From Rubrivirga sp. SAORIC476 (GTDB lineage: Bacteria; Bacteroidota; Rhodothermia; Rhodothermales; Rubricoccaceae), in contig NZ_MVOI01000006.1 of assembly GCF_002283555.1 (NCBI RefSeq), positions 124,001 through 188,000 on the forward strand: DNA of 64,000 nucleotides, given 5' to 3'. This document shows positions 1 to 64,000 of this stretch, piece after piece. Numbering within the stretch: the stretch's first letter is position 1; each line of letters starts with the position of its first letter. Below the pieces are notes generated by a model. That model was given only the letters and a program-made list of their open reading frames with translations. It made no database searches and was not told the origin of the DNA. A program made the position numbers and the translations under genes.

Positions 1-235
1 GCGCGGCCTCGGTCTTCGAGAACAGCCCTGTGTCGACGCGGCGTGGCGCAGTGCTCACGATGACCGAGTCGACGGATGGGGTGAGCGTCCAGCCGGCCGC
101 CTCGGCAGCCTCGCGGAGGTGCGCCGTCACATCGGCCTGGTCTGCGCGGACCTCGTAATCGCGGTACGGCGGGCTGAACCGGGGCGCGCAGGCCGCCAGG
201 GCGAGGAGGAGAGCGAGGAAGGCGAGTCGAACCAT
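1..235 (-). CDS. Partial lipoprotein of unknown function
   Basis: The reading frame starts at an ATG at 235 and runs off the left edge, giving 78 residues. The N-terminus is a lipoprotein signal: MVRLAF, a Leu/Ala core and a lipobox ending LAAC at about residue 16, so the mature protein should be lipid-anchored in the envelope. The visible mature part (an R-A-D-Q-A-D stretch followed by an amphipathic helix) is not recognised. A perfect terminator hairpin lies 44 nt upstream of the start, so expression is either attenuated or driven from a promoter inside that short gap. Confidence 0.6.
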   Translation of the reverse strand, partial: MVRLAFLALLLALAACAPRFSPPYRDYEVRADQADVTAHLREAAEAAGWTLTPSVDSVIVSTAPRRVDTGLFSKTEAA

Positions 236-278
236 GACGTTCCGATGCTACCGCTTCCACTCGCCCGGCGCGAGGGAC

Positions 279-322
279 AAAAAAAAGCCGGGCGGACACG
301 CTCACCCGTACGTGTCCGCCCG
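279..322 (-). terminator. Rho-independent terminator with eight-T tail
   Basis: Twelve perfectly paired bases (289-300 with 311-322) enclose a 10-nt loop and are followed, on the minus strand, by eight consecutive Ts (286-279). It ends a transcript coming from the right, where no minus-strand protein gene is visible before coaX at 2995. Confidence 0.85.
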
Positions 323-716
323 ACGGTGCGCAGGCCGAAGCCGTGACGCGCACTTTGGTATCGCTCTTTCACGCCCCCTGCGTCATGCGCTCGTGGACGT
401 GCTGGGTTTCCTGACAAGGGGCGTGCCATCCGCAGCCGGACGGCAAAATCTCTTCTCCTGCGAAGCCAGAGGCGGGCTCCTAGCGATAGAAAGCACCGCC
501 CGTCTACTGTGCTGGACAGGTCTGTATCCGATTCGGTACGACCCTAAGGCTCGCTCTCGTTGCGAGTCGCTCTCAGAGTGCGTCAGAGGAGGCTTGAAGG
601 GGAGCACGCGTGAAGCCTCGGTCAGAATCCCGCCCATGCGCCGTGTACGACCGCGACGGCTTTACCTTTGCTTTCTACGGCCTGACCAGACCTCATCACC
701 CAACCCAACGGCCCCT
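323..716 (-). ncRNA. Candidate non-coding RNA or long leader
   Basis: The 481 bases between the lipoprotein start and the COX24-like gene hold no convincing protein gene. A strong minus-strand terminator closes the region, which implies a minus-strand RNA whose body lies somewhere in this interval. Several short helices can be drawn by eye (for example AGCAC with GTGCT around 490-512). I looked for, and did not find, the conserved blocks of tmRNA, RNase P RNA or SRP RNA; 6S-like RNA cannot be excluded. The 5' end is unknown. Confidence 0.3.
663..670 (+). promoter_or_regulatory. Bacteroidota-type -7 box (TACCTTTG)
   Basis: TACCTTTG matches the Bacteroidota TAnnTTTG -7 consensus exactly and lies 46 nt before the start of the COX24-like gene. 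No clear -33 TTTG partner is seen. Confidence 0.45.
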
Positions 717-812
717 ATGCCCTGCGGTAAGAAGCGTAAGCGACACAAGATCGCGACCCACAAGCGGAAGAAGCGGCTCCGGAAGAACCGCCACAAGAAG
801 AAGAACCGCTAG
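717..812 (+). CDS. AURKAIP1/COX24-domain mini ribosomal protein
   Basis: A 31-residue, extremely basic protein (MPCGKKRKRHK..., then KKRLRKNRHKKK) starting at the ATG at 717. This is the AURKAIP1/COX24 family, which includes the mitochondrial small-subunit protein mS38 and short Bacteroidota homologues described as ribosome-associated; the expected site of action is therefore the 30S subunit. The IATHKRKKRLRKNRHKKK core is the family signature. It is monocistronic: a -7-like box lies upstream and a GC-rich hairpin downstream. It is too short for many gene finders, but the family match makes it a firm call. Confidence 0.85.
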   Translation: MPCGKKRKRHKIATHKRKKRLRKNRHKKKNR

Positions 813-870
813 CGGTGGGCCGGGCGGGCGCCTCGCGCCTGCCTGCCGACGCGATCGGCACCTCTGTCAG

Positions 871-900
871 GCCGTCCCCAGATCGGGGGCGGCCTGTTTC
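871..900 (+). terminator. Hairpin terminator after the COX24-like gene
   Basis: GGCCGTCCCC (871-880) pairs with GGGGGCGGCC (886-895) around a 5-nt loop, followed by the short T-rich tail TGTTT. Confidence 0.6.
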
Positions 901-933
901 CGGTTGAGTCGGTCGGATCTCACGCCGCCCCGT

Positions 934-940
934 TATCTTG
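934..940 (+). promoter_or_regulatory. -7-like box (TATCTTG)
   Basis: TATCTTG lies 35 nt before the YtxH gene start and belongs to the TAnCTTnG family seen before many starts in this window. Confidence 0.4.
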
Positions 941-975
941 CGTTGTCCAACGCCTCGGTCCCCCCACCTCCTCTC

Positions 976-1296
976 ATGAGCCAGCGCACTCGAGCGGTCC
1001 GCGCCTCTCTCTTCGGTTTCCTCGTCGGCGGCGCGGCTGGCGTGACAGTCGGCCTTCTACTCGCGCCTGACGAAGGACGCCAACTCCGGCGCCGGGCAGC
1101 CTACCTGCTGGACCGCTGGGCGGGTGATCTCGCGGCGGTCGTGGACCGTCTCGACCGCGACGGGGCCTCCAGCGACGCCCGCGCCCGCGCCGATGCGCTG
1201 GTCGCCGACGCGCGTCAGCAGGCCGAGGACCTCCTCTCGGAGGCCGACGCGCTCATCAGCCAGGCCCGCCTCGGCCGGTCCGGCGACGGCGCCTAG
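976..1296 (+). CDS. YtxH domain-containing protein
   Basis: This 106-residue protein has a basic N-terminus, one glycine-rich transmembrane segment (about residues 11-30, FGFLVGGAAGVTVGLLLAP) ending in the APDEG motif typical of YtxH proteins, and a long charged helical tail (about 35-106) rich in Asp, Arg and Ala. YtxH proteins are small membrane-anchored proteins often linked to envelope stress, but their biochemical role is not established. The start is the ATG at 976, preceded by a C-rich leader with no Shine-Dalgarno sequence. Confidence 0.85.
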   Translation: MSQRTRAVRASLFGFLVGGAAGVTVGLLLAPDEGRQLRRRAAYLLDRWAGDLAAVVDRLDRDGASSDARARADALVADARQQAEDLLSEADALISQARLGRSGDGA

Positions 1297-1350
1297 CCGA
1301 TCTCTTTTCCTTCTGCGCGTCTACGCGCGACCACTCCGGTACCGGCACTC

Positions 1351-2262
1351 GTGCGTTTTACGATTCTCCTCCCCAGCGCGGAGGGCAAGGCGACCGGGGG
1401 CAACCCCCTCGCCCCCGACATGTTCGACTATCGCTCGTCGAACACGTTCAACTACTTCTCGCAACTCAACCCCGAGCGTCGAGCACTCATCGATGCGCTC
1501 CAGACCCAGGTCCGGGACGGCAGTGATGAGGACCTGGCCAAGCTCTTCGGTGTCAAGGGCGACACGCTCCAGGAGGCCGTCAGCGTAAACCTCGACGTGT
1601 ACCGCAGCCCGCTCATGGCGTCTGTGGACCGCTACGGGCCGGGTGTGATGTACGCCGCGATGGACTTCGCGGGACTGCCGACGGGCTCGCAGCGACGGCT
1701 GTTGGAGAACGGGGTCATCTTCTCGGGCCTCTTCGGTCTGCTCCGGCCCGACGACCTGATCCCGAACTACCGGCTCAAGATGGACGCCAAGGTGGAGGGC
1801 ATCGGGAAGGTGGCGAACTACTGGAAGGTGCCCCTCTCGACAGCGCTCAACGACTTGGTGGCGGGCCATGCGGTCTGGAACCTTCTGCCGGGCTCCCACG
1901 AGGCGGCTTGGGATGACGCGGGCACCTACGGCCGGATGATCCGGGTCAAGTTCTACAAGGAAGATGAGACGGGCGAGCGCACGGCCGTCTCGCATGGCGT
2001 CAAGGAACTGCGCGGCGCTCTCGTGGCCCACATCGTCAACGAGACGGCGGACTCGATCGGCTCGCTCGACCTTTGGGAGCCGCCGGACGGCTACGAGGTC
2101 GACCACGACGCCTCCGAGATCGACGAGGCCGGGGGCGGGACCGTCGTGATGGTGTCCAGTCCGGGTTGGGAGAAGCGCCGGGCGTCGCGTCGCAAGGCCC
2201 GCGCCGAGGCCGAGGCGGAGGCTGCTGCCGCCCGCCGCGCCCGCGAAGAGGACGACGACTAG
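1351..2262 (+). CDS. yaaA: YaaA family peroxide-stress protein (DUF328)
   Basis: The 303-residue product starts at a GTG and opens with the family signature (M)RFTILLPSAEGK. YaaA proteins bind DNA and lower free intracellular iron during hydrogen peroxide stress in E. coli; that role is transferred by homology. The YaaA fold occupies roughly residues 1-255 (YRSPLMASVDRYGPGVMY in the first half, NYWKVPLS and GSHEAAW later). The C-terminal about 45 residues are an extra highly charged Ala/Arg/Glu tail absent from the 258-residue E. coli protein. A hairpin lies just downstream, before udk. Confidence 0.9.
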   Translation: MRFTILLPSAEGKATGGNPLAPDMFDYRSSNTFNYFSQLNPERRALIDALQTQVRDGSDEDLAKLFGVKGDTLQEAVSVNLDVYRSPLMASVDRYGPGVMYAAMDFAGLPTGSQRRLLENGVIFSGLFGLLRPDDLIPNYRLKMDAKVEGIGKVANYWKVPLSTALNDLVAGHAVWNLLPGSHEAAWDDAGTYGRMIRVKFYKEDETGERTAVSHGVKELRGALVAHIVNETADSIGSLDLWEPPDGYEVDHDASEIDEAGGGTVVMVSSPGWEKRRASRRKARAEAEAEAAAARRAREEDDD

Positions 2263-2264
2263 AG

Positions 2265-2304
2265 AGCCGTCAGGAGTCAGAGCCGACCGCCTGACCTGAC
2301 GGCT
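2265..2304. repeat. Intergenic inverted repeat between yaaA and udk
   Basis: AGCCGTCAG (2265-2273) pairs with CTGACGGCT (2296-2304), and inner GTCAG (2276-2280) pairs with CTGAC (2291-2295). It begins directly after the yaaA stop codon and has no T run. The CTGA(C/T) unit recurs four times on the right side (2291-2316). It could be a weak terminator or a processing site. Confidence 0.55.
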
Positions 2305-2332
2305 GACATCTGATCACCGACGCCTTCTCACC

Positions 2333-2959
2333 ATGTCCGTCGTCATCGGCATCGCCGGAGGGTCCGGCTCGGGCAAGACCACCGTCCAGCGCCGCGTCAT
2401 GGAGCGGTTCGGGACGCGCCGGATCGCGCTGCTCGACCACGACGCCTACTACCGGCCGCTGGACCACCTCTCGCCGGAGCAGCGCGCACGCTTCAACTTC
2501 GACCACCCGGACGCGCTGGAGAGCGACCTGATGGTGGCCCACCTCGACCGCCTCATCGCGGGCGAGGCCGTCGAGAAGCCGACCTACTCGTTCGAGACGC
2601 ATAGCCGGCTGGAGGCGACGCAGACCGTCGAGCCGCGCCCCGTCGTGTTGGTGGAAGGCATCCTCGTCCTCGCCGAGCCCGCCCTCCGGGAGCGGATGGA
2701 TGTCAAGCTGTTCGTGGACGCCGCGCCCGACGTGCGGCTGATGCGCCGGATGGAGCGTGACCTGCACGAGCGGGGGCGCTCCGTGGAGTCGGTGCTCGAA
2801 CAGTACCGGCGGACGGTGCGCCCGATGCATCTCGAGTTCGTGGAGCCTTCCAAGCGCCACGCCGACGTGATCATCCCCCGCGGGGGGCAAAACCAGGTGG
2901 CCATCGACATGGTGCTCGCACGGGTGCAGTCGCTGCTGGACCTCGACGCGCGCGGCTAA
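2333..2959 (+). CDS. udk: Uridine kinase
   Basis: This 208-residue cytoplasmic P-loop kinase phosphorylates uridine and cytidine to UMP and CMP with ATP or GTP in pyrimidine salvage. Walker A is GGSGSGKT at residues 9-16; the HDAYYRP motif (about 38-44) and FNFDHPDALES (about 58-68) are diagnostic for uridine-cytidine kinases. Length matches the family (about 205-215). It is the second salvage enzyme of the area, with a pyrimidine-nucleoside phosphorylase at 8.6-9.95 kb. It is probably transcribed with yaaA, 70 nt upstream, unless the hairpin between them terminates. Confidence 0.95.
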   Translation: MSVVIGIAGGSGSGKTTVQRRVMERFGTRRIALLDHDAYYRPLDHLSPEQRARFNFDHPDALESDLMVAHLDRLIAGEAVEKPTYSFETHSRLEATQTVEPRPVVLVEGILVLAEPALRERMDVKLFVDAAPDVRLMRRMERDLHERGRSVESVLEQYRRTVRPMHLEFVEPSKRHADVIIPRGGQNQVAIDMVLARVQSLLDLDARG

Positions 2960-2994
2960 GTCGGTTGGGGGCGGTCTGAGCGTCGAGCCTGGAT

Positions 2995-3741
2995 CTACCG
3001 GTCGGCGGAGCCGCTCAGGATCCGGACGCCGTCCAGCACCAGCGTCGGCTCGACGCGGTCCACCTCGGGGATGCGCTCGGCCAGCCAGCCAGCCCAGCCA
3101 CCGGTGGCGATCACGAGCGCCTCGCCGCTGAGCGCGGCCTGCGTGCGGTGGAGAAGGCCCGCTACGCCGTCGACCACGAGGACACCGAGGCCAGCCTGGA
3201 TGGCACCGACCGACGAGTCGCCGACGGGCAGGACGGCGTCCGGCCAGGGGACCTCGGGGAGTTGGCCGGTGCCGCGAGCCAGCGACCGCCGCAGGAGATC
3301 CGGGCCGGGCAGGATGGCGCCGCCGAGGTAGGCGGGCTCCGCCGACACCACCTCGGTCGTGAGGGTGGTCCCGGCGTCGAGCGCGATCACCGGCCCCCCC
3401 CGGGCGAGCGCGTGCGCGGCGACGGCCGCCGCCAGCCGGTCCGTCCCCAACGTGTGCGGCGTCGCGTACGCCATCCGGAAGGGGAGGGAGAGGTCGACCG
3501 AGACGACCAGCGGTGTGGTCCCCGTGAGAGCGGTCAGCACGTCCACCAGTGGCGGCGTCAACCTCGGCACGACGGAGCAGAGTCCGCTCGCCCCGACCTC
3601 GCCCGCCAGCTTTCCGAGGCGGGCCATCCAGACCTCGACCGATGCGTCGTCTGAGGGAAACCGGGTGACCTCAGACCACGCGCCATCCCACACCGCTGCC
3701 TTGACGGTCGTGTTGCCAACATCGAGGGCGAGGAAGGGCAC
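2995..3741 (-). CDS. coaX: Type III pantothenate kinase
   Basis: CoaX phosphorylates pantothenate with ATP, the first step of coenzyme A synthesis. The N-terminal phosphate-binding motif ALDVGNTT is at about residues 5-12, and GTDRLAAA, LDAGTT and GGAILPG follow in the order expected for the acetate/sugar kinase fold. I prefer the GTG at 3741, which gives 248 residues and places the DVGNT motif near the N-terminus as in other CoaX proteins; an in-frame start at 3783 would add 14 atypical residues. panC and panD lie far right at 51.7-53.2 kb, so the pathway is present but split. Confidence 0.92.
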   Translation of the reverse strand: MPFLALDVGNTTVKAAVWDGAWSEVTRFPSDDASVEVWMARLGKLAGEVGASGLCSVVPRLTPPLVDVLTALTGTTPLVVSVDLSLPFRMAYATPHTLGTDRLAAAVAAHALARGGPVIALDAGTTLTTEVVSAEPAYLGGAILPGPDLLRRSLARGTGQLPEVPWPDAVLPVGDSSVGAIQAGLGVLVVDGVAGLLHRTQAALSGEALVIATGGWAGWLAERIPEVDRVEPTLVLDGVRILSGSADR

Positions 3742-3833
3742 AGCGTTCAAGAGCGTCGAGCGGGGTGGGTCACGGCGCCGCATCTGGCCGCTTCTGCCGA
3801 GTGCTGATTCGCTTTTCCCACGAACGCGACGAC

Positions 3834-5093
3834 CTACAGCGACTCGATGCGGACGGCGTCGATGCGGTTGGGGCTGGCCTTGACGATGGTGAAGCGATGG
3901 CCTGCGTGGTCGAAGGCGTCGCGCTCGGCGGGGACGCTGCCCATGTGGGCGAGCACGAACCCGGCCACGGTGTCGAAGTCTCCCTCCTCCAACTCGATGC
4001 CCTCCTCCTCGGCGAGGGCCTCCAACTCGACGCGGCCGTGGACCAGCACCGTTCGGTCGTCCACGCGACGGATGGGCGCAGCGACGGGGTCGTGCTCGTC
4101 GCGGATGTCGCCGAAGAGCTCCTCCAGCAAGTCCTCCAGCGTCACGATGCCCGCCGTGCCGCCGTACTCGTCCACGGCGACCGCCAGCGTGGTGCCGCCC
4201 TGGAGGAAGTCGAACAGCAGGTCGCGCGCAGGCTTCGACTCCGGGACGACGCGGGCCGGGCGGAGGATGGAGCCCAGCGTCTCGGGCGCGTGGAAGAGGT
4301 CGTGCGCGAGGACCACGCCCACGATCCGGTCCACGTTCTCGCGGTAGACCGGCAGGCGGCTGTAGCCGGTGTCGATGAACGTCTTGCGGACCTCCTCGAT
4401 GGTCGCGCCTTCCTCGACGGCCTTGATCTCGGTCCGCGGGATCATCGAGTCCTTGACGCGGAGGCTGCGGAGCTCGAACACGTTGGAGAGGATCTCCGAC
4501 TCCTCCTCGTCGAGGTCGAGCGTGCCCGTCTCGCGGCTCTCCCGGATGACCAGTTCGAAGTCGCGCTGGAGGAACTGCTGCACGGTGCCTGCCTCGCCCT
4601 TCGCCATGCGCACGAACAGCCCGCTCACCCAGCCGGCGGCCTTGATGAACACCCAGAAGATGCCGTACGTCAGCTTCAGCGGTCCGGCGAGCACGAGCAG
4701 GACGCGGACCGGCGGCTGCCGCAGCAGCGACTTCGGAATCACCTCGCCGAGGACCAGCACCACCAGCGCCGCGATCACGGTCTGGGCGACGAGCACCCAG
4801 GGGCCGGGCTCCGCAAGGCCGAGCGCGCCCCCGAAGAAGGCTTCGAGCGGCGGCTCCAGCGCGAAGCTCATCAGCATCGAGTAGACCACCAGCGCGATGT
4901 TGTTGCCCACGAGTGTCGTGGTGAGCAACGTGCCGGGGTCGGCCAGGAAGTCCTGGACCACCTTGCCCATCCGGCCGGACTGGCGCGCGCGTGCCTCCGT
5001 CTTGAGCCGGTTCGCCGTCACGAACGCGATCTCCGAGCCGGAGAAGAACGCGCTCAGGGCGAGCATGAGCAGGATGAGGAGGAAGACGGTCAT
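3834..5093 (-). CDS. CorC/HlyC family CNNM-type transporter
   Basis: This 419-residue membrane protein has a DUF21/CNNM domain at residues 1 to about 190 with several hydrophobic helices, opening with the FFSGSEIAF motif. Two CBS domains follow (about 205-330, containing MIPRTEI and VDEYGGTAGIVTLEDLLEE), and a CorC/HlyC C-terminal domain (about 340-419, DFDTVAGFVL). The family covers magnesium/cobalt efflux proteins and the Bacteroidota gliding protein GldE; which role applies cannot be told from sequence. It starts 60 nt after the enoyl-CoA hydratase stop; that gap contains a direct and inverted repeat. Confidence 0.92.
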   Translation of the reverse strand: MTVFLLILLMLALSAFFSGSEIAFVTANRLKTEARARQSGRMGKVVQDFLADPGTLLTTTLVGNNIALVVYSMLMSFALEPPLEAFFGGALGLAEPGPWVLVAQTVIAALVVLVLGEVIPKSLLRQPPVRVLLVLAGPLKLTYGIFWVFIKAAGWVSGLFVRMAKGEAGTVQQFLQRDFELVIRESRETGTLDLDEEESEILSNVFELRSLRVKDSMIPRTEIKAVEEGATIEEVRKTFIDTGYSRLPVYRENVDRIVGVVLAHDLFHAPETLGSILRPARVVPESKPARDLLFDFLQGGTTLAVAVDEYGGTAGIVTLEDLLEELFGDIRDEHDPVAAPIRRVDDRTVLVHGRVELEALAEEEGIELEEGDFDTVAGFVLAHMGSVPAERDAFDHAGHRFTIVKASPNRIDAVRIESL

Positions 5094-5096
5094 GGT

Positions 5097-5152
5097 GGGG
5101 TGAAGGGCGACCGGGAAGGGGTGAAGGGCTCGTCGCTCCTCACCCTTCGACC
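5097..5152. repeat. Direct repeat plus inverted copy before the CorC-type gene
   Basis: GGGGTGAAGGGC occurs twice, at 5097-5108 and 5118-5129, a period of 21 bp. An inverted partner, CCCTTCgACC at 5143-5152, can pair with GGTGAAGGG (5120-5128). The element fills the space between one stop codon and the next start codon. Confidence 0.55.
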
Positions 5153-5153
5153 G

Positions 5154-5936
5154 CTACCTCCCTTGGAACTCCGGCGTCTGGCGCTCCAGGAAGGCCATCA
5201 CGCCCTCCGCGAAGTCCTCGGTGGCGGCGCACTGGGCGAACAGGGCGGCTTCCTGCTGGAGCCCCTGTGGCATCGGCAGCTCTGCCGCGCGGAGGGCCTG
5301 GAGCGTCATGGCCACCGCGACGGGCGCCTTCGACGCGATCGTCAGCACGAACTGGCGGGCCGTCTCCAGCAGGTCCGCCTGGGGGACGACGCGGTTCACG
5401 AGGCCGATCTCGTAGGCGCGCTGCGCCGAGATCCGCTCGCCCGTCAGCAGCATCTCGGTCGCGATCCCGCGCCCGACGAGGCGCGGCAGGCGCTGCGTCC
5501 CGCCGAAGCCCGCGATCAGACCCAGCTGGACCTCGGGCTGGCCGAACTGCGCCGTCTCGGCGGCGACGCGGAGGTGGCAGGCCATCGCCAGCTCGCAGCC
5601 TCCGCCCAGCGCGAAGCCGTTGACGGCCGCGACGACCGGCTTGGGCGTGTTCTCGATGCTCGTGAACACCGCCTGCCCGCGTGCGGCGAACCGGTGGGCG
5701 TCGAGCGACTCCATGCCTGCGAACTCCGAGATGTCGGCCCCGGCGGCGAACGCCTTCTCGCCCGCGCCCGTGATCACGACGCCGCGGACATCGTCCTGAC
5801 GGGCGAGCCGCAGCGCCTTCGACAGCTCGGCGACGAGCTGTTGGCTGAGCGCGTTGAGCGCGTCGGGCCGGTCGAGAGTGATCGTGAGGACGCCGTCGGC
5901 GTCGGTCTCCGTGCGGAGGGTCTGGAAGTCAGGCAC
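5154..5936 (-). CDS. Enoyl-CoA hydratase/isomerase family protein
   Basis: This 260-residue crotonase-fold enzyme probably adds water to trans-2-enoyl-CoA in fatty-acid oxidation or a related pathway. The oxyanion-hole segment is [11 protein letters not shown] (about residues 62-72). The two catalytic glutamates of true hydratases are both present at the canonical 20-residue spacing: Glu115 in GGGCELA and Glu135 in GQPEVQLGL, followed by GGTQRLPR. The start is GTG at 5936. It lies between the CorC-type gene and the PspA locus on the same strand, without other beta-oxidation genes, so the precise substrate is open. Confidence 0.93.
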
Positions 5937-6067
5937 GAGGGTGGGGGAGATGGGCAGTGGAAAACAGGAGCGGGCCGGCGGGAGGTCAATGGCGCCTCGG
6001 GGAGAGCGACGAGGCCCGAGGCGGATCTGCCTCGGCCCCTTCCCCGGTTCCTGCGGTCACAGCGAGC

Positions 6068-7003
6068 TTACCCCTCGCGCTGGCGGCGGCGGAGGTCGGC
6101 TTCCGTGTTGGCGGCGTCGCCCAGAATGTCGTCGAGGTCGTCCATGAGGCCGGCGTCAATGCGGCCCTCGACGCGCCCGATCTCTCCGGCGGACGACGTC
6201 TCGAAGGCCTCCAGGTCGAGTTCGTTGAGTCCGTCAATGCCGAGCGTGTCGTCGAGCGCCTCCATGGAGTGCTGCGTCTCCTCGACCTCGTTCATGAGCG
6301 TGTCGAGTTGGAAGGAGACCTCCTCGGGGTTCTGCATCGTCAGCGACTGCTCGTAGACATAGCGCGTCACGTCCTCGATGGTCTCCAGCTGGGCCTCGAT
6401 GATGGCGAGGTTCTCGCCCGCCTTCTTGAACCGGTCGAGGCGCTTCTCCAGGATCAGCAGGCGCCGCTGCTTGATGGCGCGGACGCGGGGCGGGTCGGCC
6501 TGCATCTCGTTCTGGAGGCCCGTGATGGCGTTCACGATGTCGTTCTCGCCGGTCCGCCGCGCGAACTGGACGTAGCGCTCCTTGAGTTGGAGCAGGTTCA
6601 GGTGCGCGTCGAGCAGGCCGTCGAGCTTCTTGAGGTGCGCGTCGAGCAGGCCCTGGCTGGAGTACGGCAGCTTGGCGTAGTTGTCCTTGATCGCCTTCTC
6701 CATGTTCCGGAAGCGGACGTAGCGCTTCTGGTCGTCTTTGGCGAGGGTGCGAAAGACCTCGCGGTCGCGGGGCGCCTTGCGCCGCTCGTCGACCTTGCGG
6801 GAGCGGACGACGCGTTTGTAGCGCTCGTTGCGGGGGAGGATGCCGAGGTAGAGAAGCTCCGCGGCGGCGGCGAAGACGAGCAGGATGTTGGCGGCGGCCG
6901 CCCCCGGCAACAGGAGCGCCGTGACGAGGGCCAGGATCAGGAAGCCCAGGTTCACCGGGCTCATGAAGGCCTCCTTCGTGAAGTTGATCGTCTCGTCGGG
7001 CAT
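6068..7003 (-). CDS. Membrane-anchored coiled-coil protein of the PspA locus
   Basis: This 311-residue protein is not recognised by family. Residues about 15-56 form two adjacent hydrophobic helices (GFLILALVTALLLP and NILLVFAAAAELLYLGIL). The rest is a long charged helical region, predicted coiled coil, with a repeated LLDAHLKKLD / LLDAHLNLLQ pair near 118-140, ending in an acidic helical tail. It is the third gene of a minus-strand set led by pspA (7638-8405) and the 160-residue gene (7076-7558). The arrangement suggests a membrane partner or docking protein for the PspA-like protein; this is inference from gene order. Confidence 0.8.
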   Translation of the reverse strand: MPDETINFTKEAFMSPVNLGFLILALVTALLLPGAAAANILLVFAAAAELLYLGILPRNERYKRVVRSRKVDERRKAPRDREVFRTLAKDDQKRYVRFRNMEKAIKDNYAKLPYSSQGLLDAHLKKLDGLLDAHLNLLQLKERYVQFARRTGENDIVNAITGLQNEMQADPPRVRAIKQRRLLILEKRLDRFKKAGENLAIIEAQLETIEDVTRYVYEQSLTMQNPEEVSFQLDTLMNEVEETQHSMEALDDTLGIDGLNELDLEAFETSSAGEIGRVEGRIDAGLMDDLDDILGDAANTEADLRRRQREG

Positions 7004-7010
7004 TGCGGGG

Positions 7011-7078
7011 TGATGGGTGATAGGGTGATGGGTGATGGGTCGGGCGGGATGCCCTCACGCATCACGGATCACGCATCA
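7011..7078. repeat. Opposed heptamer repeats before the membrane coiled-coil gene
   Basis: Four TGATGGG-type units (7011-7017, 7018-7025 with one extra A, 7026-7032, 7033-7039) are followed by three CGCATCA-type heptamers (7058-7078). The two groups are roughly inverted to each other and can form a hairpin. Together they fill the gap between the preceding stop codon, which lies inside the last unit, and the next start at 7003. Confidence 0.6.
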
Positions 7079-7558
7079 GGCGGGGCGTCGGCCGATGGTC
7101 TTGGCACCGGCGTTGCCCGTCTCGGGCGTCTCGTCGGCGGGCGGGGGCGTGCGGCCGATGGTCTTGGCCGAGGCGGGCGCGCTCGGGCTGGCGGCATTCT
7201 GGGCGGCCTCCGGCGCGGTCGGCTCGCCGCCGCCCATCTGGGCCTTCATCTGCCGCACGAGGGCCTCGGCCTCGGCCTTGGCGAGCGCCTCGCGGTCGAC
7301 CTCCTCGGCATTGCCGGTGACCGGCGCGAGGCCTTCGGTGGCCAGCTCGAAGCGAGCCTCCGACAGCGCCGCATCGCGCATCAGCTTGTCGGTCATCGCG
7401 TCGGTCTCGGCCTCCAGCTCCGGGTTGCGCATGGCGTTGAGCGCGTTGGCCGTGGAGGCCATGCGCTGGGCGCCACGGTGCTGCTGCTTGAGGGCGCGCA
7501 GCTTCTGGAGGTGGGCCTTCTCCTCGGCCTTGATGCGCTCGAACTCGGACTTGTCCAT
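7076..7558 (-). CDS. PspA-locus soluble helical protein with duplicated KTIGR motif
   Basis: This 160-residue protein of unknown family starts at the ATG at 7558. Residues 1 to about 105 are helical and charged (MDKSEFERIKAEEKAHLQ...), with no signal or membrane segment. The last 40 residues are a low-complexity Pro/Ala linker carrying AKTIGR twice, about 20 residues apart, the second nearly at the C-terminus. It lies between pspA and the membrane coiled-coil gene. The paired short motif looks like a peptide ligand or phosphorylation tag for a partner domain, but that is speculation. Confidence 0.8.
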   Translation of the reverse strand: MDKSEFERIKAEEKAHLQKLRALKQQHRGAQRMASTANALNAMRNPELEAETDAMTDKLMRDAALSEARFELATEGLAPVTGNAEEVDREALAKAEAEALVRQMKAQMGGGEPTAPEAAQNAASPSAPASAKTIGRTPPPADETPETGNAGAKTIGRRPA

Positions 7559-7637
7559 AATGGGTGCGGAATGCGGGAGGAGGGGGTGCGTAGAGGAGAG
7601 AACGCCATCCCTCCTCTCCGTATCCCATCGTCCCTCG

Positions 7638-8405
7638 TTACTCGGTGCGCTCGCGGGTGCCGCCGCCGCCACCGGTGGTGGACGGGGCCTCCTCTTCGGG
7701 AATGCGAAGCTGGGGCGTCGGCGCGGCTTCCTGGGCGGGCTCGGACATGCCCATCTCCAGCTTGAACTGCTTGACGAGCTCAGCGGCCTGGATTTCCTGG
7801 GCGTCCTCCTCGATCTGCATCGACTCCGTGTCGATCGAGTCGAGGGCCATCTCCATGCGGGCCTCGTTGCGCGCGGACTGCTCGTTGACGCGCTGCACCA
7901 TCTCGTCGTGCGTCTGGTCGACGCCGGCGACCTCGAACTGCTCCAGCGTGTCGGCGATCTTGGCCTGCCACTTGGCGCGGTCGTGGGCGCGGATGGCCTC
8001 CTTGGCCTCCTGCATCTTCTTCTCGCGCTCGCGCATGAAGGCCTTCTTGACCTGGAGCGCCTTGTCATAGGCCTGCTCGGCGAACTGGAGCTGCTCGCCC
8101 GTCCGCGTCTGCGCCTCCTTGACGCCCTGCAGCTGGACCGCGTAGCGCTGCGCGATGTCGTCGCGACCCGCGTTGATGGCCGCCTTGATCTTGCTCGTCA
8201 GCGAGGACTGCTCGGCGGTGTAGCGGCGGTGCTCCTTCTGGAGCAGCATCACGTTGGCCTTCACCGTCGCGATGTTCTCGTTCATCTTCGGGACCTGATC
8301 GTTCAACTCGCGCATGTTCTGCTCGAGGATCAGGCGGGGGTCTTCCATCGCAGAGATGGCGCCGCCGAACATCGATTTGATGAGGCGGGTGAATCGCTTC
8401 CACAT
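7638..8405 (-). CDS. pspA: PspA/IM30 family protein
   Basis: The 255-residue product is a PspA/Vipp1 family protein: an almost wholly alpha-helical, membrane-binding, ESCRT-III-like protein that maintains inner-membrane integrity under stress. The family opening FTRLIKSMFGGAISAMEDP, RLILEQNMRELNDQVP and the long coiled coil through about residue 215 are clear. The C-terminal 40 residues are a low-complexity tail with a Gly run (TTGGGGGTRE). No PspBC, PspF or LiaFSR homologues are nearby; instead two uncharacterised genes follow on the same strand. A TAGCTTG box lies 31 nt upstream of the start. Confidence 0.92.
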   Translation of the reverse strand: MWKRFTRLIKSMFGGAISAMEDPRLILEQNMRELNDQVPKMNENIATVKANVMLLQKEHRRYTAEQSSLTSKIKAAINAGRDDIAQRYAVQLQGVKEAQTRTGEQLQFAEQAYDKALQVKKAFMREREKKMQEAKEAIRAHDRAKWQAKIADTLEQFEVAGVDQTHDEMVQRVNEQSARNEARMEMALDSIDTESMQIEEDAQEIQAAELVKQFKLEMGMSEPAQEAAPTPQLRIPEEEAPSTTGGGGGTRERTE

Positions 8406-8436
8406 GGGGGCTGTCGGGTCGGGTGGGGAGGCGCCG

Positions 8437-8443
8437 CAAGCTA
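8437..8443 (-). promoter_or_regulatory. -7-like box (TAGCTTG) before pspA
   Basis: The minus strand reads TAGCTTG at 8443-8437, 31 nt before the pspA ATG, matching the recurrent TAnCTTnG box. Confidence 0.4.
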
Positions 8444-8596
8444 CGCGGGATGCCGGGAAGGCGAGTCCTACGACAGAGGCGCGGAATGGTTGTCCGGGCC
8501 CGCTGGCTCGTGGGCGAGAGCAAAGAGACGTCGGGAACTGGCAGAAGCGAGAGGGGGCGAGGAGGCTCCGACGCAGAGGCCGCCTCTGGCGAGTCC

Positions 8597-9952
8597 CTAG
8601 TCCGCGTTCCCCATGCCTCGCTCCCAACGCGTGCCGTCGAAGCGGTCCAGCAGCAGCGGACGGGGCGTCGGGGGGGCAGCGCCGAGGGTGAACGCGGCCC
8701 GGACTGCCTCGGTATCCGCGCGGGAGGGGTCGGAGGCATAGATCTGGGCGAGGACATCGCCCGCCTCGACGCGCTCGCCGAGCGTCTTGTGGAGCACGAA
8801 GCCCGCCTTGGGGTCCACGTCGTCCTCTTTCCTGGCCCGGCCCGCGCCGAGGTCGACGGCGGCGTAGCCGAGCGCGAGGGGATCAATGTCTGCCACGAAG
8901 CCGGACGTGTCGGCGGTGACGGTGGCGACCGGCTCGCCCATGAGCGCGTCGGGGTCGTCGAGCGCGGCCACGTCTCCGCCCTGTGCGGCCACGATCTCCT
9001 GGAGGATGCCGAACGACCAGCCGTCGCGCAGGGCCGCCGAGGCCAGCCGCCGCCCGGCCTCGGGGCTCTCGGTCGCACGTCCGAGGTGGAGCATCTCGCC
9101 CGCCAGCGCCAGCGTCACCTCCACGACATCGTCGCACGGGCCACCCGCAGGCGTCTCCTCCTTGAGCAGGCGGATGGCCTCGGCCGTCTCCGGGCCGTTG
9201 CCGATGGCCCGCCCGAGCGGCGTGTCCATGTTGGTCAGCAGCGCGACCGTCGGCGTGCCGAAGCCGATGCCGACGCGCACGAGCGTCTCGGCCAGCTTCC
9301 GCGCCCGCGTCTCGTCTTTCATGAAGGCGCCTCGGCCGACCTTCACGTCCAGCACCAGCGCGTCGATGCCCTCGGCGAGCTTCTTGGACAGGATGGACGC
9401 CGCGATGAGCGGGATCGACTCGACGGTCCCGGTCACGTCGCGGAGCGCGTAGAGGGCCTTGTCGGCCGGGGCGATCTCGCCCGTCTGGCCGATCAGCACC
9501 GTGCCCACCTCGGCGAGCACCTCGCGGTAGCGCTCAATGGAGAGCCCGACGTCGAAGCCGGGGATGGCTTCCAGCTTGTCCAGCGTGCCGCCGGTGTGGC
9601 CGAGGCCGCGCCCCGAGATCATCGGCACGGGCACGCCGCAGGCGGCCACCATCGGCGCGAGCACCAGCGACACCTTGTCGCCGACGCCGCCCGTCGAGTG
9701 CTTGTCCACCTTGACGCCCTCGATGTCCGACAGGTCGAGGACGGTTCCGCTGTGGAGCATCGCCCGCGTCAGGGCGACCGTCTCGTCGTCGCTCAGCCCG
9801 CGCAGAAACGCGGCCATGAGGAAGGCCGACATCTGGTAGTCGGGTACGTCGCCTGCCGTGTAGGCGGCGATGAGCGCAGCGATCTCGTCGGGGGCGAGGA
9901 GGCCGCCGTCACGCTTCTTCGTGATCAGGCGGACGACGTTGAGGTCGGACAC
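8597..9952 (-). CDS. deoA: Thymidine/pyrimidine-nucleoside phosphorylase
   Basis: This 451-residue enzyme cleaves thymidine (or uridine) with phosphate to the free base and (deoxy)ribose-1-phosphate, in nucleoside salvage. The phosphate-binding KHSTGGVGDK is at residues 84-93 and the family signature SGRGLGHTGGTLDKLE at 113-128; the C-terminal domain (about 345-430) carries the lid-like KAGFVLHKTLGERV. Length is typical (430-450). Substrate preference between thymidine and uridine cannot be settled here. A short inverted repeat (CAGAGG/CCTCTG, 8574-8588) follows the stop. Confidence 0.95.
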   Translation of the reverse strand: MSDLNVVRLITKKRDGGLLAPDEIAALIAAYTAGDVPDYQMSAFLMAAFLRGLSDDETVALTRAMLHSGTVLDLSDIEGVKVDKHSTGGVGDKVSLVLAPMVAACGVPVPMISGRGLGHTGGTLDKLEAIPGFDVGLSIERYREVLAEVGTVLIGQTGEIAPADKALYALRDVTGTVESIPLIAASILSKKLAEGIDALVLDVKVGRGAFMKDETRARKLAETLVRVGIGFGTPTVALLTNMDTPLGRAIGNGPETAEAIRLLKEETPAGGPCDDVVEVTLALAGEMLHLGRATESPEAGRRLASAALRDGWSFGILQEIVAAQGGDVAALDDPDALMGEPVATVTADTSGFVADIDPLALGYAAVDLGAGRARKEDDVDPKAGFVLHKTLGERVEAGDVLAQIYASDPSRADTEAVRAAFTLGAAPPTPRPLLLDRFDGTRWERGMGNAD

Positions 9953-10056
9953 GGGGAGGGAGGAGGGGCGTGGGGCGAACGGCCGAGACGGGCAGGCGCT
10001 CGCAGAAGGGCCGGTGCAGGGTACGACGCGCGACCGGATGGGCTCGGCAGCGGGCG

Positions 10057-10096
10057 CAAACGCAACGAGGCGGGCGGCGTGAAGCCACCCGCCTCG
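10057..10096 (-). terminator. rpmE terminator
   Basis: On the minus strand CGAGGCGGGTGGC pairs with GCCGCCCGCCTCG around a 5-nt loop (13 pairs, one G-T), followed by the T-rich TTGCGTTTG. It lies 22 nt after the rpmE stop and uses the same CCGCCTCG core as several other intergenic hairpins here. Confidence 0.75.
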
Positions 10097-10118
10097 GCGG
10101 AAATCGGCGGAGCGGCTG

Positions 10119-10403
10119 TTAGGCCTGCTCGGCGGCCGCAGCCTCGCGGGCGGCCTGGTCGGCGGCGTCCTGCTCCTGCGCGGCGACGGCCTGCTTGGCC
10201 TGCGAGTTGCCGTAGCGGCGCATGAACTTCTCGACGCGGCCGGCGGTGTCGACCATCGTCTTCTTGCCCGTGTAGAACGGGTGGTTGGACGAGTCGACCT
10301 CGGACTTGTAGTCCTTGCCCATCGTCGAGCGCGTCGTGAACTCGGTCCCGTCCGCGAGGGTGACGGTGACGAAGGGGTAGTCGGGGTGGATGTCGTTCTG
10401 CAT
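10119..10403 (-). CDS. rpmE: 50S ribosomal protein bL31 (zinc-free form)
   Basis: This 94-residue bL31 has the family core NDIHPDYPFV...TRSTMGKDY...HPFYTGKKTMVDTAGRVEKFMRRYG. The zinc-binding cysteines of the C+ form are replaced (no CxxC), so this is a C- paralogue of the kind that frees the cell from a zinc requirement. The C-terminal about 28 residues are an Ala/Gln/Glu-rich helical extension, longer than in most bL31 proteins. The start is the ATG at 10403, 24 nt after a TACCTTCG box; the gene ends at a clear intrinsic terminator and so is monocistronic. Confidence 0.93.
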   Translation of the reverse strand: MQNDIHPDYPFVTVTLADGTEFTTRSTMGKDYKSEVDSSNHPFYTGKKTMVDTAGRVEKFMRRYGNSQAKQAVAAQEQDAADQAAREAAAAEQA

Positions 10404-10427
10404 CGGAGTAGGCCGTTTGGCGGACAG

Positions 10428-10435
10428 CGAAGGTA
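10428..10435 (-). promoter_or_regulatory. -7-like box (TACCTTCG) before rpmE
   Basis: The minus strand reads TACCTTCG at 10435-10428, 24 nt before the rpmE start; it is one of the recurrent TAnCTTnG boxes. Confidence 0.4.
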
Positions 10436-10497
10436 CAGGGGGCACGCGGGCAGCCCAAGAGGGGCGGGCGGTGTTCCTCCCGTCTTCGCGCGCCGTC

Positions 10498-10755
10498 CTA
10501 CAGGAAGAGCCGCCCGATCAGGTCATACGCGATCAGGCCGACGAGCGCCCCGGTCACGAACTCGCCCCAGCGCGGGCTCCGTCCCTGCCGGATCGCCACG
10601 CCCGCGATCACGAGCAGCGCCGCGAGCGCCAGCTGGCCCGTCGGCAGGGCGGGGGAGGACGGTGAGGCGCCGAGCACGCCGTAGGCCACGAGTGCGAGCA
10701 CGCCGAGGCCGATCGCGAGCGTGCCGCTGGGAGAGGGCGAGGGAGCGTCGGGCAT
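10498..10755 (-). CDS. Small three-helix membrane protein, unknown function
   Basis: This 85-residue protein starts at the ATG at 10755. Three hydrophobic segments are visible: about residues 11-30 (GTLAIGLGVLALVAYGVLG), 40-56 (LALAALLVIAGVAI) and 66-84 (FVTGALVGLIAYDLIG). A basic loop RQGRSPRW separates the second and third. No family is recognised. It lies between the M14 peptidase gene and rpmE on the same strand. Confidence 0.65.
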   Translation of the reverse strand: MPDAPSPSPSGTLAIGLGVLALVAYGVLGASPSSPALPTGQLALAALLVIAGVAIRQGRSPRWGEFVTGALVGLIAYDLIGRLFL

Positions 10756-10840
10756 GGGAGGGCGGGTCAGGGGCAGGTATGGGGTACTCGGCACGGCGCG
10801 TTCGGTGCCGGAGTGGCCACGGGCGCGTACCGAGAGCCCA

Positions 10841-13303
10841 CTACCACGCCTCCATCCCGAAGACGGCGTTGGCGAACAGCAACTGGCCGTCGGCCCAGAA
10901 GCCGCGGAAGAGGGGCGAGTCGGCCAGGTAGACGACCTCGCCGCGGCCGACGTCCTCGACGCCGAACACGAGCGAGTCCTCCAGCCGCTCGCGCGCTTGG
11001 ACGCCCGCGAACCCGGCCGCGGGCGCGCCACTGCGGACGACGCCGACGTTCCAGCCGTCCGTCAGGAAGTCGACCGGCGCGACGCGGCGCTTGAGGACGT
11101 AGGTCCAGTCGGGGTAGCCGAACGCGAGCGGGTGCGTGGGGTCGAGGGCGACGCGGTAGACGGCGCCGGGGACGCTCTCGGAGGCGCCTCGGCGCTCGCG
11201 CTCGGCGTAGGGGCGGAGCGCGGCGGCGGCAGTCGTGTCCGCCTCGGGCGCGTCGCGGACCGCGGCGTCGAAGCCGTCGAGGCGGGCGATGGACGGGACG
11301 GCGCGCTCCATCGCTACCAGACGGCCCCCCGCGCGGATCCACGACCGCAGCATGTCGGCGCGGTCGGACGAGAGCCAGGCGCCGTAGCTGCCGTCCGGCA
11401 TCACGAGCACGTCCACGTCGGCGAGCGTGGCGGCGGACACGTCGTCGGCGGTGAGCAGCGCGGCCGGGTACTCGACGACGGCGTCGAACCAGTGCCAGAC
11501 CTCGCCGAGCGCGGTCGGCGAGACGGGCGTGTCGGCCAGGACAGCGACGGACGGGCGGCGCACGAAGCCGACACGGTTCGAGCCGAGGTCGGGCCCGGAG
11601 GTGGCGAAGCCGCTCGCGAGCGCCGTCAGTGGTCGGCCTGTCGCCTGGGCCGCCGCGCGCACGACGGCGTCGAAGCGGTCCCCGAGGCGGGCGTTGCCGG
11701 CGCGCGTGACGACGAGCGCGCCGCGTCCGAACGTCCGCCCACCCGCCTCGAACGGCTCGGGCACGATCCGCACGCCGACGCCCTCGCGGAGCAGCCGTGC
11801 CAGCAGTCGCGCGTCGTCCGGACTGCTCCACCCGGCGACGTAGGCATAGGGGCGGCCCGACGGCACCGTCGCGGCGGGCGGTGCCGGTCCGCCGGTCGCC
11901 ACCGGGCCGGTCGCGGCCACGCCCTCGACGCCGTAGACGTAGGGCAGCGCCCACGCCGTCGCGTCGTACGTCACCGAGTCGCCCAGGACGGCCTCGGGCT
12001 CGAACAGGACGGCTGCCAGACGCCCCTTCGGCTGGTCGGCCGCGACCACGAGCGCACCCGCCTGGACCGCGACCCGCCCCGCCTCGGCCGGTCGGTCGAG
12101 GCCTCCGCCGTAGCGGACGCCCGAGACGGTCTGGTCGGTCGCCCAGCCGTACGCGATGCCCTGCAGGTCGAGCAGCGCCGCCAGCGCGCCGAGGCGGCCG
12201 GGGTCGCCCTGGGCGACGTAGGTCTGCGCCCCGGCGGGCGTGGCCTGGAAGTAGGCCGCGAACTGGCGCCGTACCTCGGCTGCGTCGCGGGCCGTCGTGG
12301 CGACCGTCGTCAGGCCGGTCGCGACGTGGTGGTCGATGCGGTCGCGCAGCGTCAGCGTGTCGCCCTCGGCGGTGCGGATGGCGAGGCCGGCGCGGCCCGA
12401 TCCGCCCTGCTCGTAGGTCATCCCGATGGCGCCGTTGAAGGTTGGCCACGTGTCGCCGTAGGCCGGGTAGAACAGGTCGAACTCCTCCTTGGTGAAGTAC
12501 AGCCAGCCCTCGCGGTCGAACACCTCGGCGTTGGCGCGGCCGATGCGCGTCTGCAGCTCGCGCTGCCACGGCGTGATGCGCGGGTGGAACGGCTCGGCGG
12601 CCGGCGCGAAGTAGTACGGGCTCTCGACGCCCTGCTCGTGGAAGTCGACGTGGACGGCGGGCAGCCAGCGGTTGTAGGCGGCCAGTCGGGCGCGCGTCTC
12701 GGGCTGCGTGCCCCAGGCCCAGTCGCGGTTGAGGTCGAACAGGTAGTGGTTGAAGCGCCCTCCGGGCCACGGCTGGTCGTGCTCGCGGGCGTCGGGGTCG
12801 GCGTTGGGGAGCGCACCGCGCCGCTGTCGGTAGCCCGAGACGTAGCGGTCACGGCCGTCCGGGTTGAGGCACGGGTCGAGGACCACGACCACGTCGGCCA
12901 GCCTCGCCGGGTCCTGCGTCAGGTCGTAGAGCGTCTGCATCGCCGCCTCGGTGCTGACGGCCTCGTCGCCGTGGACGTTGTAGCTCAGCCAGACGACGGC
13001 CTTCGTCGGCTCGCCCTCGCCGCGTGCTGCGGCGACGCTGCTCTGCCGGGCGGCCTCGGCCACCGCGGGGCTCTCGGCGACGACGGCTAGCAGCAGCGGG
13101 CGCCCCTCGGGCGTCTCGCCGTAGCGCTCCACCGTCACCAGCGGCGAGGCGTCGCCGACGGCCTCGACGTAGTCCACCACGCGGTGGTGGGGCGTGAACC
13201 GCTCGCCGAGGGCATAGCCGAGGAACGCCTCGGGTGTCGGCACCTGGGCGGCGGCGGCGGCGGAGAGCAGGACCGCCAGGGCGGGGAGGGCAGAGCGGAG
13301 CAC
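10841..13303 (-). CDS. Secreted M14 family zinc carboxypeptidase
   Basis: This about 820-residue exported metallopeptidase has a Sec signal peptide (LPALAVLLSAAAAAQ) and an N-terminal M14 catalytic domain. The zinc ligands are His111 and Glu114 in NVHGDE and His222 in VDFHEQG; LNPDGRDRYV and the FNHYLFDLNRDW segment between them are typical. The C-terminal half (about 400-820) has a class I glutamine-amidotransferase-like or trehalose-utilisation-like look (VDVLVMPDGSYGAW), as in other long Bacteroidota M14 proteins. I prefer the GTG at 13303; a TTG at 13309 would add two residues. A TAGCTTCC box lies 22 nt upstream, separating it from the preceding operon. Confidence 0.9.
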   Translation of the reverse strand: MLRSALPALAVLLSAAAAAQVPTPEAFLGYALGERFTPHHRVVDYVEAVGDASPLVTVERYGETPEGRPLLLAVVAESPAVAEAARQSSVAAARGEGEPTKAVVWLSYNVHGDEAVSTEAAMQTLYDLTQDPARLADVVVVLDPCLNPDGRDRYVSGYRQRRGALPNADPDAREHDQPWPGGRFNHYLFDLNRDWAWGTQPETRARLAAYNRWLPAVHVDFHEQGVESPYYFAPAAEPFHPRITPWQRELQTRIGRANAEVFDREGWLYFTKEEFDLFYPAYGDTWPTFNGAIGMTYEQGGSGRAGLAIRTAEGDTLTLRDRIDHHVATGLTTVATTARDAAEVRRQFAAYFQATPAGAQTYVAQGDPGRLGALAALLDLQGIAYGWATDQTVSGVRYGGGLDRPAEAGRVAVQAGALVVAADQPKGRLAAVLFEPEAVLGDSVTYDATAWALPYVYGVEGVAATGPVATGGPAPPAATVPSGRPYAYVAGWSSPDDARLLARLLREGVGVRIVPEPFEAGGRTFGRGALVVTRAGNARLGDRFDAVVRAAAQATGRPLTALASGFATSGPDLGSNRVGFVRRPSVAVLADTPVSPTALGEVWHWFDAVVEYPAALLTADDVSAATLADVDVLVMPDGSYGAWLSSDRADMLRSWIRAGGRLVAMERAVPSIARLDGFDAAVRDAPEADTTAAAALRPYAERERRGASESVPGAVYRVALDPTHPLAFGYPDWTYVLKRRVAPVDFLTDGWNVGVVRSGAPAAGFAGVQARERLEDSLVFGVEDVGRGEVVYLADSPLFRGFWADGQLLFANAVFGMEAW

Positions 13304-13324
13304 GGGCAAGGGAGCGGGTCTCCC

Positions 13325-13332
13325 GGAAGCTA
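13325..13332 (-). promoter_or_regulatory. -7-like box (TAGCTTCC) before the M14 gene
   Basis: The minus strand reads TAGCTTCC at 13332-13325, 22 nt before the GTG of the carboxypeptidase, in the 55-nt gap after the six-gene operon. Confidence 0.35.
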
Positions 13333-13358
13333 CCGGCAGAGCCCCCTCCGTCTCGGAC

Positions 13359-15971
13359 TCAGTCGAGGCGCCGGAACGTCCGCCGCCGGGGCGCGGCCTC
13401 CAGCGTGACCGCAGCCACGGTGCCCGACGTGAGGTCGATCTCGACCGCCTCAGCGGTCACCCCGCGCGGCAGCGCCGCCGGGTCCACGCGGACCGTGTAG
13501 CGCCCCGGCGCCAGGCCGACGAACCGGAACGCGCCCTCGGGGTCGGTCACGCCCCGCAGGCTGGCCCCCGTCTCGCCGACGATCTCGACCGAGACGCCGC
13601 CCAGCGGCCGCGACGGCCCGGCGAGCTGGCGGCCCGTGCGCGAGGCCTCCAGCAGGAGGGCTCGGCCGATCACCTCCGCGCTCGCCGGCGCGGCGAGGTC
13701 GGCCAGTCGTGTCACCTCGCCGCCGCCGACGCGCACGGGGACCGCGCCGAGCGCGTACGGCGACGCCCCGGCCGCGTCCGCGCCGACGGTCAGCTCGTAG
13801 GCGCCGGGCGGGAGGCCGGAGAGGGCGAACGACCCGTCGGGCGCCGACAGCGCGGCGGTCTGCCCGACGAACACGGGCACGCCGCCCAGCCCCAGCCCGG
13901 TCTCGGGGTCGATGACGCGGCCCTGGACGGCCCCGCTCTCGCGGCTCCGCGCTAGGGGCAGCGCCAGTGGCTGCGACAGTGTCACGAGCGCCTGCCAGCG
14001 GTCGGCGGTCAGGCGGAACGGGTCGGCGTCGTCGGCCAGGCGGAGGACGCGGGCGGAGAGGCGCTGCCCGCTGCGGGCGGTCCATGCGAGCGCGCCGTCA
14101 AGGCCCCACAGGTCCTGCGCGCCCTCGCGGAGCCGCTGCTGGGCGAAGACGGTGGCGCGGACGAGCAGCGAGGGCGTCGGCCGGATCGCGGCGCCGAGTG
14201 ACGGGCGCCACGCCAGGCCGGTCTGGGTCGACGCCGAGCCGCCCAGCCCGACGAGCACCTCGGCGCCCGCCCCGAGGCGGAGCCGGGTGGCGACATCCGC
14301 CCCGGCCTCATCGTCCCGTGCCTCCCCTGCGATCCGGCGGCGGGCGAACCCGCGGAGGTCGCCCTGAACCCGTCCCAGCTGGAACGGGCTCCGCACGCGC
14401 GCGGCCCCCTCGGCCAGCGGCCGCGCGTCGCGGACGTAGCGCGTGCCGCCGACCTCCCACTGGAGGCCTCGGCCCGTGCGGCCCGACAGACGCGCGTTCT
14501 CCAGCGCGATCCCGACCCGCCCCTCGCGCGCCAGCACCCGGTAGCGCGTCGCCCGGGCGGACACGTAGCCGTCGCCGACGTAGAGGACGGCCTCGCCGCG
14601 CGCGTCGACCGTGCCCGCCGTGAGCAGGGGGAAGGAGGAGGGCGTCGACCGGGTGGCGGCGGTCAGGCGGACCGGGCCGCGGCGCACGTCCAGCCGCGCC
14701 GCGCCGCCCGCCTCGGTGGCTCCGCCCAGGCCCGCTTCCACGTCCACCCGGACGCCCTGGGCCGGCTCCACGACCGTCCGCAGGCCGAGCAGGGTGCCCG
14801 CCAGCGGGCCGGTTCGCACCAGCCCCATCGCCCCGATGCGGATCGGCATCGCCGCCGTCCCGACCGACCGCGACGCGCGGAGGCCGACGGTTCGGTCGCC
14901 GGGCAGGTAGCCGATCCGGTCGCCGAGGGCGAAGGCGCCCGCCGTCCACCGCGCGCGCTCGGCCTCCCCGGCGATGCCCGCCCCGAGCACCACGCCTGCC
15001 AGCGGGCCGTGGTCGACGGCCGCGTCGCCGAGGGTGGTGATGGTGGTCGGCGTCGAGAGCTGGGCCCGGTAGAGGTCGCGGCCGGTGAGCGCGTCGCCGC
15101 CGACCGCGGGCGCCCGCACGCTGACCCGAAGCCGCGCGTCGCCGTTCTCGCGCAGCAGGCCGCCCGCGTCGAACGTGACGAGCGCGCCCGACTGCGACCC
15201 GCCGACCGGGTCGGACCGTGTGGCGACCTCGATGCCGACGCGCCCGGGCAGGTCGTGCCGCGCCAGCCGGAGCGCGCCGGGCTCGGGAACGGCCAGCACG
15301 CGCACGTCGGTGGTCTCGACGAGCCCCGAGGCCGCGTCGGCGGCGTCCAGGCGGACCCGGATGCCGCGGCTCTCGACCAGCGCCGACGGAGCGGTCAGCG
15401 TCAACGTCGTGACGATGGTCTCGCCGATCCCGATGGTGACTGCGCGCTGCCCGAGGCGGGCGTCCCAGCCCACCGGGACGGCGGCCACGAGGTCGAGCGT
15501 GAGGGGCACGTTGCCGTCGTTCGCCAGCGTCACGGGCAGGTCGCTCGGCTCCCCGGCGACGAGCGGGTGCGTCGGGCGGCCGACCGCGATCCGCGCGGCC
15601 CGGCGCTCGGGGATGGTGACCGCGACCTGCGCCTGGGCCAGCGTGTCCGGGCTGAGCAGCGTCACCCGGACCGGGACGGTCCCTGCGGCGGCGCCTTGCG
15701 GCGGCGACACGATCACGAACACCGACCGGGCGCCGGGGCCGAGCGCCAGCGTCCGCGGCCCGCGCGTGCGCCACGTCGGCGGGGCGTCCACCGCGACGCG
15801 GACGCGCGCCGAGTCGGCGCTGGTGACGCGGAAGGCCAGCGTGGCCCGCCCGCCGTCGGCCACCTCGACCGCGCCCGCCTCGGGGGCTCGGAGGGTGACC
15901 TGGGCGTGCGTCGGAGACAGCACACCGCCGATCAGCACGCTCCACCACACCGCCAGGGCGACCGCCCGCAC
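13359..15971 (-). CDS. Usher-like outer-membrane protein with carboxypeptidase-regulatory domains
   Basis: This 870-residue exported protein starts at a GTG that directly follows the stop of the previous gene. After a signal peptide ending near THAQ come Ig-like/CARDB-like beta domains (about 25-220), then about 430 residues (235-670) with alternating hydrophobic and charged residues and many Arg/Gly turns, expected of an outer-membrane barrel. Two carboxypeptidase-regulatory-like beta-sandwiches follow (about 680-745, GAVQGRVIDPETGLGLGG; and about 766-850, ending in GLAPGRYTVRVD). The size and order recall chaperone-usher ushers (barrel plus C-terminal beta domains), but no usher motif is recognisable. 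It is last in the six-gene operon. Confidence 0.8.
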   Translation of the reverse strand: MRAVALAVWWSVLIGGVLSPTHAQVTLRAPEAGAVEVADGGRATLAFRVTSADSARVRVAVDAPPTWRTRGPRTLALGPGARSVFVIVSPPQGAAAGTVPVRVTLLSPDTLAQAQVAVTIPERRAARIAVGRPTHPLVAGEPSDLPVTLANDGNVPLTLDLVAAVPVGWDARLGQRAVTIGIGETIVTTLTLTAPSALVESRGIRVRLDAADAASGLVETTDVRVLAVPEPGALRLARHDLPGRVGIEVATRSDPVGGSQSGALVTFDAGGLLRENGDARLRVSVRAPAVGGDALTGRDLYRAQLSTPTTITTLGDAAVDHGPLAGVVLGAGIAGEAERARWTAGAFALGDRIGYLPGDRTVGLRASRSVGTAAMPIRIGAMGLVRTGPLAGTLLGLRTVVEPAQGVRVDVEAGLGGATEAGGAARLDVRRGPVRLTAATRSTPSSFPLLTAGTVDARGEAVLYVGDGYVSARATRYRVLAREGRVGIALENARLSGRTGRGLQWEVGGTRYVRDARPLAEGAARVRSPFQLGRVQGDLRGFARRRIAGEARDDEAGADVATRLRLGAGAEVLVGLGGSASTQTGLAWRPSLGAAIRPTPSLLVRATVFAQQRLREGAQDLWGLDGALAWTARSGQRLSARVLRLADDADPFRLTADRWQALVTLSQPLALPLARSRESGAVQGRVIDPETGLGLGGVPVFVGQTAALSAPDGSFALSGLPPGAYELTVGADAAGASPYALGAVPVRVGGGEVTRLADLAAPASAEVIGRALLLEASRTGRQLAGPSRPLGGVSVEIVGETGASLRGVTDPEGAFRFVGLAPGRYTVRVDPAALPRGVTAEAVEIDLTSGTVAAVTLEAAPRRRTFRRLD

Positions 15972-16769
15972 CTAGCCGCCCGAGGGGAGCCCGTCGAGCG
16001 CGATCTCCTTGCCGAACACGTCGTCCGCGCCCGGGTCGATGATGACGAGCGCCGTGTGGCCCGCGCGCGGTGCCGTCAGCGGGAGGCGGACGGTGATCGA
16101 CGAGCCGGGGTAGAGGATCGGGCGTCCGCCCGCGACCGTCTCCGCCAGCGCGCCGTCGGGACCGTAGACCTCGGCCAGGACCTCCGGGCCGAGCGCCATC
16201 TCGCCCGTGTTGGCGAGCGTGAACGTCAGCACGTCGCCCTCGGCGCCCGTCACGACGGCCTCGTCGCGCACCTCGAACCCGAGCTCGCCCGGCCCGACGT
16301 GCGTGATGAGCTGGACGCCCAGCCGCGACCGCCGCCGGATGCGGACCTGCCGCTGCCCGTCGTCCGTCGCCGACGGCGCCTCGGGGAGGACCTCCTCGAT
16401 GAGGGCGACCGACCAGTACGAGCCGGCCAGCCCCGGCTCGTCCGGAACGCGCGTGGTGTAGGGCACCAGTGCCGTCTGGCCCGGCAGCACCGTCAGCACC
16501 GTCGCGGGCATCGACAGCCAGCCCGCGTTGGAGCGCGGCGCCGTGCCGGGGGCGCCGTACGAGGGGCGCCCTCGGTCGAAGGCCAGGTCCTGGAGGTAGA
16601 CCCGCATCTGGACCGCCTCGGTGCCCGCGTTGAACAGCTCGATGGCCGCCTCGTCCTCGGCGCCGGGCGCGACCTCGGTCGGCACGATCAGCCCCGAGCG
16701 AACATGGATCTGGGCCGCCGCCCCGGAGGCGACGGCCCAGAGGAGCGCCAGGAGCAGGCCGCGCATCAT
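15972..16769 (-). CDS. PapD-like Ig-fold periplasmic protein (putative assembly chaperone)
   Basis: This 265-residue secreted protein has a signal peptide MMRGLLLALLWAVASGAAAQ. The N-terminal domain (about 22-150) shows features of pilus-chaperone/Ig-fold proteins: GLIVPTEVAPGAEDEAAIELFNAG, a surface WLSMPATVLTVLPGQTALVPY segment and GLAGSYWSV. The second domain (about 155-255) is another beta-sandwich (LTFTLANTGEMALGPEVLAEVYGPDG). The start overlaps the previous stop by 4 nt (ATGA). By analogy with chaperone-usher loci it would fold the two subunit-like proteins encoded upstream and hand them to the 870-residue barrel; this role is inferred. Confidence 0.75.
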   Translation of the reverse strand: MMRGLLLALLWAVASGAAAQIHVRSGLIVPTEVAPGAEDEAAIELFNAGTEAVQMRVYLQDLAFDRGRPSYGAPGTAPRSNAGWLSMPATVLTVLPGQTALVPYTTRVPDEPGLAGSYWSVALIEEVLPEAPSATDDGQRQVRIRRRSRLGVQLITHVGPGELGFEVRDEAVVTGAEGDVLTFTLANTGEMALGPEVLAEVYGPDGALAETVAGGRPILYPGSSITVRLPLTAPRAGHTALVIIDPGADDVFGKEIALDGLPSGG

Positions 16770-17371
16770 CCGCCCGGGAAGGCCGGGGCGGCCGTCTGCA
16801 GGATCGTGTACGTCACGTCGAACGACCGGTCGGCCTCGTCGGCCGTGAGGTCGTCCAGCTCGACCGAGTAGCCGATGACCTGGGTCGCGTGGCAGAGCGT
16901 GATGCCGCTGGCGGCCGCGATCTCGGTGTCGTCGGCGGTGAGCGTGACGGCGCCGCCCTGAGCCCCGCAGGACCCCGGCGTGCCCGACGTGCTCGTCGAC
17001 GTGTTGATGGTCGAGATCGCGCCCGGCGTGACCGTGATCGACAGGTCGTTCCAGTCGCCCGCCGAGGCCGCCTCGACGGCGATGTCGACCTGGTGGGCGA
17101 AGTCGAGGTTGGTCGCGAACGTGATCCGGTCGCTCAGCGCCAGCGTGCTGCCGGTGCCCGCGGGGGCCGTCGGGTCGGTGTCGTCTAGGCCGGGCGCGAA
17201 GTCGAACACCAGGTCCGAGTCCGCGGCGCCGTCCTGGTCGTCCAGCGAGACGACGTGGGTGAACGGCTCGATCTGCACGATCAGGTCGAGCTGGTCGTCC
17301 GTGTCGGACTGGGCCCACGCGGCGGGCGCGAGGGCGAGTCCGAGGAGCAGGAGGAGGGAGAAGCGCGGCAT
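16766..17371 (-). CDS. Subunit-like secreted protein, copy 2 of a tandem pair
   Basis: This 201-residue protein has a signal peptide (FSLLLLLGLALAPAAWAQ) and a beta-rich, acidic mature domain. It is about two thirds identical to the neighbouring 194-residue protein, sharing SLDDxDG, DSDL, FDFAPGLDD, TVTPGAISTINTSTS, GITLCHATQ and ending FDVTYTIL. Two conserved cysteines (GSCG and TLCH) probably form a disulfide. The acidic DxDG/DSD stretch might bind calcium. Size, cysteines and C-terminal beta strand resemble fimbrial or coat subunits. Its start shares one base with the previous stop (TAATG). No named family is recognised. Confidence 0.78.
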   Translation of the reverse strand: MPRFSLLLLLGLALAPAAWAQSDTDDQLDLIVQIEPFTHVVSLDDQDGAADSDLVFDFAPGLDDTDPTAPAGTGSTLALSDRITFATNLDFAHQVDIAVEAASAGDWNDLSITVTPGAISTINTSTSTSGTPGSCGAQGGAVTLTADDTEIAAASGITLCHATQVIGYSVELDDLTADEADRSFDVTYTILQTAAPAFPGG

Positions 17372-17955
17372 TACTCCGTGGCCAAGATCGTGTAGGTCAC
17401 GTCGAACGCGCGGTCCGTCTCGTCGGCCGTGATCGAGTTCAGCTCGACCGAGTAGTTGACGAGCTGGGTCGCGTGGCACAGCGTGATGCCGCTGGCGGCG
17501 GGCACGTCGGTCGCGTCGGCCGTCAGGGCGACGGCGCCTCCGGCGGTGCCGCAGGACCCGGCGTCGCCCGCGACGCTGGTCGACGTGTTGATGGTCGAGA
17601 TCGCGCCCGGCGTGACCGTGATCGTCACGTCGTTCCAGTCGCCGGCCGTGGCGCCGGTCACGTCGATGTCGACCTGCTGGGCGGTCGCGTAGTTGGTCGC
17701 GAACACGATCCGATCGTCGAAGGCGACGGCAGCGGGCGGGGCGCCGGTCGTCGGGTCGGCGTCGTCGAGGCCGGGAGCGAAGTCGAAGATCAGGTCCGAG
17801 TCGGGCGTGCCGTCCACGTCGTCGAGGGAGACGATCTGGGCGAAGCCCTCGATCTGGACGAGGAGGTCGAGGCTCTCGTCGGTCGACGTGGCGGACTGGG
17901 CGAAGGCGGCGGGCGCGAGCAGGAGCGCGAGCGCGGTGAGGAAGAAGCGGGTCAT
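17371..17955 (-). CDS. Subunit-like secreted protein, copy 1 of a tandem pair
   Basis: This 194-residue paralogue of the next gene has a signal peptide (MTRFFLTALALLLAPAAFAQ), then LDLLVQIEGF, VSLDDVDG, DSDLIFDFAPGLDD, the common TVTPGAISTINTSTS block, two cysteines (GSCG, TLCH) and C-terminal FDVTYTIL. Nucleotide identity in the shared block is nearly complete (compare 16990-17040 with 17578-17628), suggesting recent duplication or gene conversion. Its ATG overlaps the previous stop by 4 nt. The role is probably structural or surface-exposed, inferred only from context. Confidence 0.78.
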   Translation of the reverse strand: MTRFFLTALALLLAPAAFAQSATSTDESLDLLVQIEGFAQIVSLDDVDGTPDSDLIFDFAPGLDDADPTTGAPPAAVAFDDRIVFATNYATAQQVDIDVTGATAGDWNDVTITVTPGAISTINTSTSVAGDAGSCGTAGGAVALTADATDVPAASGITLCHATQLVNYSVELNSITADETDRAFDVTYTILATE

Positions 17956-18446
17956 CGGAGTGTGGGGGTGAACAGGGTGTGTGAGCGAAGGGGCGCCGTG
18001 AGCGCGCCCCCGGGGACAGGGTCCGCGAGGACCCAGAGATGAACGTGGAGCGGGTGGGCGCCCGCGGGAGCGAGCGCGTCGACGCGGGCGCCGAGGTCGA
18101 GGGTGACGAGCGTCCGCCCGGCGGGGAGGCCGGTCGCCAGCTCGCACGGCCCGGCGGCGTCGCAGGCGTGGGTGCGGAGCCGGGCGTCGGCCGTGGTGGG
18201 GGCCACCAGGCCGTGGGCGGCCATCTGGAGCGCGATCGCGGCGGAGGGGGCAGGGGCGTCGGCGACGAGGCGGCACGTGGCGCCCTCGGGGCAGGTCACG
18301 GCGACCGTGCGGCTCGCAGAGGACGCGTCGGTGACCTCGACCACGCCGACGGCGTCCAGCACCGCCACGCGGGCGATGTCGTCCGACCACGCGCTCTGGG
18401 CCTGGGCGGCCACGGCGAGCAAGAGCAGGGGCAGCACGCGCAGCAT
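17952..18446 (-). CDS. Small secreted four-cysteine protein
   Basis: This 164-residue protein starts at the ATG at 18446, sharing one base with the previous stop (TGATG). After a signal peptide (MLRVLPLLLLAVAAQAQ) the mature part is beta-rich and contains two cysteine pairs (VTCPEGATC and HACDAAGPC), likely two disulfides. It ends in LRSHTLFTPTLR. No family is recognised. It sits between the glycine-rich T9SS protein and the two subunit-like proteins, and could be a minor subunit or adaptor of the same system. Confidence 0.72.
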   Translation of the reverse strand: MLRVLPLLLLAVAAQAQSAWSDDIARVAVLDAVGVVEVTDASSASRTVAVTCPEGATCRLVADAPAPSAAIALQMAAHGLVAPTTADARLRTHACDAAGPCELATGLPAGRTLVTLDLGARVDALAPAGAHPLHVHLWVLADPVPGGALTAPLRSHTLFTPTLR

Positions 18447-20641
18447 CAGCGGACCACGGTGAGGCGCTGCACGGCGACGCCCGCAGACGTGCTCAGGCGG
18501 ACGACGTAGACACCGGCCGGCAGGCCGCTCGTGTCGAAGGTGGCGGCGGACTGCATTGAGGCGTCCGCGACCACGGCGACCTGGCGGCCCAGGGCGTCGT
18601 AGACCGCCACCTGCGCCGGGCCGTCGGCCGACCACGTCAGGCGGGCCAGGCCGCGCACCGGGTTCGGGGCGGCGGCGAGCGCCAGCGTCGCGGCCGAGAG
18701 CGGACCGTCGGCGGCGGTCGAGGCGGAGGAGAGGGTCAGCGGGATCTCGGCGGCCCCGGCCAGGCCGGTCTCCATCGAGGTCCCCTCGGTCACGGCCGAG
18801 GCGGGGATCTGGAGGACGCGGCCTTGCGCGAGGTCGACCGTCTGCCCGCCGAACGTGGCGACGACGGTCCCGACCGGAACGCTGCCGTCGGCGTCCAGCA
18901 GGCGGATCTCGTACCGCGCGGCGCCCAGGCGGACGGCCCCAATGCGAAGGCGCGTCGCCACGTCGCCCGTCGGCAGGCCCTCCTGGCCGAGCGCGTCGTC
19001 GCCGACGGCGGCCAGGGCGAAGGCGGCCGCCAGCGGACCCGGTGCGGGCGTGTCGAAGGCGTCGGAGCCGCTGGAGGCGTCCGGGGTGAGGAGGACGGCG
19101 ACCTGGGCCTGGCCGAGCACGGCGCCGTCGGCGTCAAGCGCGGTGACCGCCAGGCGGACGCGCCCGACCTCGGTCTGCGCCCGGCGGGCGGCCGCGGCGG
19201 GCACCGGGAGCGTGACGCTGGTGGCGCCCCGCCCGATCCGGTCGCGGCGCAGGAACCCGGCCTCGGCCGGAGCGAGTGCGTCGCCGAGCGTCCGCGAGCG
19301 GGACTCGTAGCTCATCGTCTCGGCGTCCCACACGAAGACGGCGTCGCGGAAGCCCTCGGCGTCCAGCGTCGACAGGTCGAAGGTCTGGGCGAACGGGTTG
19401 CCGACGAGCGCGAAGGCCGTCTGGTCGTCCAGCGGGCCTGCGCTGGCGGCCGCCGTCGGCGCCGCGGCGGCGTAGTCGACCGTGATGCCGGCGGAGGTCA
19501 GCGGCTCGTCGGCGGAGTCGGGGAGGTAGACGGCGACCGCCTGCCCGCCGCCAATCTCGTCGGCGTCGGCGACGGCGACCCAGGTGCGGCCGGTCCAGCG
19601 GAGGACACGGCCCAGCCCGCCGGGCGCGTCGAGCGTCAGGTCGAGGTCGTCGGCGAGGTCGGCGAGCGTGGCCGTCTCGGCGGTCGGGCCGAGCAGGCGC
19701 CAGCCCGTGTCGTTGCCCAGCCCGTCGGTGCCGGGGAAGGTGACGCCGACTGCGGGCACGATCACCTCACAGGTGATGGTCACCTCGCCGTCCTTTTTGC
19801 CGAAGGGATCGCCGGGCGTCTCGCTCGCGACGTCGCCGGTGGTGCCGTCGGTGGCGGAGAGCACCTCGCCCGAGAACACGCCCGTGTTGACGTAGGACGT
19901 GCCGCCGGAGCCGCCGCCGAAGCTGGTCAGGTTGGAGAGGCCGCCGTCGCCGCCCAGGTAGCCGCCGCCGCCACCGCCGCCGTTGACACCTCCTCCGCCC
20001 GCGCCGACGCCGTTGCCCCCGTTGCCGCCCGCACCCGGAGCGGTCACGATGACGGACCCGCCGCCCGTTCCGCCCTGGCCGCGTGCGTTCGTCGCGCCTG
20101 CGCCACCCCCGGATCCGGCCGTGCCGGCCCCTGCGACGCCGAATCCACCGCCGCCACCGCCTCCGCCCGCGGGGCCTGCGCCCTGTGCGCCGCCCGCCGG
20201 CGTGCCTCCGAGTGCCGCGCGGCCGCCTTCACCGGGGGCGTTGCCCTGTCCGCCGCCGCCGCCGCCGCCCGCGACCGTGAGCAGCGTGGAGCCTGTCGCG
20301 ACCGCCGTGCCACCGCCGCCGCCCGCCGAGACGGTTCCCGCCAAGCCCGCCGAGCCGGTCAGGACCTGGAACGTGGTGCCGCCGGGCACAACGAACCGCG
20401 ACACGACCCGGGCGCCGCGCCCGCCGTTGCTGGGGTAGTTCGTGGGCCGCGCGCCGTCGGCTCCCCGCGCCGAGACCGTCAGGGTGTAGTCGTCGCCGAC
20501 GGGCGGCGTGAAGGCGCCGGGGGTGGAGAACGTGACCGGCGTCCCCGAGCAGATCTGGGCCTGGACAGCCTGCGGGGCGAACGAGAGAAGGCCAGCGAAG
20601 GTGGCGAGCCGGAAAGCGCGCCCGAGAGGAGCCAGGGACAT
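18446..20641 (-). CDS. Glycine-rich T9SS-sorted surface protein
   Basis: This 731-residue protein has a signal peptide (FAGLLSFAPQAVQAQ) and a long glycine-rich domain at about residues 30-255 with several poly-Gly runs, of the kind found in ALK-like Gly_rich domains; it opens with VTFSTPGAFTPP and closes with SGGTSYVNTG. A beta-rich middle follows (WRLLGPTAET, ALVGNPFAQTFDLS). The last about 70 residues (660-731) form a T9SS type A sorting domain: APNPVRGLARLTW, VAVYDALGRQVAVV, LPAGVYVVRL. It should be exported through the T9SS and displayed or released at the cell surface. It is the first gene of the operon. Confidence 0.9.
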   Translation of the reverse strand: MSLAPLGRAFRLATFAGLLSFAPQAVQAQICSGTPVTFSTPGAFTPPVGDDYTLTVSARGADGARPTNYPSNGGRGARVVSRFVVPGGTTFQVLTGSAGLAGTVSAGGGGGTAVATGSTLLTVAGGGGGGGQGNAPGEGGRAALGGTPAGGAQGAGPAGGGGGGGGFGVAGAGTAGSGGGAGATNARGQGGTGGGSVIVTAPGAGGNGGNGVGAGGGGVNGGGGGGGYLGGDGGLSNLTSFGGGSGGTSYVNTGVFSGEVLSATDGTTGDVASETPGDPFGKKDGEVTITCEVIVPAVGVTFPGTDGLGNDTGWRLLGPTAETATLADLADDLDLTLDAPGGLGRVLRWTGRTWVAVADADEIGGGQAVAVYLPDSADEPLTSAGITVDYAAAAPTAAASAGPLDDQTAFALVGNPFAQTFDLSTLDAEGFRDAVFVWDAETMSYESRSRTLGDALAPAEAGFLRRDRIGRGATSVTLPVPAAAARRAQTEVGRVRLAVTALDADGAVLGQAQVAVLLTPDASSGSDAFDTPAPGPLAAAFALAAVGDDALGQEGLPTGDVATRLRIGAVRLGAARYEIRLLDADGSVPVGTVVATFGGQTVDLAQGRVLQIPASAVTEGTSMETGLAGAAEIPLTLSSASTAADGPLSAATLALAAAPNPVRGLARLTWSADGPAQVAVYDALGRQVAVVADASMQSAATFDTSGLPAGVYVVRLSTSAGVAVQRLTVVR

Positions 20642-20958
20642 AGGGTCTGTCGGAGCCGTGCCGAGGCACGAGGGTGAGCCACGGCGCCCGGCTTGGGGGA
20701 AACCCCGAGGGAGCGCCGTGGCCAAACGATAATCCGTGAACCCTCCATTCTGGGGCGAATCGGCGGGTTCCTAGGCCCGGATGCGCGCTCGTCCTACGTG
20801 CGGCGACGGTCCGCACCGCCCGTCCAGACGGTCGCGAACGCGCACAAAAACGCCCCTCCGCGTCGGCGTCGGTCGATTCGGTCGCTCTGGAAGCGATGCG
20901 TCGGCCGAGTGAGCGACGCCAGCCTTCCCGAGGCCCGCCGGACCCGATCCACCCCGTC
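20642..20958 (-). promoter_or_regulatory. Structured leader of the six-gene operon
   Basis: This 317-nt gap has no gene. It contains a nested hairpin: GCCACGGCGC (20678-20687) pairs with GCGCCGTGGC (20713-20722), with CTTGGGG/CCCCGAG paired inside. Nearer the start codon lies a second hairpin, GTGC-CGAG-GCAC (20658-20669). Both would be in the 5' leader of the T9SS-protein mRNA if transcription starts upstream of 20722. A TTATCGTTTGG stretch just upstream (minus strand, about 20735-20725) is a possible but imperfect -7 element. No T run follows the hairpins. Confidence 0.5.
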
Positions 20959-23439
20959 CTACTCCCGGTAGGCCAGCAGCCGGAGCGCGTTGGCGACCAC
21001 CACCAGCGTCGACCCCTCGTGGAGCGCGACGGCCGGGCCGATGCCGAGCCCGAACAGCGTCGCCGGGACCAGGAAGGCGACCATGCCCAGGCTCATCCAC
21101 AGGTTCTGGCGGATGATGCGCCGGGTCGTCCGGCTCAGGCCGACCGCGAACGGAAGTCTCGACAGGTCGTCGGCCATGAGCGCCACGTCGGCGGTTTCGA
21201 GCGCGACGTCGCTCCCCGCTGCGCCCATCGCGATGCCCACGGTCGCGTTCGCCATCGCGGGCGCGTCGTTGACGCCGTCGCCGACCATCGCCACCTCGCC
21301 GCGCCGGCGGAGGGCCTGGATCGCCGCCACCTTGTCGTCGGGCAGGAGGTCGCCCCGCGCCTCGTCGATGCCGACGGCCCGCGCCACAGAGTCGGCGACT
21401 ACCTGAGCGTCGCCCGAGATCATGATCGTCGTCTCGATGCCGAGGGCGTGGAGTTTTTGGATGACAGCCTTCGCGCTCGCCCGCGGCGTGTCCATCAACC
21501 CGACGACGCCGAGGAACCGGTCGCCCCGGCGGACCAGCATCGTCGACCGCCCGTCGGCTTTGAGCTGGCGGTCCCGGTCGAGAAGCGCGTCCGGGGCGGG
21601 CGTGCCGCCGTCGAGGGTGAACAGCGCAGGCTTGCCGACCTCGACCGCCTCGTCGCCGAGGCGGGCGCGGACGCCGTGGCCGGTCACGCTCTGCAGGTCC
21701 TCGGCCGGGACCTCGCCCGTCGTGCGGTCCGCCAGGTCGCGCACGACGGCCCGCGCGAGGGGGTGCTCGCTCAGCCGCTCGACTGCGACGACGGCCTCTA
21801 GCAACTCCGCCTCGGTCGCGCCGTCGGCCGGGATCACGTCGGTGACGCGGGGCCTGCCCTCGGTCAGCGTGCCCGTCTTGTCGAAGGCGATGGCCGTCAG
21901 CCCGCCGAGCGCTTCGAGCGGACCGCCGCCCTTGACCAGCACGCCGCTGCGTCCGGCCCGTGCAACGCCCGACAGCACGGCGCTGGGCGTCGCGATGGCG
22001 AGGGCGCAGGGCGAGGCGGCGACGAGCACGGCCATCGCGCGGTAGAAGGACTGGGCGAACGTCTCGTCCACCACGACCCACGCGAACAGCAGGCCGACGA
22101 CGAGGGCCAGCACGGAGGGCACGAACACCTTCTCGAAGCGGTCCGTGAACCGCTGCGTCGGCGAGCGCTCCGTCTCCGCCTCGGCCACCATCTGGACGAC
22201 GCGCGCCAGCGTGGTCTCGCCCGCGGGCTTGGTCACGACGACGTCCAGCGCGCCGCTCCCGTTGAGCGTCCCCGCGAACACGCGGTGCTCGGGCGCCAGC
22301 GCCTCGGCGTCGGCCAGGGCGGCGTCGAGGTCGTCCACCGGTCGCTTGTCGACGGGCACGCTCTCACCGGTCACGGGCGCCTGGTCGACCGCGCTCGTGC
22401 CGACCGCCACGACGCCGTCGGCCGCGATCCGCTCGTCGGGGCGGACGACCACGGTGTCGCCGACCCGCAGGTTGCCGACGGGTACCTCGGCCTCGACGCC
22501 CTCGCGGCGGACGCGGGCGGTCGCGGGGGCTAGCTCGCCCAGGGCTTCGATGGCGCGCCGCGCGCGGCCCATCGCGTACCCCTCCAGCGCGTGGCCGATC
22601 GAGAAGAGGAACAGCAGCAGCCCGCCCTCGAACCACTCGCCCAGCGCCGCGGCGCCCGCCGCCGCCACCAACATCAGGAAGTCGATCTCGAAGCGGCCCG
22701 CGCGGATCGACTCCCACGCCTCCTTGACCGTGAACCACCCGCCGAACGCGTACGCGCCGACGTAGAGCGCCAGCGGGACGGCCTCGGCCACCTCGGTGAC
22801 CGTGTCGAGCGTCCAGCCCAGCCCGACGCAGACGCCGCTCAGGACGGCGAAGACCAACTCCGTCCGCTCCCCGAAGATACCGCCGTGGGCGTGGTCGTGT
22901 GCGCCAGCGTGACCGTGTCCAGCGTGCGCGTCGTGGCCCTCATCCGGTCCGTGGTCGTGGCCCGTATGGTCGTCGTCCGCAGGAGGCTCGGGGGCGTCCA
23001 CCGTCACGCCGAGGTCGGCGAGGGCGCGGCGGAGGTCGGCCTCGGAGGTCGCCTCCCGGTCGAACTCGATGCGGATCGGTCCGGTCGCGTTGGCCTCCGC
23101 CTCGACGACGCCGGGCGTCTGCTGCAAGCGTTCCGTCACGGTCCGCGCGCGGCGCTGGTGGCCCAGCCCGTCGGCGGGCCACAGGACGTGGCCGTAGCGC
23201 GCCGTGATCGCGGTCCCCGCGGCCTCGGCGGTCCGGCGCAGGCGCGGGAGCGCGACCACGGCCGGGTCGTAGTGGAGGCACAGCTGCGCCGGGCGCCCGC
23301 CCTCGGCCGGGACCACATGGGCCTCCTCGACGCCCGTCGTCGCCGCGAGCGCGTCGGTGAGGCGCGTCACGCAGGCGTCCCGCTCGTCCGGCGCGTCGGG
23401 AAGGAGGAGAGGGAGGTCGAGGCGGAGCGGGTCAGGCAT
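20959..23439 (-). CDS. P1B-type heavy-metal translocating ATPase (P1B-4-like)
   Basis: This 826-residue inner-membrane pump exports or imports a transition metal using ATP. The phosphorylated Asp is Asp520 in DKTGT; the metal-site motif in the membrane is SPC (476-478), not CPC, and HEGST (807-811) lies in the last helix, the signature pair of P1B-4 pumps (Co/Zn/Cd/Fe). The N-terminus holds two ferredoxin-like HMA modules (about 7-80 and 95-150) that lack CxxC, followed by a linker with about 10 histidines (158-185). A methyltransferase gene lies directly upstream, with an 8-nt overlap. Confidence 0.93.
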   Translation of the reverse strand: MPDPLRLDLPLLLPDAPDERDACVTRLTDALAATTGVEEAHVVPAEGGRPAQLCLHYDPAVVALPRLRRTAEAAGTAITARYGHVLWPADGLGHQRRARTVTERLQQTPGVVEAEANATGPIRIEFDREATSEADLRRALADLGVTVDAPEPPADDDHTGHDHGPDEGHDAHAGHGHAGAHDHAHGGIFGERTELVFAVLSGVCVGLGWTLDTVTEVAEAVPLALYVGAYAFGGWFTVKEAWESIRAGRFEIDFLMLVAAAGAAALGEWFEGGLLLFLFSIGHALEGYAMGRARRAIEALGELAPATARVRREGVEAEVPVGNLRVGDTVVVRPDERIAADGVVAVGTSAVDQAPVTGESVPVDKRPVDDLDAALADAEALAPEHRVFAGTLNGSGALDVVVTKPAGETTLARVVQMVAEAETERSPTQRFTDRFEKVFVPSVLALVVGLLFAWVVVDETFAQSFYRAMAVLVAASPCALAIATPSAVLSGVARAGRSGVLVKGGGPLEALGGLTAIAFDKTGTLTEGRPRVTDVIPADGATEAELLEAVVAVERLSEHPLARAVVRDLADRTTGEVPAEDLQSVTGHGVRARLGDEAVEVGKPALFTLDGGTPAPDALLDRDRQLKADGRSTMLVRRGDRFLGVVGLMDTPRASAKAVIQKLHALGIETTIMISGDAQVVADSVARAVGIDEARGDLLPDDKVAAIQALRRRGEVAMVGDGVNDAPAMANATVGIAMGAAGSDVALETADVALMADDLSRLPFAVGLSRTTRRIIRQNLWMSLGMVAFLVPATLFGLGIGPAVALHEGSTLVVVANALRLLAYRE

Positions 23440-24067
23440 GGGGGGCGGCGAGGGGTTTGCGGAGCAGGGCCGCCTCGAACAGCCCGCCGAACAGGGCCGG
23501 CTCGCGGTGTTCGAGCCCGAGCCCGGTGCCGTCGAGGAGCGGGCCGAGCTGCCGGTTCAGGTCGGTGGCGACGATCCGGGTGACCGCGCCCGCGAGCCGG
23601 CGGCGGATCGACGGTCGTTCGCCGTCGGGTAGGAACTTGTCGAAGACGGCCACCCGCCCGCCCGGCCGGAGCACGCGGGCGGCTTCGCCGATCGCCGCCT
23701 CCGGGTCCGGCACGACGGCGAGCAGGAGGTGGAGCAGGACCACGTCGAACGAGGCGTCGGGGAGGTCGAGGGCGTGGGCGTCGAGCCTGCGGACCTCGAC
23801 GACGGATCCGAGGCGGTCGGCCTCAGCGCGCGCGGCGCGGATCATGCCTGGCGCCACGTCGCCCGCAACGACCTCGGCCTCGGGCGGCAGGTGGGCGAAG
23901 TCGAGACCCGTCCCGCACCCGGGGATCAGGACCCGCTCACCGGGCTGGAGGTCGGCGAGCGCGAGCGACCGCCGGCGTCCGGCATCGAGGCGTCGGACGA
24001 TGGGATCGTAGACCGGCGCATAGAGCGTGTACCGGAGGCGATCCCAGAGCGTCGAGGTAGTGGCCAT
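23432..24067 (-). CDS. Class I SAM-dependent methyltransferase
   Basis: This 211-residue enzyme has motif I VLIPGCGTGLDF at about residues 45-56, the acidic loop after strand 2 (VVAGDVAPGMI), DLPDASFDVVLLHLLLAVVPD and the RVLRPGGRVAVFDKF strand, as in UbiE/COQ5-like methyltransferases. The substrate is unknown. The stop overlaps the start of the downstream metal ATPase by 8 nt, so the two are translationally linked; methyltransferases of this kind beside metal pumps can act in metal(loid) resistance, but nothing in the sequence proves it. Confidence 0.88.
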   Translation of the reverse strand: MATTSTLWDRLRYTLYAPVYDPIVRRLDAGRRRSLALADLQPGERVLIPGCGTGLDFAHLPPEAEVVAGDVAPGMIRAARAEADRLGSVVEVRRLDAHALDLPDASFDVVLLHLLLAVVPDPEAAIGEAARVLRPGGRVAVFDKFLPDGERPSIRRRLAGAVTRIVATDLNRQLGPLLDGTGLGLEHREPALFGGLFEAALLRKPLAAPHA

Positions 24068-24150
24068 GAGGAGCAAGGGGAAGGCGCAGATCGCGTTGAG
24101 ACAGCGAGGGGAGCCGGAGGTCCGAGGAGAGGCTGCGGCTGGCGCGGCCG

Positions 24151-24702
24151 TCAGGGCTTCGTCTCGCCGAGCGTCCGCACGACCTGGCCGCGGCTGACGA
24201 GCGACACACCCTGCCCCTGGGCCGTCGAGATCATGACCGCCTCCACGAGGGGCGCGCTCACCTCGGCCTCCGCGACCCACTCGACCAGGAAGTTGGCGCC
24301 GACGCCGCCCGTCCGGTCCCGGCCCTCGATCACGAACGCCTCGGACGCCAGCGGCCCCAGCGAGACCGGCTGCTCGACGTAGCGCCGCACGAGCCGCCCC
24401 GTCGAGTCGTAGTACCCGACCTCCGCCACGGTGAGCGCCCGGTCGGGGTCCGTGTTGCGGATGCTGAGAGTGGCCGTCAGGTCCAGTTCGCGCGTGCCGT
24501 CCTGGTGGAAGATGTGGGAGTAGACCGGCACGTAGATCGTCTCGCCCACGACGGCATCGGCGGGCGCCGTGGTGCGGACCGTCGTGTCGGGGGCAGCCGG
24601 GGCCGCCTCGGGCGACCGGCCGGGCGCTTCGCACCCCGCGAGCACGCAGAGGCCCAGCAGGACGCCGAGGCGGGCGGGGCGGAGACGGGGGAGCCGGGGC
24701 AT
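24151..24702 (-). CDS. DUF3124 lipoprotein
   Basis: This 183-residue lipoprotein has the lipobox LAGC at about residue 24 (LGVLLGLCVLAGC). The mature domain matches DUF3124: IYVPVYSHIFHQDGTRELDLTATLSIRNTD, then VAEVGYYDSTGRLVRRY and a GANFLVEW stretch. DUF3124 proteins are small envelope proteins of unknown function. It is transcribed in the same direction as the methyltransferase and metal ATPase, 83 nt upstream of them, and divergently from the short-chain dehydrogenase gene. Confidence 0.88.
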   Translation of the reverse strand: MPRLPRLRPARLGVLLGLCVLAGCEAPGRSPEAAPAAPDTTVRTTAPADAVVGETIYVPVYSHIFHQDGTRELDLTATLSIRNTDPDRALTVAEVGYYDSTGRLVRRYVEQPVSLGPLASEAFVIEGRDRTGGVGANFLVEWVAEAEVSAPLVEAVMISTAQGQGVSLVSRGQVVRTLGETKP

Positions 24703-24733
24703 GGGCGGGGGAGCGAGGGCGAGGAGTGAACCG

Positions 24734-24764
24734 GATCCGGAGCGTTCGGGTCCGCTCCCGGATC
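24734..24764. repeat. Inverted repeat in the divergent DUF3124/SDR promoter region
   Basis: GATCCGGAGCG (24734-24744) pairs with CGCTCcCGGATC (24753-24764) with one bulged C, around an 8-nt loop. Its position, 32 nt from the DUF3124 start in a divergent region, fits an operator or a leader hairpin. Confidence 0.4.
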
Positions 24765-24842
24765 TCGTCGTTGGACGAAGCTGGGGACAACCCCCACGGC
24801 CCGCTGTGCATTCAAGGGCTCCCCTCTTCCTTCCCTTTCGCC

Positions 24843-25745
24843 ATGTCTGACACGTCCAACCAGTACGACATCCAGAACCCGCTCACGCAGTACCCGCGCC
24901 CGCCCTTCCCGCGCCAGCCGCAGCCCGCGCCGGGTCTGATCGGCGAGATGGACCCCGTTCCCGATCACGGCGAGACGAGCTACCGCGGCCTCGGCCGGAT
25001 GGAGGGCCGCAAGGCGCTCATCACCGGCGGCGACTCCGGCATCGGCCGGGCGACGGCCATCGCCTACGCGCGCGAGGGCGCGGCGGTCGCCATCAACTAC
25101 CTCGACGCCGAGAGCCCCGACGCCCAGTCGCTCGCGGACCTGATCGAGGGCGAGGGGGGCACGCTCGTCCGCCTGCCCGGCGACCTCACCGACGAGGCGT
25201 TCTGCGAGCAGCTCATCGCCGACGCGGTCGACCAGCTCGGCGGGCTGGACGCGGTCGTCATCAACGCGGGCAAGCAGGTCTACACCGAGGACATCCAGGA
25301 CCTCACGACCGAGCAGTTCGATCAGACCTACAAGACGAACGTCTACGCGATGTTCTGGCTGTCGAAGGCCGCGCTCCCGCACCTCCCGCCGGGCGGCACG
25401 ATCATCAACACGACCTCGATCCAGGGCTACAGCCCGTCGCCGGGGCTCCTCGACTACGCCTCCACCAAGTGGGCCATCATCGGGTTCACGAAGGCGCTCG
25501 CGAAGCAGGTGATCGGGGACGGCATCCGCGTCAACGCGGTCGCGCCCGGCCCGTTCTGGACGCCGCTCCAGCCGTCGGGCGGGCAGCCGCAGGACAAGGT
25601 CGAGGAGTTCGGCTCCCAGGTGCCGTACGGCCGCCCCGGCCAGCCCGCCGAGATCGCGCCGATGTACGTCTTCCTGGCGACCCAGGAGTCGGGCTACACG
25701 ACCGGCGAGGTCTTCGGCTCCACCGGCGGCGAGCCGACTGCGTAG
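24843..25745 (+). CDS. SDR family oxidoreductase (general-stress type)
   Basis: This 300-residue NAD(P)-dependent short-chain dehydrogenase begins with an extended N-terminus (about 1-55, NPLTQYPRPPFPRQPQP) typical of the YhdF/YghA-like, stress-associated subgroup. The Rossmann motif is TGGDSGIGRA (about 60-69), followed by NAG (about 142), the catalytic Ser in INTTSIQGY, and Tyr-x-x-x-Lys in YASTKWA. The substrate is unknown. The start is the ATG at 24843; a C-rich hairpin follows the stop. Confidence 0.92.
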   Translation: MSDTSNQYDIQNPLTQYPRPPFPRQPQPAPGLIGEMDPVPDHGETSYRGLGRMEGRKALITGGDSGIGRATAIAYAREGAAVAINYLDAESPDAQSLADLIEGEGGTLVRLPGDLTDEAFCEQLIADAVDQLGGLDAVVINAGKQVYTEDIQDLTTEQFDQTYKTNVYAMFWLSKAALPHLPPGGTIINTTSIQGYSPSPGLLDYASTKWAIIGFTKALAKQVIGDGIRVNAVAPGPFWTPLQPSGGQPQDKVEEFGSQVPYGRPGQPAEIAPMYVFLATQESGYTTGEVFGSTGGEPTA

Positions 25746-25756
25746 CGCGGCCAGGT

Positions 25757-25785
25757 CCCTCCGCCTCGGTTCCGAGGCGGGGGAG
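25757..25785. terminator. CCGCCTCGG hairpin after the SDR gene
   Basis: CCTCCGCCTCGG pairs with CCGAGGCGGGGG around the tight loop at 25770, 12 nt after the SDR stop codon. No T run follows, but the same core recurs after other genes in this window. Confidence 0.5.
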
Positions 25786-25983
25786 GTGGGCTCACAAACG
25801 GAGTCGATCTGAGGGCAATCTTTCACTCCCCCTTGACCCGGACCCCCATCGGGCGATATCGTGAAGGCACTCGACCGGCGCCTGCCTTGTCTCTCTCGAT
25901 CAATCTCGTCAATCGGAATCTCGGCTCCTCAGGGAGGCGTGACCGGTGGCGTGCGTAGAGGGTAGCAGACCCACACACGACCC
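25786..25983 (+). promoter_or_regulatory. Gene-free leader upstream of asnB
   Basis: Together with its flanking hairpins this 313-nt gap between the SDR gene and asnB contains no open reading frame I trust. A TTGACC (near 25833) and ATATCG (near 25856) pair at 17-nt spacing is a possible promoter, which would give a leader of about 120 nt before the terminator at 25984. Short repeats of TCAATC (about 25900-25917) are visible. It could be an attenuation leader or an independent small RNA. Confidence 0.35.
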
Positions 25984-26022
25984 GAGCGGCCTCTCCACTC
26001 CCGGAGAGGCCGCTCTTTTTTT
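25984..26022 (+). terminator. Perfect intrinsic terminator 36 nt before asnB
   Basis: Thirteen perfect pairs (25984-25996 with 26003-26015), a 6-nt loop and seven Ts (26016-26022) make this one of the strongest terminators in the window. The asnB ATG is only 36 nt downstream and no -7-like box is seen in between, so it may act as an attenuator. Confidence 0.9.
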
Positions 26023-26058
26023 GTCCCGACCCGACACTCGTCTCGCCCCCCCGATCTC

Positions 26059-27723
26059 ATGTGCTCCATCCTCGGCCTCCTCGACCTCCAGTCCGATCCC
26101 GCCACCGCGCGGGCGACGGCCGTCCGCCTGAGCGGCCTGCAGCGCCACCGCGGCCCCGACTGGTCGGGCGTCTACGCGACGGACCGCGCCATCCTGGCCC
26201 ACGAACGGCTCGCCATCGTCGACGTGATGCACGGCGCCCAGCCGCTCCTCAACCCGGAGGGAACGCTCGCGCTGGCCGTCAACGGCGAGATCTACAACCA
26301 CCGCGCGCTGCGCGAGGGGCTGGCGGAGCCGTTCACGTTCCAGACCGAGTCCGACTGCGAGGTCATCCTGGCGCTCTACCAGGAGCACGGGGCCGATTTC
26401 CTCGACAGGCTGACGGGCATCTTCGCCTTCGTGCTGGTGGACGCGGAGCAGGACCGCTACCTGATCGCCCGTGACCCGATGGGCGTGATGCCGCTCTACA
26501 CCGGCCGCGACGAGCACGGGACGCTGTACGTGGCGTCCGAGATGAAGGCGCTGGTGCCGGTCTGCAAGCAGATCGAGACGTTCCCCCCCGGCCACGTCTG
26601 GGACAGCGCCGTCGGCCACCCGGTCCGCTACTACACGCGCGACTGGATGGCGTACGACGCCGTCAAGGACAACGACGCGACGCCCGAGGCAGTCCGCGAG
26701 GCGCTGGACGCGGCCGTCAAGCGCCAGCTGATGACCGACGTGCCGTACGGCGTGCTGCTCTCCGGCGGGCTGGACTCGTCCATCACGGCCGCCCTCGCCA
26801 TGAAGTACTCCAAGCAGCGCGTCGAGGCGGACGATCAGCAGGAGGCGTGGTGGCCTCATCTCCACTCGTTCGCGATCGGCCTGGAGGGGTCGCCGGACCT
26901 GGCAGCAGCCAAGGAGGTCGCGGCCCACATCGGGACGGAGCACCACACGCTCACCTTCACCGTCGACGAGGGCGTGGACGCGATCCCGGAGGTCATCCGC
27001 CACCTGGAGACCTACGACGTGACCACCATCCGCGCGGCCACGCCGATGTTCCTGATGGCCCGCCGCATCAAGGCGATGGGCATCAAGATGGTGCTCTCGG
27101 GCGAGGGGTCCGACGAGATCTTCGGCGGCTACCTCTACTTCCACAAGGCGCCCGACGGCCAGCAGTTCCACGAGGAGACCGTCCGCAAGCTGGACCGGCT
27201 CCACCAGTTCGACTGCCTGCGCGCCAACAAGTCGATGGCGGCGTGGGGCGTCGAGGCCCGGGTCCCGTTCCTCGACCAGGAGTTCCTCGACGTGGCGATG
27301 CGCCTGGACCCGGAGGCCAAGCGGCCCACGGACGGCAAGATGGAGAAGCACATCCTGCGGGAGGCCTTCGAGGACATGCTCCCGCCGTCGGTCGCCTGGC
27401 GCCAGAAGGAGCAGTTCTCCGACGGCGTCGGCTACTCGTGGATCGACTCGCTGAAGGCCCGCGCCGAGGAACTGGTCTCGGACGAGCAGATGGCCGCCGT
27501 CGACTTCCGCTTCCCGATCCACCCGCCGGACACGAAGGAGGGCTACCTCTACCGGACCATCTTCGAGGAGCACTACCCCCACGACGCCTGCGCGCTGACG
27601 GTGCCGTCCGGCAAGTCGGTCGCGTGCAGCACGCCCGAGGCGCTGGCGTGGGACGCGTCGTTCGCGTCGTCCGCCGACCCGTCCGGCCGCGCCGTCGCGG
27701 GCGTCCACGTGGAGGCGTACTGA
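26059..27723 (+). CDS. asnB: Glutamine-hydrolysing asparagine synthase B
   Basis: This 554-residue cytoplasmic enzyme makes asparagine from aspartate, ATP and glutamine. The N-terminal glutaminase domain begins MCSILG, so Cys2 becomes the catalytic N-terminal nucleophile, followed by RHRGPDWSG and VNGEIYNHR. The synthetase domain carries the PP-loop SGGLDSS at residues 235-241 and LSGEGSDEIFGGYLYF (about 347-362). Length matches E. coli AsnB (554). An attenuator-like terminator precedes it; a convergent hairpin follows the stop. Confidence 0.96.
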   Translation: MCSILGLLDLQSDPATARATAVRLSGLQRHRGPDWSGVYATDRAILAHERLAIVDVMHGAQPLLNPEGTLALAVNGEIYNHRALREGLAEPFTFQTESDCEVILALYQEHGADFLDRLTGIFAFVLVDAEQDRYLIARDPMGVMPLYTGRDEHGTLYVASEMKALVPVCKQIETFPPGHVWDSAVGHPVRYYTRDWMAYDAVKDNDATPEAVREALDAAVKRQLMTDVPYGVLLSGGLDSSITAALAMKYSKQRVEADDQQEAWWPHLHSFAIGLEGSPDLAAAKEVAAHIGTEHHTLTFTVDEGVDAIPEVIRHLETYDVTTIRAATPMFLMARRIKAMGIKMVLSGEGSDEIFGGYLYFHKAPDGQQFHEETVRKLDRLHQFDCLRANKSMAAWGVEARVPFLDQEFLDVAMRLDPEAKRPTDGKMEKHILREAFEDMLPPSVAWRQKEQFSDGVGYSWIDSLKARAEELVSDEQMAAVDFRFPIHPPDTKEGYLYRTIFEEHYPHDACALTVPSGKSVACSTPEALAWDASFASSADPSGRAVAGVHVEAY

Positions 27724-27732
27724 CCGGCCCCG

Positions 27733-27768
27733 CCCGCCTCGGTGTGCTCGCGGAGCGACCGAGGCGGG
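27733..27768. terminator. Convergent CCGCCTCGGT/ACCGAGGCGG hairpin
   Basis: CCCGCCTCGGT (27733-27743) pairs perfectly with ACCGAGGCGGG (27758-27768) around a 14-nt loop, lying exactly between the convergent asnB and 103-residue gene. It can serve both strands although neither side has a strong T run. Confidence 0.6.
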
Positions 27769-28080
27769 TCAGCTCGGGAGTCGCATGTGGTTGAGGACGT
27801 AGTCCGCCTCGGTCTTGATCTCACCGCGGCCGAGGCTGGCGAGCCCGCCGCCGACAGCCTGCCCGTTGCGGACGAGGTCCGTGTTCTGGCCGGCGCCGCT
27901 CCGCGTCACGCCGAGGTACCGGATGCAGTCGAGGATCCGGTCGCGGTCGCCGGTCCCGTAGAGGCGGGCGTGGAGGTGGGGGTAGCCGTGGGGAGGGAAG
28001 TACATGTCGCCGCCCGACCCTTTCAACCAGCCTCGGCGGCTGAGGGCACGGGCGACGTCTTCCTGAAACACGCGGGGCAT
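27769..28080 (-). CDS. Hypothetical 103-residue protein
   Basis: The start is the ATG at 28080. The sequence (MPRVFQEDVARALSRRGWLKG, then FPPHGYPHLHARLYGTGDRD and a C-terminal KTEADYVLNHM) looks like a small soluble alpha/beta protein with several histidines near residue 30-38 and no signal peptide or membrane segment. No family is recognised. It is separated from asnB by a convergent hairpin and from the permease gene by 78 nt. Confidence 0.6.
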   Translation of the reverse strand: MPRVFQEDVARALSRRGWLKGSGGDMYFPPHGYPHLHARLYGTGDRDRILDCIRYLGVTRSGAGQNTDLVRNGQAVGGGLASLGRGEIKTEADYVLNHMRLPS

Positions 28081-28157
28081 GAGGCTCGGAGGGAGGTGGG
28101 TCCGAACCCAATATGAATCAGACGCTTGAATGATGGATCGGGTGGCCACACGAACCG

Positions 28158-30716
28158 CTAGCCCTCCGCCCGCAACACCGCCAGCGGCGGCTGCTGCAGC
28201 GCGCCCCGGCTCCCCGCCAACCCGACCGCGACGGTCAGTAGGGGCACCACGAGCAGCGCCCAGCCGAGCCACGACAGATCCGGCCGGAAGGGGATCTGGA
28301 AGGCGAACGTCGCCAGCCCCCACGCCCCGGCGACGGCCAGCAGCCCGCCCGTCAGCGCGGCCAGCACGCCGAGTAGCGCGTACTCGGCGGCCAGAATGGT
28401 GCGCACCTGCGCGCGGCTGGCGCCGAGCGTCCGCAGCACGACCGCCTCGCGCGTCCGCTGGGCCAGCGCCACGCGGACGGCGCCGGCCAGCACGACGAGA
28501 CCGGTCACGACGGCGAACAGGGCCATGAACCGCAGCACGAACGCGACCCGGCTCAGCACGCGGTCGACGAGCGCCAGCACCAGCCGCACGTCGACAGCCG
28601 ACACGTTGGGGAACGCCTCCACGACCGCCGACTGGAGCCGCGCCGACGCCTCCGGAGAGCCCGCGCGCGTGAGCAGGATGGTCGTCTGCGGGGCGTCGGT
28701 GAGCGGGCCCTCGGGGAAGACGGCGAAGAAGTTGGGCGACACGCGCGCCCAGTCCACCTCGCGGAGACTCGTCACCTCGCTCTCGATCTCAGCGCCGGAG
28801 ATGGACCACGTGATCCGGCTGCCCAGGCCCACGTCGAGGTCGAGCGCGATGTCGGTGGAGAGCGAGACCGGGATCACGGCCGCGTCCGCCTCGGTGGTGC
28901 CCTCGAAGGTGCCCGCGGTGAGCGTCTCCGAGTCGACCAGCCGGTCGCGGTAGGTCGAGCGATACTCGCGCGTCAGCGTCCAGCGCTCGGGGCCGCCCTC
29001 CCGTCCGGAGAACGACTCGTCGGCGCTCTCGGCGAGCGTGTCGATGGGGACGCCGTCGATGGCTGCGATGCGCATCGACACGAGCGGGACCTCGTCGACG
29101 ATGGGCAGGCCCTGGGATTCCACGAGCGCCCGGAGGTCGTCGCGCTGGGTCGGCTGCACGTCGAACAGGACCACGTCGGGGCTGCCCGCGTCGGCGGACG
29201 GCAGGGCGACCTGCGCGAGGATCGACTTCTGGACGAGGCCGAGCGCGAGCACGAGGAAGACGCCCAGGCCCATCGTCAGGAGTAGCACGAGCGTCTGGTT
29301 GCCGGGCGCGTGGAGGTTGGAGAGCCCCTGTCGCCACGCCCACGGCAGGCCGGGCCGGACGATGCGGCGGACGACCGCGCGCACCAGCGCGGCGGCCAGC
29401 GCCAGCAACGCGAACACGGCCGCGGTCCCGCCGACGAACGCGGCGGCGCCCACCACCGACTGCGTCTGCAGGTACGCGAACCCGGCCACGACGCCCACCA
29501 GCACCACGCCGAGGCCGAGGCGGAGCGGGTCGAGGCCCTGTGCGGCGGCGTCCTCGCGGAGCGCCCGCAGCGGCGGCACCCGACGGACGCCCACCAGCGG
29601 CAGAAGGGCGAACAGGACGGCCGTCGCCGAGCCCACGCCGAGCCCTTCGGCCAGCGCCCGTGGCACGATCGCGTTGTCCACGTCGACCGGGAGGAAGTCG
29701 GCGAAGACGAGCGGGAGGAGGCGCTGCACGCCGACACCGAGCAGCGCTCCCAACGCGGCGCCGATCACGCCCAGCGCGAGCGCCTGCAGACCGTACGCCG
29801 CCAGCACGCGCCGCGACGACATCCCCAGGCACCGCAGCGTCGCGACCGTTTCGGCCTTCTCGCTCACGTAGACGCTCACCGACGACGCCACGCCGATGCC
29901 GCCCAGCAGCAGCGCCACGAAGCCGACCAGCGACAGAAAGCGCGTCAGGTAGCCGGACGCCTCCGAGACCTCCTGCTGCTCCTCACCCGCAGTCTCATAG
30001 CGCACCTCGGCGGCGTCGAGCGCCGGGAGGACGGCGTCGAACCCGGCCAGTTCGTCCTCGAAGCGGAACGCGGCCGAGAAGCGGGCACGGCTGCCGAAGC
30101 CGAGCAGGCTGTCGTCCAGGGCCACCAGCGGCAGGTACACGCGCGGCCCGACCAGCCCCGCGATGTCGGGCTGCCCCGGCACGCCGTCCACCTGCCCGAG
30201 GATGGCGTAGCTCCGGCCGCCGATCTGCACCGAGTCGCCGACGGCGGCGTCCATCTGGAGCAGCAGCGTCGCGTCGACGAGGGCGCCGGTCGTGTCGCGG
30301 CCCAGCGCCCCGGCGGCGTCCGCTGGGGTGGTCTCGACGGCGCCGTAGAGCGGGTACGGCCCGTCGAGCGCGCGGATCTGGACGAGCCGCGCGAGCCCCT
30401 CGCCAGCGGCGGCGGCGGGGAAGCGCGCCATCGACGGGAACGAGGCCTCGCGGACGACAGTCGCGCCGGTCGCGGCCTGGAGCGAGTCCAGCAGCGCCTG
30501 CGTCGAGTCGGGGAACGCCGACCCGCGCCGGACCTCCACGTCGGACCCGAAGACCTCCTTCGACTGCTCGGCGACGGCGCGCTCCAGGTTCAGCCCGAAC
30601 GAGCGAATCGCGACGAGGGCTGCCACGCCGAGCGCCATCGCGGAGACGTACAGCACCAGTCGCCGCCGCATCCCGCGGCTGTCCTGCCAGGCGAAACGGA
30701 AGGGGGAGAGGGCCAT
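28158..30716 (-). CDS. FtsX-type ABC transporter permease (YbbP-like)
   Basis: This 852-residue permease has an N-terminal helix (LVLYVSAMALGVAALVAIRS), a periplasmic MacB/PCD-like domain (about 45-235), a block of membrane helices with the FtsX domain (about 255-390), a further central membrane block (about 420-500), a second periplasmic domain (about 510-700) and a C-terminal FtsX domain (about 720-845). This duplicated layout matches YbbP-type permeases that work with a YbbA-like ATPase in lipid or lipoprotein handling. No ATPase gene lies nearby, so the partner must be encoded elsewhere. The start is the ATG at 30716. Confidence 0.9.
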   Translation of the reverse strand: MALSPFRFAWQDSRGMRRRLVLYVSAMALGVAALVAIRSFGLNLERAVAEQSKEVFGSDVEVRRGSAFPDSTQALLDSLQAATGATVVREASFPSMARFPAAAAGEGLARLVQIRALDGPYPLYGAVETTPADAAGALGRDTTGALVDATLLLQMDAAVGDSVQIGGRSYAILGQVDGVPGQPDIAGLVGPRVYLPLVALDDSLLGFGSRARFSAAFRFEDELAGFDAVLPALDAAEVRYETAGEEQQEVSEASGYLTRFLSLVGFVALLLGGIGVASSVSVYVSEKAETVATLRCLGMSSRRVLAAYGLQALALGVIGAALGALLGVGVQRLLPLVFADFLPVDVDNAIVPRALAEGLGVGSATAVLFALLPLVGVRRVPPLRALREDAAAQGLDPLRLGLGVVLVGVVAGFAYLQTQSVVGAAAFVGGTAAVFALLALAAALVRAVVRRIVRPGLPWAWRQGLSNLHAPGNQTLVLLLTMGLGVFLVLALGLVQKSILAQVALPSADAGSPDVVLFDVQPTQRDDLRALVESQGLPIVDEVPLVSMRIAAIDGVPIDTLAESADESFSGREGGPERWTLTREYRSTYRDRLVDSETLTAGTFEGTTEADAAVIPVSLSTDIALDLDVGLGSRITWSISGAEIESEVTSLREVDWARVSPNFFAVFPEGPLTDAPQTTILLTRAGSPEASARLQSAVVEAFPNVSAVDVRLVLALVDRVLSRVAFVLRFMALFAVVTGLVVLAGAVRVALAQRTREAVVLRTLGASRAQVRTILAAEYALLGVLAALTGGLLAVAGAWGLATFAFQIPFRPDLSWLGWALLVVPLLTVAVGLAGSRGALQQPPLAVLRAEG

Positions 30717-31065
30717 GGGGGAACGTGTGCGAGGGGGCCTGTGGGACGCAAGCCGAAGGTGGGCGCTCATCTGTCAGCCCGAGCAGAGCGAGCCAGAGGT
30801 CAGCGTCGGCGAGGACCGCCGAAGGACCTGCTGACCTGGGAGACTCGTCAACGCAGCGCGGCCAGATCCTTCGGCTCCGGCCGAGGGCGGCGGCGGCTCG
30901 GGAGGACGCGCATGGGATGTCGGAGTCGCCATGAACCCGCGAGCGCGTGCGGGGATGCGCCCGCCTCGGTGGATCGCTGGGGGAGTCCGCCGGGCACGCC
31001 GAGGCGGGGCGGCCCGGAACGCTGCCCGCGCGGCGCGGTACCGACCGGCCCCGACACAGATCCCC
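30717..31065. repeat. Gene-free divergent region with nested hairpin and dispersed-repeat-like sequence
   Basis: In this 349-nt region, AGGTCAGC (30797-30804) pairs with GCTGACCT (30830-30837), enclosing a second hairpin TCGGCG/CGCCGA (30806-30822). The surrounding text (CTGTCAGCCCGAGCAGAGCG..., GCGCGGCCAGATCCTTCGGC) resembles the interspersed CCTGAGCGAAGGATCT-type intergenic repeats seen in many bacteria. A CCGCCTCGG/CCGAGGCGG pair (30961-31007) lies just upstream of queD. No protein gene is credible here. Confidence 0.5.
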
Positions 31066-31473
31066 ATGCCGACCGTCTACGTCACCCGGAAGGCGCACTT
31101 CAACGCCGCCCACCGCCTCCACAACCCGGACCAGTCCGCCGAGTGGAATCAGGCCACCTTCGGCAAGTGCAACAGCCCCAACTGGCACGGCCACAACTAC
31201 GAACTGGACGTGACGGTCGCGGGAGAGCCGGATCCCCAGACGGGCTTCGTCGTGGACCTCGCGGCGCTCAAGCACCTCATCGAGGCGCACGTCGTCGAGC
31301 CGCTGGACCACAAGAACCTCAACCTCGACGTGCCCTTTCTGGAGGGGAAGAAGACCTCCACCGAGACGCTGGCCGTCGCCATCTGGGAGCAGCTCGCGCC
31401 CCATGTCCCGGGCCTCTACGAGGTGGTGCTCCGCGAGACCCACAACAACTCCGTCGTCTACCGTGGCGAATAA
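31066..31473 (+). CDS. queD: 6-carboxytetrahydropterin synthase / 6-pyruvoyl-tetrahydropterin synthase family
   Basis: This 135-residue enzyme has the zinc ligands His16 (in AHFNAAHRL), His41 and His43 (in NWHGHNY), and the catalytic Cys35 in GKCNSPNW, the QueD/PTPS pattern. QueD converts dihydroneopterin triphosphate to 6-carboxytetrahydropterin for queuosine/7-deazaguanine synthesis. It directly precedes and overlaps folE, which supplies the same substrate. The variant C-(x)-PNWHGHNY and context support a queuosine or pterin pathway; no queC or queE is visible here. Confidence 0.92.
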
Positions 31474-32128
31474 CCCAGACCCGTCTGCCTCGCGCCCCGG
31501 TGGCGCCTCCGACCTCGCGACCGAGTTTGCGAGCCCGCGCCTCTACGAGCGGTCCGACGTGTACCACGCCGAGACCACCGACCAACTGGCCGCGCTCACC
31601 GAGCGCCAGCTCGAACTGATCGGCGAGGACCCGACCCGCGAGGGCCTCCTCAAGACGCCCGAGCGCGTCGCCAAGGCGTGGCAGTTCCTGACGCACGGGT
31701 ACGGGCTCGACCCCGAGGCCATCCTCCGCAGCGCGCTGTTCGCCGAGGACTACTCGCAGATGGTGCTCGTGAAGGACATCGAGGTCTACAGCCTCTGCGA
31801 GCACCACGCGCTGCCGTTCTTCGGCAAGGCGCACGTAGCCTACATCCCCAACGGCCACATCGTCGGGCTGAGCAAGATCCCGCGCGTGGTGGACGTGTTC
31901 GCGCGGCGGCTGCAGGTGCAAGAGCGGCTGACGCTCCAGATCCGCGATGCCATCGACGCGGTGCTGAAGCCGGAAGGCGTGGCCGTCGTGATCGAGGCGC
32001 AGCACCTCTGCATGATGATGCGGGGCGCCGAGAAGCAGAACTCGCACACGACCACGAGCGCCATGAGCGGCGTCTTCCTGGACCAGCCCGACACGCGGGC
32101 GGAGTTCATGCGCCTGATTTCGGGCTAA
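31463..32128 (+). CDS. folE: GTP cyclohydrolase I
   Basis: FolE converts GTP to 7,8-dihydroneopterin triphosphate, feeding folate and queuosine synthesis. The family zinc and active-site motifs are [36 protein letters not shown] and HLCMMMRG. I choose the GTG at 31463, which overlaps the queD stop by 11 nt and gives 221 residues; the start is less certain than the gene. The overlap with queD indicates co-translation of the two enzymes that work in sequence. Confidence 0.95.
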
Positions 32129-32291
32129 GCGACGAGCGGAGGCCACGCCTGGTGTGAGGCGGCCCGTGTGGCTCGGTCCGACTCGGGCGCCGAGGCGAGC
32201 GAACAGACCAGATGGCCCCCCGCCTCGTTCTGCCGGTCGGGCGCCGTGGGTTCGGGAGGCCGGCGTGAAGGACGCCCCCCGCGGCGCGCGC

Positions 32292-32299
32292 TAGCTTTG
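32292..32299 (+). promoter_or_regulatory. -7 box (TAGCTTTG)
   Basis: TAGCTTTG is an exact match to the Bacteroidota TAnnTTTG -7 element, 23 nt before the GTG at 32323. It implies transcription starting near 32306, leaving almost no leader for the upstream GTG at 32314 and so favouring 32323. Confidence 0.5.
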
Positions 32300-32322
32300 T
32301 CGCCCCGCTGCCTGTGCCTGCT

Positions 32323-33888
32323 GTGTCCGAGTACCACCGCCTCGACGCCGACGCCGACGCCCGCTTCCTGCGCGCCCGCGTCTCCGACCCGCTCACCCGT
32401 GTCCCCTTCCGGCCGACCAACGAGGTCGTGCTGTGCGACACGTGCGGGATGGTCTCGCTCCGCGAGACCTGGGAGGCCCTCGGTGGCTGTCCCAACGGCC
32501 ACACCACACCTGCACGCTGGGATGCGGCCGCGGCGCTCTCCGCCGGAGACGGGGCCGCGACCCGCACCCCGGCGGCCCCACCGCCGCCCGTGCCCGAGAC
32601 GCGCGGCCGGGGGCTGACGTGGCTGCTCGTGGCCGTCGGCGTGGCCGGGCTGGTCGTGCTCGGGGTCGTGATCGTGGGGCTGCTCACGGACCGCGGCGAC
32701 GCGCCCGTCGTCCAGCCCATCGAGCCGACGGGCACCCAGGGCGCCCAGGAGGCCGTCGCCGTCGCCGAGGCGGGCCTCCTCGAAGGCGCGCTCACCGAGG
32801 ACGACTTCGCCCTGCCTGACGGCCGCTTCCAGGACCTCTACACGTTCGCCGCCGACTCGTCCGGCCGCGTGCTCTCGTTCCGCGCCTCCTCGGACGCCTT
32901 CTACCCGGACCTCGTCGTGGAGACGCCGCAGGGCGAGCGCGTGGCTGCGGACCTCGTCTCGGACGATCCGGACACGGGCACGCGCATCGTGGCGGTGACG
33001 GGGCTGCGTGGGCCAGGCCTCTATCGTGTCCTGCTGGCCTCGCGACTCCCGGGGCAGACGGGCGCCTATGCCCTCCGCATCGTCAGCGAGGAACCGGTGC
33101 GCCCGCTGTCGCCCAACGGGTCCGCGGTGCGTGCCGAACTGGGCGCCTTCAGCCAGCAGGTGGAGGGCTTCTACCGCGACCGCTACCGGTTCTCAGGGGC
33201 CGAGGGCCGCGAGCACACCATCACGGTCCGGTCGAGCGCGTTCGCGCCGGTCGTCCAACTCCAGGGCCCCGGCGGCGCGGTCCGGGGGGAGACCGGTCGC
33301 GCCGGAGGCGTGGTGACGTTCGTGTTCACGCCGAGTCGCAGCGGCACGCACACGCTCGTGGTGTCGTCGCAGACGGCCAACCAGAAGGGCGCCTACTCGG
33401 TGCAGCTGGCCGTCGAGGCCCCGCCGCCGCCGCCGCCGACCGTCACCCCGGCGGGGCTCCCGGCCAACGGGCGCCCCGTCTCGGACTCGCTCGCGGCAGG
33501 CGCCACCAAGACCTACAGCCTCCGGGGCCGCGTGGGCGACCGGGTCCAGCTCGAAGTCCGCACGGACGGCTTCACGCCGTCGCTCGTGCTCGTCGGCCCC
33601 GACGGCACGCGGACGCCCGCCCCGCCCGACGGCGACCGGGCTCGGATCCGCCTCACGCTCCCGACGGCGGGGACCTACCGGGTCCTCATCGGTGCGCCCA
33701 GCGGCGGCGGCGTCGCCCGGACGACGCTGGAGCAGCAGGCAGCCGTGACCGCCGAGGACATCCCCCGCCTGCCGGGCGCCGACGGCCTCGGCGGTGAGAC
33801 GCCGGCCCCCGCGCCCGAGGACGAGGGTGACGAGGATGGGTACCAGCCACAGCCCATCGACGGCGCCCCCGACGGGGGGCAGCGCTGA
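32323..33888 (+). CDS. Zinc-ribbon, single-membrane-pass protein with PPC-like repeats
   Basis: This about 521-residue protein has an N-terminal cytoplasmic domain with CDTC and CPNGH (about residues 38-66), a zinc-ribbon or RING-like arrangement; a Pro/Ala linker; one membrane helix (about 97-118, LTWLLVAVGVAGLVVLGVVIVGLL); and three repeated extracytoplasmic beta domains (about 155-255, 260-365, 385-480). These repeats resemble bacterial pre-peptidase C-terminal (PPC) domains (DLYTFAADSSGRVLSFRA; TYRVLIGAPSGGG). The tail is acidic. PPC domains normally sit on secreted proteases, so a membrane-anchored version with a cytoplasmic zinc domain suggests a sensor, but no function is established. 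Confidence 0.75.
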   Translation: MSEYHRLDADADARFLRARVSDPLTRVPFRPTNEVVLCDTCGMVSLRETWEALGGCPNGHTTPARWDAAAALSAGDGAATRTPAAPPPPVPETRGRGLTWLLVAVGVAGLVVLGVVIVGLLTDRGDAPVVQPIEPTGTQGAQEAVAVAEAGLLEGALTEDDFALPDGRFQDLYTFAADSSGRVLSFRASSDAFYPDLVVETPQGERVAADLVSDDPDTGTRIVAVTGLRGPGLYRVLLASRLPGQTGAYALRIVSEEPVRPLSPNGSAVRAELGAFSQQVEGFYRDRYRFSGAEGREHTITVRSSAFAPVVQLQGPGGAVRGETGRAGGVVTFVFTPSRSGTHTLVVSSQTANQKGAYSVQLAVEAPPPPPPTVTPAGLPANGRPVSDSLAAGATKTYSLRGRVGDRVQLEVRTDGFTPSLVLVGPDGTRTPAPPDGDRARIRLTLPTAGTYRVLIGAPSGGGVARTTLEQQAAVTAEDIPRLPGADGLGGETPAPAPEDEGDEDGYQPQPIDGAPDGGQR

Positions 33889-33903
33889 ACCCCCTTCCGG
33901 CTG

Positions 33904-33911
33904 TAGCTTTC
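33904..33911 (+). promoter_or_regulatory. -7-like box (TAGCTTTC)
   Basis: TAGCTTTC lies 30 nt before the small coiled-coil gene and matches the recurrent box. Confidence 0.35.
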
Positions 33912-33941
33912 CCTCTCCCAGGCCGGGCGCCACGCCCCGAT

Positions 33942-34133
33942 ATGAGCGACGACGCCGACGACACGATCCGAGTCCCCAAGGCCCGCCTCCGCGAGGTGAA
34001 GGCCGAGATCGACAAGCTGAAAGGGGACCTGTCCGCCCTCCGCGAGGAGCACGAGAACCTGAGGGCCCACCTCAAGGGCTCGATCCAGGAGGTCGCGCGC
34101 CTGACCGAGGAGAACGAGCGGCTCCGCCGGTAG
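33942..34133 (+). CDS. Small coiled-coil protein, 63 residues
   Basis: The product (MSDDADDTIRVPKARLREVK...) is an acidic start followed by about 50 residues of heptad-patterned coiled coil (LREVKAEIDKLKGDL, LREEHENLRAHL, VARLTEENERLRR). It resembles short leucine-zipper or ZapB-like helpers in size but has no assignable family. A -7-like box lies 30 nt upstream, making expression plausible. Confidence 0.6.
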   Translation: MSDDADDTIRVPKARLREVKAEIDKLKGDLSALREEHENLRAHLKGSIQEVARLTEENERLRR

Positions 34134-34184
34134 GGCGGGCGCCGGGATGAGCGGCCCTGGCTTCATCCAGGACCCCTCGCCCTG

Positions 34185-34838
34185 TCAGTTCGACGATGCC
34201 AGCTCTGCCGTCCGCAGGAGGTGGTACGGGTTGACCGGCGTGCCGCGCCCGTCGCCGCGCTTGTCGAGCACCTGGAAGTGGAGGTGCGGCCCCTGCGCGT
34301 TGCCCGTCGAGCCGACGGTGCCGAGCACCTGCCCGCGCCGCACGCGCGTCCCGACCGCGATGCCGTCGGCGTAGGCGTCGAGGTGGGCGTAGTAGAAGTC
34401 GGTCTGGCCGTCGGCCGAGGTCAGGTAGAGGGTGTTGCCGCCGAGCCCGTTCCAGTGCTTGCGCGAGATCGTGCCGTCGACGACGGCGACCAGGGGGGTG
34501 CCGCGGGGGGCGGCGATGTCGATGGCGTTGTGCGTCCGCCCACCGGAGCGCGCGGCCGTGAACGAGTCGCGCAGGTCCCCACCATCGATCCCGACGACGG
34601 GGATCACCATGCCGGATGCAGTCGCGGGGCGGCGCTCGGCGACGGGCGCCGTCTCTTCCGGGGCCCGTGCCGGACGTGCCGCCGGGCGCTCGTCCGCGCG
34701 GGCGGGGCGCTCGGCGACCGGCGGGGACCCGCCGCGTGGAGCCCCCCAGCCGTTCAGGCGTCCGCTGCCGGATCCGGCGCAGGCGGAGAGGAGGAGGCCG
34801 GCGACGAGGAGCGAGGCGGTCGAAGCAAAGGAGCGCAT
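34185..34838 (-). CDS. M23 family metallopeptidase lipoprotein (LytM/NlpD-like)
   Basis: This 217-residue envelope protein starts at the ATG at 34838 (an alternative ATG at 34862 would add eight residues). The lipobox is LSAC near residue 20. A Pro/Arg/Ala-rich linker (about 30-75) leads to an M23/LytM domain: the zinc ligands HNAIDIAAPRGTPLVAVVDG and the closing HLHFQV are both present, as is GNTLYLTS, so the domain is probably an active endopeptidase that cuts peptidoglycan cross-links. Confidence 0.92.
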   Translation of the reverse strand: MRSFASTASLLVAGLLLSACAGSGSGRLNGWGAPRGGSPPVAERPARADERPAARPARAPEETAPVAERRPATASGMVIPVVGIDGGDLRDSFTAARSGGRTHNAIDIAAPRGTPLVAVVDGTISRKHWNGLGGNTLYLTSADGQTDFYYAHLDAYADGIAVGTRVRRGQVLGTVGSTGNAQGPHLHFQVLDKRGDGRGTPVNPYHLLRTAELASSN

Positions 34839-35077
34839 GGCGAGCGTGGTAGGCAGTCGCAAGTATCGACCGTCTGGCCGCGCCGATAAGCGCCGCCGTC
34901 ACACCATCTGTGGGGTGGCCCCACTTCGGCTGAGAGAAGAGGGATGGCAGCGGGTGGACAATAGGCCGTTGGGGAGTTCATCTGCGCTTGAAAACACGAC
35001 ACGCTCGATCCCATACCACCTATCGACGGACGAAACAACACCGTCGCTTCCACTCTTCTCTTTGCTCAACGATTGAT

Positions 35078-35458
35078 ATGAATACGCTCCTCTCGACTTC
35101 CAGCCTTCGCAACACCACCGTCGTCAACCGCCAGGGCGAAGACCTCGGGTCCATCGAGGACCTGATGCTCGACCCGCAGAATGGCCGCATCGAGTACGCC
35201 GTGCTCGACTTCGGCGGTTTCCTCGGCATCGGCGACAAGTACTTCGCGGTGCCGCTCCAGGCCTTCGACATCGACCGCTCGAACGAGCGATTCGTGCTCG
35301 ACGTGACCAAGGAGCGCCTTGAGTCGGCCCCCGGGTTCGACAAGAACGACTGGCCGGAGACGGCCAACCGCGAGTTCGTCGAAGGCGTCTACGACTTCTA
35401 TGGCCAGCGTGATGTGTACCTCCGCTCGCGCATGACCGAGCCGGCGCTCGCCAACTAG
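35078..35458 (+). CDS. PRC-barrel domain protein
   Basis: This 126-residue protein has a PRC-barrel fold: VVNRQGEDLGSIEDLMLDPQNGRIEYAVLDFGGFLGIGDKYFAVP, then KERLESAPGFDKNDWP. Related stress-linked PRC-barrel proteins are common in Bacteroidota and in photosynthetic reaction-centre H subunits; a role in adaptation to light or oxidative stress is only inferred. The 239-nt upstream region is unusually AT-rich for this window, contains a GTGGGG/CCCCAC palindrome (34910-34924), and probably carries its promoter. A strong terminator follows. Confidence 0.88.
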   Translation: MNTLLSTSSLRNTTVVNRQGEDLGSIEDLMLDPQNGRIEYAVLDFGGFLGIGDKYFAVPLQAFDIDRSNERFVLDVTKERLESAPGFDKNDWPETANREFVEGVYDFYGQRDVYLRSRMTEPALAN

Positions 35459-35497
35459 CGCGCCGCACGCAGTCGCGCCCGATGGAAGGGCGCATTC

Positions 35498-35535
35498 AGG
35501 TCCCCCGGTTCTCGGCGCCGGGGGGCCTGTTTTTT
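35498..35535 (+). terminator. Intrinsic terminator after the PRC-barrel gene
   Basis: AGGTCCCCCGG (35498-35508) pairs with CCGGGGGGCCT (35518-35528), followed by six Ts (35530-35535). It lies 40 nt after the stop codon. Confidence 0.85.
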
Positions 35536-35573
35536 GTGCCTCCTCCCGCCTCGGTCGGGCCGTGGGGAAGGCG

Positions 35574-35924
35574 TCAGGATCCGGCGGCGCGCTCGTCGTC
35601 GGAGAGGCCCGCCCACCAGTCGGCGTAGGGCGTGTTCTGGGGGGCGTACCGGTTGTGGTCGGCGTCGGCGCCCCACCAGGTGGGGCCGCGCTCGCCGAGG
35701 GCCACCTTGGCGGTGTGGACGCGGGCGCGTGCCTCGCGCTCGGCGTCGGCATCGTCCGCGCGCTTCGCAGTGCCGACGGCGCGACGGGCGTCCATCAACT
35801 CACGCACGAGGCGTTCGCGCTCGGCATCGGGGAGGTCGGGGTTCGAGCAGCGCCACAGCCGTCCACCGTGGACGAAGTAGCGGCCGTCGGGTGTGGACGG
35901 GAGGTGGTCCGGACAGGTCGACAC
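35574..35924 (-). CDS. Hypothetical 116-residue protein (conserved style)
   Basis: The product starts MSTCPDHLPSTPDGRYFVHGGRLWRCSNPDLP, then a charged helix (ERLVRELMDARRAVGTAKRADDADAEREARARVHTAKVALGERG) and a WWGADADHNRYAPQNTPYADWW tail. I have the impression of a widespread uncharacterised family with this RLWRCxxP...RGPxWW pattern, but no function is known to me. There is no signal or membrane helix. Confidence 0.7.
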   Translation of the reverse strand: MSTCPDHLPSTPDGRYFVHGGRLWRCSNPDLPDAERERLVRELMDARRAVGTAKRADDADAEREARARVHTAKVALGERGPTWWGADADHNRYAPQNTPYADWWAGLSDDERAAGS

Positions 35925-35948
35925 GGGAGCGGGCGAGGTACCCGCTCG

Positions 35949-36194
35949 CTACGCCTGGAGGGCGGACAGGATGCCGCCGATCTCGCCGGGCTCCGGGAGA
36001 GCGTCTGCGTCGTCGCCAGCGGCGAGCACGTCGAGGTAGAAGCGCGCGAAGGCGATTCGCTCCTGGGCCGAGGCCGACGTGCCCTCGAAGAGGTCGTCGA
36101 AGCGGGCCATGACGGCGTCGGTGACGTCGCCGGAGACGTAGCCCGTGAGGAGGGCCGTGAGAGCGGTGGGGCGGGCGGTGGTGACGTGAGCCAT
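35949..36194 (-). CDS. Hypothetical 81-residue protein
   Basis: The ATG at 36194 opens MAHVTTARPTALTALLTGYVSGDVTDAV; the rest is a compact helical protein (FDDLFEGTSASAQERIAFARFYLDVLAAGDD) without signal or membrane segments. No family is recognised. It is 25 nt upstream of, and in the same direction as, the 116-residue gene. A CTTGAC/GTCAAG inverted repeat (36212-36232) lies just before its start and could be an operator. Confidence 0.6.
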   Translation of the reverse strand: MAHVTTARPTALTALLTGYVSGDVTDAVMARFDDLFEGTSASAQERIAFARFYLDVLAAGDDADALPEPGEIGGILSALQA

Positions 36195-36346
36195 GAGACG
36201 CGGGGTGTGTGCTTGACCGTTCCTTCGTCAAGTCGTGTGCCAACTCGCCGATACCGAGACTGTCGCGTTGCCGTCCGTCGGACAGAGGCTTTGACGGGTC
36301 GAGACGGAACGGACGCGTTACCATTCGGCCCCTCTGGAGCCGCCCC

Positions 36347-36814
36347 ATGTCCCCGCTCGACGCCGTTCGCCGACGCTTTCGTCACCACGCGTGGGCGGGA
36401 CGTACCCTCGTGCGCGTGCTGGAGGCACACCCCGTCCCGGAGGCGCTCCGCCCGTTCGCGCACGCCCTCGCGGCGGACCGGGTGTGGCACCGCCGCCTGA
36501 CCGGCGCCGACACGGCCGGGCTGGAGATCTGGCCCACGCTCGACGCGGCAGCCTGTCGCACCCTCCTCGCCGCGACCACGTCCGACTGGCGGGGCTTCCT
36601 CGGGGGTCTCGATGACCTCGACGGCACCATCCAGTATCAGAACTCGCAGGGCCAGCCGTTCGAGAGCTCCGTCGCCGACGTGCTCGACCACGTCCGGCTC
36701 CACGCTGCCCACCACCGAGGACAGGCCAACGCCGCCCTCCGGGCCGCCGGGGTCGCGCCTCCGGCCCTCGACCTGATCGTCTGGGCCCGTACTCCCACCG
36801 CCCCTCGTCTGTGA
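36347..36814 (+). CDS. DinB family protein
   Basis: This 155-residue four-helix-bundle protein has a His in the first helices (RHHAWAGRTLVRVL) and the family motif HAAHHRGQANAALRAAG (about residues 126-142), where HxxxHRGQ supplies metal ligands. DinB-like enzymes are putative metal-dependent thiol transferases; the substrate is unknown. The gene overlaps the following lipoprotein start by one base (TGATG). Confidence 0.87.
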   Translation: MSPLDAVRRRFRHHAWAGRTLVRVLEAHPVPEALRPFAHALAADRVWHRRLTGADTAGLEIWPTLDAAACRTLLAATTSDWRGFLGGLDDLDGTIQYQNSQGQPFESSVADVLDHVRLHAAHHRGQANAALRAAGVAPPALDLIVWARTPTAPRL

Positions 36815-37650
36815 TGCGCCTGCCTCTCCTCGCCGCCCTCGCCCTCTCAGTCCTGACCGCCTCGGGGTGCGCGCAGACCGCCCCGGTGGCCGACGCCGAC
36901 GCAGTCCCAGCCGACACGATGGCGACGCCGCCTCGCGTCGGGCCCGTCTTCGCGGGTCCCATGCAGGCCGACCCGGTCTACGACGCGGCGACGCTGCTGG
37001 AGGCCATGCACGCGCGCCACGCGGCGACGTGGTACCGAACCCTCTCGTTCACGCAGGCCACGTCTCGCCGCCTCCCCGACGGCACGGTGTCGGTCGAGAC
37101 GTGGCGCGAGTGGGCCGCGCTCCCAGGCCGTCTCCGCATCGAGATGGACGACCCGATGGCGGGCGTCGACGTGCTGTTCGTGGGCGACACGACGTACGTC
37201 TATCGCGACGGCGCGCTCGCGCTCACCGAGGTCGACCGCAACCCGCTCCTGCTGTGGGGCTTCGACGTGTATGCACAGGACCCGGCCGAGTCGCTCCGCA
37301 TCCTGGCCCAAGAGGGCGCCGACCTGGACGCCTTCCGCACGGACATCTTCGAGAACCGGCCGATGTACGTCCTCGGGACGCCAGAGAGCGGCGAGGTGTG
37401 GATCGAGCAGGACCGGCTGCTGTTCGTCCGGCGGGTCGAGACCGACGACGACGGCGCCACGCAGGACATCCGCTTCGCCGACTACGAGCCGCTCGGCGGC
37501 GGCTGGATCGCGCCGCTCGTGGAGGTCTACGCCGACGGCGAGCGCGTCTTCTGGGAGGAGTACTCCGACATGGTCGCCGACCCCGACCTCGACCCGGTCC
37601 TGTTCGACCCGGCGCGCTGGGCCGACGGCGTCGCGGCCGGGGTGGAGTGA
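36814..37650 (+). CDS. LolA-like outer-membrane lipoprotein, unknown function
   Basis: This 278-residue protein starts at the ATG at 36814; the GTG one codon earlier is less likely because the ATG overlaps the DinB stop. The lipobox is TASGC at about residue 19. The beta-rich mature domain (TWYRTLSFTQATSRRLPDGTVSVETW, LRIEMDDPMAGVDVLFVGDTTYVYRDG, VWIEQDRLLFVRRVE, DIRFADYEPLGGGW) resembles the LolA/LolB half-barrel found in DUF2092- and LolA-like outer-membrane proteins. The function is unknown; co-translation with the DinB gene is likely. Confidence 0.75.
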   Translation: MRLPLLAALALSVLTASGCAQTAPVADADAVPADTMATPPRVGPVFAGPMQADPVYDAATLLEAMHARHAATWYRTLSFTQATSRRLPDGTVSVETWREWAALPGRLRIEMDDPMAGVDVLFVGDTTYVYRDGALALTEVDRNPLLLWGFDVYAQDPAESLRILAQEGADLDAFRTDIFENRPMYVLGTPESGEVWIEQDRLLFVRRVETDDDGATQDIRFADYEPLGGGWIAPLVEVYADGERVFWEEYSDMVADPDLDPVLFDPARWADGVAAGVE

Positions 37651-37692
37651 CCTGGCCCGCCTCGGCGGAGGGCGCCGACGGGGGGACCGAGG

Positions 37693-38133
37693 TCAGCGCA
37701 CGCGCCGCGACGTGATGCGGAAGCGCCGCGCGTAGTCCGACCCGACGCCGCGCCATTCCATCACGTCGCCGCGGAGGGTGACCTCCCAGACGCTGTCGTT
37801 GTCCGGGCCGAGGTCGCTGTCGAGGCCGAGGCGGCGGGTGCCGTCGCGGTAGACCCAGAGGCCGTCGTTGCGGCCGTACGGCTGGCCGCCGCTCTCGAAC
37901 GTGCCGTCGGCGTGGAGGACGAGGTAGCGGTCGCGGGCCGGGTTCGCCTCGGCCGACACGTCGACGCCGTCGTCGAGGACGCGCTCCATCGCCCACCGGC
38001 CGATCAGGGCATCGCGAACGGACGAGGAGGGCGTGTCGCCGGCGGGGGAGGGCGCGGGCGAGGAGGGCGTCGTGGTGGCGCAGCCGCTGGCGAGGGCCGC
38101 GAGCAGGACGAGGGCGAGAGCGGGACGAGACAT
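37693..38133 (-). CDS. Lipocalin-like lipoprotein
   Basis: This 146-residue lipoprotein (lipobox ASGC near residue 18) has a Ser/Pro linker and a small beta domain, ALIGRWAMERVLDDG... DRYLVLHADGTFESGG... GLWVYRDGTRRLGL... WEVTLRGDVMEWRG, which matches the lipocalin-like/META pattern where strands carry GxW and DGTF. The function is unknown. It is convergent with the previous gene and divergent from the deoxynucleoside kinase. Confidence 0.75.
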   Translation of the reverse strand: MSRPALALVLLAALASGCATTTPSSPAPSPAGDTPSSSVRDALIGRWAMERVLDDGVDVSAEANPARDRYLVLHADGTFESGGQPYGRNDGLWVYRDGTRRLGLDSDLGPDNDSVWEVTLRGDVMEWRGVGSDYARRFRITSRRVR

Positions 38134-38269
38134 CGAAGCGAACAGGGTGAGCGGGGGAGACTCGGAGGCCACGCCCGAGGTTGCGGGGGGACCGGTCCGA
38201 GGCGTCCGGCCGCGTTCGGACCCGAGGCAGGAGGGAGGCGTCGAGCGGATGCACCGCGTCGGGCGTCGG

Positions 38270-38276
38270 TACCTTG
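38270..38276 (+). promoter_or_regulatory. -7-like box (TACCTTG)
   Basis: TACCTTG lies 18 nt before the deoxynucleoside kinase ATG and matches the recurrent TAnCTTnG box. Confidence 0.4.
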
Positions 38277-38294
38277 CGGGCCCTCCGCGCCGCT

Positions 38295-38966
38295 ATGCAG
38301 ACCGACCTCAGCCTCTCCGCCGACGACACCCCGCGCCGCAAGCTCTACGTGGCCGTGGCCGGCAACATCGGGGCGGGCAAGAGCACGCTCACCCAGATCC
38401 TCGCCGACACGTTCGGCTGGGCGCCCTTCTTCGAGTCCGTCGACGACAACCCCTACCTCGCCGACTTCTACGACGACATGCGGCGCTGGAGCTTCAACCT
38501 CCAGGTCTTCTTCCTGTCGAGCCGCTTCAAGCACCAGAAGGAGATTGAGGCGTCGCCGCGGTCGGTGGTGCAAGACCGGTCCATCTACGAGGACGTCGAG
38601 ATCTTCGCCCGCAACCTCCACGACATGGACCTCATGGACGGACGGGACCACGAGAACTACGTCGAGCTGTTCTCGATCATGGCGGGCTACCTCCAGCCGC
38701 CGGACCTGCTGGTCTATCTCCGCGCCAGCGTGCCGACGCTCGTGAGCCACATCCAGGCGCGCGGGCGCGAGTTCGAATCGTCCATCCGGCTCGACTACCT
38801 GGAGCGCCTCAACGAGCTCTACGAGGACTGGATCGACCGGTATCCGTACCCCAAGATGGTCGTCGAGACCGACAACCTGGACTTCGTCAACGAGGACGAG
38901 GACCGATACGAGATCCTGAGCCGCATCGAGAACCGGCTGTTCGGGCTGTTCCCGGTCGAGGGATGA
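38295..38966 (+). CDS. Deoxynucleoside kinase
   Basis: This 223-residue kinase phosphorylates deoxynucleosides for DNA precursor salvage. The P-loop is GNIGAGKST (about residues 21-29), then the substrate-site FFESVDDNPYL, VQDRSIYEDVEIFA and LIYLRASVPT-like LVYLRASVPTLVSHIQARGREFE segments of the dCK/dGK/TK2 family. Base specificity is not decidable. The stop overlaps the next gene by 4 nt (ATGA), an odd coupling of a cytosolic kinase with an outer-membrane protein that is probably due to compact genome layout. Confidence 0.92.
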   Translation: MQTDLSLSADDTPRRKLYVAVAGNIGAGKSTLTQILADTFGWAPFFESVDDNPYLADFYDDMRRWSFNLQVFFLSSRFKHQKEIEASPRSVVQDRSIYEDVEIFARNLHDMDLMDGRDHENYVELFSIMAGYLQPPDLLVYLRASVPTLVSHIQARGREFESSIRLDYLERLNELYEDWIDRYPYPKMVVETDNLDFVNEDEDRYEILSRIENRLFGLFPVEG

Positions 38967-41002
38967 GGCGGTCGGCCTGCGCGCTCGCGCTGGCCCTCGT
39001 GGCGCTGGCCGCCCCGGTCGCCGTCGCCCAGACGCCGGACACGACCGCGTCCGTCCGCGCCCTCCCGGCCGACTCGCTCGCCGCGCCGCCGGACGCCCTC
39101 GCTCCGCCGGACTCTCTCGCGCCCCCGCGGGTCGTGGCCGCCCCGGTGGATCCGTTCGGCGCTGTCCCAGGGCGCGTCGCCACGCCGGTGCCTGCGACGA
39201 CGGCCGTGCTGGACCTGACGGCGCTGCTGACGGACGCGCCCGCCGGCCTGGCGCCGTCGGCGTTCGCCTACCGCCTCGGCGCACCGGGCCGGTCTGCGGG
39301 CGTGGCGCTCGACGGCCTCGACCCGGCGGCGCCCGCGTTGCTGCTCGACGGCCGCCCGCTGGTGGATCTCGTGACGGACGCGCCGCGGCTCGACCTGCTG
39401 CCGCTGGCCGCGATGGGGCCGTTGCGGCTGGGGGATGGCGCCCTCGGCCGCGGGATCTCCCTGCAGACCGGGCTCCGCGACCTGCGGATCGGCGTGCCGG
39501 TGACGGAACTGCGCTACCTCGGTGGGCAGGACGGCATCCAGCATGTCTCGGGATTCCACGCGCAGACTCGGCGTCCGCCAGCGTTCCTGCGAGGAGGCAG
39601 CGACGCGAGCCGCCTCACCGTCTCCGGCCATGCCGCCAGCCGCTCCGCCGACGGCCTGCTCGCGGGGGCCGACGGCTCGCACACGGACGCCTTCGGTCGG
39701 CTCCTGCTCACGCGCCCCGGCGTCGCCGCCGAGGTGGGCGTGCTCTACACCGACCGGACGGACGGCGCGCGGTCGGGCGTGGTCCCGCTCGGCGGGCTGC
39801 CGCTCACGTCGGTCGTCAACACGTCCACCGGCACGGTGCTCGGCAGCGGCGCCACGCGGCGGACGCTCCGCGCTGAGCCCTGGGCGCGACTCCGGCTTCC
39901 ATTCGTCCGCAGCGCCCCGACCGAGGTGGGCGCGTCGGCCGTGCTCCAGCGCCTCGTCTTCGTCCCGGCCGACGGCACCGGCGACACGCTGCGCGTCCAC
40001 GGGCAGCGGCTGGCGGCTTTCGCCCAGCAGCCGGTGCGCGTCTCGGGCCACGCGCTCACGGTCCGCCTCGACGTGCTCGCGGACGCTGCGCCGGGTCCGG
40101 ACGAGGGCGCGCTGCCTGGTGCGGACGGTCGCCTCGGGATCCACGCCGCCGTGACCGACTCCCTCCGCCTCGGGCGCATGGCCGTCGTGCTCGGTGCCGG
40201 GGTGCATCAGGCCGACGGCGCGGTCTGGCCGTCGGCGTCCGCGCGGGCCTCAGTGGGGGGGCTCTCCGCAGGCGTGCGGACCGGACAGCGGGCGAGGTCG
40301 TGGCTGGAGACGAACGGGCTACCGGGCCGTGTGGCGCCGGACGCGACGCATGGCTCCGAGCGAGTCGTCGCGGCCGACGTGGCCGTTTCGGCCCGCCGGG
40401 GCGACTGGCGGCTGGGCGCTCGTTTCTTCGGCGACGTGACCTCTGATGGACGTCACCTGCTGTCGCTCGGCGACACGGCGGCGGCCGTCGTCGTGGCCGA
40501 GGGGGCCGTGTTCCAGGGCGGCGCCGGGCTGGGCGTGGGCTGGCGCGAGACCGTGCGACGAGGGTTCTACGCCCGCCTCGACGGCACCGCACGCGCTCTG
40601 GCGGACCCATCGACGGATCTCCTGACGCGCCTCGACGCTGCGCTCCCGCGTGTGTGGGGCGTCGGGCGGCTGGGCGTCCGCGCCGAGGACGTGGGCGACG
40701 GCGTGCTGGACCTCGACCTCGCCGTCGTCACGCAGGCGTGGACCGCGTTCCGGAGCCGCCGCGTGGATCCGGCGACGGGCGCGCTCGTGCTGCCCGAGGC
40801 GGGCACACCCATCGGCACCGAGCTGCCCGCGCGGGCGCTCGTCGGGCTGGAGGCGACGGCCACGTTCAGCGCGCTCGCGTCGCTCTTCCTCCGGTACGAC
40901 CACGCCCTGGGCGAGCGCGTCGTGGGGGCGGCCGTCACCGCGGGCGAGCCGCTGCCGCCCCACGTCCTCCGGTTCGGCGTCTTCTGGGCCCTGCTGAACT
41001 GA
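38963..41002 (+). CDS. TonB-dependent-receptor-like outer-membrane barrel
   Basis: This 679-residue exported protein has a signal peptide (CALALALVALAAPVAVAQ), a Pro/Ala/Asp linker (about 25-75), a plug-like region (FAYRLGAPGRSAGVALDGLDPAAPALLLDGRPLVDLVTDAPRLDLLPL) and about 480 residues of alternating hydrophobic/charged strands ending in VLRFGVFWALLN, a typical barrel terminus. The plug is short and no TonB box is clear, so it could also be a porin-like barrel. The substrate is unknown. Confidence 0.75.
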   Translation: MRRSACALALALVALAAPVAVAQTPDTTASVRALPADSLAAPPDALAPPDSLAPPRVVAAPVDPFGAVPGRVATPVPATTAVLDLTALLTDAPAGLAPSAFAYRLGAPGRSAGVALDGLDPAAPALLLDGRPLVDLVTDAPRLDLLPLAAMGPLRLGDGALGRGISLQTGLRDLRIGVPVTELRYLGGQDGIQHVSGFHAQTRRPPAFLRGGSDASRLTVSGHAASRSADGLLAGADGSHTDAFGRLLLTRPGVAAEVGVLYTDRTDGARSGVVPLGGLPLTSVVNTSTGTVLGSGATRRTLRAEPWARLRLPFVRSAPTEVGASAVLQRLVFVPADGTGDTLRVHGQRLAAFAQQPVRVSGHALTVRLDVLADAAPGPDEGALPGADGRLGIHAAVTDSLRLGRMAVVLGAGVHQADGAVWPSASARASVGGLSAGVRTGQRARSWLETNGLPGRVAPDATHGSERVVAADVAVSARRGDWRLGARFFGDVTSDGRHLLSLGDTAAAVVVAEGAVFQGGAGLGVGWRETVRRGFYARLDGTARALADPSTDLLTRLDAALPRVWGVGRLGVRAEDVGDGVLDLDLAVVTQAWTAFRSRRVDPATGALVLPEAGTPIGTELPARALVGLEATATFSALASLFLRYDHALGERVVGAAVTAGEPLPPHVLRFGVFWALLN

Positions 41003-41029
41003 ACCGCGCGCCTCCGTTCAGGCTTCGCC

Positions 41030-42766
41030 TCAGTCCTCGACCTCGGGCAGGCGGAAGGTGATCGGCACCGCGAAGCGGACCTTGACGGCCACGCCGCCCT
41101 GGCGCCCCGGCTCGAAGCGGGCCTCGCGGACGGCGCGGAGGGCCGCCTCCGAGAGCATGTCGTCGGGCGAGCGGAGCACGACCGCGTCCTGCACGCTACC
41201 CTGCTCGTCGACGACGAACTGGACGATCACCTGGCCCTCGATCCCGGCGTCGCGGGCCAGCGGCGGGTACGTGACGCGCTCCTGCAGGCCCGCGAGACCG
41301 CCGATCAACCGAGGCTGCTCGTCTACGACGGCCATCACGTCTGGGTCGCCCTCGGGGTCGCTGGCCTGCGGGCGGGGGGCCGGTTCGGCCTGTCCCACTG
41401 TCTCGGCCTCCGCCGGGAGCCGGAAGGTGATCGGGACGGCGAAGCGCACGCGGACGGGCTCGCCGTCGACGCGGCCGGGCTCGAAGCGCGACGGGCGGAC
41501 GGCCGCCATCGCTGCCTCGTCCAGGCCGTCGTTGCCCGACGACCGGGCCACCACGAGCTGCTCGACCGTACCCTCCGTGCTCACCACGAACTGGAGGACC
41601 GTCCGGCCTTCGACCCCTGCGCGGCGCTGAAGCTCGGGGTACTCGACCCGCCCCATCAGGCCCTCCAGACCGCCGATCAGCACCGGCATCTCGTCGGCGA
41701 CCTCGACCACGTCGGTCGTGTCGGCGGGTGCGGCGAGGGTGGACGTGACGGTCGCGACGGCCGGACTCGGGGAGGCGAGCGTCGCGCCAGCCACGGCGGC
41801 GGCGAGCACGACCAGGCCGAGGAGCCGGCCGAGGTGGCCGAAGAGGCGAGCGCGGGCAGGGGAGAGGGGGCGGGTCATGGCGTCAATGCGGGTTTTCAGG
41901 GAGGAGGAGCCCCAGGCGGCGCCGAGGGCGAGAGGGGGCGCCGGGAGGGCGGCGTACGAGAACAGGAGGTCGGCGTAGGCGCGGCGACGGTCCGGGCACG
42001 CCGTGAGGACGGCCGCGTCGACGGCGCGCTCGCGGTCGAGGTTGAGCCCACGGCCCAGCACTCCGACGAGCGGGTGGGCCGCGAAGACAGCCTCGACGAC
42101 CTGCTGGACGGCGTGCCACGCGTAGTCGGCCCGGCGGACGTGGGCGACCTCGTGGGCGGCGGCGACCTCCAGCGCCTCGGGGCGGAGGTCGGGGGGGAGC
42201 GCCACCACAGGGCGGCGCCAGCCCAGCGTGAACGGGGGCGTGTTGGCCGGCCCCTCGACGGCCACGACCGCGCGGGTCACGCCGAACCGGATCCGGGCGG
42301 TCTCGACTGCAGCGGCGGCCTCCGCCGAAGCCGACGGGAGGCGTCGGCGCGTCGTGTGGGCCCGCCAGGCCGCGTGCGCGACGTGCGCCAGCCGAATACC
42401 TGCGAGGCCGATGGCGGCCACCACCACGAGGCCGAGCACGACATCGAGTCCGGACAGCGTGGGCGCTACGTCGACGGGCTGCGCGCCGACGGCGATGCCG
42501 GGCAGCCACGTCACCTCGGTGGTCAAGGCCGTCACGGCACGCGCGGCGTCCGGCGCGAGAGCCTTCAGCGAGGCGGGCAGCGCGAAGGCCAGCGGCAGCG
42601 CGGCCAGGACCGCGCCGCGGATCGGGAGCGACAGCGGCGCCCCGGCACGGCTCGCGCGCAACGCCGCCTCGGCCAGGACGGCGACGACGCTCCACACGAG
42701 CACCGGGAGCCAGAGGGCGAACACGGACGCCCGTCCGAGGTCGGCGAGGGTCAACAGGTCAGGCAT
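41030..42766 (-). CDS. BlaR1/M56 peptidase fused to two TonB C-terminal domains
   Basis: This 578-residue membrane protein has an M56 peptidase part (about 1-335) with about four membrane helices, the zinc motif HEVAH in AAAHEVAHVRR, and a downstream LDRERAVD segment supplying the third ligand. A helix at about 340-362 leads to the periplasm, where two about 95-residue TonB C-terminal domains follow in tandem (about 385-470 and 485-575), each ending in an almost identical VRFAVPITFRLP. M56-TonB fusions are known in Bacteroidota; the tandem duplication is unusual. The gene overlaps the upstream BlaI gene by 8 nt, the classic sensor-repressor pair. Confidence 0.92.
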   Translation of the reverse strand: MPDLLTLADLGRASVFALWLPVLVWSVVAVLAEAALRASRAGAPLSLPIRGAVLAALPLAFALPASLKALAPDAARAVTALTTEVTWLPGIAVGAQPVDVAPTLSGLDVVLGLVVVAAIGLAGIRLAHVAHAAWRAHTTRRRLPSASAEAAAAVETARIRFGVTRAVVAVEGPANTPPFTLGWRRPVVALPPDLRPEALEVAAAHEVAHVRRADYAWHAVQQVVEAVFAAHPLVGVLGRGLNLDRERAVDAAVLTACPDRRRAYADLLFSYAALPAPPLALGAAWGSSSLKTRIDAMTRPLSPARARLFGHLGRLLGLVVLAAAVAGATLASPSPAVATVTSTLAAPADTTDVVEVADEMPVLIGGLEGLMGRVEYPELQRRAGVEGRTVLQFVVSTEGTVEQLVVARSSGNDGLDEAAMAAVRPSRFEPGRVDGEPVRVRFAVPITFRLPAEAETVGQAEPAPRPQASDPEGDPDVMAVVDEQPRLIGGLAGLQERVTYPPLARDAGIEGQVIVQFVVDEQGSVQDAVVLRSPDDMLSEAALRAVREARFEPGRQGGVAVKVRFAVPITFRLPEVED

Positions 42767-43157
42767 CGGAGTCGGGAGCGGGGCCGTCGAGGCCGTCGAT
42801 GAGGGCGCGGATCTCGGCCCGCTCGGCGTCGCTGAGTGCCTCGCGCTGGACGAGCGCCTGCACGAGGCTCGTCGTGGAGCCGCCGAAGACCTTGTCGAGG
42901 ATGCCGCCGAGCACGCTCGCGCGAACCTCTTCTGGGGCGCGAGCGGCCGTGTAGACGTACGCGGTGCCATCCTGCTCGAAGGTCAGGTAGCCCTTGTCCG
43001 CGAGGTTCTTGATGACCGTCATGACTGTCGTGTAGGCCACCTTGCGGCGGGCGGAGACGCGGTCGTGGACGTCGCGCGCGGTGGCCCGGCCGAGGGACCA
43101 GACCTCGCGGAGGACTTCCATCTCGGTGCCACCGAGGGGGGTGAGGGGGTTGCGCAT
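42759..43157 (-). CDS. BlaI/MecI family transcriptional repressor
   Basis: This 132-residue winged-helix repressor (LTPLGGTEMEVLREVWSLGRATARDVHD, YTTVMTVIKNLADKGYLTFEQDGTAYVYTA) has a C-terminal dimerisation helix and the VFGGSTTSLVQALV stretch where BlaI is cleaved after signalling. I choose the ATG at 43157: the longer start at 43187 falls inside the predicted -10 hexamer (43183-43188) and is therefore unlikely to be transcribed. It should repress itself and the M56-TonB gene and be inactivated when the M56 peptidase senses an envelope signal. Confidence 0.92.
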   Translation of the reverse strand: MRNPLTPLGGTEMEVLREVWSLGRATARDVHDRVSARRKVAYTTVMTVIKNLADKGYLTFEQDGTAYVYTAARAPEEVRASVLGGILDKVFGGSTTSLVQALVQREALSDAERAEIRALIDGLDGPAPDSDA

Positions 43158-43182
43158 CCGGGTATCGTGATGGGTAGTACGA

Positions 43183-43212
43183 ATCATATAGTAGAGGGGG
43201 AGCAGATGTCAA
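43183..43212 (-). promoter_or_regulatory. Sigma-70-type promoter of the blaI-M56 operon
   Basis: The minus strand carries TTGACA at 43212-43207 and TATGAT at 43188-43183, separated by 18 nt, predicting transcription start near 43176, 19 nt before the ATG at 43157. TACTA half-site-like sequences flank and overlap the -10 region (43195-43170), a likely BlaI-type operator. Confidence 0.7.
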
Positions 43213-43245
43213 CCCCTCGTTAGAAATCGGGCTCGGACGGGGCGT

Positions 43246-43253
43246 TAGCTTCG
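43246..43253 (+). promoter_or_regulatory. -7-like box (TAGCTTCG)
   Basis: TAGCTTCG lies 19 nt before the sigma-factor GTG, divergent from the BlaI promoter. Confidence 0.4.
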
Positions 43254-43272
43254 CAGTCCGCCCCCCTCGCCC

Positions 43273-43884
43273 GTGCCCCGGCGCTCCCGACCCGACCGAA
43301 CCAACGCCGAGTGGCTGGCCGACCTCGCCTCCGAGGGGCCCGCCCTCGACGCGGCCCTGCGCGACCTCCGGCCGGTCCTCCTCCGGGCGCTCCACGTCAC
43401 GCTGGCTCCCCGCGTCGACCGCGGCGCGGACGCCCTCGCCGACGACCTGGTGCAGGACGCCCTGCTGCAGGTCCGCGACCGGGCCGGGCAGTTCCGCGGC
43501 GACGCCCGGTTCACGACGTGGGCGCAGAAGGTGGCCGTCCACCTCGCCTTCAGCGAACTGCGCCGCAAGCGCTGGGAGGACATCCCGCTCGACGCCCTCG
43601 TCGCCGACCCCCCCGCGGCGCCCGCTCCCGGCGCCGACGTGGCGATGGCCAACCACGAGGCCGTCACGATGGTCCGCCGCCTCATCGCCGAGGAACTCAC
43701 CGAGCGCCAGTCGACCGCGCTGACGGCGATCCTCAACGGCGTCCCGATGGACGACGTGGCTCGCCACCTCGACACGAACCGCAACGCCCTCTACAAGCTG
43801 CTCCACGACGCTCGCCTCCGCCTCCGCAAGGCGTTCGAGGCGCGCGGTCTCACCCCGGACGACCTCCTCGACGACGCGACCTGA
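43273..43884 (+). CDS. ECF-like RNA polymerase sigma factor
   Basis: This 203-residue protein starts at GTG. Region 2 includes DDLVQDALLQVRDRAGQFRGDARFTTWAQKVAVHLAFSELRRKRW (about residues 57-100) and region 4 is a helix-turn-helix (LTERQSTALTAILNGVPMDDVARHLDTNRNALYKLLHDARLRLRKAF, about 140-190). The short linker between them fits the ECF group. A zinc-finger protein that could be its anti-sigma factor is encoded next. It is transcribed divergently from the BlaI/M56 pair. Confidence 0.92.
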   Translation: MPRRSRPDRTNAEWLADLASEGPALDAALRDLRPVLLRALHVTLAPRVDRGADALADDLVQDALLQVRDRAGQFRGDARFTTWAQKVAVHLAFSELRRKRWEDIPLDALVADPPAAPAPGADVAMANHEAVTMVRRLIAEELTERQSTALTAILNGVPMDDVARHLDTNRNALYKLLHDARLRLRKAFEARGLTPDDLLDDAT

Positions 43885-43938
43885 CGCGGCGCGCGGCGCG
43901 GGTAAGCCCAGCCCCGGCCCCGGCGTCTGACTTCCACG

Positions 43939-44214
43939 ATGACCCTCACCCCTGACATGCTCCGGATGCTCGTCGCCAGGGCCCTCGCCTCGCGGGCCGA
44001 CGAGCTGTCGTGCAGCGAGTGCGACGCGCAGGTGGACCGCTTCGCGGAGATGGCGCTCGCTGGTCTGGGAGCCGCCGAGGCGCTCCCGCTGGTCGAAGAA
44101 CACCTGAGTGGTTGCCCGATCTGCCGGGAGGAGTTCGAGGCGCTGATGGATGTCCTGCGCGACGCGGCGCGTGCGGAGGAGCCCTGGTGGCGTCGTCTCC
44201 TTTCGCGGAAGTAG
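43939..44214 (+). CDS. Zinc-finger (zf-HC2) anti-sigma-like protein
   Basis: This 91-residue protein has an N-terminal CSEC and, 30 residues on, HLSGCPICREEF, the HxxxCxxC zinc motif of ZAS anti-sigma factors (about residues 24-65), then a short helical tail without a membrane segment. It follows the ECF sigma gene by 54 nt, so it probably binds and inhibits that sigma factor, as a soluble rather than membrane-bound anti-sigma. Confidence 0.83.
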   Translation: MTLTPDMLRMLVARALASRADELSCSECDAQVDRFAEMALAGLGAAEALPLVEEHLSGCPICREEFEALMDVLRDAARAEEPWWRRLLSRK

Positions 44215-44298
44215 GACAGTCCCTAACGTCCTGTAGTTCGCGGAACCCCCGGCCGGCCTCGGGGTGGAGGGCCGGATCGCCCCCCGACCGTCGAGCCT

Positions 44299-44688
44299 GT
44301 GTCTGATTCCGTCCATCCTCTCGAAGACCTCGCCCTGCTCACGCTCGTCGTCGCCCACGGCACCGACGCGGAGCTGGACGCGCGCGAGACCCGCGCGCTG
44401 GTCCACCAACTGGCGCTGATGGAGCCCCGTCTCGGGCACGGTGAGGGCGCGTTCGACCTGAGCGAGTGGGTCCACCGGGCCGTCGAGGCGTACGGGGCGC
44501 TCAGCGTCGTGGAACTGGACGACGTGGTGGCCCGCCTCGGGGCCGCGCTGGACGGCACCGAGCGGACGCGCGCCCTGGAAGCGCTCATCCGGGTCGCCCA
44601 GGCCGATGGCGTGTTCCACACGATGGAGAGGACCTTCCTGCGCCATGTCGCCCAGGTGTGGGGCGTGACCGAGGCGGGTGAGGGGTAG
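44299..44688 (+). CDS. TerB-like helical protein
   Basis: This 129-residue protein starts at GTG and shows a TerB/DjlA-like helical bundle: DLALLTLVVAHGTDAELDARET...LVHQLALM, DLSEWVHRAVEAYGALSVVELDDVVARLG and a closing EALIRVAQADGVFHTMERTFLRHVAQVWGV, with the Asp/Glu pairs that bind metal in TerB. The family is associated with tellurite resistance and general stress but its activity here is unknown; no other ter genes are present. Confidence 0.82.
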   Translation: MSDSVHPLEDLALLTLVVAHGTDAELDARETRALVHQLALMEPRLGHGEGAFDLSEWVHRAVEAYGALSVVELDDVVARLGAALDGTERTRALEALIRVAQADGVFHTMERTFLRHVAQVWGVTEAGEG

Positions 44689-44760
44689 CGTCTGTCAGGC
44701 GCTTCCGGCTGGTCGGAGGGACCGGCGTGTGGCAGATTGTCCGGCCCCGCCTCCACGCCC

Positions 44761-46476
44761 GTGATCGACCGCCGCCGCTTCCTCGCCTCCGCCAGCGCCC
44801 TCGCCGCGGGCGCCGCGCTCCCCGTCGCCGCCCACCCCGCCGACGCACCCCACCTCGGGCCCGAGGCGGTCCGGCCCGAGGGCGCCGCCCTCCGCGACCT
44901 GACACCCGACGACCTCCAGACGGCGGCCGAGGTGCAGGGCCTCGACTTCACCGCGGCCGACCGCGAGCTGATGCTGCCCGACGTGACGGAGCGGCTGGAG
45001 AGCCTCGCCGCCATCCGCGACGCTGAGCCGCCGAACAGCGTCGCCCCGGCCCTCGTGCTGGACCTGTCGATGGGCGGGCGGACGATGCCCGGCCCCGGAG
45101 CGGGCGCGACCGTCCCGATGCCGTCGCTGTCCTCTCGTCCGGCGGACGACCGCGACCTGGCCTTCCTGTCGATCCCCGAGCTGGGCGCGCTCCTCCGCCG
45201 TGGCGCCGTCACGAGCGTCGGCCTGACGGAGCTGTTCCTGGAGCGGCTGCGGACCTTCGACCCGATCCTCCAGTGCGTCGTGACGCGGATGCCAGAGCGG
45301 GCGCTGGAGACGGCGCGGGCGCGCGACCGCGAACTGGCGGCGGGCGTGGACCGCGGTCCGCTGCACGGCATCCCGTGGGGCGCGAAGGACCTGCTGGCGG
45401 CGAAGGGCGCGCCGACGACCTGGGGCGCCGAGCCCTACCGCGATCAGGAGATCGACGAGGATGCCGTCGTGGTGCAGCGCCTGGAGGCCGCGGGCGCCGT
45501 CCTCGTCGCCAAGCTGACGCTCGGCGCGCTGGCGTGGGGCGACGTGTGGTTCGGCGGGAGGACCAAGAACCCCTGGAACCCGGACCAGGGGTCGTCGGGG
45601 TCGAGCGCCGGGCCGGGCGCGGCGGTCGCTGCGGGCCTCGTGCCGTTCGCCATCGGCTCCGAGACGCTGGGCTCCATCGTCTCGCCGTCGACTCGCAACG
45701 GCGTCACCGGCCTCCGCCCGACCACCCACCGGGTCCCGACGACGGGCGCGATGGCGCTCTCGTGGAGCATGGACAAGCTCGGCCCGATGACGCGCAGCGC
45801 TGTCGACGCGGCGCTCGTGTTCGACGCCATCCGCGGGCCGGAGACGGGCGAGGACGCGGCCTTCCCGTTCGATCCGTCGGCTCCGCTCTCCGACCTACGC
45901 GTCGGCACAATCGTCTCGACGGACCCGGATGACGCGGGCGCCGAGGCGGACTTCGCCACGATGGGGGTCCTCCGCCGCCTCGGCGTTACGCCGGTCGAGG
46001 TGGCCCTGCCGGACGACCTGCCCATCTCGGCCCTCTCGATCATCCTCGAAGCCGAAGCCTCGGCCGCCTTCGACGGGCTGACGCGCTCGCGGGGCGTCGA
46101 CCGGATGGTGCGGCAGGAGCGCAACGCGTGGCCCAACGTGTTCCGCCACGCGCGCTTCATCCCGGCTGTCGAGTACATCAACGCCAACCGCATCCGCACC
46201 CAGCTCATGCAGGCGATGGGCGAGCTGATGAGCCAGATCGACGTGCTGGTGACGCCCAGCTTCGGCAACGCGGGGCTGCTCATCACCAACCTCACCGGCC
46301 ACCCGGCGGTCGCGATCCCGAACGCGCTCTTGCCGGTGGACGGCTTCCCGGACCGCCGGGCGCCGCACTCGATCACATTCGTGGCGCCGCTCTGGGGCGA
46401 GCACCATGCGCTCCGTCTCGCACATGCCGTCCAGGAAGCCACCGAGGTCCACCGCCAGCGCCCGCCGGTGAGTTGA
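44761..46476 (+). CDS. Tat-exported amidase (amidase signature family)
   Basis: This 571-residue enzyme carries the Ser-cisSer-Lys catalytic set of the amidase signature family: the Lys in WGAKDLLAAKGAPTT (about residue 208), and GSSGSSAGPGAAVAAGLVPFAIGSETLGSI, where two serines complete the triad. The N-terminus RRRFLASASALAAGAALPVAA is a twin-arginine signal, so the enzyme acts outside the cytoplasm. The start is the GTG at 44761 (a TTG at 44737 would add eight residues before the twin Arg). A linker of about 110 residues separates the signal from the amidase domain. The substrate is unknown. Confidence 0.9.
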   Translation: MIDRRRFLASASALAAGAALPVAAHPADAPHLGPEAVRPEGAALRDLTPDDLQTAAEVQGLDFTAADRELMLPDVTERLESLAAIRDAEPPNSVAPALVLDLSMGGRTMPGPGAGATVPMPSLSSRPADDRDLAFLSIPELGALLRRGAVTSVGLTELFLERLRTFDPILQCVVTRMPERALETARARDRELAAGVDRGPLHGIPWGAKDLLAAKGAPTTWGAEPYRDQEIDEDAVVVQRLEAAGAVLVAKLTLGALAWGDVWFGGRTKNPWNPDQGSSGSSAGPGAAVAAGLVPFAIGSETLGSIVSPSTRNGVTGLRPTTHRVPTTGAMALSWSMDKLGPMTRSAVDAALVFDAIRGPETGEDAAFPFDPSAPLSDLRVGTIVSTDPDDAGAEADFATMGVLRRLGVTPVEVALPDDLPISALSIILEAEASAAFDGLTRSRGVDRMVRQERNAWPNVFRHARFIPAVEYINANRIRTQLMQAMGELMSQIDVLVTPSFGNAGLLITNLTGHPAVAIPNALLPVDGFPDRRAPHSITFVAPLWGEHHALRLAHAVQEATEVHRQRPPVS

Positions 46477-46645
46477 GGGGCGGTTTCGGGCGATTCGCGT
46501 CTGATCGTTGGGTGAGGGAGCCACTGAAACCGCCCCCTGTGACCTGGATCCGGGCCTCACCGGTTCCGAAGCGACTCCGGCCTCGGATTGCGCGACAGAC
46601 GGGACGATGTTGAGCGTTGACAGGTCCCACCTCCGCTCTCCTCCG

Positions 46646-46810
46646 ATGCGCGCACTCCTCCTGGCCGGACTGCTCATCACCCTCGGCCTTCTCATCCAAG
46701 CGACCGGTACCCCACCGCCGCCAGCGGATGAGCCGCCTTCCGTCTATCCGGCGAAGGCGGATCCGGCACCCCCCATTCCCGACGCGCGGATCTCGGTCTG
46801 GCGCGGCTGA
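46646..46810 (+). CDS. Small membrane-anchored or exported peptide, 54 residues
   Basis: The frame starts at the ATG at 46646 with a hydrophobic segment (MRALLLAGLLITLGLLIQATG) followed by a Pro/Ala-rich tail ending ISVWRG. It could be a secreted or membrane-anchored micro-protein. There is no family evidence and coding status rests on hydrophobicity and position only. It converges with the His-rich gene 12 nt away. Confidence 0.4.
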   Translation: MRALLLAGLLITLGLLIQATGTPPPPADEPPSVYPAKADPAPPIPDARISVWRG

Positions 46811-46822
46811 CTGCCGTCCGGG

Positions 46823-47059
46823 TCAGTCGATGCGGACGACGACATCGTGCCGCTCGGAGCGATGGCGCCGGTCCCCGTGGCGCCGGTCGTGCCGCCGATG
46901 GTCGTGACTGCGATCCGAGTGGACGCGATGCTCGACGTGGACGTGCCGGTCGTGATGGGCGTGCGACCGAAGCCCCCGGAGCTGCTGGACGGCGACGACG
47001 GCGAAGAGAACGGCGAGGATCGGCAGCGCGAGGCGCTGGAGGCGGCGGCGTTGGGACAT
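46823..47059 (-). CDS. Membrane-anchored His/Arg/Asp-rich small protein
   Basis: This 78-residue protein has an N-terminal membrane helix (LALPILAVLFAVVAVQQL, about residues 10-27) and a tail in which about 14 of 45 residues are His and most others Arg or Asp (repeats such as HDRHVHVEHRVHSDRSHDHRRHDRR). Such tails chelate Zn, Ni or Cu. It could be a periplasmic metal buffer; the function is unproven. It is divergent from the 3-methyladenine glycosylase gene, 56 nt away. Confidence 0.65.
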   Translation of the reverse strand: MSQRRRLQRLALPILAVLFAVVAVQQLRGLRSHAHHDRHVHVEHRVHSDRSHDHRRHDRRHGDRRHRSERHDVVVRID

Positions 47060-47115
47060 GAGGGCACAACGGAGAGGAGATGGCCGTACGTGCCCACCTC
47101 CCGACGTGTTACGTG

Positions 47116-47793
47116 ATGTCGCCGCTCCCCCCGTCCTTCTACGACCGCCCGACCCTCGCCGTCGCCCGCGACCTGATCGGCGCGTTGCTGGTGTACGACT
47201 CCCCCGACGACGGTCGCCTGGTGGGTCGCGTCGTCGAGACGGAGGGCTACCGCGCCGACGACCCGGCGATGCACGGCTGGCGGGCGACGTTCGGGGGGGA
47301 CGGCTTCGTGCGCCCCATTGGCCGCGCGGCCGACCTGTTCGCCGCGCCGGGGACGGCGTACGTCTACCGGATCCACCACACGAACTGGCTGCTGAACGTG
47401 GTCACCGAGCCCGAAGGCGTCGCGGGCGGCGTGCTGATCCGGGGCGTGGAGCCGCTGGAAGGCGAGGCCGCCATGACCGCCAACCGGCCCGCCTCGGTGC
47501 GGCGGCGGCGGGACCTGACCAACGGGCCGGGCAAGCTGACGCAGGCGTTCGGCATCAACGAGGCGCCGGGCGTGCCGCGGAGCCGCTTCCACGGGACCGA
47601 CCTCACGGTGCCGCCGCTCTTCTTCGCCGCCGGCGAGCCCGTGCCCGACGACCGCGTCGCGGCGGGCAGCCGGATCGGCATCTCGCGTGGCATCGACCTG
47701 CCCTACCGGTTCGTCGAGGTGGGCAACCCGTTCGTGTCGCCGGGCCTGCCCAGTGACGTGCGCGTGGCGCGCAAGACGGGGAAGCGGGAGTAG
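47116..47793 (+). CDS. DNA-3-methyladenine glycosylase (AAG/MPG family)
   Basis: This 225-residue base-excision enzyme removes alkylated purines from DNA. Family features are ARDLIGALLV, the catalytic Glu in VVETEGYRADDPA, TAYVYRIHHTNWLLNVVTEP and GVLIRGVEPLEG, then NGPGKLTQAFGI (the AAG signature NGPGKLxxAxGI). I choose the ATG at 47116, which gives the usual length; upstream in-frame codons are possible but unsupported. Confidence 0.94.
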   Translation: MSPLPPSFYDRPTLAVARDLIGALLVYDSPDDGRLVGRVVETEGYRADDPAMHGWRATFGGDGFVRPIGRAADLFAAPGTAYVYRIHHTNWLLNVVTEPEGVAGGVLIRGVEPLEGEAAMTANRPASVRRRRDLTNGPGKLTQAFGINEAPGVPRSRFHGTDLTVPPLFFAAGEPVPDDRVAAGSRIGISRGIDLPYRFVEVGNPFVSPGLPSDVRVARKTGKRE

Positions 47794-47812
47794 CGCATCG
47801 GGGAGGTTCCTG

Positions 47813-49285
<1,473 letters not shown>

Positions 49286-49312
49286 GCCGCTGCGGCGTCT
49301 GGAGCAGACTGT

Positions 49313-49346
49313 CCGCCTCGGTGCCCCCGCCGGGACACCGAGGCGG
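49313..49346. terminator. Convergent CCGCCTCGGTG/CACCGAGGCGG hairpin
   Basis: CCGCCTCGGTG (49313-49323) pairs perfectly with CACCGAGGCGG (49336-49346), 12-nt loop, between the convergent DUF2254 and 171-residue genes. It is nearly identical in stem and loop to the hairpin at 50058-50091. Confidence 0.6.
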
Positions 49347-49352
49347 GGCGGG

Positions 49353-49868
49353 CTACCAGGAGCAGCCGGCCGGAGCGTCGGGCGCTTCGTTGTCGGCCTT
49401 GCCGTCCGACCACGTCGGCGAGACTTCGTAGATGTCGCTCCGGGTCACGACGCAGTTCGGGCTCGGCCCGAACACGTGCACCTCGACGCGCGGGTCTCCG
49501 GGCGACTGCGGAAACCGGTGGATGTGGAGGAACGGGTGGGTGTCGCTCGCACCCACGTAGCGGACGACGCCGTTTTCGACGACACCGGACCGCTCGAAGC
49601 CGTTCCACGTGTCGGTGCGATCCTCCCGGTAGCCGAGGTCGCTGATGGCGAGGTCACCCAGTGCATCCGCGTTTCGCCCGGCCCCGCCCTGCGCGGTCGG
49701 CTTGAGGTAGAAGGCGACGATGTCGCCGGACATCGCGACGCCCTGATCGACGTACCGGTCGATTTCAGACTTCTGCTGGTTCTCGGTAAACGCCTGGATG
49801 CCGACGACGACCGCGAGGCCGACGATGACGATGCTGAGGACGAGAAGGAGGAGTTGCTGCTGACCCAT
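49353..49868 (-). CDS. Pilin-like single-helix protein, 171 residues
   Basis: The protein begins MGQQQLLLLVLSIVIVGLAVVVGIQAFTENQQKSEID: a very short polar head and one long hydrophobic helix leading straight into an amphipathic helix, the layout of type IV pilin-like proteins, though without the usual G-F-T-L-x-E prepilin motif. The globular part (about 60-171) is beta-rich with two cysteines (PNCVV and AGCSW). No family is assigned. Assembly or secretion is inferred from the N-terminal helix only. Confidence 0.72.
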   Translation of the reverse strand: MGQQQLLLLVLSIVIVGLAVVVGIQAFTENQQKSEIDRYVDQGVAMSGDIVAFYLKPTAQGGAGRNADALGDLAISDLGYREDRTDTWNGFERSGVVENGVVRYVGASDTHPFLHIHRFPQSPGDPRVEVHVFGPSPNCVVTRSDIYEVSPTWSDGKADNEAPDAPAGCSW

Positions 49869-50057
49869 GGGGAAGGGGAGGTGAGTGAGGTCTGGGTCTC
49901 ACAACAACCTTCGTTCCTAACGGTTTAGCGGCCCATCGCCGGGTCGTGCGCGTGACAGGTCGCCGCCGTCATCGGGCGATCCCACGAGAGGGTGACCCTG
50001 CACCCTCGGGTGAATGAGGGAACGTCTGGGTCGAATCCTCCACACGGGGATCACCCT

Positions 50058-50091
50058 CCGCCTCGGTGCCTCCGTCGGGACACCGAGGCGG
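50058..50091 (-). terminator. CCGCCTCGGTG/CACCGAGGCGG hairpin after fumC
   Basis: CCGCCTCGGTG (50058-50068) pairs perfectly with CACCGAGGCGG (50081-50091), 12-nt loop, 10 nt beyond the fumC stop. There is no T run on the minus strand. Confidence 0.55.
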
Positions 50092-50100
50092 GGCGAGAGA

Positions 50101-51489
50101 TCACTCGCCCGGGATGCCGGGCTCGGTCATGCTGCGCACGTCCAGCACCTCGTCGATGCGCTCGGCCGGGATCAGGTCCATCTCCGTCAGCACGTCGCGG
50201 ACGGAGCGGCCCTCGGCGGCCGACTTCTTGGCCACCTTGCTCGCCATGTCGTAGCCGATGTCGGCGTTGAGGGCGGTCGCGATGGAGGGGTTCTTCTCCA
50301 GCAGCTCCTGCGCGCGGGCGCGGTTGGCCGTGATGCCCTCCAGGCAGCGCTCGCGGAAGGCGTCGAGGATGCCCGAGAGCGCCTCGATGGACTCCAGCAT
50401 GGCGTGGGCCATGACCGGCATCATCACGTTGAGCTCGAAGTTGCCGTGCTGGCCGCCGACGGTGATCGTGACCGCGTTGCCCATGACCCGCGCGCCGACC
50501 ATCATCATGGCCTCGCTCATCACGGGGTTGACCTTGCCCGGCATGATCGACGAGCCCGGCTGGATGGCGGGGAGCTGGATCTCCGAGAGGCCGGAGGTCG
50601 GGCCGGAGGACAGGTGCCGGATGTCGTTGGCGATCTTCATCAGCGACACGGCGAGCGTGTTGAGCGCGCCCGCGGCCGAGACGTAGGCGTCCTTGGCGGC
50701 CTGCGCCTCGAAGTGGTTGTCGGCCTCGCGGAAGGCGACGCCCGTGATCTCGGAGATCTCGGCGATGGCCGCCTCGGGGAACGCCTCAGGGCGGTTGATG
50801 CCGGTGCCGACGGCCGTGCCGCCGAGCGCCAGCTCGGCCAGCTCGTCGCCCGCGCGCTCGACCCGCTGAATGCCCTTGCGGACCTGCGCGGCGTACCCGC
50901 CGAACTCCTGCCCGAGGCGGACCGGCGTGGCGTCCATCAGGTGCGTCCGCCCCGACTTGAGCACGTCGTCGAACTCGACGGCCTTGGCCTCCAGCGCGGT
51001 CGCGAAGCGGTCGAGCGCGGGGAGCAGGTCCTCCGCCAGCGCCACGCGCGCGGCGACGTGCATGGCCGTCGGGATCACGTCGTTCGACGACTGCCCGTAG
51101 TTGACGTCGTCGTTGGGGTGGACCGAGGCGTCGCCGCCGAGCGCGTCCGTCGCGACGTGCGCGATGACCTCGTTGGCGTTCATGTTGGTCGATGTGCCCG
51201 AGCCGGTCTGGAAGATGTCCAGCACGAACTGGTCGTCCAGCTCGCCCTCCCGGACGCGGAGCGCGGCGGCGGCGATGGCGTCCGCCTTCGCGTCGTCGAG
51301 CAGGCCGAGGTGCTTGTTGGCGCGGGCCGCGGCGGCCTTGACCGTCCCGAGCGCCTCGATGAAGCGGCGCGGGAAGCGAAGCGACGAGACGGGGAAGTTC
51401 TCCTTCGCGCGCTGAGTCTGGGCGCCGTAGAGGGCGTCGGCGGGGACTCGGACCTCGCCGAGCGAGTCGGTTTCGATGCGGACGGACAT
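50101..51489 (-). CDS. fumC: Class II fumarate hydratase
   Basis: This 462-residue citric-acid-cycle enzyme interconverts fumarate and malate without an iron-sulfur cluster. The family signature GSSIMPGKVNP (about residues 317-327) is intact, as are TGSGTSTNMNANEVIA, DDVNYGQSSNDVIPTA and SGRTHLMDATPVRLGQEF. Length is standard (460-467). The start is the ATG at 51489, in a 206-nt divergent region shared with panC. Confidence 0.96.
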   Translation of the reverse strand: MSVRIETDSLGEVRVPADALYGAQTQRAKENFPVSSLRFPRRFIEALGTVKAAAARANKHLGLLDDAKADAIAAAALRVREGELDDQFVLDIFQTGSGTSTNMNANEVIAHVATDALGGDASVHPNDDVNYGQSSNDVIPTAMHVAARVALAEDLLPALDRFATALEAKAVEFDDVLKSGRTHLMDATPVRLGQEFGGYAAQVRKGIQRVERAGDELAELALGGTAVGTGINRPEAFPEAAIAEISEITGVAFREADNHFEAQAAKDAYVSAAGALNTLAVSLMKIANDIRHLSSGPTSGLSEIQLPAIQPGSSIMPGKVNPVMSEAMMMVGARVMGNAVTITVGGQHGNFELNVMMPVMAHAMLESIEALSGILDAFRERCLEGITANRARAQELLEKNPSIATALNADIGYDMASKVAKKSAAEGRSVRDVLTEMDLIPAERIDEVLDVRSMTEPGIPGE

Positions 51490-51695
51490 GGAGGGGGTGG
51501 ACGCGTGAGGAAGGGGACGTGTGGGCCCGTCGGCTGAGGCCAGCGGCAGCGCCTGAGGGGCCGTTCGGAGAACGTACCGGGGAGGGGGCGCCCGGTTCGG
51601 GGGATCTCGGCGAACTTGGCACCGTCCCGGCCGTCCATCGGGGCGCGCCTGGCCTCTTGGCCCGTCCCCACCCGAACCGCTCTCCACTCGCCCCC

Positions 51696-52616
51696 GTGAG
51701 CACCCGCCCCCTCGTCCACTCCGAGATCCCCGCCATGCAGGCCGAGGCGGACGCGGCGCGTGCAGCGGGCCGTCGCCTCGCGCTCGTGCCGACGCTCGGT
51801 GCGCTCCACGCCGGTCACCTCGCGCTGGTCCGCGAAGCGCGTGAGCGGGTCGGGCCGGACGGGCACGTGACGGTCTCCATCTTCGTCAACCCGACCCAGT
51901 TTGGGCCAGGCGAGGACTTCGCGGCGTACCCGCGCACGATGGACGCGGACCTCGATCTGCTCGCCCACCTCGCTGACCCCGAGCGGGGCGACGCAGGCGT
52001 CAACGTCGTCTTCGCGCCGACGCCCGAGACGATGTACCCGTTCGGCCTGCCGCCCTACGCGATGGTCTCAGTCCGCGATCTCGACCGGCATCTCTGCGGG
52101 GCGCACCGGCCGGGCCACTTCGCGGGCGTCACGACGGTGGTGGCGAAGCTCTTCCTGGCATGCCGTCCGCACCTGGCCGTGTTCGGGCAGAAGGACGCGC
52201 AGCAGCTGGCCATCCTGCGCCGCATGACCGACGACCTCGGCTTCGGGATCGAGCTGGTCGGCCACCCGATCGTGCGTGAGGCCGACGGGCTGGCGCTGTC
52301 GTCGCGCAATGCCTACCTCTCGCCCGAGGAGCGGGCGCAGGCGGTGGTCCTGTCGCAGGCGCTGCGTGCGGCCGAGGCGTCGGTGGCGCTCGGGGCGCGC
52401 GACGCGGCAGCGATCCGCGGGGCGATGGCCTCTCAGTTCGCCACGGTGCCCCTGGCACGCGTCCAGTACATCGAGATCGTCGATGCGGACACGCTGCAGC
52501 CGGTCGACACGCTCTCTGCGGAAAGCCCTTCCGAGGGCCGCTACCTTGCAGCTCTCGCCGTCCACTTCGGCACCACCCGACTCATCGACAACACGACGCT
52601 GGTCGTGGGGAAGTAG
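51696..52616 (+). CDS. panC: Pantothenate synthetase
   Basis: This 306-residue ligase joins pantoate and beta-alanine using ATP, the last step to pantothenate. Motifs: LVPTLGALHAGHLALVREA (HxGH nucleotide motif), VSIFVNPTQFGPGEDFAAYPRT, GKLFxA-like VVAKLFLACRPHLAVFGQKDAQQLAIL and LALSSRNAYLSPEER (KMSKS-equivalent). I use the GTG at 51696. It is followed by panD, which makes the beta-alanine, and both feed coaX at the left end of the window. Confidence 0.95.
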   Translation: MSTRPLVHSEIPAMQAEADAARAAGRRLALVPTLGALHAGHLALVREARERVGPDGHVTVSIFVNPTQFGPGEDFAAYPRTMDADLDLLAHLADPERGDAGVNVVFAPTPETMYPFGLPPYAMVSVRDLDRHLCGAHRPGHFAGVTTVVAKLFLACRPHLAVFGQKDAQQLAILRRMTDDLGFGIELVGHPIVREADGLALSSRNAYLSPEERAQAVVLSQALRAAEASVALGARDAAAIRGAMASQFATVPLARVQYIEIVDADTLQPVDTLSAESPSEGRYLAALAVHFGTTRLIDNTTLVVGK

Positions 52617-52662
52617 GGGTGGGGGAACGCCCCCCGTCTCCAGTTCCTGATTCCATTCTGCT

Positions 52663-53154
52663 ATGACGATCACGCTGTTCAAGGGCAAGCTGCACCGGCT
52701 CACCGTCACCGAGGCCGCCCTCCACTACGAAGGCTCGATCACGCTCGACCGTGAGCTGATGGAGGCCGCTGGCATCCTGCCGTACGAGCGGGTCCAGGTC
52801 GTCAACGTCCACAACGGGGCGCGGCTGGAGACCTACACGATTCCCTCGGCACCGGGCTCGCGGACGGTGTGCCTCAACGGGCCCGCGGCTCGCCTTTGCG
52901 CGCCCGGCGACCTCGTCGTGGTGATGGCCTACGCCGACATGACGCCCGAGGAGGCCGAGACGCACCAGCCTCGCGTGGTGCTGGTGGACGGGGAGAACAA
53001 CCCGACCGAGGTGTTCGACCTCGACGGCGCCGACGTGTCGGACCCGACGCGCCCGGCCGTCACCAACGCGGTCGACGTGCGGGACCTCTTCGCGCCGCGC
53101 CTCGGGCGAACGCTCCCGACGCGGTCCGGCGGTGGGAGGCGGACGGGCCGGTGA
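52663..53154 (+). CDS. panD: Aspartate 1-decarboxylase
   Basis: PanD decarboxylates aspartate to beta-alanine for pantothenate synthesis. The self-processing site is Gly24-Ser25 in [10 protein letters not shown], giving the pyruvoyl group; Lys9 (FKGKLHR), Tyr22 and [12 protein letters not shown] are conserved. The family is usually about 126 residues; this protein has 163, the last about 40 ([31 protein letters not shown]) being an extra basic tail. It is in an operon with panC (46-nt gap), and its stop overlaps the next gene (GTGA). Confidence 0.94.
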
Positions 53155-53519
53155 TCGAGAGGGACTTTCTCCTCCGGCAGGTCCATCAACTCGCGCAGGT
53201 GCTGGCGGCCGTGATCGGGCGACGAGGAGAAGGAGACCACGTCGAGGCCGAGGAGGCTCTCGCGGAGGGCCTTCAGTCGACGTTGGGCGTCCGCCTGGAT
53301 CGGCTTCGAGCCATGAGCCGTCCCGAGGTGACCGCGCTCGTGTCGGAGGACGGGGCCGTTTCTGCCGAGAAGGCGGTCGCTCTGGCCGACGTGCTCTCTG
53401 AAGACGCCGAGGCGGAGGGGCGCGTCCGGGCGCGATGGCTCTACGAGGCCGCGCTCGCGGTGGGTGGGCCGGTGCCGTTCGACGTCCAGGCTCGCCTCGA
53501 CGCGCTCCCCGAGGGGTAG
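53151..53519 (+). CDS. Small helical protein, DUF6483-like
   Basis: This 122-residue protein starts at the GTG at 53151, overlapping the panD stop by 4 nt. The opening [24 protein letters not shown] and the helical remainder resemble DUF6483-type proteins, but the match is from memory and modest. There is no signal or membrane segment. Co-translation with panC-panD is likely; whether it has a role in pantothenate synthesis is unknown. Confidence 0.72.
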
Positions 53520-53543
53520 GCTTCAAGGTCGTCGGCGTCGGGC

Positions 53544-54341
53544 TCAGTCGGCGAACGGCCCTTCGGAGACTGGCGCGCCGTCGGCCGCGTGGTGGGTGCC
53601 GCGGACGCCCTCTCCATCCACCCAGACGCCCGTCCACACCGTCCCGTCGGGTCGGCGGAAGGTGCCGGTGCCGTGGCGCGACCCGCCGACGAACTCGCCG
53701 GTGTAGACGCCGCCGTCGTCGTAGGTCCGCACCCCGTCTCCGTGGGGGGCGCCGTCGCGGACCTCGCCGACGTAGAGGTCGCCATCGGCCCAGATGTAGG
53801 TGCCGCGGCCGTCGAGCAGGCCGTCGCGGAAGGTCCCGACGTAGAGGGCGCCATTGGTGAGGGCGAGGCGCCCGTCTCCGTGGCGTCGGCCGCCGACGAA
53901 GGCGCCTGCGTAGCGCTCGCCGTCGGGGGCGGCCCACTCGCCCTGGCCGTCGAGGCAGTCGCCAGACACGCAGAGGAAGACGACCGCGAGGCGGGACAGG
54001 ACGGCGGGGTCGTAGGGCGCGGTGCCGAGCGTGAGCGTCCGCGGAGCCCCGTCCCGGACGACCTCGAAGGTGGCCGTCGGTCCGGCGTCGCGGGCGGCGA
54101 CCAGGACCGCCTGCACGTCCACTGTGCCGGTGACGGACTGCCCGTCGACGGTGACGAGCGAGTCGCCGGCTGCGAGGCCGCCCGCCTCGGCGCCGCTGCC
54201 GGGCGCGACGGCGGTCACGACCGGCTGGCCGTCGGTGCCGCCGAGGTAGGCGAACCCGAACCCGACCGGCAGGCCGTCCTGCGCAAGGGCGGCGAGAGGC
54301 AGCAGGAGGGCGACGAGGGGGGCGAGGCGGCGGGCGACCAT
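53544..54341 (-). CDS. Secreted PDZ domain and MORN-repeat protein
   Basis: This 265-residue exported protein has a signal peptide (APLVALLLPLAALAQ), a PDZ-like domain (about 25-115: VVTAVAPGSGAEAGGLAAGDSLVTVDGQSVTG) and then about six MORN repeats (about 130-260: GERYAGAFVGGRRHGDG, GALYVGTFRDGLLDGRG, GDLYVGEVRDGAPHGDG, GVYTGEFVGGSRHGTG). MORN repeats form beta-hairpin ladders that bind lipids or proteins. PDZ plus MORN in one secreted protein is an uncommon combination. The start is the ATG at 54341. Confidence 0.85.
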   Translation of the reverse strand: MVARRLAPLVALLLPLAALAQDGLPVGFGFAYLGGTDGQPVVTAVAPGSGAEAGGLAAGDSLVTVDGQSVTGTVDVQAVLVAARDAGPTATFEVVRDGAPRTLTLGTAPYDPAVLSRLAVVFLCVSGDCLDGQGEWAAPDGERYAGAFVGGRRHGDGRLALTNGALYVGTFRDGLLDGRGTYIWADGDLYVGEVRDGAPHGDGVRTYDDGGVYTGEFVGGSRHGTGTFRRPDGTVWTGVWVDGEGVRGTHHAADGAPVSEGPFAD

Positions 54342-54467
54342 GCGAAGAGGGGGGAGGGGGCGCCCTCCCTCCGTCGCCTCGTCGGCGCGGGGATCACCGC
54401 AGACCTGAACGAACACCGGCCGACGCCCCGAAGGGCGCCGGCCGGCAGACGGACGGGGTCGGGTCGG

Positions 54468-54908
54468 CTACGCGTCGATCACGTCGGCGCCGTTGCGGAC
54501 GATCTCGCTCTCAGGGAAGAAGTAGCGGCCCTCCTTGACGCCGTTCTCCGGCGAGTCGGAGCCGTGGACGGCGTTCTCGCCCATGCTCGTCGCGAACTGC
54601 TTGCGGATGGTGCCCTCGGCCGCCTCGGCCGGGTTGGTGGCGCCGATGACCTCGCGCCACTTCGCAACGGCGTCGTCGCGCTCCAGCACGAGCGGGATGC
54701 AGGGGCCGGACGACATGAACTCGGTCAGCTCGCCGAAGAAGGGGCGCTCGGCGTGGACGGCGTAGAAGCCCTCGGCCTGGCCGCGCGTCAGGGTGACGAG
54801 CTCCATCGCGCGGACGGCGAAGCCCTCGTCGAGGATGCGGTCGAGGATCTTGCCCGCGTGGCCGGCGGCCACGGCGTCGGGCTTGATGATGGCGAGCGTG
54901 CGCTCCAT
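54468..54908 (-). CDS. ndk: Nucleoside diphosphate kinase
   Basis: This 146-residue enzyme equilibrates nucleoside di- and triphosphates. It opens MERTLAIIKPDAV, and the phospho-accepting His115 lies in NAVHGSDS, matching E. coli His117. The ATG at 54908 gives the usual length; a TTG at 54941 would add 11 residues. It lies downstream of tRNA-Ala on the same strand, separated by a terminator and a 346-nt gene-free stretch. Confidence 0.96.
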   Translation of the reverse strand: MERTLAIIKPDAVAAGHAGKILDRILDEGFAVRAMELVTLTRGQAEGFYAVHAERPFFGELTEFMSSGPCIPLVLERDDAVAKWREVIGATNPAEAAEGTIRKQFATSMGENAVHGSDSPENGVKEGRYFFPESEIVRNGADVIDA

Positions 54909-55254
54909 GTCGGTGTGGGTCTTGTTGAAGGGGTCCGCCAATCAACCGAGGCGGGGGGGTGGGGACCGCGAAACGCCGGGGAAGAGGGGCGCACGTGGGC
55001 TCCGAGGAGGCGCCCGCGGAGCGACGGCCGGACGGTTGGCGTCGAGATCCCTCGCTGGCGCTCAGGATGACAGGAGTGCGGTTCGCTGCTGCTCTCCGCC
55101 CCGCACGACTGCCAGCCCCAGGCCGGCTCGCCCATGCGAGGAGAGGACGTCGGGGGCATGCTCCAGGGCATCGGTCCCCGGATGTGACGCGCCTCGCCGG
55201 TCCGTCCGGTTCGCGTCTTGTCCAGTCCCAGGAAGGGCGCAGAGCAGGCCAGGG
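54909..55254. repeat. Gene-free stretch containing a dispersed-repeat-like segment
   Basis: This gap of about 350 nt between ndk and the tRNA terminator has no credible gene. Positions about 55045-55075 (GAGATCCCTCGCTGGCGCTC, then AGGATGACAGG) read on the minus strand as a CCTGAGCGCCAGCGAGGGATCTC-type sequence, the interspersed repeat style found in many bacterial genomes and also recalled by 30770-30870 here. The ndk promoter must lie here but no clear -7 box is seen. Confidence 0.45.
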
Positions 55255-55297
55255 CCAGAAACAAGAAACCGGCCCCTGCATTGCGCAGAGGCCGGTT
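55255..55297 (-). terminator. tRNA-Ala transcript terminator
   Basis: AACCGGCCTCTGC pairs with GCAGGGGCCGGTT (55297-55285 with 55279-55267; 13 pairs including one wobble) around a 5-nt loop, followed on the minus strand by the T-rich TCTTGTTTCT. It starts 10 nt after the tRNA 3' end. Confidence 0.85.
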
Positions 55298-55306
55298 CTC
55301 GGGGTG

Positions 55307-55379
55307 TGGAGCATAGCGGATTCGAACCGCTGACCTCCTCAATGCCATTGAGGCGCTCTACCAACTGAGCTAATGCCCC
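55307..55379 (-). tRNA. tRNA-Ala(GGC)
   Basis: A complete 73-nt cloverleaf: acceptor GGGGCAT/ATGCTCC with the G3-U70 wobble pair that is the alanine identity element, D arm AGCTCAGTTGGTAGAGC, anticodon loop ATGGCAT with anticodon GGC between CCTCA/TGAGG, T arm with GGTTCGAATCC and discriminator A. CCA is not encoded and must be added. A TATCTTG box lies 32 nt upstream and a strong terminator 10 nt downstream, so it is a single-tRNA transcription unit. Confidence 0.97.
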
Positions 55380-55410
55380 GAAGGACGCCGCGCTCCGGGC
55401 GACGAACGGC

Positions 55411-55417
55411 CAAGATA
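55411..55417 (-). promoter_or_regulatory. -7-like box (TATCTTG) before tRNA-Ala
   Basis: The minus strand reads TATCTTG at 55417-55411, 32 nt before the mature tRNA 5' end; it is the same box found before protein genes, supporting its identity as a promoter element and not a translation signal. Confidence 0.45.
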
Positions 55418-55523
55418 GGCGGCACCCCTCGGGGCGGTCAATGGAGCGGACGCGAAGATGCGGGAGCGCGATGGCCGCGCCACTCCGCACCGCCCGCCTC
55501 GGCGTCCGGCTGGGGCGGCGCGC

Positions 55524-55531
55524 TAGCTTCG
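55524..55531 (+). promoter_or_regulatory. -7-like box (TAGCTTCG) before thrA
   Basis: TAGCTTCG lies 21 nt before the GTG of the aspartokinase-homoserine dehydrogenase gene. Confidence 0.4.
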
Positions 55532-55552
55532 GGCAGTCTCCCCCCCGAAGCC

Positions 55553-58021
55553 GTGTCCGACCGCCTGATCCACGTCGCCAAGTTCGGCGGCACCTCCGTC
55601 GGGACGCCCGACCGCGTCCGCCGCGTCGTCGAGTTGTCGACCAGTCCTGAGACGGACGGGATGCGGCGGGTGGTCGTGTCGTCGGCGTTCGGGGGCGTGA
55701 CCGACCGGCTGCTGGCGGCCATCGAGGCGGCGGTGGGGCGGACGGGCGCGCATCGCGAGATCCTGCGGGAGGTCCGCGAGCGGCACGAGGCGGCGCTGCT
55801 GGCGCTCGTCGCCGAGGCCGAGCAGGCGGCGGTACGGATGCAGGTCGAGACGCTGTTCACCGAGGTCGGCGAGCTGCTGTACGGCGTGTACCTGCTGCGG
55901 CAGTGCGACGCGCGCTTCAAGGACGCCATCGTGTCGGCAGGCGAGCGGGCGTCGGTGCCCATCGTGGCGGCGGCGTTCCGGGCGGCGGGCCACGGCGCCG
56001 TGGCGCTCGACGCGACCGCGTTCGTCCGCACCGACGACGGCTTCGGGGAGGCGGCCGTCGACTTCGACGCGACGCGCGGGCTCGTCCGCGCCGCCCTCGC
56101 GGAGGTGCCGGACGATACCGTCGCGGTGGTGACGGGCTTCGTGGCCTCCACCGCAGACGGCGTCACGACGACGCTCGGACGCTCGGGCTCCGACTACACC
56201 GCCACCATTCTCGCGGGCGCGCTCGACGCCGCCGAGTGCGTCATCTGGACCGACGTGGACGGCGTGCTCTCGGCCGACCCGCGCCAGGTGCCGGACGCCT
56301 TCTCGCTGCCGCGGCTGAGCTACCAGGAGGCCGCCGAACTGGCCCACTTCGGTGCCAAGGTGCTGCACCCGCGCACGATGCGCCCGCTGCTGAGGGGCGG
56401 CATCCCGCTGCGCATCAAGAACACGCTCCGGCCCGAGGCGGCGGGCACCGAGATCGGCCCGGCCGACCCGGACGTGCCGCCGTCGATCCGCGCCGTGACC
56501 GCCATCCGTGACGCGGCGCTGATCCGGGTGGATGGCGCGTCGGTGCTGGAGGTGCCGGACCTCGCGCGGCGCATCTTCGAGCCGCTGGCCGAGGCGGGCG
56601 TGCCGGTGTTCCTCGTGGCCCAGGCGTCGGCGGAGGGCAGCATCGGCCTCGCCATCCGTCAGGCCGACGCCGACGCGGTGGTGCGCCTGCTGGAGCGCGC
56701 GCTGGCGCGCGAGCTGGAGCGGGGCGACGTGCGCAGCGTCCGCGCCGAGGCGGGCGGGGCGGTGGTGGCGGCGGTCGGGTCGGGGATGCACGCCGCGGCC
56801 GGGCTCGCGGGGCGCTTCTTCGCGACGCTCGCCAGCGCCCACGTCAACGTGCGGGCGGTCGCGCAGGGCGGGGGCGACCATACGATCTCGGCCGTCGTCG
56901 CCGACGCCGAGGCGGCGCTGGCCGTCGGCGCGCTGCACGAGGCGTTCGCGATGCGGCGCCTGCGGACGCACCTCGTGGTCGTCGGTGCGGGCTCGCTCGG
57001 GCGCCGCCTGCTGGCGCTCCTCGACGCGCAGATCCCCCGGCTGCTCGACCACGGCCTGAACGTCGTGCTGGCGGGCGTGGCCGACAGTCGGCGTCTGCTG
57101 TGGGACCCGTCGGGCCTCGACCCGGCCTCCGCCGCCGACCGGCTGCCGGAAGGCGATCCCACCGACCTCGACGGCCTCGTCACCCGGCTCACCGGGGCCC
57201 GGCTGGAGCGGCTCGTCGTGGTGGACGCGACGGCGAGCGCGGCCGTCGCCGAGCGCCACGCGGCGTGGCTCGGGGCGGGTGTGGCCGTGGTGACGCCGAA
57301 CAAGGAGGCCACAGGGCGGTCGGCTGCCGCCTGGGGCGAGGCGCAGCGGGCGTCGCGCGTGGGCGAGGCGCCCTACCTCTACGACGCGTCCGTGGGCGCC
57401 GGGCTCGGCCTGGTCGGGCGCCTCCGCGACCTCGTCCGCACCGGCGACCGGGTGCTGGAGATCGAGGGCGTGCTCTCGGGAACGCTGTCCTACGTCATGA
57501 ACCGGATGCGCGACGGCGCCGCCTTCTCGGAGGCCGTCCGCGATGCCCGCACGGCGGGGCTGGCCGAGCCCGACGTGCGGGACGACCTCTCGGGGCGCGA
57601 CGTGGCGCGCAAGCTGGCGTTGCTCGCTCGCGAGGTGGGCGTGGCCGTGAGCGCAGCCGACGTGTCGGTCGAGAGCCTCGTCCCGGACGGGCTGGAGGCG
57701 GTGTCGCTGGAGACGTTCTGGGAACGCCTGCCCGAGGCCGACGCTGCGTGGCAGGCCCGTCTCGGCGGCGCGTCCGCGGGGGAGGTCCAGTACGTCGCCC
57801 GGCTGGGGGCCGACGGGGCGATTCGCGCGGGCGTGGAGAGCGTTCGTGCCGAGGCGGGCTCGCTGCTGGCTGCGCTGCGCGGCTCCGAGATCGCCGTCGT
57901 CGTGCGCACCGAGCGGACGGGCGACCACCCCATCTTCTTCCAGGGCCCCGGCGCCAGCGCCGACGTGACGGCGGCCGTCGTCCTGGCTGACGTAGTGCGT
58001 GCGGCCGAGGCGATGCGGTAG
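55553..58021 (+). CDS. thrA: Bifunctional aspartate kinase / homoserine dehydrogenase
   Basis: This 822-residue fusion catalyses the first and third steps from aspartate toward threonine and methionine. The kinase domain opens with KFGGTS (residues 10-15) and continues to about 300 (LGRSGSDYTATIL, LSYQEAAELAHFGAKVLHPRT); ACT regulatory modules follow (about 310-460, SIGLAIRQAD, AGLAGRFFATLASAHVNVRAVAQG); the dehydrogenase domain starts at LVVVGAGSLGRRLLALL and includes VVTPNKEAT and GVLSGTLSYVMN. The start is GTG at 55553. It is the ThrA/MetL-type fusion; which end product inhibits it is not decidable. The dap genes follow. Confidence 0.95.
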   Translation: MSDRLIHVAKFGGTSVGTPDRVRRVVELSTSPETDGMRRVVVSSAFGGVTDRLLAAIEAAVGRTGAHREILREVRERHEAALLALVAEAEQAAVRMQVETLFTEVGELLYGVYLLRQCDARFKDAIVSAGERASVPIVAAAFRAAGHGAVALDATAFVRTDDGFGEAAVDFDATRGLVRAALAEVPDDTVAVVTGFVASTADGVTTTLGRSGSDYTATILAGALDAAECVIWTDVDGVLSADPRQVPDAFSLPRLSYQEAAELAHFGAKVLHPRTMRPLLRGGIPLRIKNTLRPEAAGTEIGPADPDVPPSIRAVTAIRDAALIRVDGASVLEVPDLARRIFEPLAEAGVPVFLVAQASAEGSIGLAIRQADADAVVRLLERALARELERGDVRSVRAEAGGAVVAAVGSGMHAAAGLAGRFFATLASAHVNVRAVAQGGGDHTISAVVADAEAALAVGALHEAFAMRRLRTHLVVVGAGSLGRRLLALLDAQIPRLLDHGLNVVLAGVADSRRLLWDPSGLDPASAADRLPEGDPTDLDGLVTRLTGARLERLVVVDATASAAVAERHAAWLGAGVAVVTPNKEATGRSAAAWGEAQRASRVGEAPYLYDASVGAGLGLVGRLRDLVRTGDRVLEIEGVLSGTLSYVMNRMRDGAAFSEAVRDARTAGLAEPDVRDDLSGRDVARKLALLAREVGVAVSAADVSVESLVPDGLEAVSLETFWERLPEADAAWQARLGGASAGEVQYVARLGADGAIRAGVESVRAEAGSLLAALRGSEIAVVVRTERTGDHPIFFQGPGASADVTAAVVLADVVRAAEAMR

Positions 58022-58035
58022 GGGCTACGCCCGCG

Positions 58036-58452
58036 TTACGGCCGGTAGCGGTAGCTCGCCGTGGCGCGGCGGGTCTGGTTGAGGCCGCCCGCCTGTCCCT
58101 GCACCGCGCCCTGCGACACGACCTCGCCGTCGATCGCGATGGTCGCCACCATGCCCGTCACCTCGCCGCCGGCGTTGAGCTCGCCCTCCAGCGTGTAGAT
58201 TCGGTCCTCGTCCCTCGGTGCGAGGACCAGGACCGTCCACGGGAGGGAGACGGACCCCAGCGTGCCTGTCTCCCCGTCCGCGCCGGTGTAGCGGATCGCG
58301 TCCACGCTCGGCGCGCCGTACTGGGCGGTCGGCTCGATGCGATACGTGACCGAGATCGTCTCGCTGGGGGGGAGGACGCGGGGCGGGCGCTCGGTGGCCG
58401 AGTCGCAGGACCCGAGGACGATGCCGAGGACGAGGAGAAGAGCGAGACGCAT
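58036..58452 (-). CDS. Small lipoprotein, 138 residues
   Basis: The lipobox is LGSC at about residue 16 (LALLLVLGIVLGSC). The mature domain is a single beta-sandwich (ISVTYRIEPTAQYGAPSVDAIRYTGADGE, VSLPWTVLVLAPRDEDRIYTLEGELNAGGEVTGMVATIAIDGE) ending YRYRP. The pattern resembles small Bacteroidota lipoproteins of the MmpS-like fold, but this is a weak impression. The function is unknown. Confidence 0.72.
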   Translation of the reverse strand: MRLALLLVLGIVLGSCDSATERPPRVLPPSETISVTYRIEPTAQYGAPSVDAIRYTGADGETGTLGSVSLPWTVLVLAPRDEDRIYTLEGELNAGGEVTGMVATIAIDGEVVSQGAVQGQAGGLNQTRRATASYRYRP

Positions 58453-58593
58453 CGAAAGAGAGGAAGGGGACGTGCCCTATGGAACGCAGGCAGCGGTCGG
58501 ACAGGCTCATGGCGCCGCGAGGCGCGAGGAGAGGGGCCGTAGTTTCAGGAGGTCCCAATCTCTCTCGGGACCGCGCATATTTCCCCCTCTCCC

Positions 58594-59340
58594 ATGCAAT
58601 TTGCCCTGGTCGGCACCGGACGGATGGGGCAGGCCGTCGATGCCGTGGCCGCCGAGCGCGGCCATGCCATCGTCGCCCGCTTCGACGCCGAAGCGCCCCT
58701 GCTCGACGCCCGCGACGCCTCCGCACTGAACGGCGCCGAGGCGGTGATCGACTTCTCCATCCCGGAGGTCGCCCTCGACCAGATCCACCGCTACGCCTTC
58801 TGGGGCGTCGACGCGGTCGTCGGCACGACGGGGTGGACCGACCACCTCGACCAGGTCGTGGAGTGGGTGGCAGAGGGGCAGAACGGGCTGCTGTGGGCGC
58901 CCAACTTCTCGCTCGGGCTGGCGCTCGTATCGCGGGCGCTGGCGGGCCTGCTGCCACTGCTGGACCGCCTCGACGAGTACGACGCCGCCGTCCACGAGGT
59001 GCACCACACGGGCAAGCTGGACAGCCCCAGCGGCACGGCGCTCCGGCTGGCGGAGGAACTGCTCGCGGGGCTGGGCCGCAAGACGCACATCGAGGCCGAG
59101 ACGCAGCACGGTGCCATCGACCCGGCGGCGCTCCACGTGACCAGCCAGCGGCTCGGCCGCGTGCTCGGCGAGCACACCGTGGCGCTCGACAGCGAGGTGG
59201 ACCAGATCCAGATCGTCCACACGGCCAAGAGCCGCCGGGCGTTCGCCCTCGGCGCCGTCCGCGCCGCCGAGTGGGTCGCGGGCCGCCAGGGCGTCTTCAC
59301 GCTGGAGGACATGCTGCAGGGGGAGGGGACGGAGGGATAG
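58594..59340 (+). CDS. dapB: 4-hydroxy-tetrahydrodipicolinate reductase
   Basis: This 248-residue NAD(P)H-dependent enzyme makes tetrahydrodipicolinate in lysine/diaminopimelate synthesis. Motifs: VGTGRMGQAVD (nucleotide binding, residues 5-15), VIDFSIPE, GTTGW, APNFSLGLALV and the catalytic EVHHTGKLDSPSGTAL. Length is at the short end of the family, as usual in Bacteroidota. It is followed by dapA 66 nt later. The tail of the gene (GGAGGGAT, 59331-59338) is inverted relative to ATCCCTCC in the leader of dapA. Confidence 0.95.
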   Translation: MQFALVGTGRMGQAVDAVAAERGHAIVARFDAEAPLLDARDASALNGAEAVIDFSIPEVALDQIHRYAFWGVDAVVGTTGWTDHLDQVVEWVAEGQNGLLWAPNFSLGLALVSRALAGLLPLLDRLDEYDAAVHEVHHTGKLDSPSGTALRLAEELLAGLGRKTHIEAETQHGAIDPAALHVTSQRLGRVLGEHTVALDSEVDQIQIVHTAKSRRAFALGAVRAAEWVAGRQGVFTLEDMLQGEGTEG

Positions 59341-59406
59341 GCGGAGCCTGTCGCCGGTGTCCTGCGTTCAGTCCGTCCCCCATCCCTCCTGCCTCCCCTC
59401 CGCGCC

Positions 59407-60348
59407 ATGGGTCCCGCCCGCCAGCCTCTGTTCCGCGGCACCGCGCCCGCCCTCGTCACGCCGTTCACGCCGGACGGGCGGGCCATCGACGAGGCGGCGT
59501 TTCGCGCGCTGATCGACTTCCAGATCGGTGGCAGCTCGTGGGGCGGCGAGGCCTACGACGGCGTCGAGGCGCTCGTCGTACTCGGCACCACAGGCGAGAA
59601 CCCGACCGTCACCGACGGCGAGCGGCGGCGGCTGGTGGACCTCACGCTGGAGCACACGGCGGGCCGCGTCCCGGTGATCGTGGGCACGGGCACCAACAGC
59701 ACCGCCGAGACGGTCACCTTCTCCCGCGAGGCCGCCGAGGCGGGGGCGGACGGGCTGCTCGTCGTCGGGCCGTACTACAACAAGCCGACGCCCGCGGGCG
59801 TGCGCGCCCACCTCGCGGCCGTCGCCGACGTGACCGACTGCCCGATCATCCTCTACAACGTCCCCGGCCGGACGGGCTCGAACCTGACGGCGGAGACGAC
59901 GCTGTCCGTGCTGGACCTCGTGCCGAGCGTCGTCGGGGTGAAGGAGGCGTCGGGCGACCTCAACCAGATCGCGGACCTGCTGGCGCACGCGCCGGACGGC
60001 GTCGCGGTCTACTCCGGCGACGACGATCTCGCGCTCCCCACCGTCGCCCTCGGGGCGGACGGGCTGATCTCGGTCATCGCCAACGCCGCGCCGGGGCCCG
60101 TCGCCGAACTGGTGCGCCGCGCGCTGGAGGACGACCTCGCAGGGGCACGGGCGCTCCACTTCGCCCTTCTCGACGCGATGCGGGCCAGCTTCCACGAGGC
60201 CAACCCGGGCCCGCTGAAGGCCGTCCTTGCCGCCCAGGGGCGCATGGAGCCGACCCTCCGCCTCCCGCTGGCGCCGCTCACCGAGGCGGGGGCTGCGCAC
60301 GTGCTCGCGGCCTACGCGGCGGTCACCGAGGCGGGCCGGGCCGCGTAG
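59407..60348 (+). CDS. dapA: 4-hydroxy-tetrahydrodipicolinate synthase
   Basis: This 313-residue aldolase condenses pyruvate with aspartate semialdehyde. Features: [30 protein letters not shown], the Tyr of GPYYNKPT, and the Schiff-base Lys179 in GVKEASGD. It lies between dapB and a small SnoaL-like gene, with dapD beyond, so four of the succinylase-branch steps are adjacent (thrA, dapB, dapA, dapD). Confidence 0.95.
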
Positions 60349-60416
60349 ACGCGCGACCGCATTTCGGAACGGCGCCCGACCGGCCGATTCCTCCTCTCCA
60401 CTCAGCCACGCTCCCG

Positions 60417-60764
60417 ATGGGCTACCGACCCGACCTCGACACGACCCTCCGCCGCTACGCGGAGGCCTGGAACACCGAGGACCCGGACGCCCGCTGGGCG
60501 CTCATCCATGCGTGCGCTGCGCCGGAGGTCACGTACCTCGGCTCGGAGTCCGACCGGCCGGTGGAGGGGCAGGCCGCGATGGTGGCGTTTCTGGGGATGC
60601 CCGATTCGGGAGGCGCGTTCGAACTCGGCCCGCACAGCACGCACCACCACTGGGTGCGCGCACCCTGGCGCCGGGTCTCCGCCAATGGCATCACGACGGG
60701 GCTGCTCGTCGCGGAACTGGACCGCCAGAACCGCCTCCACCGGATCCTGCACTTCATGGATTAG
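60417..60764 (+). CDS. SnoaL/NTF2-like small protein
   Basis: This 115-residue protein has the cone-shaped NTF2-like pattern: [59 protein letters not shown] and a closing [20 protein letters not shown]. Such proteins are small-molecule enzymes or binding modules; the substrate is unknown. It is in the same direction as dapA and dapD and probably co-transcribed. Confidence 0.8.
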
Positions 60765-60875
60765 GGAAGTCCGGGAGTGGGGTGCTGCAGGACGAGGCTA
60801 CCCAGGCCGGACGCAAGCCGGCTCGGGGTGGATTCCGTGAACCCGTTGCACGCCGGGGCACCGTCCGCCACCTTT

Positions 60876-60931
60876 CCGAACTCCGAACTCCGAACTCCGA
60901 ACTCCGAACTCCGAACTCCGAACTCCGAACT
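60876..60931 (+). repeat. Eight tandem CCGAACT heptamers abutting the dapD start
   Basis: Eight perfect copies of the 7-bp unit CCGAACT run from 60876 to 60931; only CCC separates them from the dapD ATG at 60935. Copy number could change by slippage and alter the leader length of dapD. Confidence 0.95.
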
Positions 60932-60934
60932 CCC

Positions 60935-61765
60935 ATGTCCGATCTCGCCGCTCTCCAGTCCGCCATCGACCGCCACGCCGAGGCGCCCGGCCCCGACGCC
61001 CGCGCGGACTTCGAGGCCCTCCTCGACGCGCTCGAAGCGGGCACGATCCGCGCCGCCGAGAAGGGTGACGACGGCACGTGGCGCGCCAACGGCTGGGTCA
61101 AGCGTGGCATCCTGCTGGGCTTCCGCCTCGGCGCCATCGTGGACCTGTCCGGCGACGAGTTCGCCTTCTTCGACAAGGACACCTACCCGATCCAGCGCTT
61201 CGGGGCGGACCGCGGCGTCCGCATCGTGCCGGGCGGGTCGACCGTGCGGCGCGGGTCGTACCTCGCGCCGGGCGTCGTCTGCATGCCGCCGATGTACGTC
61301 AACGTGGGCGCGTACGTGGGGGCGGGCACGATGGTCGACAGCCACGCGCTGGTCGGGAGCTGCGGCCAGATCGGCGAGCGGGTCCACCTGAGCGCGGCGG
61401 CTCAGGTCGGCGGCGTGCTGGAGCCCATCGGCGCGGCGCCGGTCGTGATCGAGGACGACGTGTTCGTCGGGGGCGGCTGCGGCGTCTACGAGGGGACGGT
61501 CGTCCGCGAGCGCGCGGTGCTGGCAGCGGGTGTCATCCTGACGCGCTCGACGCGGGTCTACGACCTCGTCAACGAGACCGTCCTCCGCTCCACCGAGGCG
61601 GGGCCGCTGGAGATCCCGGCGGGCGCGGTCGTGGTGCCGGGCAGCCGCGCCGTCGACTCTGACTTCGGCCGGGCGAACGGGCTCGCGCTCTCGGCGCCCT
61701 GCATCGTCAAGTACCGGGACGCCTCCACGGACGCCTCGACGACGCTGGAGGACGCGCTCCGGTAG
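60935..61765 (+). CDS. dapD: Tetrahydrodipicolinate N-succinyltransferase
   Basis: This 276-residue left-handed beta-helix acyltransferase adds succinate from succinyl-CoA to tetrahydrodipicolinate in lysine/diaminopimelate synthesis. The N-terminal helical region (about 1-95) is followed by hexapeptide-like rungs ([50 protein letters not shown]) and the lid-loop [20 protein letters not shown]. The start at 60935 is fixed by the conserved N-terminus [12 protein letters not shown] and lies 3 nt after the heptamer array. It shows the organism uses the succinylase branch. Confidence 0.95.
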
Positions 61766-61780
61766 CCGGTCGGCCGAGCC

Positions 61781-62251
61781 TTACCGCCGGAACAGCGACC
61801 CGACGAGCGCGACGACGGCGGTGTAGAGCGCGCCGCCGAGCCAGAGGCCGAAGACGAGGAACGGCGTCCGCGTGCTCTGGTCGAGCGCCAGCACGATGGT
61901 CAGCAGTCCGTTGTGGACGACCGCGATCACGAACGCGCCGACGAACGCCTGGACGGGCGTCAGTCTCAGGTTGTCTCCCTGTTCGGAGCGGAACAGGCCG
62001 ATCACGAAGCCCATGATGGTCTTCAGGACGGTGTTGAGACCCAGCACGTCGGGCATCACGAGCAGGTCCATCGCCAGCCCGGCCCCGAAGCCCGCCGTCG
62101 CGCCCGCCACCCGGCCGCGCCGGAGGGCGATGTACGCGACGTAGAGCAGGACCACGTCCGGCCAGACATCCCAGAGCCGGAGGTTGCTCAGGAGCCACTG
62201 GAGCAGGACCACGGCCAGGCCCACGGCGACCTGGCGGAGCACATACGGCAT
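61781..62251 (-). CDS. mreD: Rod shape-determining protein MreD
   Basis: This 156-residue inner-membrane protein has about five hydrophobic helices (VAVGLAVVLLQWLL, VWPDVVLLYVAYIAL, GFGAGLAMDLL, AFVGAFVIAVVHNGLLTIVLAL, FGLWLGGALYTAVVAL), the PDVVLL and GFxxGLxxDL style motifs of MreD. MreD couples MreB filaments to cell-wall synthesis. mreB and mreC are not visible in the window. It is convergent with dapD and followed upstream by a TAGCTTCT box. Confidence 0.85.
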   Translation of the reverse strand: MPYVLRQVAVGLAVVLLQWLLSNLRLWDVWPDVVLLYVAYIALRRGRVAGATAGFGAGLAMDLLVMPDVLGLNTVLKTIMGFVIGLFRSEQGDNLRLTPVQAFVGAFVIAVVHNGLLTIVLALDQSTRTPFLVFGLWLGGALYTAVVALVGSLFRR

Positions 62252-62276
62252 GCGGACGAACGAGGAGAGGGGGGGG

Positions 62277-62284
62277 AGAAGCTA
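62277..62284 (-). promoter_or_regulatory. -7-like box (TAGCTTCT) before mreD
   Basis: The minus strand reads TAGCTTCT at 62284-62277, 25 nt before the mreD ATG. Confidence 0.35.
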
Positions 62285-62410
62285 CGGGAGTCCGCGCCTA
62301 CTCTCGTGGGCCGTGTCCGGTCCCGCCGCACCGCGAAGCCGCTCGGGAGTCCGCCTCGGTGCGGCCACCGGCCCCCTGCGGGTGAGGGGTTCGCGGGGCC
62401 TTCGTCGCGG

Positions 62411-63877
62411 CTACTCCTCGTCCGCCGGGACACGGCGGCCGGTGGCGAGGGCGCGCACGATGTCGTCCTGCGCCTGCGCGATCCGCCCGCCGCTGGTCGT
62501 GTAGTTGTTCGCCATCAACACGAACACGTACGGCGTCCCGCTCGGCCCGTCGACGTAGCCCGCGAGGCAGCGGACGGCCAGCAGCGAGCCGGTCTTGGCG
62601 CGGACCGGCACGCCTGAGAGCCGGTTGCGCAGCGTCGAGCCGGCGCCGCCGCCCTCGGGGAGCGACCGCCGGAACGCCCCGCTGGCGGGGTGGGCCCGCA
62701 TCGCGCGGAGGACGGCGCCCAGCGAGGCCGGCGTCACCATGTCCTTGCGCGAGAGGCCCGAGCCGTCGGCGAGGTAGAGGTCGCCGCCGTCGACGCCCGC
62801 CGCCGTCACGAACGCCTGCACGCGGTCCTCGGCGGTGTCCGTGTCGCCGCCGCCGATCGTGCGGAAGACCTGCTCGGCGTAGAGGTTGTCCGACTCGCGG
62901 TTGATGCGCTCCACGATCTCGTCGAGCGTCGGCGAGACGTAGGCCTGCAGCGGCTCGGCGCCGTCATAGGACGGCTTCTGCTGCGAGTCGTCCACGTCGA
63001 CGCGCACGGCGCGGGACACGTCGATGCCCGCTTCCTCCAGGCGCAACGCGAAGGCGTGGACGGCGAAGAGGGTCGGGTTGGCGACCGGGACGCGGAGCGT
63101 GCCGCGGTAGTTGGAGGGGACGCCGCCGCGGAGCACGAACGTGTCCGTCCCCAGCGTCCGCTCGATGTCGATGCGGCCCCCGCCGGACCGCGTCACGGCG
63201 TCGCCAGTGACGGCCGCGAAGCCGGGCGGGTCGGACTCGAAGCGCGGCGCCTGGCCCGGGCTCGTCCCCTCGATGCGGATGGAGACGAGGTTGTCGCCCC
63301 AGACGAGGCCGCCCGCGGGCGGCGCGTAGCTCTCGGTCGCGATGTGGGTCACGTCCCAGCCCTCGCCGTAGCGCGCGTCCTCGAACGCGTCGTCGTCGCC
63401 GATGATGCGGCCGTCGATGCGGCGGACGCCCGCGGCCACGAGCGCCTCGGCCCAGGTCTCGAGCGGGTCGCCGTGGCCCTCACTGCCGAAGGTGGGGTCG
63501 CCGGAGCCGCGGATGACGAGGTCGCCCCGGAGCGTGCCGTCGGCCGAGACCTCGCCGAAGTGGTAGAGGCGCGTCGTGTAGCGGAACGTCGGGCCGAGGC
63601 GGTCGAGGGCGACGGCGGTCGTGAACAGCTTCAGGTTGGAGGCCGGGAGCAGGTTCTTGTCCGCGTTGCGGCTCAGCACCACGCGCCCGTCGCGGGCGTC
63701 GCGGACCTCGATGCCCCAGATGGCCGACGGCAGGTCGGCGTCGGCCAGGATCTCGTCGATGATGGCGAGGGTCTGGGCCTCCTGTCCGTCGGCGTCGGCC
63801 TGGGAGGGCGGGGCGAGCCAGAGGACGGCCGCGACGGCGAGGACGAGGGACAGGGCGAGCGGCCAGGCGCGGGACAT
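62411..63877 (-). CDS. dacB: PBP4-type D-alanyl-D-alanine carboxypeptidase/endopeptidase
   Basis: This 488-residue periplasmic serine peptidase (S13 family) has a signal sequence at residues 4-26. Catalytic motifs are all present: SxxK as Ser80-Asn-Leu-Lys83 in LLPASNLKLF, SxN as RESDNLYAE (about 347), and KTG in VRAKTGSLLAV. It trims and cleaves peptidoglycan peptides. I choose the ATG at 63877 (a more upstream in-frame start at 63916 is unlikely). A TAGCTTG box lies 36 nt upstream. It is 159 nt upstream of mreD on the same strand. Confidence 0.95.
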   Translation of the reverse strand: MSRAWPLALSLVLAVAAVLWLAPPSQADADGQEAQTLAIIDEILADADLPSAIWGIEVRDARDGRVVLSRNADKNLLPASNLKLFTTAVALDRLGPTFRYTTRLYHFGEVSADGTLRGDLVIRGSGDPTFGSEGHGDPLETWAEALVAAGVRRIDGRIIGDDDAFEDARYGEGWDVTHIATESYAPPAGGLVWGDNLVSIRIEGTSPGQAPRFESDPPGFAAVTGDAVTRSGGGRIDIERTLGTDTFVLRGGVPSNYRGTLRVPVANPTLFAVHAFALRLEEAGIDVSRAVRVDVDDSQQKPSYDGAEPLQAYVSPTLDEIVERINRESDNLYAEQVFRTIGGGDTDTAEDRVQAFVTAAGVDGGDLYLADGSGLSRKDMVTPASLGAVLRAMRAHPASGAFRRSLPEGGGAGSTLRNRLSGVPVRAKTGSLLAVRCLAGYVDGPSGTPYVFVLMANNYTTSGGRIAQAQDDIVRALATGRRVPADEE

Positions 63878-63913
63878 CGGGGGACGGGTGGGGGGACCGG
63901 GAGCCAACGCGCC

Positions 63914-63920
63914 CAAGCTA
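63914..63920 (-). promoter_or_regulatory. -7-like box (TAGCTTG) before dacB
   Basis: The minus strand reads TAGCTTG at 63920-63914, 36 nt before the dacB ATG. Confidence 0.4.
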
Positions 63921-63971
63921 CCCGTCGTGCGCGCCTCGCTCGCGGAAAGCGGGACGGCGTCTGGCCCTGCC

Positions 63972-63989
63972 CCCCTCGGCGCCGAGGGG
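63972..63989. repeat. Perfect 18-bp palindrome at the right edge
   Basis: CCCCTCGGC (63972-63980) is the exact reverse complement of GCCGAGGGG (63981-63989). It is related in core to the CCGCCTCGG hairpins but lacks a loop; it may be an operator or part of a terminator cut by the window edge. Confidence 0.5.
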
Positions 63990-64000
63990 AGCCGCCTCGC

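Follow-up and report, generated by a model that had tools for sequence, protein, structure and literature searches.

Chaperone–usher pili of the classical, alternate and archaic kinds (FimC/FimD, PapD/PapC, EcpB/EcpC, CsuC/CsuD) have a gene order of secreted subunits, a PapD-superfamily chaperone and a large outer-membrane barrel, the usher. Classical and alternate systems belong to beta- and gamma-proteobacteria, and archaic ones to proteobacteria, Cyanobacteria and Deinococcus-Thermus (PMC4654587). A looser likeness to the locus described here is found in the WxL/WxLIP clusters of Gram-positive bacteria, in which a two-Ig protein with weak Ig profile similarity to ours lies next to small beta proteins; WxLIP is membrane-anchored and is predicted to engage WxL by inserting a hairpin strand (PMC10599100).

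We analyzed a six-gene operon in a 64,000-nt stretch of the Rubrivirga sp. SAORIC476 genome (the window). It shares the gene order of the chaperone–usher pili, and the barrel and two C-terminal beta-sandwich domains of its largest protein superpose on those of PapC and FimD. Unlike these pili, it has no PF00577 match, no plug and no recognizable usher N-terminal domain. The barrel is instead preceded by two Ig (NEW3-like) domains, unlike that of known ushers, and the subunits have neither the pilin Pfam match nor the penultimate aromatic of classical pilins. The last four to five genes probably constitute a chaperone–usher-like system for fibre export and assembly with a plugless, Ig-fronted usher. 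Lacking a plug and a PF00577 match, such a system would not be filed as a member of the chaperone–usher pathway, though it may work like one.

Organization of the operon

The six open reading frames on the minus strand, and their order, were confirmed as given in the preliminary description, and all genes overlap or abut (Table 1). The overlaps are 1 nt between genes 1 and 2 (TGATG), 4 nt between genes 2 and 3 (ATGA) and 1 nt between genes 3 and 4 (TAATG). SUBb and the chaperone gene overlap by 4 nt or 1 nt, according to the choice between two adjacent ATGs (GGATGATGCGC) as the chaperone start, and the chaperone gene abuts the 870-aa gene with 0 nt between them (TAG/GTG). Every junction in the operon (5/5) is thus ≤0 nt, compared with 5 of the 35 remaining same-strand gene pairs in the window, so the operon is packed more tightly than expected by chance. 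The identification of the first gene as T9SS-sorted was upheld (TIGR04183 tail, E = 1.8e-11), but its start is most likely at 20641 (ATG, MSLAPLG...) and not at 20722 as first described. The cysteine counts of 4, 2 and 2 in the small proteins were correct, and the signal peptides proposed for all six proteins are consistent with a hydrophobic N-terminal stretch that ends in an AxA-like site in each (6/6), a call made from a crude hydropathy scan and visual inspection rather than a signal-peptide predictor. The core of the operon consists of the subunits, the PapD-like protein and the 870-aa barrel protein, and this core recurs in relatives.

Table 1. Features of the operon, with positions in the window.
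Feature	Position	Strand	Basis
Usher-like outer-membrane protein (predicted), 870 aa, GTG start	13359..15971	-	AF2, Foldseek/VIA, Pfam, family lengths
Predicted beta-barrel segment of usher-like protein, residues 240–672	13956..15254	-	AF2 DSSP, barrel spans in 89 sequences
PapD-superfamily chaperone-like protein (putative), 264 aa (265 with ATG at 16769)	15972..16766	-	Profile links, conserved family
Putative fibre subunit SUBb, 201 aa, two Cys	16766..17371	-	Paralogy with SUBa, gene position, length, alignment A11, AF2
Putative fibre subunit SUBa, 194 aa, two Cys, SUBb paralogue	17371..17955	-	Alignment A11, identity to SUBb
Small secreted four-Cys protein, 164 aa, orphan	17952..18446	-	Cysteine count, no clear homologues
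Glycine-rich protein, T9SS type A C-terminal sorting domain, 731 aa	18446..20641	-	TIGR04183

The usher-like barrel protein

The 870-aa protein comprises a signal peptide, Ig1 (residues 25–120), Ig2 (126–228), the barrel (240–672), CTD1 (680–760) and CTD2 (765–861). The two N-terminal Ig-like domains (NEW3/NPCBM_assoc) had previously been overlooked; the two C-terminal beta-sandwich domains had been noted, and they match Pfam CarboxypepD_reg (E = 5.8e-14). The AF2 model is of moderate confidence (pLDDT 74.8, pTM 0.46) and predicts a large barrel, as had been proposed, rather than a soluble multi-Ig protein. By DSSP the barrel has about 24–26 strands, the exact number being uncertain because the model has low-confidence stretches; barrel residues about 470–585 mostly have a pLDDT below 50.

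The PDB entries ranked 1–10 by Foldseek were all FimD/PapC ushers, the best being 9fy9_D (E = 2.7e-13) and 3rfz_B (E = 1.0e-12). In VIA, PapC residues 139–808 aligned with model residues 234–862, a match that takes in the barrel together with the two C-terminal domains (7lhh_C, Z = 16.7, 458 residues). On the barrel alone, OprD, AlgE and other porins gave Z values of 14–16.5, with the OprD type nearly equal to the ushers at 16.5. As modelled, the protein would be a large outer-membrane barrel of the usher fold with two C-terminal periplasmic beta-sandwich domains, as in chaperone–usher systems.

No plug domain is inserted in the modelled barrel, nor was a plug-sized insertion present in any of 89 family sequences, in which the barrel spans 417–480 residues and the largest median insertion is 14 residues. 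The position of the usher N-terminal domain is occupied by the two Ig/NEW3-like domains, and no usher N-terminal domain was recognizable in this region, which the VIA rows (mainly 234–860) barely include. Consistent with the earlier statement that no canonical usher is visible by sequence, the Pfam Usher family PF00577 was found in none of 114 genomes from the order, with a positive E. coli control, and Pfam scans of family members gave no PF00577 match. When compared directly by profile, the barrel-protein family matched neither the K-12 ushers (hhalign probability 0.3) nor the alternate usher EcpC, and querying the PDB with profiles built from the chaperone, usher-like and subunit alignments yielded nothing useful.

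The chaperone-like protein and its relatives

The connection to PapD goes through intermediate families. The chaperone alignments A1 and A5 matched over their full length (hhalign probability 99.4, E = 6e-22). Locus L118, which forms part of A5, matches Pfam PapD_N above cut-off (1.2e-6), and A5 matched the E. coli K-12 chaperones (probability 95.7, E = 9.5e-9). Direct comparison of A1 with the K-12 chaperones was negative (2.6), as were the comparisons with K-12 ushers and EcpC described above, so the links are transitive; by these profile steps the chaperone-like protein appears to belong to the PapD superfamily.

A bridge between the two kinds of system is provided by loci L111, L112, L117–L119 and L121 from Balneolales, Chlorobia-like and related Bacteroidota. 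There, a chaperone of the same family as that in the window adjoins DUF4402 subunits (1.9e-32) and plug-bearing usher-like proteins. The latter match K-12 ushers at the start of the barrel and in the plug (96.5, E = 9e-10), and the window's family in both C-terminal domains (96.6, E = 6.6e-10). Unlike the window protein, these ushers retain an N-terminal usher-like domain and the plug; some of the proteins at these loci bear C-terminal SPOR domains. At flavobacterial-type loci (L108, L109, L114–L116, L120 and L124) the barrel protein has homologues along its full length (A3 against A6, 99.6, E = 5.5e-24), and subunits again lie in tandem and are near-identical to one another, but the chaperones there are more distant and the subunits longer.

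The small proteins

SUBa and SUBb are 68% identical, and the SUBb gene has the position and length of SubA-family genes; the profile link of the window subunits to this wider family is weak (probability 10). The subunit AF2 model is a beta-sandwich with the N-terminus lying outside. Of the folds that were to be compared with known chaperone–usher components, the barrel model matched FimD/PapC as described above, but the subunit model resembled pilin domains weakly (best pilin row Z = 6.8, under the background level of 8), and with it Foldseek gave no match under E = 0.001. The alternating N-terminal pattern that a donor strand should show exceeded that of other secreted proteins only marginally (p = 0.014). 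Pfam scans found neither a pilin match nor a WxL domain in the subunits, and the penultimate aromatic of classical pilins was not found in the wide subunit family, where aromatics occur mostly at −5 to −7. The window subunits had no homologues at useful E-values in the order, and the A8 subunit profile did not match the DUF4402 subunits of the bridge loci (probability 4). Donor-strand assembly of the subunits is inferred. The four-Cys protein gave only weak matches in the order and none to the SubA/SubB profiles, and its gene is not conserved with the core in relatives; it is possibly a minor or tip subunit.

Distribution and conservation of the core

A single-sequence contig scan with the window chaperone, which is too divergent for such a scan, returned zero relatives; an alignment-based motif then retrieved them. 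The GTDB genome scan gave 163 chaperone relatives. Of the 79 loci that could be analysed, 78 have a barrel gene immediately after the chaperone in the same orientation, 70 have a subunit-family gene at most three genes upstream of the chaperone, and 69 have all three together. Tandem subunit paralogues are common, with two or more in most loci and up to seven per locus; 36 of 109 loci have a single subunit-family gene. The fold matches to FimD/PapC, the PapD profile steps and this conserved order all support the chaperone–usher logic put forward in the preliminary description, and the core genes are linked in relatives.

The system is not, as had been suggested, a speciality of Rhodothermota. 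The gene set is found in at least 12 bacterial phyla, where chaperone–usher pili mostly go unrecognized, and its carriers include Desulfobacterota, Armatimonadota, Verrucomicrobiota, Planctomycetota, Spirochaetota, Synergistota, Halanaerobiales and Gammaproteobacteria. These are all diderm lineages, and an outer-membrane usher needs an outer membrane. The parts are annotated as "hypothetical", "FimB/Mfa2 family fimbrial subunit" or "carboxypeptidase regulatory-like domain-containing protein" (Deinococcus deserti), so that annotation pipelines miss the system. In a search mostly outside subscription papers, we found no literature on this family.

The conserved order covers subunit, chaperone and barrel, but does not extend to the T9SS and four-Cys genes. 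By its position the glycine-rich T9SS gene is co-transcribed, but it lies outside the conserved unit and is absent beside the core system in relatives' loci. Co-assembly by T9SS, as originally envisaged, was rejected on these grounds, and the link is local at most. Many phyla with the core system are not T9SS phyla, and with 132 T9SS tails over cut-off in the host genome, a T9SS neighbour is unsurprising.

Alternative explanations

The barrel might export or display single subunits, aided by the chaperone, as surface or secreted proteins without forming a donor-strand fibre. The lack of a clear pilin fold, the weak donor-strand pattern and the many one-subunit loci would fit such non-polymerizing export, but we consider it unlikely, given the tandem paralogues in most loci, the links of the chaperone family to PapD and the service of that same family to DUF4402 subunits and plug-bearing ushers in relatives. 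The porin matches to the barrel and the absence of sequence similarity to ushers could alternatively indicate a porin or receptor-like pore that also carries Ig and carboxypeptidase-like domains, with the small proteins as surface or periplasmic partners and the likeness to ushers convergent. This is improbable, since the top-ranked usher matches span the barrel and both C-terminal domains, these domains match those of plug-bearing ushers, and the chaperone–usher gene order is kept in all but one of the 79 loci.

The chaperone-like family also has weak to moderate Pfam matches to WxLIP domains, including WxLIP_HBD above cut-off in L105 (3.2e-7) and WxLIP_PGBD in 7 of 19 sequences, and the predicted insertion of a WxLIP hairpin strand into WxL (PMC10599100) can be likened to strand donation. 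In a Gram-negative cousin of the WxL/WxLIP clusters, the two-Ig protein would stay surface-bound as a partner of the small proteins rather than being recycled as a chaperone. We give this very little credence: those clusters are without an outer-membrane barrel, whereas here an usher-like barrel always adjoins; the subunits have no WxL domain; no membrane anchor was seen at the end of the window's Ig protein; and the PapD links fall within the same Ig-protein family.

Proposed mechanism and implications

In a chaperone–usher-like system with a plugless usher, the small proteins would cross the inner membrane by Sec, as their signal peptides suggest, and the two-Ig PapD-like protein, by homology, would hold the subunits in the periplasm. 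The 870-residue protein is predicted to sit in the outer membrane as a large barrel, with two periplasmic Ig domains ahead of the barrel and two beta-sandwiches behind. It would receive chaperone–subunit complexes, probably via the Ig and C-terminal domains, and thread the subunits outward into a donor-strand-linked fibre or coat. Without a plug and a recognizable usher N-terminal domain, the pore would presumably be gated in some other way, and we speculate that the Ig domains, barrel loops or a parked subunit could serve as the gate. The T9SS-sorted and four-Cys genes would be local additions, perhaps encoding a surface partner and a minor subunit.

Whether these loci represent a separate and ancient lineage of plugless, Ig-fronted, fibre-exporting ushers, with a divergent PapD-like chaperone and a gating unlike that of known ushers, previously unrecognized in at least 12 diderm phyla, is in our judgement evenly balanced. 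Such a lineage would have been overlooked because no profile detects plugless ushers. The plug-bearing relatives in the same phylum, with a common chaperone and common C-terminal domains, suggest a route from one form to the other. The plug is thought to be central to usher closure, and a plugless usher-like family would make gating directly testable. The distribution would extend chaperone–usher-type assembly to Bacteroidota, Planctomycetota, Verrucomicrobiota, Spirochaetota, Armatimonadota, Synergistota, diderm Halanaerobiales and others, phyla in which the literature we found does not place it. The system may thus be a route to surface fibres that has so far been overlooked.

Organization of the Operon

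The six genes run along the minus strand from 20641 to 13359, with junctions of −1, −4, −1, −4 or −1, and 0 nt. Of the window's 35 other same-strand pairs, 5 have equally tight junctions. The overlaps and abutment agree with the preliminary description, except for the start of the first gene, which is most likely at 20641 rather than at 20722. An M14 zinc carboxypeptidase-like gene begins ≈55 nt past the barrel gene and could be co-transcribed with it; no such neighbor stood out at the loci of relatives.

Features of the operon and the adjacent gene in the window (all on the minus strand)
Gene	Coordinates	Length (aa)	Product
1		731	Glycine-rich protein, T9SS type A tail
2		164	Four-Cys protein
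3, 4			Two subunit-like proteins, 68% identical to each other
5	15972–16766	264	Two-Ig protein (chaperone, P0004)
6	13359–15971	870	Barrel protein; N-terminal NEW3-like Ig domains and two C-terminal CarboxypepD_reg domains
Adjacent	10841–13303		M14 zinc carboxypeptidase-like

Structure of the Barrel Protein and Subunits

The barrel protein was modeled in AlphaFold2 with 35 relatives (pLDDT 74.8, pTM 0.46). The predicted structure comprises two Ig domains (residues 25–120 and 126–228), a barrel of ≈24–26 strands (240–672) and two β-sandwiches (680–861), bearing out the barrel with two C-terminal β-sandwich domains predicted earlier. The ten best PDB matches in Foldseek were all FimD or PapC. 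In VIA, residues 234–862 aligned with PapC 139–808 over 458 residues (Z = 16.7), with an rmsd of 17.6 that reflects a different placement of the domains relative to each other. The barrel alone matched FimD over 348 residues (Z = 16.4, rmsd = 5.7), but porins such as OprD reach similar scores, and the usher assignment therefore rests on the barrel together with the C-terminal domains and the gene context. The barrel lacks a plug: across 89 aligned sequences, its segment is 417–480 residues and the largest median insertion 14 residues.

SubA and SubB, the small secreted subunit-like families encoded beside the chaperone in relatives, are homologous by profile comparison (99.1). The window's two subunits share these families' position, length, T-N motif and invariant Tyr, but the profile link to them is weak. 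The AF2 model of one subunit, P0003, is a β-sandwich with the N-terminus outside it. Pilin domains of CfaE, CS20, PapG and PapE were among its best VIA rows, at a background level of Z = 5.5–6.8, so that donor-strand linkage is inferred from the chaperone and usher homology.

Conservation and Distribution

Chaperone relatives occur in 27 of the 114 genomes of the order and, by profile search, in 42 of 395 genomes sampled across the phylum. In nearly all relatives of the order, the genes upstream encode between one and three secreted proteins, each ≈150–190 aa long, and a 900–1340-aa homolog of the barrel protein is encoded downstream. Thus, the six genes are not unlinked in all relatives, the outcome that would have refuted the preliminary description: those for the subunits, chaperone and barrel protein stay together. 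At L098–L102 (family f27 genomes), a lone chaperone homolog sits in a conserved neighborhood without barrel or subunit genes.

The T9SS and four-Cys genes fall outside the conserved unit in relatives of the order and are local additions to the operon; the absence of the former argues against the T9SS-sorted component of the assembly system proposed initially. The secretome of the window's genome is rich in T9SS cargo, with 132 type A sorting domains that score above the cut-off, the gene 1 tail among them; a SprA homolog is also present. P0004 forms the longest branch of the chaperone tree, apart from the same-genus (G048) and same-family (G043) copies, although such a long-branch placement is unsure. 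This position suggests transfer or fast evolution, and the operon could be a copy that has diverged or was transferred.

Scanning the GTDB species genomes with a motif yielded 163 chaperone relatives. Among the best 80 of these, the gene caller found the chaperone at 79 loci: a barrel gene lies directly 3′ on the same strand in 78, the three genes upstream include a member of the subunit family in 70, and both hold in 69. Carriers include Zixibacteria, Desulfobacterota-type deltaproteobacteria, Armatimonadota, Ignavibacteria, Bacteroidales (e.g., Draconibacterium orientale), Saprospiraceae, Verrucomicrobiota, Planctomycetota, Spirochaetota, Gammaproteobacteria (Thiohalocapsa, Nitrococcus), Synergistota (Acetomicrobium), Gemmatimonadota, Aminicenantes, Ozemobacter and Orenia (Halanaerobiales). 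Because many are MAGs, binning errors could affect individual phylum assignments; this does not apply to the isolates (Thiohalocapsa marina, Orenia metallireducens, Draconibacterium, Maribellus and Mariniphaga). In Deinococcus deserti (L226), the system is on plasmid 2, a mobilizable plasmid, and its chaperone is annotated as a FimB/Mfa2 family fimbrial subunit. An Armatimonadetes locus (L149) has seven subunit-family genes.

Relationship to Chaperone–Usher Systems

The usher profile PF00577 was found in none of the 114 genomes of the order, and the barrel-protein family had no profile match to K-12 ushers, consistent with the lack of a canonical usher motif noted previously. The connection runs through “bridge” loci in Balneolales and Chlorobia-like genomes, which carry DUF4402 subunits. 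Their chaperone is homologous to the window's family (99.4, E = 6e-22); as a group these chaperones match those of K-12 (95.7), one with PapD_N above the Pfam cut-off. Their usher-like proteins match K-12 ushers in the barrel start and plug (96.5, E = 9e-10), and the window's family in the two C-terminal domains (96.6, E = 6.6e-10). Through these stepwise matches, rather than a direct sequence match, the window's chaperone is assigned to the PapD superfamily, and its barrel protein can be called usher-like.

At the Balneolales-type loci L111, L112, L117 and L121, the plug-bearing usher-like proteins have C-terminal SPOR domains (best 1e-19) and several adjoining DUF4402-type subunits have a penultimate Tyr. 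The SPOR domains could position fiber assembly at septal peptidoglycan.

With this gene set and order, a predicted plugless barrel with an Ig front and two C-terminal domains, and a PapD-related chaperone, the subunits would be exported by Sec and capped by the chaperone. The Ig or C-terminal domains of the barrel protein would recruit the chaperone–subunit complexes, and the subunits would be threaded outward to form a fiber. Published surveys assign classical and alternate chaperone–usher systems to β- and γ-proteobacteria, with the archaic type in proteobacteria, Cyanobacteria and Deinococcus-Thermus (PMC4654587). A literature search, with many subscription papers outside its coverage, found no publication on the barrel/chaperone family. 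The missing plug and the lack of an usher-profile match set the system apart from the chaperone–usher pathway, and we therefore do not class it as a member; we regard it as a new variant that would work like that pathway.
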